Origin: Burkholderiales bacterium
GTDB lineage: Bacteria; Pseudomonadota; Gammaproteobacteria; Burkholderiales; Casimicrobiaceae
Direction: 5' to 3'
Length of the DNA: 36,369 bases
Assembly (NCBI GenBank): GCA_020852555.1
Contig: JADZAQ010000006.1
Location: forward strand, 1 to 36,369
The notes under the pieces were generated by a model. It ran no database searches, was not told the DNA's origin, and worked only from the letters and a program-made list of their open reading frames with translations. The first letter of the stretch is position 1, and every line of letters begins with the position of its first letter. Below are positions 1-36,369 of the stretch, piece after piece. The position numbers were made by a program, and so were the translations under genes.

Positions 1-1
1 C

Positions 2-91
2 ATCGAGGCATTGCCCGACGCCAGTGAATGGCTGGCGATCCGCGATCGCGTGCAGCGCGCGGTGCACGCCGAGGATGACGATCGCGACTGA
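2..91 (+). CDS. C-terminal end of an unidentified protein (partial)
   Basis: An open frame enters from the left edge and stops at TGA 89-91, giving about 29 residues rich in Asp, Glu and Arg and ending in EDDDRD. Codon use matches the GC-rich genes that follow. The stop lies 48 bases before the glycerate kinase start, so the two could share a transcript. The fragment is too short and too generic to assign to a family, and no function is proposed. Confidence 0.45.
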   Translation: MEALPDASEWLAIRDRVQRAVHAEDDDRD

Positions 92-139
92 CGCCCGCGA
101 CGCCCCGGCCACTCCACCACGCGCCCCCTGCCGACCGCC

Positions 140-1351
140 ATGCGCATCGTCCTCGCCCCCGACTCGTTCAAGGGCTCGCTGAGCGCACCGCAGGTCTGCA
201 CCGCGCTCGCGCGCGGCCTCCGGCAGGTCATGCCCGACGCCGAGATCGTCGTGCGACCGATGGCCGACGGCGGCGAAGGTACGCTCGACGCCGTGCTCGC
301 CGCGGCCCCCGCAGGGGCGCGTCGCGAGACCGCGCGCGTCACCGGCGCCGGCGGCGAACCCGTCGACGCCGCGTACGGGGTGCTGGCACACGACGGCACC
401 ACGACGGCGATCATCGAAGCGGCGCAGGTCGTCGGCATCACCGACCAGGCCGCGATGCGCGTATCGGTGCGCGCGCGCTCGACGCAGGGTCTGGGCGAAC
501 TCCTGCGCCACCTCCTCGACCGCGGCATCCGTCGCTTCGTCGTGGGCCTGGGCGGCAGCAGTACCAACGACGGCGGCAGTGGTCTCCTCGCCGCGCTCGG
601 CGCGGAACTCGTCGATGGACGGGGGAAACGCATCGCACCCACTCCCGATGGTCTCGCCGCGCTGGCCCGAATCGCGATGCGCGATGTCGATGCGCGGCTC
701 GCGCATTGCGACATCCGCATTCTGTCGGACGTGAACAATCCGCTGACCGGCACCCTCGGCGCCACCGCGATCTTCGGACCGCAAAAGGGCGTGCAGCCCG
801 ACGAGGTCGCCGCGATCGACGCCACGCTCGCTGCCTTCGCTCGCATCGCGCGGGACGCCTTCGGCCGCGACGTCGCGGACCGGCCGGGCGCGGGCGCCGC
901 GGGTGGCCTGGGCTTCGCCTTCCAACTCCTGGGCGCCACGATGCAATCGGGTGCCGAGGTGGTGGCCGAACAGGTCGGCCTCGATGCCGCGCTCGCCGAT
1001 GCGCAGTGGGCGCTCACCGGCGAAGGACGCAGCGACCGGCAGACGCTGCTGGCCAAGGCGCCGTACGTCGTCGCCCGTCATGCCGCCAAGCACGGCGTCC
1101 CGGTCACGCTCGTCTCGGGCGCGGTCGACCACGGCGCGCTCGATGCCCTGGGCGCTCACTTCGCGGGGTGCTTCGGACTCGCCGACGGCCCGATGGACTT
1201 GGCGGCGTGCATTGCGAATGCCGCGGCGCTTCTCGAAGCGCGCGCCGCGAACCTCGCCCGACTGGTCCTCGCGCATCCCGCGGTGCGATCGCCGCGAAGC
1301 GGATCGATCGGCGCGGCACCCGGCGAGCACGGGTGGCAGCCTGTGGAATAA
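140..1351 (+). CDS. glxK: Glycerate 2-kinase (GlxK/GarK family)
   Basis: Phosphorylates D-glycerate with ATP, the last step that brings glyoxylate-derived carbon into glycolysis. The 403-residue protein opens with the family signature APDSFKGSLSA (residues 6-16), followed by ADGGEGT (42-48) and a GLGGSSTNDGG glycine-rich segment near residue 138. The family is usually about 375-385 residues; the extra 20 or so residues are a Pro/Gly/Ala tail with no recognisable domain. ATG start at 140; no strong ribosome binding site is visible. It is 48 bases before the acyl-CoA ligase and converges on the transporter genes. Because the neighbouring minus-strand genes encode oxalyl-CoA decarboxylase and formyl-CoA transferase, I infer a role in assimilating oxalate carbon through glyoxylate, tartronate semialdehyde and glycerate. 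Other enzymes of that route are not in the window. The family call is firm; glxK versus garK is not resolvable here. Confidence 0.9.
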   Translation: MRIVLAPDSFKGSLSAPQVCTALARGLRQVMPDAEIVVRPMADGGEGTLDAVLAAAPAGARRETARVTGAGGEPVDAAYGVLAHDGTTTAIIEAAQVVGITDQAAMRVSVRARSTQGLGELLRHLLDRGIRRFVVGLGGSSTNDGGSGLLAALGAELVDGRGKRIAPTPDGLAALARIAMRDVDARLAHCDIRILSDVNNPLTGTLGATAIFGPQKGVQPDEVAAIDATLAAFARIARDAFGRDVADRPGAGAAGGLGFAFQLLGATMQSGAEVVAEQVGLDAALADAQWALTGEGRSDRQTLLAKAPYVVARHAAKHGVPVTLVSGAVDHGALDALGAHFAGCFGLADGPMDLAACIANAAALLEARAANLARLVLAHPAVRSPRSGSIGAAPGEHGWQPVE

Positions 1352-1399
1352 TCGGCCGCGTCGCCGACCGGTCGTCGGCTCGCGCGGGCCGACCCCACC

Positions 1400-2896
1400 A
1401 TGGACGCCAATCTCTATTCGCTGATCGAGCGGCACGCGCCACCCGGCGGCAACGAGCCATGCCTCGTCGAACCGGGCGGGCCGGTGGTGCACTACGACGA
1501 CCTTTTCGCGATGTCGGCGCGCGTCGCGCACGCGCTAGTCGCCGCCGGCTGCGAGCCGGGCGACCGGGTCGCCGCGCAGGTGGACAAGCACTGGCACGTG
1601 CTCGCGCTCTACCTCGCGTGCCTGCGCGCGGGGCTCGTCTACCTGCCGCTCAACACCGGCTACCAGCGCAGCGAACTCGAGTATTTCTTCGCCGATGCAA
1701 GGCCGCGCGTCATCGTCTGCCAGCCGGACCGACTCGGTACGATCGCCGCCGGGCAGCGCGCCGCGACCGTGCTGACCCTTGCCGAACTCATGGACCGCGC
1801 CGCGAGCGCGCCTACCGCATTCGCGACGGTGCCGCGCGGCGCCGACGATCTCGCGGCGATCCTCTACACCTCTGGCACGACCGGGCGCTCCAAGGGGGCG
1901 ATGATCACGCACCGCAACCTCGCGTCGAACGCGTTGGCGCTCGTCGCGGAATGGGGCTTCACGCGTGGCGACGTCCTGCTGCACGCACTGCCGATCTACC
2001 ACGTCCACGGGCTCTTCGTGGCGATCCACTGCGTGCTGCTGTCCGGCGCGCGCATGCTGTGGCTGCCCAAGTTCGATGCGCAGGAGGTGACGGCGCTGCT
2101 GCCGCGCGCGACGGTCATGATGGGCGTGCCCACGTTCTACACCCGGCTCCTGGGCGAGCCGGCGTTCGGGCGCGATGCCTGTGCCACGATCCGCCTCTTC
2201 GTTTCGGGCTCGGCGCCGCTGCTCGCCGAGACGTTCGAGGCATTCGAGGCGCGCACCGGCCAGGCGATCCTCGAGCGCTACGGCATGACCGAGGCGGGGA
2301 TGATCACGTCCAATCCGCTCACCGGACCGCGCCGCGCCGGGACCGTGGGAACGCCGCTGCCCGGCATCGAGGTGCGCATCGTCGACGAGCAAGGCACGCC
2401 GTGTGCCGACGAGGCGATCGGCGGCGTCGAGGTCCGCGGCCCCAACATCTTCGCGGGCTACTGGCAGATGCCGGAGAAGACGCGAGCGGAGTTCACCGCC
2501 GACGGCTACTTCAAGACCGGCGACATCGGCCAATGGGTCGACGCCGGCGCCGGGACCCCGTACCTGCGCATCGTCGGCCGCGCCAAGGATCTCATCATCA
2601 CCGGCGGGCTCAACGTCTATCCGAAGGAAATCGAGGAGCGCATCGACGCGCTCGACGGCGTGGTCGAATCGGCGGTCGTCGGTGTCCCCGATGCCGATTT
2701 CGGCGAGGCGGTCGCCGCGGTCGTCGTTCGCCGCGGCGGCGCCGCGCTCACCGAGGCGCAGGTGATCGCCGCCCTCACCGGCGAGATCGCCAGGTTCAAG
2801 GTGCCCAAGCGCGTGATCTTCGTCGACGACCTGCCGCGCAACGCGATGGGCAAGGTGCAGAAGGCCGTGCTGCGCGACCGCTTCGCGGCGCCGTAG
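1400..2896 (+). CDS. AMP-forming acyl-CoA ligase, malonyl-CoA/oxalyl-CoA synthetase-like
   Basis: A 498-residue member of the acyl-adenylate (ANL) superfamily, which activates a carboxylate to the acyl-AMP and then the CoA thioester. Visible motifs are the P-loop YTSGTTGRSKG (156-166), HVHGLF (201-206), MGVPTFYTR (241-249), ERYGMTE (292-298), the hinge region KDLIITGGLNVYPKEIEE and a catalytic-type lysine in MGK at about 485. The HVHGLF, MGVPTFYTR and RYGMTE combination resembles malonyl-CoA synthetase (MatB). Plant oxalyl-CoA synthetase (AAE3) is, to my knowledge, another short-dicarboxylate member of the superfamily. Next to frc and oxc, oxalate is as plausible a substrate as malonate. No malonyl-CoA decarboxylase is present, which would have argued for malonate. 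ATG start; probably co-transcribed with glycerate kinase. Confidence 0.85.
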   Translation: MDANLYSLIERHAPPGGNEPCLVEPGGPVVHYDDLFAMSARVAHALVAAGCEPGDRVAAQVDKHWHVLALYLACLRAGLVYLPLNTGYQRSELEYFFADARPRVIVCQPDRLGTIAAGQRAATVLTLAELMDRAASAPTAFATVPRGADDLAAILYTSGTTGRSKGAMITHRNLASNALALVAEWGFTRGDVLLHALPIYHVHGLFVAIHCVLLSGARMLWLPKFDAQEVTALLPRATVMMGVPTFYTRLLGEPAFGRDACATIRLFVSGSAPLLAETFEAFEARTGQAILERYGMTEAGMITSNPLTGPRRAGTVGTPLPGIEVRIVDEQGTPCADEAIGGVEVRGPNIFAGYWQMPEKTRAEFTADGYFKTGDIGQWVDAGAGTPYLRIVGRAKDLIITGGLNVYPKEIEERIDALDGVVESAVVGVPDADFGEAVAAVVVRRGGAALTEAQVIAALTGEIARFKVPKRVIFVDDLPRNAMGKVQKAVLRDRFAAP

Positions 2897-2908
2897 CGCG
2901 CCGTGCGC

Positions 2909-2927
2909 GGGGGCGCGTTACGCCCCC
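2909..2927. terminator. Hairpin between convergent ligase and tctA genes
   Basis: A perfect 7-bp stem (GGGGGCG / CGCCCCC) with a 5-base loop lies 12 bases after the ligase stop and contains the tctA stop codon of the opposite strand. No long T-run follows on either strand, so intrinsic termination is possible but not secured. A stem at a convergent gene end suits a bidirectional 3'-end element. Confidence 0.4.
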
Positions 2928-4429
2928 TTCACCGCCGACCGGCCACGCGCGCGCTCGCGCAGCGCCGCCATCATCGGCCACAGCAGGATGACGATGCCCA
3001 GCGTGACGATCGACCCGACGAGCCAGTTCGACCAGAACACGCCGAGGTTGCCCGCCGACAGCAGCATCGACTGGCGGAACGCCGTTTCCGCCATGTCGCC
3101 CAGCACCAGCGCCAGCACGAACGGCGCGAGCGGGTACTTCAGCTTCTTGAAGACGTAGCCGACGCCGCCGAACACCACCATCATCACCACGTCGAACATG
3201 TTGTTGTGGACCGTGTACGCACCGATCGCGCAGATCACGACGATGACCGGCGCGATGATCGCGAACGGAATGCGCAGGATCGACGCCCACCAGGGCACGG
3301 TGGTGAGCACGACGATGAGGCCGACGACGTTGCCGAGATACATCGAGGCGATGAGGCCCCACACGAAGTCCTTCTTCTCGACGAAGAGGAGCGGGCCCGG
3401 CTGCAAACCCCAGATGAGCAGCCCCCCCAGGAGCACCGCCGCGGTCGGCGAGCCGGGAATGCCCAGCGTCAGCATCGGCAGCAGCGCGCTCGTGCCTGCC
3501 GCGTGAGCGGCGGTTTCCGGCGCCACGACGCCTTCGATCTCGCCGTCGCCGAACTTCTCCTTCCGCTTGGCGAAGCGGCGCGCCATGCCGTAGCTCATGA
3601 ACGACGCCGGCGTGGCGCCGCCCGGGGTGATGCCCATCCAGCAGCCGATGAGACAGGAACGCAACGACGTGGCCCAGTAACGCGGCAGCTCGGCCCACGT
3701 CTTCAGCACGACCTTGGGATCGATGCGGCCGTGCTTGCCCTTGAAGGAAAGGCCCTCTTCCATGGTGAGGAAGATCTCGCCGAGGCCGAAGAGGCCGATC
3801 ACCGCGATGAGGAAGTCGAATCCCTGCAGGAGCGCCGGCATGCCGTAGGTCATGCGCAGCGTGCCGGTCACCGTGTCGATGCCGACCGCCGCGAGCGCGA
3901 AGCCGATCATCATCGAGGCGATCGTCTTCACCGGCGGCTCGCGGCCCATGCCCACGAAGCTCGCGAAGGTGAGGAACTGGATCGCGAAGTACTCGGGTGG
4001 CCCGAACTGCAGAGCGAACTTGGCGACGAGGGGCGCCAGGAACGTGATGAGCACGATGGCGAAGAAAGCGCCGACGAACGACGACGTGAACGCCGCGGTG
4101 AGCGCCTCGCCGGCCCGGCCCTTCTGCGCCATCGGATAGCCGTCGAACGTCGTCGCCACCGACCACGGCTCCCCCGGGATGTTGAACAGGATCGAGGTGA
4201 TCGCCCCGCCGAACAGCGCGCCCCAGTAGATGCACGACAGCATGATGATCGCCGAGGTCGGCGGCATCGAGAACGTCAGGGGCAGGAGGATCGCGATCCC
4301 GTTGGCGCCGCCCAGTCCGGGCAGCACCCCGATCAGCACGCCGAGCAGGATGCCGACGAGCATGAAGAGCACGTTCTTCCAGCTCAGCGCGACCGCGAAG
4401 CCGTGCATCAGGTTGCCGATGTCTTCCAC
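2918..4429 (-). CDS. tctA: Tripartite tricarboxylate transporter, large permease TctA
   Basis: The 503-residue large membrane subunit of a TTT-family secondary importer, expected in the inner membrane with about twelve segments. The N-terminal half shows the family glycine-rich stretch GVLPGLGGANGIAILLPL near residues 36-53, and later the repeat-like PGGATPASFMSYGMA and TLGIPGSPTAAVLLGGLLIWG segments. Length is typical for TctA. The start is GTG at 4429, preceded by GAGGG with five bases of spacing. It is last in a tctC-tctB-tctA series, 84 bases after tctB. TTT systems move citrate, tartrate, tricarballylate and other carboxylates using a periplasmic binding protein. The neighbouring oxalate genes suggest a small dicarboxylate such as oxalate, which is inference. 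Confidence 0.95.
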   Translation of the reverse strand: MEDIGNLMHGFAVALSWKNVLFMLVGILLGVLIGVLPGLGGANGIAILLPLTFSMPPTSAIIMLSCIYWGALFGGAITSILFNIPGEPWSVATTFDGYPMAQKGRAGEALTAAFTSSFVGAFFAIVLITFLAPLVAKFALQFGPPEYFAIQFLTFASFVGMGREPPVKTIASMMIGFALAAVGIDTVTGTLRMTYGMPALLQGFDFLIAVIGLFGLGEIFLTMEEGLSFKGKHGRIDPKVVLKTWAELPRYWATSLRSCLIGCWMGITPGGATPASFMSYGMARRFAKRKEKFGDGEIEGVVAPETAAHAAGTSALLPMLTLGIPGSPTAAVLLGGLLIWGLQPGPLLFVEKKDFVWGLIASMYLGNVVGLIVVLTTVPWWASILRIPFAIIAPVIVVICAIGAYTVHNNMFDVVMMVVFGGVGYVFKKLKYPLAPFVLALVLGDMAETAFRQSMLLSAGNLGVFWSNWLVGSIVTLGIVILLWPMMAALRERARGRSAVKGA

Positions 4430-4513
4430 GCCAATCCCTCGTCAATACCGGTGCACGACGCGCATCACCGAATCAATGGAGCCCGATTGCGCCGAGCGCG
4501 CGATCCGCGGTTG

Positions 4514-5026
4514 CTAGTACCCGAGCAGGTTCTCGAGCGGCCCCTTGGGCAGCGGCACGAGGAACCAGATCTCGAACAGGACGAACATCACGAACGGCAC
4601 GCCGACGCTCACCAGCAACGTGGGAAACCACCGGTACTTGCCCTGGAACAGCATGAAGCCGGCGATGAAGATCGCCGACGACACGTAGATGCCGATGAAG
4701 CTGATCAGGATCACGTAGCCGATGGTCGGCAGCAGCATCGTCAGCACTGGCCGGAAATCGTGCAGGGTCACGAAGACCTTGTCCGCATCCTGCCGCCAGC
4801 GTCGCAGTTGCTGGAAGACGACCCAGGCGCCGCAGCCGATCAGGATCCAGCCGATGATGTTGGGAAAGTACCCCGACTGCGGGCCGTCGTCGGCCCATGC
4901 CGCGCCCACGCGGTGACTGTCGGTCACCGCGAGGACGCCAAGAAGGGCGATGAGCAGGCCCACCGCCACCTCCATCCACCGGGTCTCGATCACGCCACCC
5001 GGCGACGCGCCGTTCTTCTCGGCCAT
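4514..5026 (-). CDS. tctB: Tripartite tricarboxylate transporter, small permease TctB
   Basis: A 170-residue, four-segment hydrophobic protein matching the small membrane subunit of TTT transporters. Hydrophobic stretches lie at about 18-35, 54-72, 92-122 and 130-160. The PQSGYFPNIIGWILIGCGA region after the first segment is the usual TctB pattern of an extracytoplasmic loop with Gly/Tyr/Phe-Pro before helix 2. The gene begins 7 bases after the tctC stop and is followed by tctA, so the three subunits are very likely co-translated in the order binding protein, small permease, large permease. The sequence is weakly conserved in this family, so the call rests on size, topology and context together. 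Confidence 0.92.
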   Translation of the reverse strand: MAEKNGASPGGVIETRWMEVAVGLLIALLGVLAVTDSHRVGAAWADDGPQSGYFPNIIGWILIGCGAWVVFQQLRRWRQDADKVFVTLHDFRPVLTMLLPTIGYVILISFIGIYVSSAIFIAGFMLFQGKYRWFPTLLVSVGVPFVMFVLFEIWFLVPLPKGPLENLLGY

Positions 5027-5033
5027 GGCGCGC

Positions 5034-6038
5034 CTACTTGGCGATGAATCCCGCGTCCTGCATGAGCTGCTTGTGCACCTTCTCGGCGTTCGCGACCCAG
5101 TCCGCGTACTCCTTGCCGGTCATGAAGGTGTTCTTGAAGGCGGCATCCTCGGTGAACTTCTTCCACTCGGGCGTCTCACGCACCTTCTTGAAGAGGTCGA
5201 CGTAGAAGTTGACCTGGTCCGGCGTGACGCCCGGCGGCATGAAGATCCCGCGCAGCATCAGATATTCAACGTCGAGCCCCTGCGATTTGCAGGTCGGGAT
5301 GTCGCCCCAGGCGTGCGTCGCGGTCACCTTCGTGGTGTACGCCATCGGCTGGCTGTCGAAGACGCACAGCGGCCGCAGCGCGCCCGAGCGCCAGTGCGCG
5401 ACCGCCTCGATCGGGTTGTTGACCGTCGAGTCGACGTGCTTGCCGACCAGTTGCACCGCGACGTCACCGCCGCCCTTGAAGGGCACGTACGTCATCTTCT
5501 TGCCGGTCGCCTTGTCGATCGCCACCGTGATGATCTGGTCTTCCTGCTTGCTGCCGGTGCCGGCCATCTTGAATTTGCCGTTGTCGCCGGCCTTGATCGC
5601 CGCCATGTACTCGGCCGTCGTCTTGTACGGCGACTCGGCGTTGACCCACAGCACGAACTCGTCGAGCGCGAGCATCGCGACCGGCGTCAGGTCCTTCCAG
5701 TTGAACGGCACGCCGGTGGCGAGCGGCGTCGTGAAGAGATTGGAGAGCGTGATGATGATCTTGTTGGCATCGCCCTTCGCGTTCTTCACCTCGAGGAAGC
5801 CTTCGGCACCCGCACCGCCCGACTTGTTGACGACGATGATCGGCTGCTTCATCAGGTTGTTCTTGGCGACGACGCCCTGGATGAAGCGGGCCATCTGGTC
5901 GGCGCCACCCCCGGTGCCCGCCGGCACGATGAACTCCACGGGCTTGGTCGGTTCCCATGCCGCGAGCGCCGGGAAGGCGGCGGCAACGGCAACGGCAAGG
6001 CCGGTAGCAACGACACTGCGGCGCAAGATGCTCTTCAT
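5034..6038 (-). CDS. tctC: TTT-family periplasmic substrate-binding protein TctC
   Basis: A 334-residue extracytoplasmic solute receptor (Bug/TctC family). The ATG at 6038 is chosen because AGGAGG sits six bases upstream; an open frame continues further 5' but lacks secretion features. The N-terminus MKSILRRSVV plus a hydrophobic, Ala-rich run ending near ALAAW is a Sec signal peptide of about 27 residues. Mature-protein features include PVEFIVPAGTGGGADQMAR, the TctC ligand-loop region, and VVNKSGGAGAEGF. It delivers the carboxylate to TctAB. Bug proteins are abundant in betaproteobacteria and their ligands cannot be read from sequence. Clustering with frc, oxc and an acyl-CoA synthetase points to oxalate or a related C2-C4 dicarboxylate. 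Confidence 0.94.
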   Translation of the reverse strand: MKSILRRSVVATGLAVAVAAAFPALAAWEPTKPVEFIVPAGTGGGADQMARFIQGVVAKNNLMKQPIIVVNKSGGAGAEGFLEVKNAKGDANKIIITLSNLFTTPLATGVPFNWKDLTPVAMLALDEFVLWVNAESPYKTTAEYMAAIKAGDNGKFKMAGTGSKQEDQIITVAIDKATGKKMTYVPFKGGGDVAVQLVGKHVDSTVNNPIEAVAHWRSGALRPLCVFDSQPMAYTTKVTATHAWGDIPTCKSQGLDVEYLMLRGIFMPPGVTPDQVNFYVDLFKKVRETPEWKKFTEDAAFKNTFMTGKEYADWVANAEKVHKQLMQDAGFIAK

Positions 6039-6118
6039 TTGATTCCTCCTGAAAGCTGACGAGATTGCATGCGGCTCTCGCTGGCCCGCTTCACTTCTGC
6101 ACTGTACCCCAGAACCAC

Positions 6119-6143
6119 GCGTGCGAGTTCTTCCATCGCACGC
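6119..6143. other. Intercistronic hairpin between acyl-CoA synthetase and tctC
   Basis: An 8-bp perfect inverted repeat (GCGTGCGA / TCGCACGC) with a 9-base loop lies 13 bases after the synthetase stop, in the 118-base gap before tctC. There is no U-tract. On the minus strand it could be a partial terminator, or a processing or stability stem that adjusts expression of the binding protein relative to the enzymes. Confidence 0.35.
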
Positions 6144-6156
6144 GCCACCGAGCCGA

Positions 6157-8289
6157 TTACTTGATGAGACCGGCACCCCGCGCCCATCGATACTTCGCCG
6201 CGAGCACCATCACCGGCATCTCGGTCGAATACGGATACGCGGGGATGCCGTGATCGAACAGGTACTCGGCCGCCTCCTCGACCTCGACGTCGCCGGCGAG
6301 CGATACCGTGATCGGCTTGGCGATGCCTTTCGCGCGGAATTCCTCGACGACCTCGGCCACGAGCTTCGCGAAGACCATCGGCGGCGTCACGATCGTGTGC
6401 CAGTAGCCCAGCACCAGCGAGTGGATGCGCGGATCCTCGAGACCGAGGCGGATCGTGTTCTGGTAGGTCTTCGGCGGCTCGCCACCGGTGATGTCGACGG
6501 GATTGCCGGCAGCGCCGAACGGCGGGATGAACTTGCGGAATGCCGCATCGAGATCCGCCGGCATCGCCATCAGCTTCAGGTCGTTGTCGACGCACGCATC
6601 GGACAGCAGAACGCCGGACCCGCCGGCGCCGGTGATGATGACCACGTTCTCGCCCTTCGGCGTGGGCAGCTTGGGGATCGCGCGCGCGTACTCGAGCATC
6701 TCGCGCAGCGCCTTGGCGCGGATCACGCCCGACTGGCGCAGCACGTCGTCGTAGATCTTGTCGTTGCCGGCGAGCGCGCCGGTGTGCGAGCTCGCCGCCT
6801 TCGCGCCCATCGCGGTGCGCCCGGCCTTGAGAACCACGATCGGCTTCTTCTTCGACACCCGCTTCGCCACCTCGGCGAAGCTGCGGCCGTCCTTCAGGTC
6901 CTCGCAGTGCTGCACGATGATGTGCGTGTTGTCGTCCTGCTCGAAGAAGGTAAGCAGGTCGTCCTCGTCGATGTCCGACTTGTTACCCAAGCCCACGATC
7001 GCCGATACGCCCATCTTCGCCGAGCGGGAGAAGCCGATGATCGCCATGCCGATGCCGCCCGACTGCGACGACAAGGCGGCGTGCCCCTTGTAGTCGTACG
7101 CCGTGCAGAACGTCGCGCAGAGGTTCTTCCACGTGTAGTAGAAGCCGTAGATGTTGGGACCCATGAGCCGCACGCCGTACTTGCGACCGATCGCCTGGAT
7201 CTCCTCCTGGCCCTCGACGTTGCCCGTCTCGGCGAAGCCCGACGGGATGAGCACCGCTCCCGGGATCTTCTTTTCGCCGCACTCGGTGAGCGCCGCCGCG
7301 ACGAACTTCGCGGGAATCGCGAACACCGCGACGTCGACGACGCCGGGGATGTCCTTGACGCTCTTGTACGCCTTCAGCCCCATGATCTCGTCGGCGGACG
7401 GATTGATCGGGTAGATCTTCCCCTGGTAGCCGCCGTTGATGAGGTTCTTCATCACCGAGTTGCCGATCTTGCCGGCCTCGCTCGAGGCGCCGATCACCGC
7501 CACCGCATCGGGCTTCATGATGCGGTTCATGTCACGCACGATGTCGTCGTGCTTCGGCCGGTAGCGCGCCGGCGCCGGATTCCAGTCGCAAACGATGCGC
7601 ACGTCGGCGGCGGTCGCGCCGTTCTTCGTCGCGAACACCGGATTGAGGTCCATCTCCGCGATCTCGGGGAAGTCGGCGACGAGCTGCGATACGTTCTCGA
7701 TGAGGCCCGCGAGCGCGTCGCGGCTCACCGGGTCGGCGCCGCGCACACCCTTCAGGATGTCGCCGGCCTGGATGCCATCGAGCATCGAGAGCGCATCCTC
7801 CTTGGTCGCCGGGGCGAGCCGGAACGTGATGTCCTTCAACACCTCGACGAGCACGCCGCCCAAGCCGAAGGCGACGAGCTTGCCGAATGACGGGTCGGTG
7901 ACGGCGCCGATGATCACTTCTTGCCCGCCGGAGAGCATCTGCTGAACCTGGACGCCGAGGAGGTTCGCCTTCGCATCGTACTTCTTCGCGTTGGCCATGA
8001 TGGTGGCGAAACCCTTCTCGGCCTCTTCTGCCGTCCTCACGCCGACCAGCACGCCCCCCGCTTCGGTCTTGTGGAGGATTTCGGGCGAGACGATCTTCAG
8101 CACGACCGGAAAACCCATGCCGGAGGCGAGCTTCGCCGCTTCCGCCGCCGATGTAGCGACCCCCTCCTTCGGTACCGGGATGCCGTAGGCGTCGCACACG
8201 CCCTTGCCTTCGGGCGCGGTGAGCGACGTGCGTCCCGACGCCTTCACGGCATCGAGGATCTTGCGGACTGCGTTCTTGTCGTGGGCCAT
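6157..8289 (-). CDS. NDP-forming acyl-CoA synthetase with ATP-grasp domain first
   Basis: A 710-residue fused acyl-CoA synthetase of the acetyl-CoA synthetase (ADP-forming)/succinyl-CoA ligase superfamily, which makes acyl-CoA from acid, CoA and a nucleoside triphosphate through a phosphohistidine. Domain order is unusual: an ATP-grasp (beta-type) unit at about 10-235, with LKIVSPEILHKTEAGGV at 64-80, then a CoA-binding Rossmann unit at about 255-350 (AVIGASSEAGKIGNS), then the succinyl-CoA-ligase-like part with SSHTGALAG, whose His502 is the expected phosphorylated residue. Most fused bacterial members have the CoA-binding half first. ATG at 8289 has GAGGAA upstream. It sits 64 bases after frc and 118 before tctC. 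Its substrate is not readable; oxalate, formate or acetate are candidates. It could prime the frc/oxc cycle by making oxalyl-CoA or formyl-CoA. Confidence 0.9.
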   Translation of the reverse strand: MAHDKNAVRKILDAVKASGRTSLTAPEGKGVCDAYGIPVPKEGVATSAAEAAKLASGMGFPVVLKIVSPEILHKTEAGGVLVGVRTAEEAEKGFATIMANAKKYDAKANLLGVQVQQMLSGGQEVIIGAVTDPSFGKLVAFGLGGVLVEVLKDITFRLAPATKEDALSMLDGIQAGDILKGVRGADPVSRDALAGLIENVSQLVADFPEIAEMDLNPVFATKNGATAADVRIVCDWNPAPARYRPKHDDIVRDMNRIMKPDAVAVIGASSEAGKIGNSVMKNLINGGYQGKIYPINPSADEIMGLKAYKSVKDIPGVVDVAVFAIPAKFVAAALTECGEKKIPGAVLIPSGFAETGNVEGQEEIQAIGRKYGVRLMGPNIYGFYYTWKNLCATFCTAYDYKGHAALSSQSGGIGMAIIGFSRSAKMGVSAIVGLGNKSDIDEDDLLTFFEQDDNTHIIVQHCEDLKDGRSFAEVAKRVSKKKPIVVLKAGRTAMGAKAASSHTGALAGNDKIYDDVLRQSGVIRAKALREMLEYARAIPKLPTPKGENVVIITGAGGSGVLLSDACVDNDLKLMAMPADLDAAFRKFIPPFGAAGNPVDITGGEPPKTYQNTIRLGLEDPRIHSLVLGYWHTIVTPPMVFAKLVAEVVEEFRAKGIAKPITVSLAGDVEVEEAAEYLFDHGIPAYPYSTEMPVMVLAAKYRWARGAGLIK

Positions 8290-8353
8290 TTCGATTTCCT
8301 CGCTAGCTTCGTTGCGTCGGCGTTATTGGGTCGAGCGGCGTGGTCGCGCCGCG

Positions 8354-9601
8354 TCAGATGGCGCCCTCGGCGCGCAGTGCCGCGACCTGTTCGGTGCCGT
8401 AGCCCAGCTCGGCCATCACCTCGTCGGTGTGCTCGCCCAGGAGCGGCGAGCGGACGACCTCGGTCGGGCTGTCGGAGAGCTTGATCGGATTGCCGACGGT
8501 CAGGTACTTGCCGCGCTTCGGATGGTCGACCTCGACGATGGTGCCGGTCTTGCGCAACGACGGCTCGGCGGCAAGCTCCTTCATCGACAGGATCGGTCCG
8601 CACGGGATGTCGTGCTGGTTCAGGATGTCCATGGCCTCGAACTTGGTCTTGGTCATCGTCCACTTCTCGATGTCGGCGAAGATGTCCTGCAAGTGCGGCA
8701 GCCGCGCCTTCGGCGTCGCGTAGCGCGGATCGGTCAGCCACTCGGGCCGGCCGATCACCTCGCAGATTGCCTTCCACACCGGCGCCTGGGTGATGAAATA
8801 GATGTACGCGTTGGGGTCGGTCTCCCAGCCTTTGCACTTGAGGATCCAGCCCGGCTGGCCGCCGCCGGAGGCGTTGCCGGCGCGCGGGACCGCTTCGCCG
8901 AAGACGCCGTTCGGGTACTGCGGATACTCCTCCATCACGTGCGTGCGATCGAGGCGCTGCTGGTCGCGCAGCTTGACGCGGCACAGGTTCAGCACGCCGT
9001 CCTGCATCGCCGCGGTCACCCTCTGCCCACGCCCGGTGCGGTGGCGCTGGTAGAGCGCGGTGACGATGCCGAGCGCGAGGTGCAGGCCGGTCCCCGAGTC
9101 GCCGATCTGCGCGCCGGTCACCATCGGCGGACCGTCGTCGAAGCCGGTGGTCGACGCCGAGCCGCCGGCGCACTGCGCCACGTTCTCGTAGACCTTGCAG
9201 TCCTGATACGGCCCCGGGCCGAAGCCCTTGATCGACGCGACGATCATGTGCGGATTGAGTTCCTGGATGCGCTCCCAGGTGAAGCCCATGCGATCGAGCG
9301 CGCCCGGCGCGAAATTCTCGACCAGCACGTCGCACTTCCTGACCAGTGCCTCGAGCACTTCCTTGCCCTTCGGCTTCTTGGCGTCGATGGTCACCGAGCG
9401 CTTGTTGTGGTTCAGCATCGTGAAGTAGAGGCTGTCCACGTCGGGGATGTCGCGCAGTTGCCCGCGGGTAATGTCGCCCTCGCCGGCGCGCTCGACCTTG
9501 ATCACGTCGGCGCCGAACCACGCGAGGAGTTGCGTGCACGTCGGGCCCGACTGCACGTGCGTGAAGTCGAGGATGCGCACACCGTCCAATGCCTTGCTCA
9601 T
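8354..9601 (-). CDS. frc: Formyl-CoA:oxalate CoA-transferase
   Basis: A class III (CaiB/BaiF) CoA-transferase of 415 residues that swaps CoA from formyl-CoA to oxalate, giving oxalyl-CoA and formate. The ATG at 9601 follows AGAGGAAT; the longer open frame upstream has no homology-like content. The N-terminus [20 protein letters not shown] is typical. The catalytic aspartate is Asp168 in GDSGTG, and the mobile glycine loop is SGGGQPGW at 245-252. It resembles Oxalobacter Frc over its full length, judged by eye from memory. Residue 48, Trp in the Oxalobacter enzyme, is Gln here, as I recall for Escherichia coli YfdW. Together with oxc just upstream this strongly supports oxalate rather than another acyl substrate. 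It is followed at 64 bases by the NDP-forming synthetase. Confidence 0.95.
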
Positions 9602-9626
9602 TCGATTCCTCTCTGCCTTGTCGTCC

Positions 9627-9665
9627 ACTGCCGCGGCGCACCGACCACGCGCCACCCGCGGCAGT
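9627..9665. other. Hairpin in the oxc-frc gap, proximal to frc
   Basis: A perfect 10-bp inverted repeat (ACTGCCGCGG / CCGCGGCAGT) encloses a 19-base loop and ends about 25 bases before the frc start codon. Together with the second stem at 9678-9699 it fills much of the 143-base intercistronic region. It may be a stability or processing element that sets the frc:oxc ratio; no U-run supports termination. Confidence 0.4.
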
Positions 9666-9677
9666 CTCCAGTCGTAT

Positions 9678-9699
9678 CGGGCGCCCGCGATGGCGCCCG
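9678..9699. other. Hairpin in the oxc-frc gap, proximal to oxc
   Basis: A perfect 8-bp stem (CGGGCGCC / GGCGCCCG) with a 6-base loop lies 45 bases downstream of the oxc stop on the minus strand. There is no U-tract. It could protect the oxc 3' end after mRNA processing, or act as a weak Rho-independent terminator between oxc and frc. Confidence 0.4.
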
Positions 9700-9744
9700 T
9701 GCGTATCGATTTGCTACGCCGCGGCGCACCCGAGCGCGCGGTTG

Positions 9745-11514
9745 CTACTTCTTCTTGGCCGTCGGATTGAGGCCCGTGATGCGGCCGCTCTCGGTGCCGC
9801 CGCCCTCGGCCACCACCGCGTTGATGAGCGTCGGCCGCTTGCTGCGGATCGCCTCCTCCATCGCGCGGCGCAATTCGTCCGGCGTCTTCACGTGCACGCC
9901 GACGCCGCCGAACGCTTCCATCATCTTCTCGTAGCGCGCGTCCTTGACGAAGACGAGCGGCGACGGATCGGTCGCGTTGCCCCAGCTCTTCTCGTCGCCG
10001 CGGTACACGCCGTTGTTGTTGAGGATGACGATGCACACCGGCAGGTCGTAGCGGCAGATCGTCTCCGTTTCCATGCCGGAGAAGCCGAAGGCGCTGTCGC
10101 CCTCGACGGCGATGACCTGCTTCCCGGTGGCGACGGCCGCCGCCACGCAGTAACCCATGCCGATGCCCATGATCCCCCAGGTGCCGACGTCGATGCGCTT
10201 GCGCGGCTGGTACATGTCGACGATCGAGCGCGTGAAGTCGAGCGCGTTGGCGCCCTCGTTCACGAACATCGCATCGGGATTCGCCTTGACGATGTCGCGC
10301 ACCACGTTGAGCGCGCTCTGGAAGCTCATCGGCGAGGGATTCTTGGCGAGCGTCTCCGCCATCTTGGCGACGTTCTTCGCCTTGCGCTCGGCGATCGCAC
10401 CCGTCCACTCGGCGGGCGGTTTCGGGAAATGCGCACCGAGCTCGGCGAGGAGCGCCGCGACGCACGAGCCGATGTCGCCCACCACCGGCGCCTCGATACG
10501 CACGTTGCTGTCGGCTTCCTGCGGCGAAATGTCGATCTGGATGAAGCGCTGCCCGCCCCAGGACTTCGATGTGGCACCGCCCCAGGTCTTGCCCTTGCCC
10601 TGCGACAGCAGCCAGTTGAGCCGCGCACCGACGAGCAGCACCACGTCGGCTTCCGGCAACACGAACGAACGTGCCGCCGAAGCGCACTGCTCGTGCGTGT
10701 CGGGCAGCAGGCCCTTGGCCATCGACATCGGCAGGTACGGAATGCCGGTCTTCTCGACGAGCGCGCGGATGTCGGCATCGACCTGCGCGTAGGCCGCACC
10801 CTTGCCGAGGATGATGAGCGGCTTTTTCGCGCCCTTCAGAAGCGCGACCGCGCGCTTGATCGCCTCGGGTGCCGGCAGCTGGCGCGGCGCCGGGTCGACG
10901 ACCTTGATGAGCGATGCCTTGCCGGCCGCCGCCTCCATCTCCTGCGGGAAGAGTTTGGCGGGCAGGTCGAGGTAGACCCCACCCGGACGGCCGGAGACGG
11001 CAGCCCGGATCGCGCGCGCGATGCCCACACCAATGTCCTCGGCGTGCAGCACGCGGAACGCCGCCTTGGCGATCGGCTTGGCGATCGCCAACTGGTCCAT
11101 CTCCTCGTAATCGCCCTGCTGCAGGTCGACGATCTCGCGCTCGGACGAGCCGCTGATGAGGATCATCGGGAAGCAGTTGGTCGTCGCGTGCGCGAGCGCG
11201 GTGAGCCCGTTGAGGAACCCCGGCGCCGACACGGTGAGGCAGATGCCGGGCTTTCCCGTCAGGAAACCGTCGATCGATGCGGCGTAGCCGGCGCTCTGCT
11301 CGTGGCGGAACGAGATCACGCGCAGCCCCGACTTCTGCATGCGACGTGCGAGATCGGTGATCGGAATTCCCGGCACGCCGTAGATCGTCTCGATGCCGTT
11401 CAATTTCAGCGCGTCGATCACGAGCTGGAAGCCGTCGATCTCATGGCTCGCGGCCGCGGCGGTCGCGTGCGTGCCGGCGGGACTGGAAGCAGGCTTGGTG
11501 GTGGTGTGGTCCAT
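9745..11514 (-). CDS. oxc: Oxalyl-CoA decarboxylase (thiamine diphosphate-dependent)
   Basis: Decarboxylates oxalyl-CoA to formyl-CoA and CO2 and feeds the formyl-CoA back to Frc. The 589-residue protein has the three-domain TPP-enzyme layout. The N-terminal Pyr domain carries the activating glutamate in [12 protein letters not shown] (Glu72), and the C-terminal TPP/Mg motif starts at GDSAFGFSG (472-480) and ends at the NN pair at 499-500. ATG at 11514 follows GGAGAG; upstream in-frame sequence is intergenic. An Ala/Thr-rich extension of about 20 residues precedes the usual N-terminus. The C-terminus ends PTAKKK. It is the first gene of the minus-strand cluster and is divergent from the GntR-type regulator, so its promoter lies in the 289-base shared region. 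Acetolactate-synthase-like alternatives are unlikely given the frc neighbour. Confidence 0.96.
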
Positions 11515-11648
11515 GGCATCTCTCCGGACGGTGACGACGCCCGCGCCGTCAGGCGGGCGTCGCGCGACTGTGTGCAGAAGGCGCGGAAGTGTCGAAAGCC
11601 ACCCCGCCAGATCCTCCGAAGCTGGAAGCCTGCTGCCGCTTGGCTTCT

Positions 11649-11683
11649 CTTGATATTCGGCGTAAGATATGTGATATATCAAG
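11649..11683. promoter_or_regulatory. Candidate GntR operator over divergent promoters
   Basis: Between oxc and the regulator is an AT-rich island in GC-rich DNA. It holds a perfect 10-bp palindrome TGATATATCA (11672-11681) inside a larger inverted repeat CTTGATAT (11649-11656) / ATATCAAG (11676-11683). TTGATA at both edges resembles a -35 hexamer on each strand, so a bound regulator would cover both promoters. FadR-subfamily GntR proteins bind short palindromes of this kind. Assignment to the adjacent regulator is inference from position. Confidence 0.6.
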
Positions 11684-11803
11684 CGGTGTCAACACGCCCG
11701 CGATCCCGTCCGCAGCACACCGGGTGACTACCGGGTGCGTGGCGTTGCGCGGCATCCGCCGCGCCGCCATCATGCTGCGCTCCGCGCCCGCGAGTCCGTC
11801 GTC

Positions 11804-12544
11804 ATGCTGCGCACCACCGCATCCGCTCGCCGCAAAGCCCCGCGCGCCGTCACCGCGCCGCCGACCCTGCCCGCCTTGGCGCCGATCGCCGCCACCGCGA
11901 GCCTGCGCGATCGCGCTTACGCGGCGCTCAAGCGGATGATCACCGACGCCGACATCTATGCGCATCCGGAGGAGATCCGGCTCGACGAGAAACAGCTCTC
12001 GGCGGCGCTCGGCGTTTCGCGCACGCCGATCCGCGAGGCGATGACGCTTCTCGAGCAGGAGGGGTTCCTGCGCACCGAGCCGCGTCGCGGCATCTTCATC
12101 GTGCGCAAGACCAAGCGCGAGATCATCGAGATGATCCAGATGTGGGCGGCGCTCGAGAGCATGGCGGCGCGCCTCGCCACGACCAGCGCGACCGACGCCG
12201 AGATCGCCGGGCTCCGACGCCTCTTCGACGAGTTCCGCACCGAGGCGCCCGCGGACCATCTCGAGGAGTACTCCGACGCCAACATCGCGTTCCACCAGGC
12301 GATCATGCGGCTGTCGAAATCGCCGCTCATGACCAGGACGACCGACAACCTCTTCGTCCACGTACGCGCGATCCGCAAGATGACCATCTCGCAGAAGGAC
12401 CGTGCCGCGCGCTCGATCGCCGATCACATGCGCATCATCGACGCGCTGGAGAAGCGCGATACCGAGTTGGCGGAACGCTTGGTCCGCCAGCACTCGCTCG
12501 ACCTCGCCACCCACGTCGAGCGCTACTGCGACTTCCTCGACTGA
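11804..12544 (+). CDS. GntR-family regulator with FCD domain (FadR subfamily)
   Basis: A 246-residue transcription factor. The winged helix-turn-helix spans about residues 34-100 and includes LDEKQLSAALGVSRTPIREA and the wing EPRRGIFIV. The C-terminal FCD domain (about 105-240) keeps the metal/ligand-type pattern DANIAFHQAI, then DHMRIIDAL, then HSLDLATHV. FCD regulators usually sense small carboxylates. The gene is divergent from oxc, so the likely role is control of the oxalate cluster, possibly released or activated by oxalate, oxalyl-CoA or formyl-CoA. The start is uncertain: ATG 11804 is preferred, but a GTG at 11735 in the same frame would add 23 Arg-rich residues, and neither has a clear ribosome binding site. 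Confidence 0.88.
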   Translation: MLRTTASARRKAPRAVTAPPTLPALAPIAATASLRDRAYAALKRMITDADIYAHPEEIRLDEKQLSAALGVSRTPIREAMTLLEQEGFLRTEPRRGIFIVRKTKREIIEMIQMWAALESMAARLATTSATDAEIAGLRRLFDEFRTEAPADHLEEYSDANIAFHQAIMRLSKSPLMTRTTDNLFVHVRAIRKMTISQKDRAARSIADHMRIIDALEKRDTELAERLVRQHSLDLATHVERYCDFLD

Positions 12545-12585
12545 CGCCAGCCGGCGCCCCGCGGCCACCGGGGGAGGCGAAGGCG

Positions 12586-12606
12586 GGCGCGGCGCACCGC
12601 CGCGCC
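12586..12606. terminator. Hairpin between convergent GntR and TSUP genes
   Basis: A perfect 9-bp stem (GGCGCGGCG / CGCCGCGCC) with a 3-base loop sits between two converging genes, 5 bases from the TSUP stop. It is very GC-rich with no T-run, so it is a candidate bidirectional 3'-end element rather than a proven terminator. Confidence 0.45.
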
Positions 12607-12611
12607 GCGCG

Positions 12612-13421
12612 CTAACGGAAGTGCGCCGCCTTCCACCACATGTACGCGCCGAGGAGGAAGAGCAGCGTGGCGAACGCGTAGCGCAGTTTCGTCACCGGCA
12701 GCGCGTGCGCGACGCGCGCGCCCACGGGAGCGAGCAGCGTGCTGGTGAACACGATCCCCACGAGCGCGGGCAGGTAGACATAGCCGACGGCGTACTGCGG
12801 CAAGCCGGCCCGCCCCCATCCGGCGAGCATGAAGCCCACGGTCGCGGCAATGGCGATCGGAATGCCGATCGCGGCAGACGTGGCGACTGCCGTGTGCATC
12901 CGGACGTTGCACCGGGTCATGAACGGTACCGCGAGGAAGGCCCCTCCGGTGCCGACCATGCCGGCGGCCACGCCAATGCCCGCGCCCACCGCGGCCAGGC
13001 CGCGCCATCCCGGCAGTTGGCGCGACGCGACCGCGGTACGCTTGCGCACCATGCGCCACGCCCCCCACCAGATGAAGGCCCCGAAGACGCCGGCCATCAT
13101 CGACGGCGGCAGCCCGCTCGCGATCTGCGGACCGACGAGGGAACCCAGCACGATCCCCGGCGCCATCGCCTTCACCACGCGCCAGTCGACCGCCCCCTTC
13201 GCGTGATGCGCCCGCGTCGAGGAGAACGCGGTGAACACGATGGTGCCCGACGAGGTTCCGATCGCCATCGGCACGATGCAGTCGCGCGCGAAGCCCTGCG
13301 ACGAGAAGACCTCGACCAGGATCGGCACGATGGTGAAGCCGCCGCCGATGCCGAGCAACCCCGCGAGGAAGCCGACGAACGCGCCGGTGGCGAGGAAGAT
13401 GGGGAAGATCGCGAAGTTCAT
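12612..13421 (-). CDS. TSUP (TauE/SafE-like) membrane permease
   Basis: A 269-residue polytopic inner-membrane protein of the TauE/SafE/TSUP family, whose members export or import sulfite, sulfoacetate or other small organosulfur and carboxylate anions. The internal duplication is visible: GFLAGLLGIGGGFTIVP near residue 17 and GVAAGMVGTGGAFLAVP in the second half are the paired repeat motifs. About eight hydrophobic segments fit the family. The ATG at 13421 is preferred over an upstream TTG at 13430. It converges on the GntR gene and is upstream of nothing obviously related, so its substrate is unknown. Being 67 bases from the oxalate regulator might hint at anion export in that pathway, but the strand and terminator-like hairpin argue for independent expression. 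Confidence 0.88.
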   Translation of the reverse strand: MNFAIFPIFLATGAFVGFLAGLLGIGGGFTIVPILVEVFSSQGFARDCIVPMAIGTSSGTIVFTAFSSTRAHHAKGAVDWRVVKAMAPGIVLGSLVGPQIASGLPPSMMAGVFGAFIWWGAWRMVRKRTAVASRQLPGWRGLAAVGAGIGVAAGMVGTGGAFLAVPFMTRCNVRMHTAVATSAAIGIPIAIAATVGFMLAGWGRAGLPQYAVGYVYLPALVGIVFTSTLLAPVGARVAHALPVTKLRYAFATLLFLLGAYMWWKAAHFR

Positions 13422-13515
13422 CGGTTGCAACGCGCGTCGTCGAGGATCGGTATCGCAAAACGATGCGGCGCGTGCACGGCCACCGCGGGACCCTCGCCGC
13501 TGGCCGATCCGCGCC

Positions 13516-13995
13516 TCACGGGCGCAGCGGTTGCGCCGTCAGCCGCTCGACCGCCTTCCATTCCGCCGCGGTGACCGGCGTGATCGACAACCGGTTGCCG
13601 CGGCGCAGCGTCACCATGTTCGCGAGCGCCGGATCGGCACGCATCTGCGCAATCGGCACGAACCGCGTCTTGCGCACCAGTTCCACGTCGACGTTCCACC
13701 AGCGCGGGCTCTCCCGCGTCGCCTGCGCATCGTAGTAATCGCTCGCGGGATCGAACTGCGTGGCATCCGGGTAGGCGAGCCGGCTCACCCGCACCACGCC
13801 GGCGATCCCCGGCGCCGGGCAACTCGAGTGGTAGAAGAGCGCGCGGTCGCCCACCTGCATCTCGCGCATGAAGTTGCGCGCCTGATAATTGCGCACGCCG
13901 AACCACGCCGTCGTCTGCGGCCGGGCCGCGACGAGATCGTCGATCGAGAACTCGTCGGGCTCGGATTTCATGAGCCAGAACCGCGTCGCCGGCAT
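13516..13995 (-). CDS. EVE-domain protein (thymocyte nuclear protein 1-like)
   Basis: A 159-residue single-domain EVE protein (PUA-like fold). The N-terminus RFWLMKSEPDEFSIDDL is the family signature, followed by WFGVRNYQARNFMREMQVGD and FYHSSC, which line the modified-base pocket in related structures. The C-terminal RRGNRLSITPVTAAEW is also typical. The ATG at 13995 has AGGACAGG five bases upstream; an earlier in-frame start at 14022 is less likely. EVE domains bind modified bases such as 5-hydroxymethylcytosine, and the free-standing bacterial form has no assigned physiological role. It lies just downstream of 6S RNA on the same strand, an arrangement I recall from other betaproteobacteria. 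Confidence 0.92.
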   Translation of the reverse strand: MPATRFWLMKSEPDEFSIDDLVAARPQTTAWFGVRNYQARNFMREMQVGDRALFYHSSCPAPGIAGVVRVSRLAYPDATQFDPASDYYDAQATRESPRWWNVDVELVRKTRFVPIAQMRADPALANMVTLRRGNRLSITPVTAAEWKAVERLTAQPLRP

Positions 13996-14093
13996 GGCGC
14001 CTGTCCTTCGCGAGTGCGGCAACGCGTCAGCGGTGGCGGTGCGCGGTGCAGGGCGGACGCCAAATCGATCGGCGCGCCGCCATGATGGAAAAG

Positions 14094-14276
14094 GTGTTCC
14101 CCGGATGTGCCGTGCCGACCGTCATCTTGAACCTGGGTTCAAGATTGGTCGCCTGCCGGAGCCTTAAGGCACTTCCACGCGGGAGCGCACACGGGCTCGC
14201 TGAAGGGCTCGGCAACCTCGCTACGAGAGCATTGGTTCAAAGAGTATCGGGCCGACTCGAGCACCCCAGGGAACGT
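14094..14276 (-). ncRNA. ssrS: 6S RNA (RNA polymerase-binding regulatory RNA)
   Basis: On the minus strand, 95 bases after zapA, is a region matching the 6S RNA architecture. Its 5' end has GTTCCCTGGGGTG, which pairs with CATCCGGGGAAC near the 3' end to close the long rod. TTTGAACCAATGCTC and GCCTTAAG occur in the middle. The conserved hairpin CTTGAACCCAGGTTCAAG, close to the Escherichia coli 3' arm, sits at about 14125-14142. A short run of Ts follows the closing stem at 14089-14092. The 6S RNA mimics an open promoter and sequesters sigma70 RNA polymerase in stationary phase. zapA-ssrS linkage is widespread in beta- and gammaproteobacteria. End positions are estimated to within a few bases. 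Confidence 0.9.
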
Positions 14277-14369
14277 TGATCGTGCGGACCAGGCGCCGGA
14301 GTGCGGTGGCGCCTCGCCCGGTGCGACAGGGGCCGGAATACGGCGACCGTCACGCCAGTTGCGACGATA

Positions 14370-14705
14370 TCAGAAAAGCTTGTCGTGGCTCGCCAGGATG
14401 CCGTCGATCGCACTGTGCATCGACTGGAGGCGTTGTTGCACGCCAACGGAGTCCACCGCTCCCGCCGCGGCACGCGGCGCCTTGCGCTCGCGCAGCAACT
14501 CGTTGGCGATATTGAGCGCCGCCATCACCACGATGCGGTCGGCACCCGCCGTCTTGCTGGCGGCGCGGATCTCGCGCATGCGCTGGTCGAGGTACGCGAC
14601 GGCCTCCTGGAGATCGCTGCGCTCGGCTTCCCGGCAGGCGACCTTGTAATCGCGACCGAGCAGGTGGACATCGAGCGTGACGGTGCGTTCGGCGGTACTC
14701 ATCAT
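14370..14705 (-). CDS. zapA: Cell division protein ZapA
   Basis: A 111-residue ZapA homologue that cross-links FtsZ protofilaments at the division septum. The N-terminal globular part is typical (TVTLDVHLLGRDYKVAC, then DLQEAVAYLDQRMREIR). A long C-terminal helix follows, with DRIVVMAALNIANELLRER being the conserved MAALN.A.EL pattern. The start ATG at 14703-14705 overlaps the TGA stop of the small upstream gene (ATGA), so translation is probably coupled; a second ATG directly follows. The 6S RNA gene lies downstream on the same strand. Confidence 0.93.
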   Translation of the reverse strand: MMSTAERTVTLDVHLLGRDYKVACREAERSDLQEAVAYLDQRMREIRAASKTAGADRIVVMAALNIANELLRERKAPRAAAGAVDSVGVQQRLQSMHSAIDGILASHDKLF

Positions 14706-14896
14706 TCGTGGGAAATCTGGGCGATCAGCGCGTCGAGCCGGGCGCCGGCCCGCGCGGCCTTCGCCTCGACGTCCTGGCGGTGCGCCGTCGCGATCGCGAG
14801 ATCGCGCCGCAGCGACTCGTTCGCCGCGCGCAAGGCGCGCGTATGCTCGATGAGCGTGGCGAGCTTCTGCTCGAGACGTTGGAGATCGGCTTCCAT
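14702..14896 (-). CDS. Small coiled-coil protein upstream of zapA (TIGR02449-like)
   Basis: A 64-residue, almost wholly helical protein with heptad-like spacing (MEADLQRLEQKLATLIEHT, then ALRAANESLRRDLA). Small proteins of this sort occur directly upstream of zapA in many beta- and gammaproteobacteria, and I recall the family name TIGR02449. The coiled-coil character suggests a ZapB-like partner in Z-ring assembly, which is inference. Its stop overlaps the zapA start by ATGA, consistent with translational coupling. A promoter-like pair precedes it on the minus strand. Confidence 0.82.
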   Translation of the reverse strand: MEADLQRLEQKLATLIEHTRALRAANESLRRDLAIATAHRQDVEAKAARAGARLDALIAQISHE

Positions 14897-14957
14897 GGCG
14901 ACGCTTCAGGACAGGGAACTTCAACCGCACCGGATGTTGCGCTGCGATATCCTTCGC

Positions 14958-14986
14958 ATATTGGCGGTGACTGCGCGGCGCGTCAA
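14958..14986 (-). promoter_or_regulatory. Promoter of the small coiled-coil/zapA operon
   Basis: Minus-strand hexamers TTGACG (14981-14986) and CAATAT (14958-14963) are separated by exactly 17 bases, giving a sigma70-type promoter about 60 bases upstream of the small coiled-coil gene. A tandem repeat lies immediately upstream of the -35. Confidence 0.6.
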
Positions 14987-14987
14987 C

Positions 14988-15015
14988 CAGCGCGCGCCGT
15001 CCAGCGCGCGCCGTC
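14988..15015. repeat. 14-bp perfect tandem duplication upstream of the zapA operon promoter
   Basis: The unit CAGCGCGCGCCGTC occurs twice back to back. On the minus strand it ends one base before the -35 hexamer of the zapA operon promoter, a position where direct-repeat activator or repressor sites occur. It could equally be a replication-slippage duplication. Confidence 0.75.
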
Positions 15016-15046
15016 CATCGTATCGCCCGTTGCGCACGTGGCGCGG

Positions 15047-15628
15047 CTACCCGCCGTCGGTGGCGAGCGGCACGTAGCGCACGGCAGCGACGGTCAGCGC
15101 CTCGCTGCCGCCGGGGGTGTGCAGTGTCACCGTATCGCCCTCGTGCGCCTTCAGGAGCGCGCGCGCCATCGGTGAGACCCAGCTGATGTAGCCGCGCGCG
15201 GTATCGATCTCGTCGACCCCGACGATGCTGACCGTGCGCCGATCGCCGCGCTCGTCGGCGACGTCGACCGTCGCGCCGAAATACACGCGATCGGCATCAT
15301 CGGCGGTGGCCCGCGCCGCCGGATCGACGACCTCGGCGCGATCGAGCCGGCGCACCAGAAAGCGAATGCGCCGATCGACCTCGCGCAGCCGCTTCTTGCC
15401 GTAGATGTAGTCGCCGTTCTCGGATCGATCGCCGTTGCCGGCCGCCCACGCAATCGTGGCGACCAGTGCGGGCCGCTCCTCGCCGACGAGCGCATCGAGC
15501 TCGCGCTTCAGGCGCACGAAACCGCCTGGGGTCATGTAGTTGCGGGTTCCGGCCGGCAGCAGCGGCGCGCCCAGAGGGGCGTCGTCGTCGCCGTCGTCAT
15601 CGGTTTCGCGGGTGAACGCCTTGTTCAT
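15047..15628 (-). CDS. greB: Transcription elongation factor GreB
   Basis: Rescues backtracked RNA polymerase by stimulating transcript cleavage through the secondary channel. The 193-residue protein begins MNKAFTRE, the GreB-specific opening. The coiled-coil tip is GDRSENGDYIYGKKRLRE with the acidic D...E pair that positions the catalytic Mg2+, followed by the C-terminal FKBP-like domain (WVSPMARALLKAHEGD, VTLHTPGG). It is longer than the usual 158-170 residues because of an acidic insert (TDDDGDDDAP) and a Pro/Ala linker after residue 8. ATG start at 15628 without a clear ribosome binding site. A perfect TATAAT -10 lies about 40 bases upstream, right after btuF, so greB is transcribed separately from the cobalamin genes. 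Confidence 0.94.
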   Translation of the reverse strand: MNKAFTRETDDDGDDDAPLGAPLLPAGTRNYMTPGGFVRLKRELDALVGEERPALVATIAWAAGNGDRSENGDYIYGKKRLREVDRRIRFLVRRLDRAEVVDPAARATADDADRVYFGATVDVADERGDRRTVSIVGVDEIDTARGYISWVSPMARALLKAHEGDTVTLHTPGGSEALTVAAVRYVPLATDGG

Positions 15629-15669
15629 TCGCGGGCGCGCCGGGGGCGCAACGCAGGGTCGGACCGACG

Positions 15670-15690
15670 ATTATAGTCAGGGGCGCGCCC
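15670..15690 (-). promoter_or_regulatory. greB promoter -10 with palindromic spacer
   Basis: On the minus strand a perfect TATAAT (15670-15675) sits one base after the btuF stop codon and about 42 bases upstream of the greB start. The spacer contains the 10-bp palindrome GGGCGCGCCC (15681-15690). No good -35 hexamer is visible. Confidence 0.5.
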
Positions 15691-16570
15691 GCGTTCGTGC
15701 TGCGGCGAGCGCGTCGCACAGACCCGCCACGCCATCGACGAACCGCGGCCCGGGCCGGTGCAGGAGATCGCCGTTGGCGACGAGCACGTTGCCGTCGCGC
15801 ACCGCCGGCAGGTCGGGCCAGCGCGACCATTCGGCGAGCCACGCCGGCCGCCCGCCGGCGTCGTCGGCGCCGATGATCACCTGGGGCGCCGCCGCGATCA
15901 CCGCCTCGAGGTTGACCTCGGGCGCCGGGAGCGCGAGATCGGCGAAGACGTTGCGACCGCCGCACAGCGCGATCGCCTCCGAGATGAGATGGCGCCCGCC
16001 CACGGTGTAGAGCGGCCGGTTCCAGATCTCGTAGAACACGCTCAGCGGCCGCGCGCCCGCGTACTTCGCCTTCAGGCCCGCGAGCCGCGTGCGCAAGGCC
16101 GCCGCCGCCTGCGCCGCCTGCGCCTCGGTGCCGGCCAGCACACCGAGCTTCTCGATGTCGCTCGCGATGCCGGCAATGCTGCGCGGATTCGAGAAGAACA
16201 CCGGAATCCCGAGGGCACGCAGCGCGGCGAGGTGCTGCGGTGCCGTGTACGGCCAAGCCACCACGAGGTCGGGCGAGAGCGCCACCACGTTCTCGAGGTC
16301 GATCATGGCGGCGTCGGCGACCCGCGGCAGGCGGCGCGCCTCGGGCGGATGGTCGCTGTGCGCGGCGACCGCGACGACCGCCGGTCCGGCTCCCGCGGCA
16401 AACAGCATTTCGGTGGCATGCGGCGCGAGGCTCACGATGCGCCGCGCGGGCCGCGCGAGCTCGAGCGCGGCGCCGTCGTCATCGACGACGCGGATCGGCC
16501 CGGCCGCAAGGCCGGCAGCGGCGGCGAGACAGGCGAGCGCAGCGACCAGCACCCGCGCGAGCGTACGCAT
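15677..16570 (-). CDS. btuF: Cobalamin-binding periplasmic protein BtuF
   Basis: A 297-residue periplasmic receptor of the helical-backbone (BtuF/FhuD) class that hands vitamin B12 to an ABC importer. A Sec signal peptide (MRTLARVLVAALACLAAAAG, cleavage near LAAG) is followed by RIVSLAPHATEMLFAAGAG, the usual first motif, then SDHPPEARRLPRV and the FYEIWNRPLYTVGG segment common in BtuF. The ATG at 16570 lies 2 bases after the btuB stop, so it belongs to the riboswitch-controlled btuB-btuF transcript. Heme- or siderophore-binding relatives have similar folds, but the riboswitch and B12-receptor neighbour support cobalamin. The permease and ATPase genes btuC and btuD are not adjacent; the next gene on this strand is greB. 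Confidence 0.88.
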   Translation of the reverse strand: MRTLARVLVAALACLAAAAGLAAGPIRVVDDDGAALELARPARRIVSLAPHATEMLFAAGAGPAVVAVAAHSDHPPEARRLPRVADAAMIDLENVVALSPDLVVAWPYTAPQHLAALRALGIPVFFSNPRSIAGIASDIEKLGVLAGTEAQAAQAAAALRTRLAGLKAKYAGARPLSVFYEIWNRPLYTVGGRHLISEAIALCGGRNVFADLALPAPEVNLEAVIAAAPQVIIGADDAGGRPAWLAEWSRWPDLPAVRDGNVLVANGDLLHRPGPRFVDGVAGLCDALAAARTRARP

Positions 16571-16572
16571 GG

Positions 16573-18408
16573 TCACGGCTGGTAGCGGACCCCCGCGAAG
16601 AACTGTGCGCCACCCGTCGCGTAGCCGGCGGCGAGTTCGTAGTTCTTGTCGAAGACGTTGTTGCCGCGGGCGAAGAGCGACCAGCCCTTGGCGACCACCC
16701 AGTCGAGCGTGACGTTGACGATCCCGTAACCGCCCATGCGCACGAGGTTCGCCGCGTCGTCGTAGCGCGCCGCCGAAGCGACGTATTCCACGCCGGCCTG
16801 CACGGGCCCCACCTGCTGGAGCACCTGCAACGCGCCGTGCTGCCGCGCGCGGCGCGGCAGCAGGTTGCCGGTGTGATCGTCCTTCGGATCCTGGAGGTCG
16901 AGCGAGGCCTTGACCCGCGTCTCGCGCCAGGTCCCGTCGAGGCCGGCCGTCACCCCCTTGAGCGTCGCCTTGTCGATGTTGTTCGGCAGGCACACGAAGT
17001 TGACATCGCACGCGAACACGATGAGGTCGTCGATCCGGTTGTAGTAGCCGACCGCGTGCATCGCGAGGCGCACGGCCCCCGCCGGCGGCGTCCAGTACAC
17101 CCCGACCTCGGTATTGCGCGCCTTCTCCGGAACGAGGTTCGGATTGGAGAAGAACGGGTAATAGAGGTCGTTGAACGACGGCGCCTTGAAGCCGGTGCTG
17201 TAGCCCGCGGTCAGCCGCCACGCGGGGTCGATGCGATATCCCGCGGTGGCACTGCCCGTCGTCTCGCCGCCGTACTGGTTCGAGCGGTCGTAGCGCAGGT
17301 TGCCCTGGAAGGCGAACGCGTCGTGGCGCAAGCGGTACACGCCGGTGAACGAATTGGTATTGCGGTCGGTGACCGCGAAGCCTTGGTCGGTCGCGAGACG
17401 CTCCTCGCGCCGCTCGGCGATCACCGCGAGCGCGCCCAGCGGCAGCGTGAAATCGTTCTGCCAGGCGTACTGCCGCTGCGTCGTCTTGAACGGGAAGTCG
17501 CCGAAGCCGGTCTGCGAGAGCGAGTCATCGCTGCCCGACCCGATGCTGACATTCGAGCTCCACCTGTCGGTGAGGCGATTGCGGCTTGCCACCGACCAGG
17601 CTTCGAGCGTGGTGATCGTGCGATCGTCGAAGCCGGGACCGCCGTCGTACTGCGCATTGAGGCGGTTGTAGAAATACTGGACCGCGACTTCCTGGTCCTG
17701 CGCCCAGGTGAGCACGCCGTTCGCGCTCGCATTCTGCCGGCGGTAGCCGTCGCGGTCGCCGTTGTAGCTGAAGTTCGCCGGATCGACGATCGCATTGAAG
17801 CCGTCGCTGCGCGTCCCGCCGAACTGGGCGCTGAAGGCAAGCGGTCCCATGCTGCCGCGCAGGCCGCCGTTGGCGCTGCGCGTCGCGTACGTGCCGTACC
17901 CGGCGCTGGCGTTGGCCGTCCAGGCACCGCCGTCCGCCTTGCGGGTGAAGATCTGGATCACCCCGCCGATCGCATCGGCGCCGTACAGGCTCGACGCCGG
18001 TCCACGCAGGATCTCGATGCGCTCGATCTGGTCGAGCGGAATCGCCTCCAGCGAGGTGGCGCCCACCGACGACGAGCCCACGCGCAAGCCGTCGACGAGG
18101 ACCAGCGTCTGTCCGCGGTTGGCGCCGCGCAGGAAGGCGCCGGAGGTCGAGCCCGGCCCGCCGTTCATGGTGATCTCGACACCGGGTTGCCGCTGCAGCA
18201 GCTCGGGCAGACTCTGCACACCGCTGCGCAGGATCTCGTCGTGGCCGATCACCGTGAGGTCGGCGAGGAGATCGGCGATCTGCTGTGGCGAGCGCGCCGC
18301 GGTGACCGCGACGGCGGGCAGCGTCGTGGGCGCGGGTGTCTGCGCGTGGACGATGAAAGGAAAAACGACCGCGATGACCGCGGCAAAGCGACGGGACGAC
18401 AGGGACAT
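16573..18408 (-). CDS. btuB: TonB-dependent vitamin B12 outer-membrane receptor BtuB
   Basis: A 611-residue TonB-dependent receptor matching BtuB in length (about 600). It has a signal peptide (MSLSSRRFAAVIAVVFPFIV, cleavage near HAQ) and a TonB-box-like PAVAVTAARSP. The plug domain contains GGPGSTSGAFLRGAN, LVDGLRV and IERIEILRGPASSLYGADAI. The long 22-strand barrel includes GFKAPSFNDLYYP and ends in a typical aromatic C-terminus (FAGVRYQP). The ATG at 18408 has GGAGG four bases upstream. A cobalamin riboswitch occupies its leader, so it should be off when intracellular cobalamin is high. It is the first gene of btuB-btuF. Confidence 0.95.
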   Translation of the reverse strand: MSLSSRRFAAVIAVVFPFIVHAQTPAPTTLPAVAVTAARSPQQIADLLADLTVIGHDEILRSGVQSLPELLQRQPGVEITMNGGPGSTSGAFLRGANRGQTLVLVDGLRVGSSSVGATSLEAIPLDQIERIEILRGPASSLYGADAIGGVIQIFTRKADGGAWTANASAGYGTYATRSANGGLRGSMGPLAFSAQFGGTRSDGFNAIVDPANFSYNGDRDGYRRQNASANGVLTWAQDQEVAVQYFYNRLNAQYDGGPGFDDRTITTLEAWSVASRNRLTDRWSSNVSIGSGSDDSLSQTGFGDFPFKTTQRQYAWQNDFTLPLGALAVIAERREERLATDQGFAVTDRNTNSFTGVYRLRHDAFAFQGNLRYDRSNQYGGETTGSATAGYRIDPAWRLTAGYSTGFKAPSFNDLYYPFFSNPNLVPEKARNTEVGVYWTPPAGAVRLAMHAVGYYNRIDDLIVFACDVNFVCLPNNIDKATLKGVTAGLDGTWRETRVKASLDLQDPKDDHTGNLLPRRARQHGALQVLQQVGPVQAGVEYVASAARYDDAANLVRMGGYGIVNVTLDWVVAKGWSLFARGNNVFDKNYELAAGYATGGAQFFAGVRYQP

Positions 18409-18422
18409 GAAGCCTCCGCGTG

Positions 18423-18442
18423 GCCGTGCATCCCCGCACGGC
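18423..18442 (-). promoter_or_regulatory. Hairpin just upstream of the btuB ribosome binding site
   Basis: A 7-bp perfect stem (GCCGTGC / GCACGGC) with a 6-base loop lies 5 bases 5' of the GGAGG of btuB on the minus strand. It sits between the riboswitch and the start codon, where an expression-platform stem would be. It might alternate with a longer structure that hides the ribosome binding site. Confidence 0.4.
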
Positions 18443-18489
18443 GATGGGTGTTGCCAGAAAGGCGGCACCGTTCGCGGACGAGCGACGAC

Positions 18490-18702
18490 GCCGAGTCGCG
18501 CAGGCCGGTCTCCGGGCTCGGCCATGTGGACGGCTCGCCTTCCCATCGCATGCGACGCGACAGTGGCGTGGAGAGCCGGCCTTCGAAGGCCTTACCGTTG
18601 CGGGGGCAGCCGCGGAATTCGCACCTGTGCTCGTGACGAGCCGGTGCGGCACCGCGTTCCCGTTTCACCCGTCGCGCTGAACGCCGCGACGAGCACCTGC
18701 AG
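18490..18702 (-). promoter_or_regulatory. Cobalamin riboswitch controlling btuB-btuF
   Basis: Minus-strand leader RNA carries the conserved adenosylcobalamin aptamer blocks in order: GGTGCTC and GGGTGAAACGGGAA near the 5' end; GTGCGAATTCCGCGGCTG directly followed by CCCCCGCAACGGTAA; the B12-box GCCACTG; GGGAAGGCGAGCCG; and AGCCCGGAGACC near the 3' end. The aptamer ends about 80 bases before the btuB ATG. Ligand binding normally represses downstream genes by hiding the ribosome binding site or terminating transcription. There is no obvious U-tract terminator here, so translational control is more likely. Edges are estimates. Confidence 0.95.
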
Positions 18703-18753
18703 GTGCCATTGTACGCGGTCATCCGGGACCGGTCGGAGCGCGCCGCCCTTCAC

Positions 18754-18762
18754 TGCTATAAT
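18754..18762 (+). promoter_or_regulatory. Extended -10 promoter of miaB
   Basis: TGC followed by a perfect TATAAT (18757-18762) forms an extended -10 element about 60 bases before the miaB start. No good -35 is seen at 16-18 bases, which is usual for extended -10 promoters. Confidence 0.7.
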
Positions 18763-18822
18763 TTGCGGCCCTTCGCCCCACCCAGGCCCCCTCGGCATCA
18801 GCGCCGCTCCGGGGAACGTGCC

Positions 18823-20157
18823 GTGCCCAAGAAGCTCTTCATCCGCACCTTCGGCTGCCAGATGAACGAGTACGATTCGGACCGCATGGCCGACGTGCTC
18901 AACGCCACCGACGGCCTCACGCTCACCGAGCGTCCCGAGGACGCCGACGTGATCCTCTTCAACACCTGCTCGGTGCGCGAGAAGGCGCAGGAGCGCGTGT
19001 TCCACGACTTGGGCCGCGTGCGTGGCTTGAAAGCGGGCCGGCCCGACCTCGTGATCGGCGTGGGCGGCTGCGTCGCCGCGCAGGAAGGCGCCGGCATCGT
19101 CGCGCGCGCGCCGTACGTCGACGTCGTGTTCGGCCCGCAGACGCTGCACCGGCTTCCCGAGCTCATCGCGCGACGCCGCGCGACCGGCAAGCCGCAGGTC
19201 GACGTGAGCTTCCCCGAGATCGAGAAATTCGATCACCTGCCGCCGCCGTCGGTCACCGGTGCGACCGCGTTCGTATCGATCATGGAAGGCTGCAGCAAAT
19301 ACTGCACGTTCTGCGTCGTGCCGTACACGCGTGGCGAAGAGGTATCGCGGCCATTCGACGACGTGCTCACCGACGTCGCCGACCTGGCCGACCAGGGTGT
19401 CCTGGAAGTGACGCTCCTCGGCCAGAACGTCAACGCCTACCGCGGGCGCATGGGTGGCCCCGGATCGAGCGAGATCGCCGATTTCGCGACGCTCCTCGAG
19501 TACGTCGCCGCGATCCCCGGGATCGAACGCATCCGCTACACGACGTCGCATCCGCGCGAGATGACGCCGCGGTTGATCGCCGCGCACGGCACGCTGCCCA
19601 AGCTCGCGAGCCAACTCCACCTGCCGGTGCAATCGGGATCGGATCGAGTGCTCGCCGCGATGAAGCGCGGCTATACGGCGCTCGAATACAAGTCGATCGT
19701 GCGCCGCCTGCGCGCGGCGCGCGCCGACCTCTCGCTCACCTCGGACTTCATCGTCGGCTTCCCCGGCGAGACCGACGCCGATTTCGCGCTCACGCTGCAA
19801 CTCGTCGAGGACGTGGGCTTCGACGGCGCCTTCAGCTTCGCCTACAGCAGCCGCCCGGGAACGCCGGCGGCCGACCTGCCCGACCAGGTGCCGCCCGACG
19901 TGCGCCAGGCGCGCCTCGCCCACTTGCAGGCGCTGCTCGAGACGCAGTACCGCACCTACAGCGCCGCCATGGTGGGCAGCCGGCAGCGCGTGCTGGTCAC
20001 CGGCCCTGCGGCGCGCAACCCGAACGAGCTTGCCGCCCGCACCGCGAACAATCGGGTCGTCAACTTTGCGGGTGACGCGTCCTTGATCGATACCTACGCC
20101 GATGTCACGATCACCACCGCGCTGCCGCACTCGCTGCGGGGAGAACTCGTTGCCTGA
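18823..20157 (+). CDS. miaB: tRNA-2-methylthio-N6-dimethylallyladenosine synthase MiaB
   Basis: Radical-SAM methylthiotransferase that converts i6A37 to ms2i6A37 in tRNAs reading UNN codons. The 444-residue protein has all three regions. The N-terminal MTTase cluster ligands are Cys12 (FGCQMN), Cys49 (NTCSVREKA) and Cys83 (GGCVAAQE). The radical SAM triad is Cys157, Cys161 and Cys164 (CSKYCTFC, then VVPYTRG). A C-terminal TRAM domain ends near the stop. The start is GTG 18823, preceded by GGGGAA; the frame stays open further upstream but the extension has no family resemblance. In many relatives miaB precedes phoH-ybeY-corC-lnt; here a metalloprotease gene intervenes. Confidence 0.96.
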
Positions 20158-20192
20158 CGCGCGGCGCGGTCCGCGTCGGGTGCAGGCCGCGG

Positions 20193-20212
20193 CGGTCGGA
20201 CTCCCCCGACCG
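20193..20212 (+). terminator. Possible hairpin 3' of miaB
   Basis: A 7-bp perfect stem (CGGTCGG / CCGACCG) with a 6-base loop lies 35 bases after the miaB stop and 50 before the next gene. There is no T-run. It is a weak candidate for separating miaB from the metalloprotease gene. Confidence 0.3.
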
Positions 20213-20261
20213 GGATGAGGCCACGCGTGCGGGGTGCCGCGATGGGCAGCAACACGAAAAC

Positions 20262-22922
20262 ATGCGCATGAGATCGACATGGCCTCTGGCGGCCCTCGCG
20301 GCGCTCGCCGTGCTCGCCGGCTGTGCGAGCGCACCATCCGCACCGGCCGGTGCGGCGAGCGCCACCCCGCCACCCGCCGCCGCCCCAAACCCGAGCCATC
20401 TGCGGGCCTTCGCCGACGTGAGCCGCGACGCCAGAGAGTCGCCCGGACTCTTCCGCGTGTGGCAGCGCGACGATCGCGTCTACCTCGAGCTCGAACCCGA
20501 GCAGTTCGACCAGCCGTTCTTCTTCTCCACCAACCTCGACCAGGGTTTGGGCGAGCACCGCTTCCTGGGCGGGCTGATGGCGAGCAGCCAGACGCGCCGC
20601 TTCGGCGGGCCGCTCATCGTGACCTTCCGCCGCATCGGCAGCAACGTGCAGCTCGTGGCGCGCAACGTCCGCTTCACGGCGCAGCCGGGAACGCCGGAGG
20701 CGCGCGGCGTGGCCGATGCCTTCTCCGACAGCCTGCTCGCGACCGCGCCGATCGTGTCGCAGCCGCATCCGGAGCGCAAGTCGGTCCTGATCGACGCCAA
20801 CGCGCTCTTCCTCGCCGACCTGCCCGGTGCCGCGCCGCGGCTCGAGTTCGCGTACCGGCAGCCGTACGTCTTCGATGCGCGCAACTCGTCGTTTCGCACC
20901 GTGACGAGCGAGGCCGATTTCGCGTCGTTCGTCGTCTCCGCGCACTACGCGCTGGCCCGCGTGACGCTGCCGCAGCCGGGCGCCGCACCGGGTCCCGAAC
21001 CGCCGTCGACGCTGCCGGACATGCGCAGCCTCTTCCTGGGCTTCCACTACTCGCTCGCCAAGCTCCCCGACACGCCGATGCGCCCGCGCGTCGCCGATGC
21101 GCGCGTCGGCCATTTCACCACCGACGTGTTCGACTTCACGACCGACGAGCGCCGCGTGCCGATCGTCCATTACGTGAATCGCTGGCGCCTCGAGAAGAAG
21201 GACCCGACCGCCGCCGTCTCGGAACCCAAGCAGCCGATCGTGTACTGGATCGATCGCAACGTTCCGCGACAATACCGCGACGCCATCCGCGACGGCGTCC
21301 TCGAGTGGAACAAGGCGTTCGCGCGAATCGGCTACGCGAATGCGATCCGCGTCGAGATCCAGCCCGACGATGCGCCGTTCAACACCTCCGACGTACGCCA
21401 CGCCTCGATCCGCTGGATCGCCACCGCGCGCAGCTCGTTCGCGGCGATCGGTCCCCGGGTGGTCGATCCGCGCAGCGGCGAGATCCTCGATGCCGACATC
21501 GCCATCGATGCCACCGCGTTTCGCCTCCACAAGGCACAGGTCGCCGAGACGATCCCACGGCCGGTGGCGCGTGCGGCGTACGGCGACGATGCGGCCTGCA
21601 ACTACGCGGCGGAAGCCGTCGAGGACGAGGGCTTCGCGCTCGCTCTCCTCGAGGCGCGCGGCACCTTGATGCTCGACGGGCCGCAGGCCGAGGCCTTCAT
21701 CCGGGGTCATTTGAAGGAAGTGGCGATGCACGAGGTCGGGCATACGCTGGGTCTCACGCACAACTTCCGTGCGTCGACCGCGTACACCGCGGCGCAACTC
21801 GGCGACCCCGAGTTCACTCGCGAGCACGGCATCGCCGGCTCGGTGATGGAGTACAACGCGGTGAACCTCGCGGTGCGCGGCGAGCGCCAGGGCGAGTACC
21901 ACATGTCGACGCTAGGGCCCTACGACTACTGGGCGATCGAGTATGCGTACCGCGACCTTGCACCCGACGAGGAAGCGGCAGCGCTCGCGCGCATCGCGAG
22001 TCGCAGCAGCGCGCCCGAGCTCGCCTTCATGGCCGACGATGCGCTGTTCGTGAGCGGCCTCGACCCGCAGGTGAACACCTTCGACCTGGGCGATGATCCG
22101 CTGGCCTACGCCACCCGCCAGCTCGAGCTCAGCCACGAGCTGTGGCAGCTCACCGCGCGCCGCTCGCTGCGGCCCGACGAGAGCTACGCGGTCCTGCGCC
22201 GCAACTTCGATCGCGGCCTGGTGCGCATGCACCGGAGCGCGGTCCACGCCGCCAAGTACATCGGCGGCCTCACGCTGCGCACCGATCATGCCGGCAGTGG
22301 GCGGGCGCCGCTCGAACCCGTACCCGTCGCCAAGCAGCGGGCCGCGCTCGACCTTCTCGCGACCACGATCTTCGCCGCCGACGGCTTCGCCTTTCCGCCG
22401 GTGTTCCTGTCGCGACTCGCGGTCAACGATACCGATATCGACGATGCACAGGCGCTGGGCCGCGGCACGCCGACGATCGACGTGGCGATCGACCAGAAGG
22501 TATTGGAGTTGCAGCGGGCGGTGCTGGGGCCGTTGCTCGGCCCGGACGTCGCGCAGCGGCTGCAGAACAACGAGCTCAAGGTCGGTGCGCGCTCGCAGGC
22601 GCTGACGGTCGCCGAGTTGTACGCGACGTTGCACCGTGCGATCTTCAGCGAGATCCCCTCCGGAGGTGACGTGCCGCTCCTGCGCCGCAATCTGCAGCGC
22701 GAGTACGTCTCGAGGATAGCGTTCGTGCTCGTGCGCCCGGCCGCGACCATGCCCGCCGACGCGCGCGCCCTGCTGCGCGCCGACGCCGTCGCGCTGCGCG
22801 CCGAGCTCGCCGCCGCCGGCAGGCGGCGCGGCCTGTCGGTGGAGACGCGGGCGCACCTCGCGGAGAGCGTCGCCACGCTCGACGAGGCGCTGCGCGCACC
22901 GCTGCTGCGCCAGGCGCTGTGA
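20262..22922 (+). CDS. Zinc-dependent metalloprotease lipoprotein (DUF5117/DUF5118/DUF4953 type)
   Basis: An 886-residue putative secreted or periplasmic metallopeptidase. The N-terminus is a lipoprotein signal (MRMRSTWPLA, hydrophobic core, lipobox LAGC with Cys at about 22) followed by a Pro/Ala-rich linker. The N-terminal domain has the EQFDQPFFFSTNLDQGLGE region typical of DUF5117 proteins. The middle contains PIVYWIDRNVPRQYRDAIRD and VLEWNKAFARIGY. The active site is HEVGHTLGLTH at residues 490-500, the extended zinc motif HExxHxxGxxH of the metzincin-like clan, followed by NFRAS. The C-terminal third resembles the DUF4953 region. Substrate and role are unknown. It lies between miaB and phoH; phoH begins within or a few bases after its stop, so co-transcription with that operon is likely. 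Confidence 0.88.
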   Translation: MRMRSTWPLAALAALAVLAGCASAPSAPAGAASATPPPAAAPNPSHLRAFADVSRDARESPGLFRVWQRDDRVYLELEPEQFDQPFFFSTNLDQGLGEHRFLGGLMASSQTRRFGGPLIVTFRRIGSNVQLVARNVRFTAQPGTPEARGVADAFSDSLLATAPIVSQPHPERKSVLIDANALFLADLPGAAPRLEFAYRQPYVFDARNSSFRTVTSEADFASFVVSAHYALARVTLPQPGAAPGPEPPSTLPDMRSLFLGFHYSLAKLPDTPMRPRVADARVGHFTTDVFDFTTDERRVPIVHYVNRWRLEKKDPTAAVSEPKQPIVYWIDRNVPRQYRDAIRDGVLEWNKAFARIGYANAIRVEIQPDDAPFNTSDVRHASIRWIATARSSFAAIGPRVVDPRSGEILDADIAIDATAFRLHKAQVAETIPRPVARAAYGDDAACNYAAEAVEDEGFALALLEARGTLMLDGPQAEAFIRGHLKEVAMHEVGHTLGLTHNFRASTAYTAAQLGDPEFTREHGIAGSVMEYNAVNLAVRGERQGEYHMSTLGPYDYWAIEYAYRDLAPDEEAAALARIASRSSAPELAFMADDALFVSGLDPQVNTFDLGDDPLAYATRQLELSHELWQLTARRSLRPDESYAVLRRNFDRGLVRMHRSAVHAAKYIGGLTLRTDHAGSGRAPLEPVPVAKQRAALDLLATTIFAADGFAFPPVFLSRLAVNDTDIDDAQALGRGTPTIDVAIDQKVLELQRAVLGPLLGPDVAQRLQNNELKVGARSQALTVAELYATLHRAIFSEIPSGGDVPLLRRNLQREYVSRIAFVLVRPAATMPADARALLRADAVALRAELAAAGRRRGLSVETRAHLAESVATLDEALRAPLLRQAL

Positions 22923-22927
22923 CGGCC

Positions 22928-23917
22928 ATGACCTCCCGCCGCCCGCCCCTCACCCTCGCGCTCGCGCCGCTCGACAACCGGGCACTCGCCAACCTGACCG
23001 GTCCGCTCGACGTCAACCTGCGCCAGATCGAGGCCGCGCTCGACGTCGCGATCACCCGCCGTGGCGGCAGCTTCGCGATCGACGGCGAACCCGCGCAGGC
23101 GACGCGCGCCGCACGCGCGCTCGAGCATTTCTACGCCGCCGCCGAGAAGCCGCTGTCGGTGGAGGACATCCAGCTCGGCCTCGTCGAGGTCACCAATCGT
23201 CGGCCCACCCCGCCGCTCGATGCCGACGGCGCGCCGGTGCTGCACACGCGCCGCCCCGACCTGCACGGGCGCACTCCGAACCAGGTGGCGTACCTCAAGG
23301 ACATCACGACGCACGACATCACCTTCGGCATCGGACCCGCCGGCACCGGCAAGACGTACCTCGCGGTGGCCTGCGCGGTCGACGCGCTCGAGCGCGACGC
23401 CGTGAAGCGGATCGTCCTCGTCCGCCCGGCGGTCGAGGCCGGCGAGCGTCTGGGCTTCCTGCCGGGCGACCTCGCGCAGAAAGTCGACCCGTACCTGCGT
23501 CCGCTCTATGATGCACTGTACGACCTCATGGGTTTCGACAAGGTGGCGAAGCTCTTCGAGCGCACGACGATCGAGGTCGCGCCGCTCGCCTACATGCGCG
23601 GGCGCACGCTCAACCATTCCTTCATCATCCTCGACGAGGCGCAGAACACGACTCCCGAGCAGATGAAGATGTTCCTCACCCGCATCGGCTTCGGCACCAA
23701 GGCCGTCGTCACCGGCGACGTCACGCAGATCGACCTCGGCAAGGGTCAGAAGAGCGGGCTCGTCGAGTCGGCGCGCGTCCTGGCTGGCGTGCGCGGCCTC
23801 GCCTTCCGGCACTTCACGAGCGCCGACGTCGTGCGCCATCCGCTCGTGCAGAAGATCATCGACGCCTACGACCGCGATATCGCCCGCCGCGCCGCGCGCA
23901 CCCCGCCGGCGACGTGA
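22928..23917 (+). CDS. phoH: PhoH-like ATPase (YbeZ)
   Basis: A 329-residue PhoH/YbeZ-type P-loop ATPase linked in many bacteria to RNA metabolism and to the YbeY endonuclease. Walker A is GPAGTGKT (136-143), Walker B is FIILDEAQN around 226, and sensor-like TGDVTQIDL follows. The N-terminal domain is the usual KH-like unit (VNLRQIEAALDVAITRRGG). The ATG at 22928 is used; a GTG at 22919 overlapping the previous stop would add three residues. Its TGA overlaps the ybeY GTG start (GTGA), so the pair is translationally coupled. It is first in phoH-ybeY-corC-lnt. Confidence 0.94.
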   Translation: MTSRRPPLTLALAPLDNRALANLTGPLDVNLRQIEAALDVAITRRGGSFAIDGEPAQATRAARALEHFYAAAEKPLSVEDIQLGLVEVTNRRPTPPLDADGAPVLHTRRPDLHGRTPNQVAYLKDITTHDITFGIGPAGTGKTYLAVACAVDALERDAVKRIVLVRPAVEAGERLGFLPGDLAQKVDPYLRPLYDALYDLMGFDKVAKLFERTTIEVAPLAYMRGRTLNHSFIILDEAQNTTPEQMKMFLTRIGFGTKAVVTGDVTQIDLGKGQKSGLVESARVLAGVRGLAFRHFTSADVVRHPLVQKIIDAYDRDIARRAARTPPAT

Positions 23918-24411
23918 GCGCCGCGACCACACGCCGCGCCCGCGCCGTGAAGCGGGCACCCGCACTCTCGCTGTCGGTGCAGTACGCGAGCAATGCGCCG
24001 GACCTGCCGACCCGCGTGCAGGTGCGGCGCTGGGTGCGCGCCGCGCTCGACGCCGATGCGGTGGTGACGGTGCGCTTCGTCGACGCCATCGAGGGACGGG
24101 CGCTCAACGCGGAATTCCGCGGCAAGGACTACCCGACCAACGTGCTGACCTTCGTGTACGATGATGATGCTCCGCGTGCCGGCGATGTCGTCCTGTGCGC
24201 GCCCATCGTGCAGCGGGAAGCGCAAGCGCAGGACAAGCCGCTGGCGGCGCATTACGCGCATCTCGTCGTTCACGGCATGTTGCACCTGCAAGGCTTCGAC
24301 CACGAGCGTGCCGCCGATGCGGCAGTGATGGAAGCGCGCGAAGTCGCGATCCTCGACCGCATCGGCGTGGCTGACCCGTACCTACCCTGCGCCCCCCATG
24401 ACCGAAGGTGA
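23914..24411 (+). CDS. ybeY: Endoribonuclease YbeY
   Basis: A 165-residue metal-dependent single-strand RNase involved in 16S rRNA 3'-end maturation and ribosome quality control. The zinc site is HGMLHLQGFDH, with His120, His124 and His130 in the H3xH5xH pattern. Upstream elements NAEFRGKDYPTNVLTFVYDD match the family core. The start is GTG 23914, overlapping the phoH stop. An Arg/Lys-rich stretch of about 15 residues precedes the canonical domain. The 3' end overlaps corC by 14 bases, indicating tight translational coupling. Confidence 0.94.
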   Translation: MSAATTRRARAVKRAPALSLSVQYASNAPDLPTRVQVRRWVRAALDADAVVTVRFVDAIEGRALNAEFRGKDYPTNVLTFVYDDDAPRAGDVVLCAPIVQREAQAQDKPLAAHYAHLVVHGMLHLQGFDHERAADAAVMEAREVAILDRIGVADPYLPCAPHDRR

Positions 24412-25261
24412 CGCCGCGAAGAGTAACGACAAGCCCACGTTGCTGGAACGGCTCACGGCGATGCTGCTGCGCGAACCCGACGACCGCGAGGAACTGCTCA
24501 AGATCCTGCGCGGCGCGCTGGAGCGCCACCTGCTCGATGCCGATGCGCTGTCGATGATCGAGGGCGTGCTCTCGGTATCGGAGACGACGGTGCACGACAT
24601 CATGATCCCGCGCGCGCAGATGGATTGCGTATCGGCCGACGACGCGGTGCCCGAGCTCATGCCGGCGGTGGTCGCGACCCGCCATTCGCGCTTCCCGGTG
24701 ATCGGCGAGAGCAAGGACGACGTGCTGGGCATCCTGCTCGCCAAGGACCTGCTCAACTACTACGCGAACCCGGGAGTGTTCGACCTGCGCCGGCAACTGC
24801 GACCGGCGGTGTTCGTTCCGGAGAGCAAGCGGCTCAACGTGCTGCTGCGCGAGTTCCGCGCCAACCACAACCACATTGCGATCGTCGTCGACGAGTACGG
24901 TGGGGTCTCGGGCCTGGTGACCATCGAGGACGTCCTGGAGCAGATCGTCGGCGACATCGAGGACGAATTCGATCTCGACGACGATCACGACAACATCGTT
25001 CCCGAGGCGAGCGGGCGCTTCCGCGTGAAGGCGCAAACCGAGATCGCCGATTTCAACGAGCGCCTCGGCACCGCGTTTCCCGACGACGAGGTCGATACCG
25101 TCGGTGGTCTCGTGCTGCGCTCGTTCGGACGCCTGCCCAAGCGCGGCGACGTCACGACGATCGCCGATCTGCGCTTTCGTGTGCTGCGCGCGGACAGCCG
25201 GCGCCTGCACACGCTGCAGGTCGAGCGCGTGCCGCCCGCGCCGGCGGCGCCGGCCGAGTAG
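24398..25261 (+). CDS. corC: CorC/YbeX-type CBS-domain protein
   Basis: A 287-residue cytoplasmic protein with two CBS domains (about 65-190) and a CorC_HlyC domain at the C-terminus (about 205-280, with FNERLGTAFPDDEVDTVGGL). Signature segments are VHDIMIPRAQMDCV before CBS1 and IVVDEYGGVSGLVTIEDVLE in CBS2. It lacks membrane segments, so it is the soluble YbeX form rather than a CNNM transporter. YbeX/CorC has been linked to magnesium and cobalt efflux and to ribosome metabolism in Escherichia coli. It overlaps ybeY by 14 bases and is followed by lnt after 69 bases. Confidence 0.93.
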   Translation: MTEGDAAKSNDKPTLLERLTAMLLREPDDREELLKILRGALERHLLDADALSMIEGVLSVSETTVHDIMIPRAQMDCVSADDAVPELMPAVVATRHSRFPVIGESKDDVLGILLAKDLLNYYANPGVFDLRRQLRPAVFVPESKRLNVLLREFRANHNHIAIVVDEYGGVSGLVTIEDVLEQIVGDIEDEFDLDDDHDNIVPEASGRFRVKAQTEIADFNERLGTAFPDDEVDTVGGLVLRSFGRLPKRGDVTTIADLRFRVLRADSRRLHTLQVERVPPAPAAPAE

Positions 25262-25330
25262 GCCGCGGCGCGGCGCACCGACACGTCCACCACCTCCGGT
25301 CCGAGCCGCGCCCGCGAGGCAGCACCCCCG

Positions 25331-26866
25331 ATGCTCACCAGAAGCCTCGTCGTAGCGCTCGCCTTCGCTGCCGGAGCGCTGACGGTATTCGCTTTCGCGC
25401 CCTTCTCGGCGGCGTTGGTGGCGCCCGCGTCGCTCGCCCTCCTCTTCATCGTCTGGAGTGCGGCGACCACGCCACGGCGCGCCGCGGCACTGGGATTTGC
25501 CTGGGGTCTGGGACTCTTCGGCTTCGGTGCCTCGTGGGTCTTCATCGCGCTCGAAACCTTCGGCGGCATGCCGCTGCCGGTCGCCGTCATCGCCACCGCC
25601 GGATTCGTCGCCTACCTCGCGCTGTGGCCCGCACTCGCCGGATGGGTCGCGGCACGCGTCGCACCACCGGGCTCGCTCACCCGCAGCTTCGCCGCGGCCG
25701 GCGCGTTCGTGATCGGCGAATGGCTGCGCGGTTACGTCTTCACCGGCTTCCCGTGGCTCACGCTGGGCTACGCGGCGCTGCCGGGGAGCGGTGCGCTGCC
25801 GCTCGCCGGCTTCGCGCCGGTCGGCGGTGTCTTCCTGACGTCGCTCGCCGTGGCGCTGACGGCCGCGGCGATTGCCGGTTTCGTGCAGGCGCTGGCCACC
25901 TACCAGCGCACCCGGATGGTCGCGCTCGTGGCGCTCGCCGCCGCGCTCGTCGCGGCCGGGGCGCTGCTGCGCACGATCGACTGGACCCACCCGGTCGGCA
26001 CGCCGCTCGCCGTCTCGCTGGTGCAAAGCAACGTTGCGCAGGAGCAAAAATTCGACCCCGCCTTCCAGCCGCAAAACTATGCGCTCCACGCCGACCTGGT
26101 GCGCCGGTCGCGAGGGCGCGTCGTCGTCCTCCCCGAGAGCGCGTACGCGCAGTTCGCCGACGAGATCCCCGCCGCGGTGCTCGAGAACCTGGCCACCCTC
26201 GCCCGCGAGCGCGACGGCATGGTGCTCGCGGGCCTCTTCGTGCTCCTGCCACCCGCCACGCCCGGCGCCGACGAGCGCATCCACAACAGCGTGGTGAGCC
26301 TGTCCGCCGACCCGCCGCAGCTGTACCGCAAGCACCACCTCGTGCCGTTCGGCGAATCGATTCCACTGAAGGCGATCTTCGGCTGGTTCATCAACAGCGT
26401 GCTGCACATCCCGCTCGCCGACCAGGCCGCGGGTCCCGCGCTGCAGGCGCCGTTCGCCGTCGCCGGCCAGCGTCTCGCCGTCGACATCTGCTACGAGGAC
26501 GCCTTCGGTGGCGAGCTCGCGGTAGCGGCGCGCGGCGCGACGATCCTCGTCAACGTCACCAACGACGCCTGGTACGGGCGCTCGATCGCCGCGCGCCAGC
26601 ACAACCAGATCGCCGCGATGCGCGCGCTCGAGACCGGACGCCCGATGCTGCGCGCGACCAACAGCGGCATCACTTCCGCCATCGGACCCGACGGGCGCGT
26701 GCTCGCCCAACTGCCGTGGTTCACGCGCGACGTGCTCGAAGTCGAGGTCACCGGACGTGGCGGCAGCACCCCGTACATGCGCGTCGGCGACGCGCTCGCT
26801 CTGGTGCTCGCGGCCGCGGTATTCGCGGGCGCCGCCCTCGCCGCGCGGCGGTGCCCCGCGCCGTGA
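25331..26866 (+). CDS. lnt: Apolipoprotein N-acyltransferase Lnt
   Basis: Adds the third acyl chain to the N-terminal cysteine of lipoproteins in the inner membrane. The 511-residue protein has about six N-terminal transmembrane segments (about 5-215) and a C-terminal nitrilase-like domain. The catalytic triad is visible as Glu269 (VLPESAYAQF), Lys334 (YRKHHLVPFGE) and Cys387 (VDICYEDAFGGE), with NVTNDAWYG following. A last hydrophobic segment (about 485-505) anchors the C-terminus. The window encodes several lipoproteins it would act on (metalloprotease, LptM, MltD). It ends the phoH operon; a strong hairpin overlaps its stop. Confidence 0.96.
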   Translation: MLTRSLVVALAFAAGALTVFAFAPFSAALVAPASLALLFIVWSAATTPRRAAALGFAWGLGLFGFGASWVFIALETFGGMPLPVAVIATAGFVAYLALWPALAGWVAARVAPPGSLTRSFAAAGAFVIGEWLRGYVFTGFPWLTLGYAALPGSGALPLAGFAPVGGVFLTSLAVALTAAAIAGFVQALATYQRTRMVALVALAAALVAAGALLRTIDWTHPVGTPLAVSLVQSNVAQEQKFDPAFQPQNYALHADLVRRSRGRVVVLPESAYAQFADEIPAAVLENLATLARERDGMVLAGLFVLLPPATPGADERIHNSVVSLSADPPQLYRKHHLVPFGESIPLKAIFGWFINSVLHIPLADQAAGPALQAPFAVAGQRLAVDICYEDAFGGELAVAARGATILVNVTNDAWYGRSIAARQHNQIAAMRALETGRPMLRATNSGITSAIGPDGRVLAQLPWFTRDVLEVEVTGRGGSTPYMRVGDALALVLAAAVFAGAALAARRCPAP

Positions 26867-26882
26867 ACGACGCGGGGCACCG
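26849..26882 (+). terminator. 12-bp hairpin overlapping the lnt stop codon
   Basis: A perfect 12-bp inverted repeat (CGGTGCCCCGCG / CGCGGGGCACCG) encloses a 10-base loop that contains the lnt TGA. It is the strongest plain stem in this region and separates the phoH-lnt operon from glyQS. No T-run follows, so it may terminate with help, or stabilise the lnt 3' end. Confidence 0.5.
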
Positions 26883-26892
26883 GCGAAACCGG

Positions 26893-26898
26893 TAGAAT
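26893..26898 (+). promoter_or_regulatory. -10-like element upstream of glyQ
   Basis: TAGAAT, one mismatch from the consensus -10, lies 54 bases before the glyQ start and just after the lnt hairpin. No convincing -35 is visible at normal spacing. It is a candidate start point for the glyQ-glyS-gmhB-plsC operon. Confidence 0.45.
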
Positions 26899-26952
26899 CC
26901 GCGGCATTCGAGCGGTTGGCGCGGCGCTGCCGCGCCGTTGGAAAGTCCGTCC

Positions 26953-27846
26953 ATGATCACGTTCCAAGACGTCGTCCTGCGCTTGCAGAGGTATTGGGCG
27001 CAGCACGGCTGCGCGCTTCTCCAGCCCTACGATATGGAGGTCGGCGCCGGCACGTCGCACACCGCGACGTTCCTGCGCGCGCTCGGCCCCGAGCCCTGGC
27101 GCGCGGCGTACGTGCAACCGTCGCGGCGTCCCAAGGACGGCCGCTACGGCGAGAATCCCAACCGCCTGCACCAGCATCACCAGTTCCAGGTGGTGATGAA
27201 GCCCGCGCCCGCGAACATCCTCGACCTCTATCTCGACTCGCTCACCGCGCTGGGTTTCGATCTCACGAAAAACGACGTGCGCTTCGTCGAGGACGATTGG
27301 GAGAACCCCACGCTGGGTGCCTGGGGCCTGGGCTGGGAAGTGTGGATGAACGGCATGGAGATCACCCAGTTCACCTATTTCCAGCAGGTCGGCGCCCTCG
27401 ATTGCAACCCGATCACCGGCGAGATCACCTACGGCCTCGAGCGCATGTCGATGTACCTGCAGAACGTGGAGTCGGTGTACGACCTTCGCTATACCGAGAC
27501 GATGTCCTACGGCGACGTGTTCTTCCAGAACGAGGTCGAGCAGTCGCGCTACGCGTTCGACGAGAGCAACGCGGCGAAGCTCTTCGAGCAGTTCGCCTAT
27601 TTCGAAAGCGAGGCGAAGCGCCTCCTCGACGCCAAGCTGCCGTTGCCCGGCTACGAGATGATCCTCAAGGCGGCGCACGCGTTCAACCTGCTCGATGCGC
27701 GGGGCGCGATCTCGGTCACCGAGCGTGCCGCCTACATCGGCCGCATCCGCAACCTCGCGAAGCTCGTTGCCGCTGCCTACGTCGCCTCGCGCGCGGCGCA
27801 GGGCTTCCCCATGCTGCCGCCCGAGTTGCGGGCGCAGGCGGCGTGA
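26953..27846 (+). CDS. glyQ: Glycine--tRNA ligase alpha subunit
   Basis: Catalytic alpha subunit of the tetrameric bacterial glycyl-tRNA synthetase (class II). At 297 residues it matches the family. It opens [20 protein letters not shown] and contains the very conserved [13 protein letters not shown] and [19 protein letters not shown] segments, the latter forming part of the ATP/glycine site. The ATG at 26953 is chosen over an in-frame TTG at 26938 because it gives the standard N-terminus. glyS follows 13 bases downstream. Confidence 0.97.
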
Positions 27847-27859
27847 CGGAGCCGCGGCG

Positions 27860-29980
27860 ATGACGACACCTGCGGCCACCCTGCTCGTCGAACTCGTCAC
27901 CGAGGAACTGCCGCCCAAGGCGCTGCAGAGCATCGGTATCGCATTCGCCGATCGCCTCTATCACACGCTGGCCGAACTCGGCTTCGTGGTCGACGACCCC
28001 AGCACCCGACCGGGGTCGCAGCAACCTTGGGACTGGTTCGCGACGCCGCGCCGCCTCGCGGTATCCGTGCGCAACGTTGCCGGACGCTCTCCCGACACGC
28101 CGTTCCGGCAGAAAATCTTGCCGGTGACGGTGGCCTACGACGCGCAAGGACGGGCCACGCCGGCGCTCGCGAAGAAGCTCGCCGCACTGGGGCTCGCCGC
28201 CGACGCACCGCTCGTGCGCGCGAGCGACGGCAAGACCGAGGCGCTCTTCCACGACGGGATCAAGGCGGGGATCGATCTCGCGAGCGCCCTGCAAGACGCG
28301 CTCGCCGCCGCCATCGGGAAATTGCCGATTCCGAAGGTGATGAGCTACGCCGGCCCCGGCCAGTATTTCAACGACCAGAAATTCGTCCGCCCCGCGCACG
28401 GGCTCGTCGCGCTGCACGGCGCGACGATCGTGCCGGTGACCGCGCTGGGGCTCGCCGCCGGGCGCACGACGCGCGGGCACCGCTTCCTCGCGCATCGGCC
28501 GATCGACATCGCGGCCGCCGATGCCTACGCGCCCACGCTCGAGGCGGAAGGCAAGGTCGTGCCGTCGTTCGCGGCCCGGCGCGCCGCGATCGTCGTCGCG
28601 CTCGAGGCTGCCGCCGGCGCCGCGACGCCGGTCATGCCCGACGCGCTGCTCGACGAGGTCACCGCGCTGGTCGAATGGCCGGTGGTGTACGCCGGCAGCT
28701 TCGATGCGGCGTTCCTCATCGTGCCGCAGGAATGCCTCATCCTCACGATGCAGCTCAACCAGCGCTATTTCGCACTGGCCGACGACGCCGGCAGGCTCGT
28801 CGATCGCTTCCTCGTCGTGAGCAACCTCGCAACCACGGATCCGGCGGCGATCGTCGCCGGCAACGAGCGGGTATTGCGGGCACGGCTCGCCGATGCCCGA
28901 TTCTTCTTCGACCAGGATCGCAAGCTGCGCCTCGAGGCGCGGCTGCCCAAGCTCGAAACGATCGTCTATCACAACAAGCTCGGGAGCCTCGCGCAACGCG
29001 TCGCCCGCGTGCGCCGCCTCGCCGCGGTCGTCGCGCCGCTCCTCGGCGCCGATGCCGCGCAGGTCGACCGTGCGGCGCTGCTCGCCAAGGCCGATCTCGT
29101 CACCGACATGGTGGGCGAGTTCCCCGAGTTGCAAGGGCTGATGGGCCGCTACTACGCCACCCACGACGGCGAGACAGCCGAGGTCGCCGCGGCGATCGAG
29201 GAGCACTACTGGCCGAAGGCGGCCGGTGGCGACTTGCCACGCGGCACGGTCGCGCAGGCAGTGGCGCTCGCCGACAAGCTCGAGGCAATGGTCGGGCTCT
29301 TCGGGATCGGGCAACGCCCCACCGGCGACAAGGACCCCTTCGGCCTGCGCCGCGCGGCGCTGGGGGCGCTGCGGATCATGGTCGAGCGCGGCCACGCCGT
29401 CTCGCTCACCACGCTCCTGCACGTGGCGATCGCGACCTTCGACGGCACGCCCGGATTCGACGCCGATCCGGCACCGCTCTCCGACTTTCTCTACGAGCGA
29501 CTGCGCGGCTACCTGCGCGACCAGGGTTACTCGGCGCTGCAGGTCGCCGCCGTGCTCGATACGCACCCCGACACGATCGCCGACCTGCCGGCGCGGCTCG
29601 CCGCCGTGCAGTCGTTCACGGCGCTGCCCGAGGCCGCGGCACTCGCCGCCGCCAACAAGCGCATCGTCAACATCCTGCGCAAGAGCGGCATCGACGCCGC
29701 ACCCGCCGTCGACCGCAGCCGCCTCGAGGCCGGCGCCGAGCACGACCTCTTCATGGTCTTCCAGAGGCTCGCCCCGCAGGTCGAGAACGATTACGATCGC
29801 GGCGACTACGCCGCCGCCCTGCACGCGCTGGCCGGCGCCAAGCCGGCGGTGGACCGCTACTTCGACGAGGTGATGGTCATGGCCGACGACCCCGCGCTGC
29901 GCGCCAATCGCCTGGCGCTCCTTCACGGCGTCGCGCACACCATGAATCGCGTCGCCGACATCGGCAAGCTCGCCCAATAG
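27860..29980 (+). CDS. glyS: Glycine--tRNA ligase beta subunit
   Basis: The 706-residue tRNA-binding beta subunit that pairs with GlyQ. The start TTPAATLLVELVTEELPPKAL carries the family's LLVE..TEELP motif. RPAHGLVALHG, TRGHRFLAH and PQECLILTMQLNQRYF follow in the usual order, and the HD-like and anticodon-binding parts fill the C-terminal half (GDKDPFGLRRAALG, FFDEVMVM-type ending). The ATG at 27860 has GGAG nine bases upstream. The gene ends 5 bases before gmhB, so the two are in one operon. Confidence 0.97.
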   Translation: MTTPAATLLVELVTEELPPKALQSIGIAFADRLYHTLAELGFVVDDPSTRPGSQQPWDWFATPRRLAVSVRNVAGRSPDTPFRQKILPVTVAYDAQGRATPALAKKLAALGLAADAPLVRASDGKTEALFHDGIKAGIDLASALQDALAAAIGKLPIPKVMSYAGPGQYFNDQKFVRPAHGLVALHGATIVPVTALGLAAGRTTRGHRFLAHRPIDIAAADAYAPTLEAEGKVVPSFAARRAAIVVALEAAAGAATPVMPDALLDEVTALVEWPVVYAGSFDAAFLIVPQECLILTMQLNQRYFALADDAGRLVDRFLVVSNLATTDPAAIVAGNERVLRARLADARFFFDQDRKLRLEARLPKLETIVYHNKLGSLAQRVARVRRLAAVVAPLLGADAAQVDRAALLAKADLVTDMVGEFPELQGLMGRYYATHDGETAEVAAAIEEHYWPKAAGGDLPRGTVAQAVALADKLEAMVGLFGIGQRPTGDKDPFGLRRAALGALRIMVERGHAVSLTTLLHVAIATFDGTPGFDADPAPLSDFLYERLRGYLRDQGYSALQVAAVLDTHPDTIADLPARLAAVQSFTALPEAAALAAANKRIVNILRKSGIDAAPAVDRSRLEAGAEHDLFMVFQRLAPQVENDYDRGDYAAALHALAGAKPAVDRYFDEVMVMADDPALRANRLALLHGVAHTMNRVADIGKLAQ

Positions 29981-29985
29981 CGACG

Positions 29986-30567
29986 ATGATCCAGGTCGCT
30001 TCCGAGGGCGTCGCTGCCACACGCGCGGTCAGGCTCATCGTGCTCGACCGCGACGGGGTCATCAACCACGACAGCGAGCACTTCATCAAGTCGCCGGAGG
30101 AATGGCGCCCGATCCCCGGCAGCATCGAAGCGATCGCGCGTCTCAACCACGCCGGCTACCGCGTCGTCGTCGCCACCAACCAGTCGGGGATCGGACGCGG
30201 CCTCTTCGATATGGCGATGCTGAACAGCATCCACGAGAAGATGCTGAAGGCGCTCGCGCAGGTCGGCGGCCGCATCGACGCCATCTTCTTCTGCCCGCAC
30301 ACGGGAGACTCCCGCTGCGAGTGCCGCAAGCCACGGCCCGGCATGCTGCTCGAGATCGGCAAGCGCTTCAACACCGAGTTGGCGGACGTGCCCTGCGTCG
30401 GCGACTCGTTGCGCGACCTGCAGGCGGCCGAAGCGGCCGGTGCGCAACCGCTGCTCGTGCTGACCGGCAAGGGCGAGCGAACGCTGCGCGAGGGCGGCTT
30501 TCCGAAGAGCACCCAGATCTTCCCCGACCTGGCCTTCGCCGTCGCCGCGCTGCTGGCTCGCGAATGA
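29986..30567 (+). CDS. gmhB: D-glycero-D-manno-heptose 1,7-bisphosphate 7-phosphatase
   Basis: A HAD-superfamily phosphatase of 193 residues that removes the 7-phosphate in ADP-heptose synthesis for lipopolysaccharide inner core. Motif I is VLDRDGVIN with nucleophile Asp21 and acid Asp23; motif II lies in VVATNQSGIGRG. The GmhB-type zinc loop is CPHTGDSRCECRKPRPG with Cys103, His105, Cys111 and Cys113. Motif IV appears as CVGDSLRDLQAA. The ATG at 29986 follows glyS by 5 bases. The same frame is open far upstream within glyS, but that is a shadow. plsC follows 18 bases later. Confidence 0.95.
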   Translation: MIQVASEGVAATRAVRLIVLDRDGVINHDSEHFIKSPEEWRPIPGSIEAIARLNHAGYRVVVATNQSGIGRGLFDMAMLNSIHEKMLKALAQVGGRIDAIFFCPHTGDSRCECRKPRPGMLLEIGKRFNTELADVPCVGDSLRDLQAAEAAGAQPLLVLTGKGERTLREGGFPKSTQIFPDLAFAVAALLARE

Positions 30568-30585
30568 GCGCCCCCGCTGTCTCCC

Positions 30586-31311
30586 ATGGCGATGGCGCGC
30601 TCCCTCCTCTTCCTCGTCTTCCAGTTCGTCGTGACGTCGCTGTACGCCGTGGTCATGGTCGCCACCGCCTGGCTGCCGCGGGTTGCGCGCTATCGCCTCG
30701 CCGCCCAGTGGTGCCAGGTCAACGTGCTCGGCGCGCGCGTGATCTGCGGCATCGATTGGCGGGTGAGCGGCCTCGAGAACATCCCGGCCGACACCCGCGC
30801 GCATCCGCACATCGTGATGTCCAAGCACAGTTCGATGTGGGAGACGCTCGCCCTCAACCAATATTTCCCGCCGCTCGCCTTCGTCGCCAAGAAGGAACTC
30901 CTGTCGATCCCGATCTTCGGCTGGGGCTTCCGGCTCGCCTCGCCGATCACCATCGATCGCGAGGCCGGTACCGATGCGATGGAACAGATCGCCGCCCAAG
31001 GCCGCGAGCGCTTTCGTGAGGGCTTCTGGATCGTGATCTATCCGGAGGGCACGCGCATCCGTGCCGGCACGCGCGCCAAGTACAAGACCGGTGGGGCGCG
31101 TCTCGCGATCGCCATGGACGTGCCGATCATTCCGGTCGCGCACAACGCCGGCTACCTCTGGCCGAAAGGCATCCGCGGCCGGCGTGCCGGCACCGTCTCG
31201 CTCACCATCGGCGCGCCGATCTCGCCCACCGGCAAGGACGCGGCCGGGCTGACGCAGGAGGTCGAGACGTGGATCGAGACCGAGGTGTCTCGGCTCGGGA
31301 TCCCCCGGTGA
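30586..31311 (+). CDS. plsC: 1-acyl-sn-glycerol-3-phosphate acyltransferase
   Basis: A 241-residue membrane-associated acyltransferase making phosphatidic acid from lysophosphatidic acid. It has an N-terminal hydrophobic segment (about 7-30). The catalytic block is KHSSMWET with His81, then FVAKKELLSIPIFGW, then the YPEGTR motif (152-157) and VPIIPVAHNAG. In place of the usual HX4D the spacing gives His81-Glu86, an HX4E variant I recall from other betaproteobacterial PlsC proteins. It is in the glyQS-gmhB operon; its TGA overlaps the GTG start of the next gene. No clear ribosome binding site precedes the ATG at 30586. Confidence 0.93.
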   Translation: MAMARSLLFLVFQFVVTSLYAVVMVATAWLPRVARYRLAAQWCQVNVLGARVICGIDWRVSGLENIPADTRAHPHIVMSKHSSMWETLALNQYFPPLAFVAKKELLSIPIFGWGFRLASPITIDREAGTDAMEQIAAQGRERFREGFWIVIYPEGTRIRAGTRAKYKTGGARLAIAMDVPIIPVAHNAGYLWPKGIRGRRAGTVSLTIGAPISPTGKDAAGLTQEVETWIETEVSRLGIPR

Positions 31312-32042
31312 AACGCGCCGACGGCAACAGCGACCCGCCGCGTCGGCGCATCACGCTCGCCGGGCAGGCGATCGACTATCGGCTCGTCCGCGCCCGCCGA
31401 CGGACGATCGGCATGGAGGTCGACCTGTCCGGCCTCACGGTGCGTGCGCCGCGCTGGGTGACGCTCGGCGAAATCGAGGCGGCGCTCGCCGAGCGCGCGC
31501 AGTGGATCGTCAAGGCACTCGCCGAATGGCGCGCCCGCCGCCGCGAGGTGATGCCCCGGCGGTGGCAATCGGGAGCGCCGATCGTCTTCCGCGGACGCGA
31601 GCTCGCGCTCGAGATCTTCCCGGCGCGGCGCACGCGCATCGCGCCTGACTTGTTCCATCTCACCATCCTGCACCCCCACGCGCACGACGAGTCCGCGCTC
31701 GCCGAGTCGGTGGGCTCGTGGCTGCGCGAGGAAGCGTGGGAGCAGGTCGTGCCGCAGGTGGCGGCGTACGCGCGCCGCATCGCCCGCACCCCGCCCACGC
31801 TGCGCCTGTCGAATGCGCGCAGCGAGTGGGGCAGCTGCAGCGCCCGCGGCGAGATCCGGCTCAACTGGCGGCTCGTGCAGTTGCCGCCCCGCCTCGCCGA
31901 GTACGTCGTGGCACACGAGGTTGCGCACCTCGTCGAGCTCAATCACTCGCCTCGCTTCTGGTCGCTGGTCGATACGCTGCTCCCCGGCCACGCCGCGCTG
32001 CGCCGCGAATTGGGCGAGTGGACCGCGCTCCTCGCCGCGTGA
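31308..32042 (+). CDS. YgjP-like M48-type zinc metallopeptidase (DUF45)
   Basis: A 244-residue soluble protein of the YgjP/DUF45 (SprT-like) family. The zinc site is HEVAH at 203-207 with a third ligand candidate His213 in LNHSPRFW. The upstream conserved block is SEWGSCSARGEIRLNWRLVQLP (in two parts, about 172-193). The N-terminal half has the usual strand-rich domain (YRLVRARRRTIGMEVD). The GTG start at 31308 overlaps the plsC stop, so it is translationally coupled to the operon. The YgjP family has no well-established function; it occurs next to restriction genes or, as here, housekeeping genes. Confidence 0.9.
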   Translation: MKRADGNSDPPRRRITLAGQAIDYRLVRARRRTIGMEVDLSGLTVRAPRWVTLGEIEAALAERAQWIVKALAEWRARRREVMPRRWQSGAPIVFRGRELALEIFPARRTRIAPDLFHLTILHPHAHDESALAESVGSWLREEAWEQVVPQVAAYARRIARTPPTLRLSNARSEWGSCSARGEIRLNWRLVQLPPRLAEYVVAHEVAHLVELNHSPRFWSLVDTLLPGHAALRRELGEWTALLAA

Positions 32043-32105
32043 CGGCGCTTGGCCGAGGTCGGTGCCGTGCGTATCCATCGGGCGATGGCCGCCGACGGGG
32101 CCGTC

Positions 32106-32462
32106 CTACGGCGCGAGCGGCGGCAGCCCGTGTATCGCGACCTCGGCGCCGAACTGCTCGCGAAGGAGGTGGGCGAGCCTTTCGTCCAGCCGCTCGCCGC
32201 TACGCGTATCCCGCCACGCGCCGCCCGCGGCCCGAAAGTGGAAGCCGCCGGCGCGAGCGGCAACCCAGATCTCGCGGTTCACCGCGTGCCGATTGACGAT
32301 GATCTTGCCGCCTCGCCCGCCGTCGATTTCCAGGATGCCGTCGTTCACGCTCCAGTCGAGGTCGGCGGCGGCGGCATCCGCGGCGGCGGCGGCATCGAGC
32401 GCTGCCCCGATGGCGGCGAGCGTGGCATCGGCGGCGGCGAGGAAAGCGGTGTCGTCGGTCAT
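32106..32462 (-). CDS. cyaY: Iron donor protein CyaY (frataxin homologue)
   Basis: A 118-residue frataxin-fold protein that binds iron and regulates IscS-dependent Fe-S cluster assembly. Typical features are an acidic helix 1 region (MTDDTAFLAAADATLAAI), the strand DWSVNDGILEID, GKIIVNRHAVNREIWVAA (the conserved NRQ..IW motif with His replacing Gln), and GGFHFRAAGGAWRDTRSGE. An Ala/Asp-rich stretch lengthens helix 1. It is divergent from lptM with only 23 bases between start codons, the cyaY/lptM-lysA arrangement also found in Escherichia coli and Pseudomonas. Confidence 0.93.
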   Translation of the reverse strand: MTDDTAFLAAADATLAAIGAALDAAAAADAAAADLDWSVNDGILEIDGGRGGKIIVNRHAVNREIWVAARAGGFHFRAAGGAWRDTRSGERLDERLAHLLREQFGAEVAIHGLPPLAP

Positions 32463-32472
32463 GGCGTGCGTG

Positions 32473-32478
32473 CTACGA
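32473..32478 (+). promoter_or_regulatory. -10-like element for lptM-lysA
   Basis: TACGAT lies 7 bases before the first lptM ATG, so transcription from it would give a leader of only about one to two bases. It falls inside the 23-base gap between divergent cyaY and lptM start codons. A good -35 is not visible. Confidence 0.4.
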
Positions 32479-32485
32479 TTTGCCC

Positions 32486-32719
32486 ATGATGTTACGTCAT
32501 CCGCGACGCGCCGCCGCCATCGTCACGGTGCTCGTCGCGTGCGGCGGATGCGGGATCAAGGGCCCACTGTATCTGCCGGCACCGCCAACGCCGGCGACGG
32601 TGCCGCCAGCGACACCGACGGCCGTGCCACAGCCCGCGGCAGCGGCAACGAACGCGCCGACCGACGACCCGGCGCCGCACGCGCCGAGGACGCCCGCGCC
32701 GCCGCCGCACCAGCGGTGA
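32486..32719 (+). CDS. lptM: Small LptM (YifL-like) lipoprotein
   Basis: A 77-residue lipoprotein. The signal peptide (MMLRHPRRAAAIVTVLVACG) ends in a lipobox with the lipidated Cys followed by GIKGPLYLP, which is the diagnostic LptM/YifL motif. The rest is a Pro/Ala/Thr linker with no fold. LptM assists maturation of the LptD/LptE lipopolysaccharide translocon in Escherichia coli. It lies directly upstream of lysA (22-base gap), as in other proteobacteria. Two consecutive ATG codons (32486 and 32489) are possible starts. Confidence 0.88.
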   Translation: MMLRHPRRAAAIVTVLVACGGCGIKGPLYLPAPPTPATVPPATPTAVPQPAAAATNAPTDDPAPHAPRTPAPPPHQR

Positions 32720-32741
32720 GCGCAGCGCCGACGACGCGACG

Positions 32742-34013
32742 ATGAGCGCCTTCACCTATCGCAACGGCGAGCTGCACGCCGAGAGCGTCGCGCTGTCGAC
32801 GATCGCGGCGCGGTACGGCACGCCGTGCTACGTGTATTCGCGTGCCGCATTCGAGGCGGCCTTTCGCGACTACAGCGATGCCTTCGCCGGCACCCGCCAC
32901 CTCATTTGCTACGCGATGAAGGCCAACTCCAATCTCGCCGTGCTCGATCTCTTCGCACGACTGGGCTGCGGCTTCGACATCGTCTCCGGCGGCGAGCTCG
33001 CACGCGTTCTCGCCGCGGGCGGCGATCCCGCCAAGGTCGTGTACTCCGGCGTCGGCAAGACCGAGGCGGAGATGGAACAGGCGCTCGCCGCGGGCATCCA
33101 TTGCTTCAACGTCGAGTCGGCCGCCGAACTCGATCGCCTCGATGCCGTCGCCGGCCGAGTCGGCACGCGTGCGCCGGTCAGCCTGCGGGTGAATCCGGAG
33201 GTCGATCCACACACGCATCCGTACATCGCCACCGGATTGAAGGAGAGCAAGTTCGGGATTCCGTACGGCGACGCCCTCGCCCTCTACCGCCGCGCCGCGA
33301 GTCTCCGCCACGTCGAAATCCGCGGCGTGGACATGCACATCGGATCGCAGATCACCGAACTCGAGCCGTACCGCGACGCGGCGACCCGGATCCTGGAGCT
33401 CGTCGACGCGCTGCGCGCGGAGGGCATCGCGCTCGCCCACGTCGACCTGGGTGGCGGCCTTGGCATCCGCTATCGCGACGAGCACCCGCTGCGCCTGGCC
33501 GAGTACGCGCAGATGGTGCGCGATCTCTTCGCCGGGCGACGCGAGACGCTCATCTTCGAACCCGGCCGGCGCCTCGTCGGCAGCGGCGGGATCCTGCTCA
33601 CGCGCGTCCTGTACCTGAAGCCAGCGGCGCCGAGAGGCTTCGCCATCGTCGACGCCGCGATGAACGATCTCGTGCGCCCGGCGCTCTACGACGCCTGGCA
33701 TCCGGTCGATGCGGTACGACCGCGCACCGGCGACGTCGATGCCTGGGACATCGTCGGGCCGATCTGCGAGAGCGGCGATTTCCTTGCCCGCGACCGCCAC
33801 CTCGCGCTCGCCGCGGGCGATCTCCTCGCGATCGGCGCCGCCGGTGCATACGGCCTCGTGATGAGCTCGAACTACAACTCGCGACCGCGCGCATGCGAGG
33901 TGCTGGTCGACGACGGCGACATCCATCTCGTGCGCCGCCGCGAGAGCGTGCCCGATCTCTTCGCGCACGAATCGGTCTTGCCGCGACATCGCGCACCGAA
34001 TGCGCGATCGTGA
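32742..34013 (+). CDS. lysA: Diaminopimelate decarboxylase
   Basis: PLP enzyme for the last step of lysine synthesis, meso-diaminopimelate to L-lysine. The 423-residue protein has the alanine-racemase-like TIM barrel with PLP lysine Lys60 (YAMKANSN), GFDIVSGGEL, the phosphate-binding HVDLGGGLGI, and EPGRRLVGSGG. The C-terminal beta domain holds the CESGDFLA motif, whose Cys serves the partner active site in the dimer, and AYGLVMSSNYNSRPR. ATG start at 32742, 22 bases after lptM. dapF, often next, is absent; the next gene is H1-like with its own promoter. Confidence 0.96.
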   Translation: MSAFTYRNGELHAESVALSTIAARYGTPCYVYSRAAFEAAFRDYSDAFAGTRHLICYAMKANSNLAVLDLFARLGCGFDIVSGGELARVLAAGGDPAKVVYSGVGKTEAEMEQALAAGIHCFNVESAAELDRLDAVAGRVGTRAPVSLRVNPEVDPHTHPYIATGLKESKFGIPYGDALALYRRAASLRHVEIRGVDMHIGSQITELEPYRDAATRILELVDALRAEGIALAHVDLGGGLGIRYRDEHPLRLAEYAQMVRDLFAGRRETLIFEPGRRLVGSGGILLTRVLYLKPAAPRGFAIVDAAMNDLVRPALYDAWHPVDAVRPRTGDVDAWDIVGPICESGDFLARDRHLALAAGDLLAIGAAGAYGLVMSSNYNSRPRACEVLVDDGDIHLVRRRESVPDLFAHESVLPRHRAPNARS

Positions 34014-34077
34014 TGTCGATGCGTGTGCGCAAAGCGCAACATCGCAAGAGCTAAGCGTCGGAATCGTTGCTGATTTC

Positions 34078-34105
34078 TTGCAAATGCCACAAACGTGACT
34101 ACAAT
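34078..34105 (+). promoter_or_regulatory. Promoter of the H1-like gene
   Basis: TTGCAA (34078-34083) and TACAAT (34100-34105) are separated by 16 bases in an AT-rich stretch that stands out from the surrounding GC. It gives a leader of about 110 bases before the H1-like ATG. A long-range 7-bp pairing (GCAGGAG at 34113-34119 with CTCCTGC at 34166-34172) could fold the leader. Confidence 0.65.
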
Positions 34106-34224
34106 GCAGGCAGCAGGAGCAATGGTTTTGTCAAGTGGTTGCTGAAAAATTAGACGACCCAGCGCCTCCTGCCACGAAGAGAAGCAACATAACAGTCATA
34201 GCGATCCAGACAGGAGAAACAACG

Positions 34225-34512
34225 ATGATGGCAGACATGATGTCGATGATGTCGCCGGCGGCCCCAGCCGCGGCGCCGAAGAAGAAGGCGGCGAAGCGCA
34301 AGCCGGCGAAGAAGAAGGCAGCGCCGAAGAAGGCCGCCAAGAAGACCGCGAAGAAGACGGCGAAGAAAGCCGCCAAGAAGACCGCGAAGAAGGCCGCCAA
34401 GAAGACCGCGAAGAAGGCCGCCAAGAAGCGCGGCGCGAAGAAGACCGCGAAGAAGGCGACCAAGAAGCGCGCCGCCAAGAAGACCGCGAAGAAGGCCGCC
34501 AAGAAACTCTAA
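34225..34512 (+). CDS. Histone H1-like Lys/Ala-repeat DNA-binding protein
   Basis: A 95-residue protein with 38 lysines (40 percent). After a short Met-rich lead (MMADMMSMMSPAAP) it is built from AAKKTAKK-type repeats to the C-terminus, resembling the tail of eukaryotic histone H1 and the betaproteobacterial H1-like proteins (for example BpH1 of Bordetella). It is expected to bind DNA or RNA non-specifically in the nucleoid. ATG 34225 is chosen because AGGAG precedes it by eight bases; a GTG 90 bases upstream in frame would read through the leader. It is a single-gene unit with its own promoter and terminator. Confidence 0.9.
   Translation: MMADMMSMMSPAAPAAAPKKKAAKRKPAKKKAAPKKAAKKTAKKTAKKAAKKTAKKAAKKTAKKAAKKRGAKKTAKKATKKRAAKKTAKKAAKKL
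34333..34506 (+). repeat. 24-bp repeats inside the H1-like gene
   Basis: The exact 24-base unit formed by GCCGCCAAGAAG plus ACCGCGAAGAAG starts at 34333, 34369, 34393 and 34471, with half units at 34417 and 34495. It encodes an eight-residue AAKKTAKK module. Such exact DNA repeats allow copy-number change by slippage or recombination. Confidence 0.9.
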
Positions 34513-34552
34513 GCCAGCGGCAGAAACGTCCGTCGCAATACTGCATCGGACC

Positions 34553-34584
34553 AAAACGGGCGACTCGTACGGGTCGCCCGTTTT
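34553..34584. terminator. Bidirectional Rho-independent terminator
   Basis: A perfect 12-bp stem (AAAACGGGCGAC / GTCGCCCGTTTT) with an 8-base loop lies 40 bases after the H1-like stop. It ends in a T-run on the plus strand and has the matching A-run for the minus strand, so it can terminate both the H1-like gene and convergent mltD, whose stop is 65 bases away. It is the only textbook intrinsic terminator in the window. Confidence 0.92.
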
Positions 34585-34649
34585 ACTTTGTGTGTGCGGT
34601 CGGCCCACCCGACCCGATTGCGCGCCGCCGACGCCCGGCGGCGCGTCCC

Positions 34650-36347
34650 TCAACTGCCAGCCTGCCCCGCAACCTTCACGGTTGGCGCGCCGCCCGCATG
34701 TCCGACGGCAGCCTTCCCTCGCGGCGCCGCGCGCGCCGACCCAGTGGCAGCCTTGCCTGCACTCTTGGACTTCGTCGACGTCGACGAAGCCGTCTTGGTC
34801 TTGGCCGGGCGACCCGCACCGCGAGTGGCGACGGCTTGCTTCGGCGTTCCGCCGCTGTGGGCGACGGGCACGACGTCGCTCGTCACGCGCAGCCGTTGTC
34901 CGATCTTCACGTTCTCGTGCGCGAGGCCGTTCCACGCCTTGATCTCTGCCGGCGTCACACCGTAGCGCGCCGCCACCCGCGTCAGCGTGTCGCCCCGCTG
35001 CACGGTGTAATAGAACGTGCGCCCGGCCGGCACCGTGGTGAACACCGCCTGATCGAGGGTATCGCTCGTCGCTTGCGACGGCCGTTCGGCCGGCACCAGG
35101 AGCATATGGCCGGCGGGAACGCGCGCCCGTGCGCCGATGCCGTTGACGGCACGCAGCGTCTCCAGCGACATGCCGTACCGCATGGCCACGTGCGCGAGGT
35201 TCTCGTTGGCCTTCAGCCGGTAAGCCTGCCACGACACCAGCGGCTGCGACGTCAACTCGAGCTTGGCCGCGAAGATCTCTGCGTGATCGATCGGCAGCAG
35301 GATCGACTGCTCATCCGCGCCGGCAATCACCGGCCGGTTGTGCTGCGGATTGAGCGCGATGAACTCCTCGAGCGGCAGTTCGGCGATCTCCGCCGCCAGC
35401 TTGGTATCGATCTTCTTCGTCGTCCGCACCACCGTGAAGAACGGGGCATCGGGAATGTCGGCGAGCGCGAGTCCGTACTTCTCCGGGTCGCGCACGATGT
35501 TCTTCACCGCCTGGAGCTTGGGAAGGTAGTTTCGCGTTTCCACCGGCATCGCCAGCGCCTCGTAGGTCGCGGGCAACCCCTTCGCCGCATTCTTCGCGAG
35601 CGCGCGGGCGACGTTCCCCTCGCCCCAGTTGTAGCCGGCGAGCGCCAGCTGCCAGTCGTCGAAATCGTCGTGCAGCTTGCCGAGATAGGTGAGCGCCTTG
35701 TCGGTGGCCGCGATCACGTCACGGCGCGAATCCATCCAGAAATTCTGCGTGAGGCCGTAGTGCTTGCCCGTGGACGGGATGAACTGCCAGATGCCGGCCG
35801 CCCGCGCCGTCGACAACGCCACCGGGTTGAACGCGCTCTCGACCATCGGCAAGAGTGCGATCTCGGTGGGCATCCGGCGCGCCTCCACCTCGGTCACGAT
35901 GTGATAGAGATAGCGCCGACTGCGCTCGACCATCCGCGCGACGTAGTCGGGCCGCTGTGCGTACCACTGCTCCCATTTCTCGACGAGCGGACCCTCGATG
36001 TCCGGGATCGCGTAGCCGGCGATCACCCGGTCCCACAGGTCGCCCGATGGAATCGGCAGCGGCTCCAGCTCGGCGAGTGCCCAACTCGCGAAGAGCTTGG
36101 GTTGGCGCGGCTTGATCGGTCGGAGATCGACGACCGGCGCACTCGTCGCTGGCGCAACGGGCGTGACGGCAACGTCGGGATCGGCGACCGGCGCATCGGT
36201 CGACGAAATGGGGGTCGTCGCGCACGCGGCGAGTAGCGCCGTTATCGCGGCGATCAGTATCGAATGCAGGCGCAATGGCTGGGTCTCATGATTGGGCTCG
36301 GCCTTCCCCGAGGCGGAGCCTTGCGGGCTGTCGGGGCGACGCGGCAT
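34650..36347 (-). CDS. mltD: Membrane-bound lytic murein transglycosylase D
   Basis: Outer-membrane lipoprotein that cleaves peptidoglycan glycan strands. The 565-residue frame has a lipobox LLAAC (Cys42), then an SLT domain with catalytic Glu170 in MVESAFNPVALS and GIWQFIPSTGKHYGL, followed by the LALAGYNWGEGNV motif. Two LysM domains lie at about 376-418 and 446-488. The last 67 residues are a low-complexity Lys/Ala/Gly/Ser tail not expected in MltD. The start is uncertain: ATG 36347 puts 25 polar residues before the signal core, whereas a TTG at 36275 would give a standard 18-residue lipoprotein signal. It converges on the H1-like gene across the terminator. Confidence 0.93.
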   Translation of the reverse strand: MPRRPDSPQGSASGKAEPNHETQPLRLHSILIAAITALLAACATTPISSTDAPVADPDVAVTPVAPATSAPVVDLRPIKPRQPKLFASWALAELEPLPIPSGDLWDRVIAGYAIPDIEGPLVEKWEQWYAQRPDYVARMVERSRRYLYHIVTEVEARRMPTEIALLPMVESAFNPVALSTARAAGIWQFIPSTGKHYGLTQNFWMDSRRDVIAATDKALTYLGKLHDDFDDWQLALAGYNWGEGNVARALAKNAAKGLPATYEALAMPVETRNYLPKLQAVKNIVRDPEKYGLALADIPDAPFFTVVRTTKKIDTKLAAEIAELPLEEFIALNPQHNRPVIAGADEQSILLPIDHAEIFAAKLELTSQPLVSWQAYRLKANENLAHVAMRYGMSLETLRAVNGIGARARVPAGHMLLVPAERPSQATSDTLDQAVFTTVPAGRTFYYTVQRGDTLTRVAARYGVTPAEIKAWNGLAHENVKIGQRLRVTSDVVPVAHSGGTPKQAVATRGAGRPAKTKTASSTSTKSKSAGKAATGSARAAPRGKAAVGHAGGAPTVKVAGQAGS

Positions 36348-36369
36348 GGTAGGCGCCAGAGTGAGGGGC

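Follow-up and report, generated by a model that had tools for sequence, protein, structure and literature searches.

The window, i.e., the whole stretch of 36,369 nucleotides that was analyzed, carries nine genes between positions 140 and 12544. As the preliminary description had it, oxc, frc, the gene for an NDP-forming acyl-CoA synthetase (ACS), tctC, tctB, and tctA form a single series on the minus strand, and identities from curated models bore out the divergent GntR/FCD gene as well as the glycerate kinase and AMP-forming ligase genes converging on this series:

140..1351, plus strand: glycerate kinase (TIGR00045), a neighbor
1400..2896, plus strand: AMP-forming ligase of the malonyl-CoA synthase (MatB) family (NF005702), a neighbor
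2918..4429, minus strand: tctA, large TTT membrane subunit, 503 aa (PF01970, 511 bits)
4514..5026, minus strand: tctB, small TTT membrane subunit, 170 aa (PF07331, 77 bits)
5034..6038, minus strand: tctC, solute-binding protein and proposed oxalate receptor, 334 aa with a signal-like N-terminus by eye (PF03401)
6157..8289, minus strand: NDP-forming ACS, 710 aa, beta-alpha domain order (Pfam domains)
8354..9601, minus strand: frc, formyl-CoA:oxalate CoA-transferase, 415 aa (TIGR03253)
9745..11514, minus strand: oxc, oxalyl-CoA decarboxylase, 589 aa, ATG at 11514 (TIGR03254)
11664..11692, minus strand: sigma-70-like promoter TTGACA-17-TATCTT before oxc
11672..11681, no strand: palindrome TGATATATCA inside the promoter spacer, candidate GntR operator
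11735..12544, plus strand: GntR/FCD transcription regulator (PF00392 and PF07729), divergent from oxc

The start codons were refined for oxc (ATG at 11514, not 11682), frc (ATG at 9601), and tctC (ATG at 6038). The spacers among the six minus-strand genes (143, 64, 118, 7, and 84 bp) are consistent with one predicted operon from oxc to tctA. A terminator scan was uninformative (4 found vs 5.7 expected). Since the order oxc-frc-ACS-tctC-tctB-tctA is identical in the two other genomes of the genus in our sample (L104 and L105), the arrangement is not a product of chance. The genome itself is a draft (94% complete, 5% contamination), and absences from it therefore carry little weight.

Oxc scored 955 bits against TIGR03254 (curated cut-off of 739), with 7ayg as its top PDB match. 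Its residues E137, A422, Y504, and S576 match the four residues of 7ayg that are changed in 7b2e, a 7ayg variant with altered active-site residues, and these E, A, Y, and S residues were invariant in all 41 aligned rows. A 2-hydroxyacyl-CoA lyase was ruled out for this gene by the equivalog score together with the OXC-type residues. Frc scored 743 bits against TIGR03253 (curated cut-off of 504); Asp168, the catalytic Asp, was present in 70/70 aligned rows, and the glycine loop was invariant except for one position (66/70 rows).

TctA, TctB, and TctC are encoded side by side and all exceeded their Pfam cut-offs, as a TTT system does. Among 399 genomes sampled from the order, a TctC orthologue was found in 56 of the 75 genomes with oxc vs 18 of the 324 without it (p 6.7e-36); orthology was set at an identity of at least 57%, a threshold chosen after a gap to the 47-56% group had become apparent, and the count took in fragment hits of three genomes (G052, G330, and G293). 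The 12 genomes with TctC at 47-56%, 5 of which have oxc, were scored as negative. In 45 of the 56 genomes that have both genes, tctC and oxc lay no more than 15 kb apart (largest gap about 7.2-7.3 kb); they were on separate contigs in nine others and ~40 kb apart on one contig in two. The orthologues near oxc are spread over 18 genera and 9 families. Of the 18 oxc-less genomes with TctC, ten have an AAE3-type oxalate–CoA ligase near tctC (that of L222 gave 424 bits to the oxalate-CoA ligase 5ie0 vs 219 for the best other kind of enzyme) and four have frc there (three with frc and an HACL-like enzyme, one with frc), so that the context points to oxalate in these genomes also. In a quick, midpoint-rooted TctC tree, in which several long branches meet, 8 of the 77 rows with oxc/frc nearby fell outside a 92-row clade.

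TTT systems bind many acids. The convergent matB ends 21 bp from tctA, which could mean that the TTT system imports another small dicarboxylate, such as malonate, and merely neighbors the oxalate genes. We regard this as very improbable, since the tctC clade accompanies oxc/frc or AAE3, and close matB homologues were found near just 11 of the best 80 of 208 ACS loci. These associations strongly suggested that the TTT system takes up oxalate, with TctC as the proposed binder; the claim of uptake through a binding protein thus found genomic support, and the tct and synthetase genes do co-occur with oxc/frc in relatives, where a failure ever to do so had been named as grounds for abandoning it. 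On the other hand, other importers must be common, because 19 of the 75 oxc genomes of the order sample lacked a TctC orthologue and OxlT-like genes (by cluster or threshold) lay near 25 of the best 80 of 208 ACS loci; a 40% identity threshold alone gave 12, which is too low. Within the same 80 loci, a TctC orthologue was found in 20, both transporters occurred together in two (L137 and L143), and neither was in the flank of 37.

ACS contains ATP-grasp_5, CoA_binding_2, Succ_CoA_lig, and Ligase_CoA_2 domains above cut-off, and His73 and His502, the phosphoryl-relay histidines, were invariant in 79/79 aligned rows; this domain set and the two histidines place it in the NDP-forming acyl-CoA synthetase superfamily. 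It shares the domain set and the aligned catalytic His with 4-hydroxybutyrate- and 3-hydroxypropionate-CoA ligases and archaeal ACD (8wzu, 9y43, and 4xyl), but is far under the curated cut-offs of the named equivalogs: 586/1300 (4HB), 497/1200 (acetate), and 455/1300 bits (3HP ligases). Its neighborhood was analyzed in the best 80 of 208 loci found, with genes called by a simple script; L122, counted among these loci, is a contig of G396 and the same as L104. frc flanked ACS in 73 of these 80 loci, within 300 bp in 60, and by record titles the frc-linked loci span Burkholderiales, Rhizobiales, Rhodospirillales, Gammaproteobacteria, and Eremiobacterota. In four of the seven loci without frc (L150, L155, L166, and L178), the contig breaks off no more than 1.9 kb upstream of ACS; the other three (L156, L180, and L192) are not cut in this way. 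These results provided good support for ACS as a distinct predicted subfamily tied to frc across several classes, in line with the earlier proposal of an ATP-dependent CoA loader adjoining frc. ACS was rare among the oxc genomes of the order sample (identity of at least 87% in 3/75; 4 of all 399 genomes at E 1e-200) and is thus not essential to the cycle.

The nearest characterized kin of ACS act on hydroxybutyrate, hydroxypropionate, or acetate, and 21 of the best 80 of 208 loci have an mtkA-like (malate-CoA ligase) gene nearby; ACS might accordingly act on a different C2-C4 acid from the same diet (glycolate, glyoxylate, or malate) and simply accompany the oxalate genes. This is unlikely, as frc is the most constant partner of ACS, and mtkAB would itself provide malyl-CoA. 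The attachment of CoA to oxalate or formate is a plausible role for ACS, since the known primer, the acetyl-CoA:oxalate CoA-transferase YfdE (NF008511), had no match above 522 bits in any of the three genus genomes (best 279). The below-cut-off CaiB-type transferases present in all three (best 279 vs 522 bits) could be alternative primers. A tentative possibility is that ACS acts on formate, as a formyl-CoA synthetase (formate-CoA ligase), instead of being an oxalate-CoA ligase, and yields oxalyl-CoA with Frc in two steps: in the best 80 of 208 loci, ACS is tied to frc (73) more than to oxc (44), oxc or an HACL-like enzyme is present in 60, and L151, L162, L163, L164, and L188 have no intact decarboxylase between the regulator and frc. 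However, several of the absent oxc genes are explained by contig ends, and the sequence offers nothing that tells oxalate from formate. We accordingly keep both acids as candidate substrates of ACS.

An HACL-like thiamine enzyme occupies the position of oxc in 14 of the best 80 of 208 ACS loci, and its remnants directly precede oxc in L120 and L127. It is perhaps a second oxalyl-CoA decarboxylase; if so, surveys based on oxc miss oxalotrophs.

The two acyl-CoA ligases belong to unrelated classes, as described before (NDP-forming ATP-grasp vs AMP-forming), and the NDP-forming one alone is part of the widely conserved oxalate group. The AMP-ligase scored 759 bits against the malonyl-CoA synthase model NF005702 (cut-off of 558), with MatB 4fuq as its top PDB match. 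An AAE3/Pcs60-type oxalate-CoA ligase was rejected for this gene, with 584 bits to RpMatB vs 217 to 5ie0. The preliminary description had put it forward as a possible second CoA-loading route, for oxalate or formate, and some loci fit this: in L118 and L120, ACS is followed on its own strand by a 66-70% homologue (at 135 and 309 bp, respectively), and such a homologue is ~1.1 kb from ACS in L116 and L136. In L189 the distance is 5.2 kb. In spite of these cases, a second loader appears quite improbable: the malonyl-CoA synthase model and the MatB structure fit by a wide margin, the AAE3-type ligases from loci without oxc are only ~31% identical to it, the genome holds two further copies, 55-60% homologues occur in 6/9 oxc-less genomes of the family, and close homologues are near only the 11 ACS loci mentioned above. 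This part of the description was not upheld, and the AMP-ligase is probably a malonyl-CoA synthase outside the oxalate route.

Glycerate kinase (366 bits vs the TIGR00045 cut-off of 168), which adjoins matB in L104 and L117 too, had been read as a sign of assimilation, and proved a weak one. Glyoxylate carboligase (TIGR01504) exceeded 711 bits in 0/3 genus genomes (best 351), and PanE-type reductases reached identities of only 44% and 36% in the window's own genome; the two remaining genomes yielded no such reductase at E 1e-30. Assimilation through glyoxylate carboligase was rejected on the present evidence.

Taken together, the locus is probably an oxalate-catabolic operon with TTT import, a Frc/Oxc cycle, ATP-driven CoA loading by ACS, and GntR/FCD control. 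From the genomic association, periplasmic TctC would bind oxalate for import by TctAB, replacing the OxlT antiporter. By family membership, Frc would use formyl-CoA as the CoA donor for oxalate, and Oxc would decarboxylate oxalyl-CoA to formyl-CoA; an NAD-linked formate dehydrogenase with its genes outside this locus would oxidize the formate, and an FdsA-like homologue (72%) of such an enzyme was found in the genome. At the expense of ATP, ACS would convert oxalate or formate to the CoA thioester, thereby starting the cycle, and would restore formyl-CoA or oxalyl-CoA lost or drained from it. The AMP-ligase and glycerate kinase genes would be no more than neighbors of this operon.

The locus has Frc and Oxc, each identified at the equivalog level, in common with the Frc/Oxc/OxlT cycle of Oxalobacter formigenes, whereas a TTT importer here stands in for OxlT (TIGR04259; no match in the three draft genus genomes at E 1e-30) and an NDP-forming CoA ligase is added. 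Escherichia coli yfdXWUVE has YfdW (1pt5), the top PDB match of the window Frc, and YfdU, which corresponds to Oxc. There, according to PMC3720670, the priming enzyme adjoins the cycle, YfdE being the known primer; that primer is a CoA-transferase, in contrast to the ATP-dependent ligase of another family here. The Burkholderia phytofirmans PsJN oxalate cluster is antiporter-oxc-frc, and oxalotrophy requires oxc there (PMC3886118); oxc and frc are together in both, with an antiporter there and TTT and ACS here. The AAE3/Pcs60 oxalate-CoA ligases (5ie0, 6qjz, and 8aff) have the same job as that proposed for ACS, the ATP-driven formation of oxalyl-CoA, although their fold is AMP-forming.

A broader proposal, of a modular oxalate system that combines an oxalate-dedicated TTT clade, a frc-bound NDP-forming oxalate (or formate) CoA ligase, and, at sister loci, a separately evolved HACL-like oxalyl-CoA decarboxylase in place of oxc, is in our view evenly balanced. 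In the literature searched, none of the three modules was described for oxalotrophy, although Koch et al. 2014 (Bradyrhizobium oxalotrophy) may cover parts of the cluster; among the matches listed for "tripartite tricarboxylate" with "oxalate", none was titled on oxalotrophy. The recurrence of these gene pairings in other bacteria suggests how such organisms import and activate oxalate, a soil carbon source and a cause of kidney stones, and the TTT clade and frc-bound ACS are direct candidates for oxalate import and the start of the Frc cycle in oxalotrophs.

The divergent GntR/FCD protein, with homologues (at least 45%) in 45 of the best 80 of 208 ACS loci, would control the operon. The sigma-70-like promoter was the sole one found in 1-13500 (mean of 1.0 in shuffled sequence), and TTGAC with a similar -10 stretch was found at the same position in relatives. 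The oxc-gntR gap held no useful inverted repeats beyond the short palindrome. The latter, with at most one mismatch, was found upstream of 12/54 full-length oxc/altTPP genes (11/53 distinct, because L104 and L122 are one contig) and in 13/1080 random 350-bp windows from the same loci.

The arrangement of the window in the preliminary description (oxc, frc, an NDP-forming acyl-CoA synthetase gene and tctCBA in series, with a divergent GntR/FCD gene and convergent glycerate kinase and AMP-forming ligase genes) was correct by coordinates. The window corresponds to contig C6 of a draft genome of 3.83 Mb: 282 contigs, 94% completeness and 5% contamination.

Genes in and next to the oxalate cluster (position, strand, product and arrangement)
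11514-9745, minus: oxc, oxalyl-CoA decarboxylase (Oxc); first in transcription order
9601-8354, minus: frc, formyl-CoA:oxalate CoA-transferase (Frc); second, 143 bp after oxc
8289-6157, minus: NDP-forming acyl-CoA synthetase (ACS); third, 64 bp after frc
6038-5034, minus: tctC; fourth, 118 bp after ACS
5026-4514, minus: tctB; fifth, 7 bp after tctC
4429-2918, minus: tctA; sixth, 84 bp after tctB
11735-12544, plus: GntR/FCD regulator; divergent from oxc
140-1351, plus: glycerate kinase; converges on the minus-strand series from the tctA side
1400-2896, plus: AMP-forming ligase; converges on the same series from the tctA side
12612-13430: TauE-type gene; next after the GntR/FCD gene

The individual parts are of known kinds. 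No description for oxalotrophy of their combination, with dedicated ACS and TctABC importer (TTT) subfamilies, was found in the searchable literature, to which most subscription papers do not belong. Oxc and Frc scored above their NCBIfam equivalog cut-offs: 955 vs 739 bits (TIGR03254) and 743 vs 504 bits (TIGR03253), respectively. The nearest structures were 7ayg for Oxc and E. coli YfdW for Frc. Oxc of the window retained the four residues at which 7ayg and its variant 7b2e differ, as did 41/41 aligned sequences; the Frc aspartate was retained in 70/70. At 47 of 74 oxc loci in the order sample (399 genomes drawn from Burkholderiales), the best Frc shared less than 60% identity with that of the window, and many of these 47 loci carried a Crp-like regulator and a formyltransferase-like gene. 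The latter gene (Fmt family, below cut-off) directly adjoined frc in 49 of the 52 loci having it (L043, L045, L090 and 49 others), and might transfer the formyl moiety from formyl-CoA to a folate.

Uptake of oxalate through a periplasmic binding protein, as previously proposed, was supported by genomic association. In the order sample, the oxc model matched 75 genomes and a TctC orthologue (at least 57% identity; the remaining matches were at 47-56% or at most 39%) was present in 74: 56 of the 75 oxc genomes vs 18 of the 324 oxc-less genomes (Fisher p 6.7e-36). In 45 of the 56, oxc lay within 15 kb of tctC (median gap, 3.2 kb; maximum, 7.2 kb), and these cases spanned 9 families and 18 genera. 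On the other hand, the 19 oxc genomes with no TctC orthologue count against TTT as the oxalate importer. The tctC neighborhoods of all 18 oxc-less genomes were inspected. Ten contained an AMP-forming ligase of the kind at locus L222 (the other nine were 63-78% identical to the L222 copy), whose top structures were oxalate-CoA ligases (5ie0, 6qjz and 8aff: 424, 417 and 368 bits, respectively) vs 219 bits for the best non-oxalate kind, a fatty acyl-CoA synthetase. A PanE-type reductase was also near tctC in eight of these ten AAE3-type cases (L213, L214, L219, L222, L224 and L226-L228), a possible route from oxalate to glyoxylate. Three further neighborhoods had frc with an enzyme resembling 2-hydroxyacyl-CoA lyase (HACL-like), one had frc alone, and four had neither AAE3-type ligase nor frc (L221, L225, L229 and L230; L229 has a PanE-type gene). 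In the TctC tree, oxc/frc-linked and AAE3-linked sequences formed a single clade (SH-aLRT 95) of 92 members: 69 oxc/frc, 10 AAE3, 1 PanE, 1 BhcA-type and 11 other. Since oxalate is the substrate common to both enzyme contexts, we infer that it is the ligand of TctC. Most TctC sequences beside genes for a BhcA-like aminotransferase and a YdiJ-like oxidase fell outside this clade. The group at 47-56% identity (L193-L202, L231 and L232) was mostly found beside BhcA-like aminotransferase and YdiJ-like FAD oxidase genes, and perhaps imports glyoxylate, glycolate or another hydroxy acid.

ACS has NDP-forming acyl-CoA synthetase domains in beta-alpha order, and both relay histidines were present in 79/79 aligned sequences; it scored far below the NCBIfam cut-offs for the named equivalogs, those specific to acetate, 4-hydroxybutyrate and 3-hydroxypropionate. 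Scanning the species-genome collection with a peptide pattern yielded 208 relatives, and the following counts refer to the best 80 of these (71-90% identity). By record title they belonged to Burkholderiales or other Betaproteobacteria, Rhizobiales, Rhodospirillales and Gammaproteobacteria, with individual contigs labeled Eremiobacterota, WPS-2, Rokubacteria and Acidobacteria. Carriers of ACS included Thiomonas delicata, which also has the HACL-like enzyme, and a Bradyrhizobium that has tctCBA, frc, oxc and gntR as well. frc flanked ACS in 73 of the 80 loci (within 300 bp in 60), and four of the seven loci lacking it were truncated by a contig end. oxc flanked ACS in 44 loci, and either oxc or a HACL-like gene in 60. 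An OxlT-like antiporter gene was near 25 loci and a TctC orthologue near 20; only 2 loci had both and 37 had neither, as expected of alternative importers. OxlT had no match in the three genus genomes (our own and two of the same genus). According to PMC3720670, the E. coli Frc cycle is thought to be primed by the acetyl-CoA:oxalate CoA-transferase YfdE, of which the three genus genomes had no homologue above cut-off. In the simplest reading, ACS is predicted to spend ATP to prime and refill the cycle, with oxalyl-CoA or formyl-CoA as the product. ACS was found in only 4 of the 399 genomes of the order sample, and most oxc clusters thus do without it. Separately, the malate-CoA ligase genes mtkA and mtkB were near ACS in 21 of the 80 loci (L132-L134, L151, L155-L157, L162-L168 and others), hinting at a tie to the serine cycle.

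The HACL-like gene occurred in 18 of the best 80 ACS loci; 14 of these copies were complete, 2 were truncated at a contig start and 2 were remnants. Full-length copies lay 17-103 bp from frc, the place of oxc elsewhere, and the seven compared were 25-28% identical to Oxc. The copy at L152 (5821-7578) scored 440 bits to PRK05858 (below the cut-off of 587), and its top structure was an actinobacterial 2-hydroxyacyl-CoA lyase. The same family filled the oxc place in three crp-frc-tct clusters (L217, 3752-5443; L218; L220) from genomes with no oxc match. N-terminal remnants just before oxc (L120:5384-5656 and L127:5423-5638) and a C-terminal remnant just before frc (L164:7461-7556) suggest that oxc and the HACL-like gene swapped in place. 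This enzyme may be a second oxalyl-CoA decarboxylase.

Two ATP-dependent routes for loading CoA had been envisaged. The ACS route was supported by the frc linkage and the lack of an above-cut-off YfdE homologue, but not that of the AMP-forming ligase, which belongs to the malonyl-CoA synthase (MatB) family: 759 bits vs a cut-off of 558, and 584 bits to RpMatB vs 217 to the plant oxalate-CoA ligase. Among the best 80 ACS loci, 11 had a close matB homologue nearby; the titles of their records name Burkholderiales, Betaproteobacteria or, for L119, Proteobacteria. Our genome has three copies, including that of the window (the others: G000:C152:5626-7104, 73% identical to it, and G000:C252:1718-3142, 64%), and a homologue at 55-60% was present in 6 of the 9 family genomes without oxc. 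We take this gene as a neighbor of the oxalate genes. A matB-adjacent glycerate kinase was also present in L104 and L117. As to a route of assimilation, glyoxylate carboligase had no match over cut-off in the three genus genomes, and the closest PanE-type reductase was at 44% identity. The proposed energy gain was supported for formate oxidation by an FdsA-like formate dehydrogenase in our genome (72% identity); homologues in the other two genus genomes (37-38%) were on the oxc contig.

The sole promoter-like match in 13.5 kb (11692-11664; one expected by chance) preceded oxc, and its spacer contained the palindrome TGATATATCA (11672-11681), a position favoring the oxc start at 11514 over 11682. 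With at most one mismatch, the palindrome occurred in 12/54 upstream regions of relatives (11/53 distinct) vs 13/1080 control windows, mostly with TTGAC preceding and a similar -10 following. The palindrome is a candidate binding site (operator) for the GntR/FCD protein.
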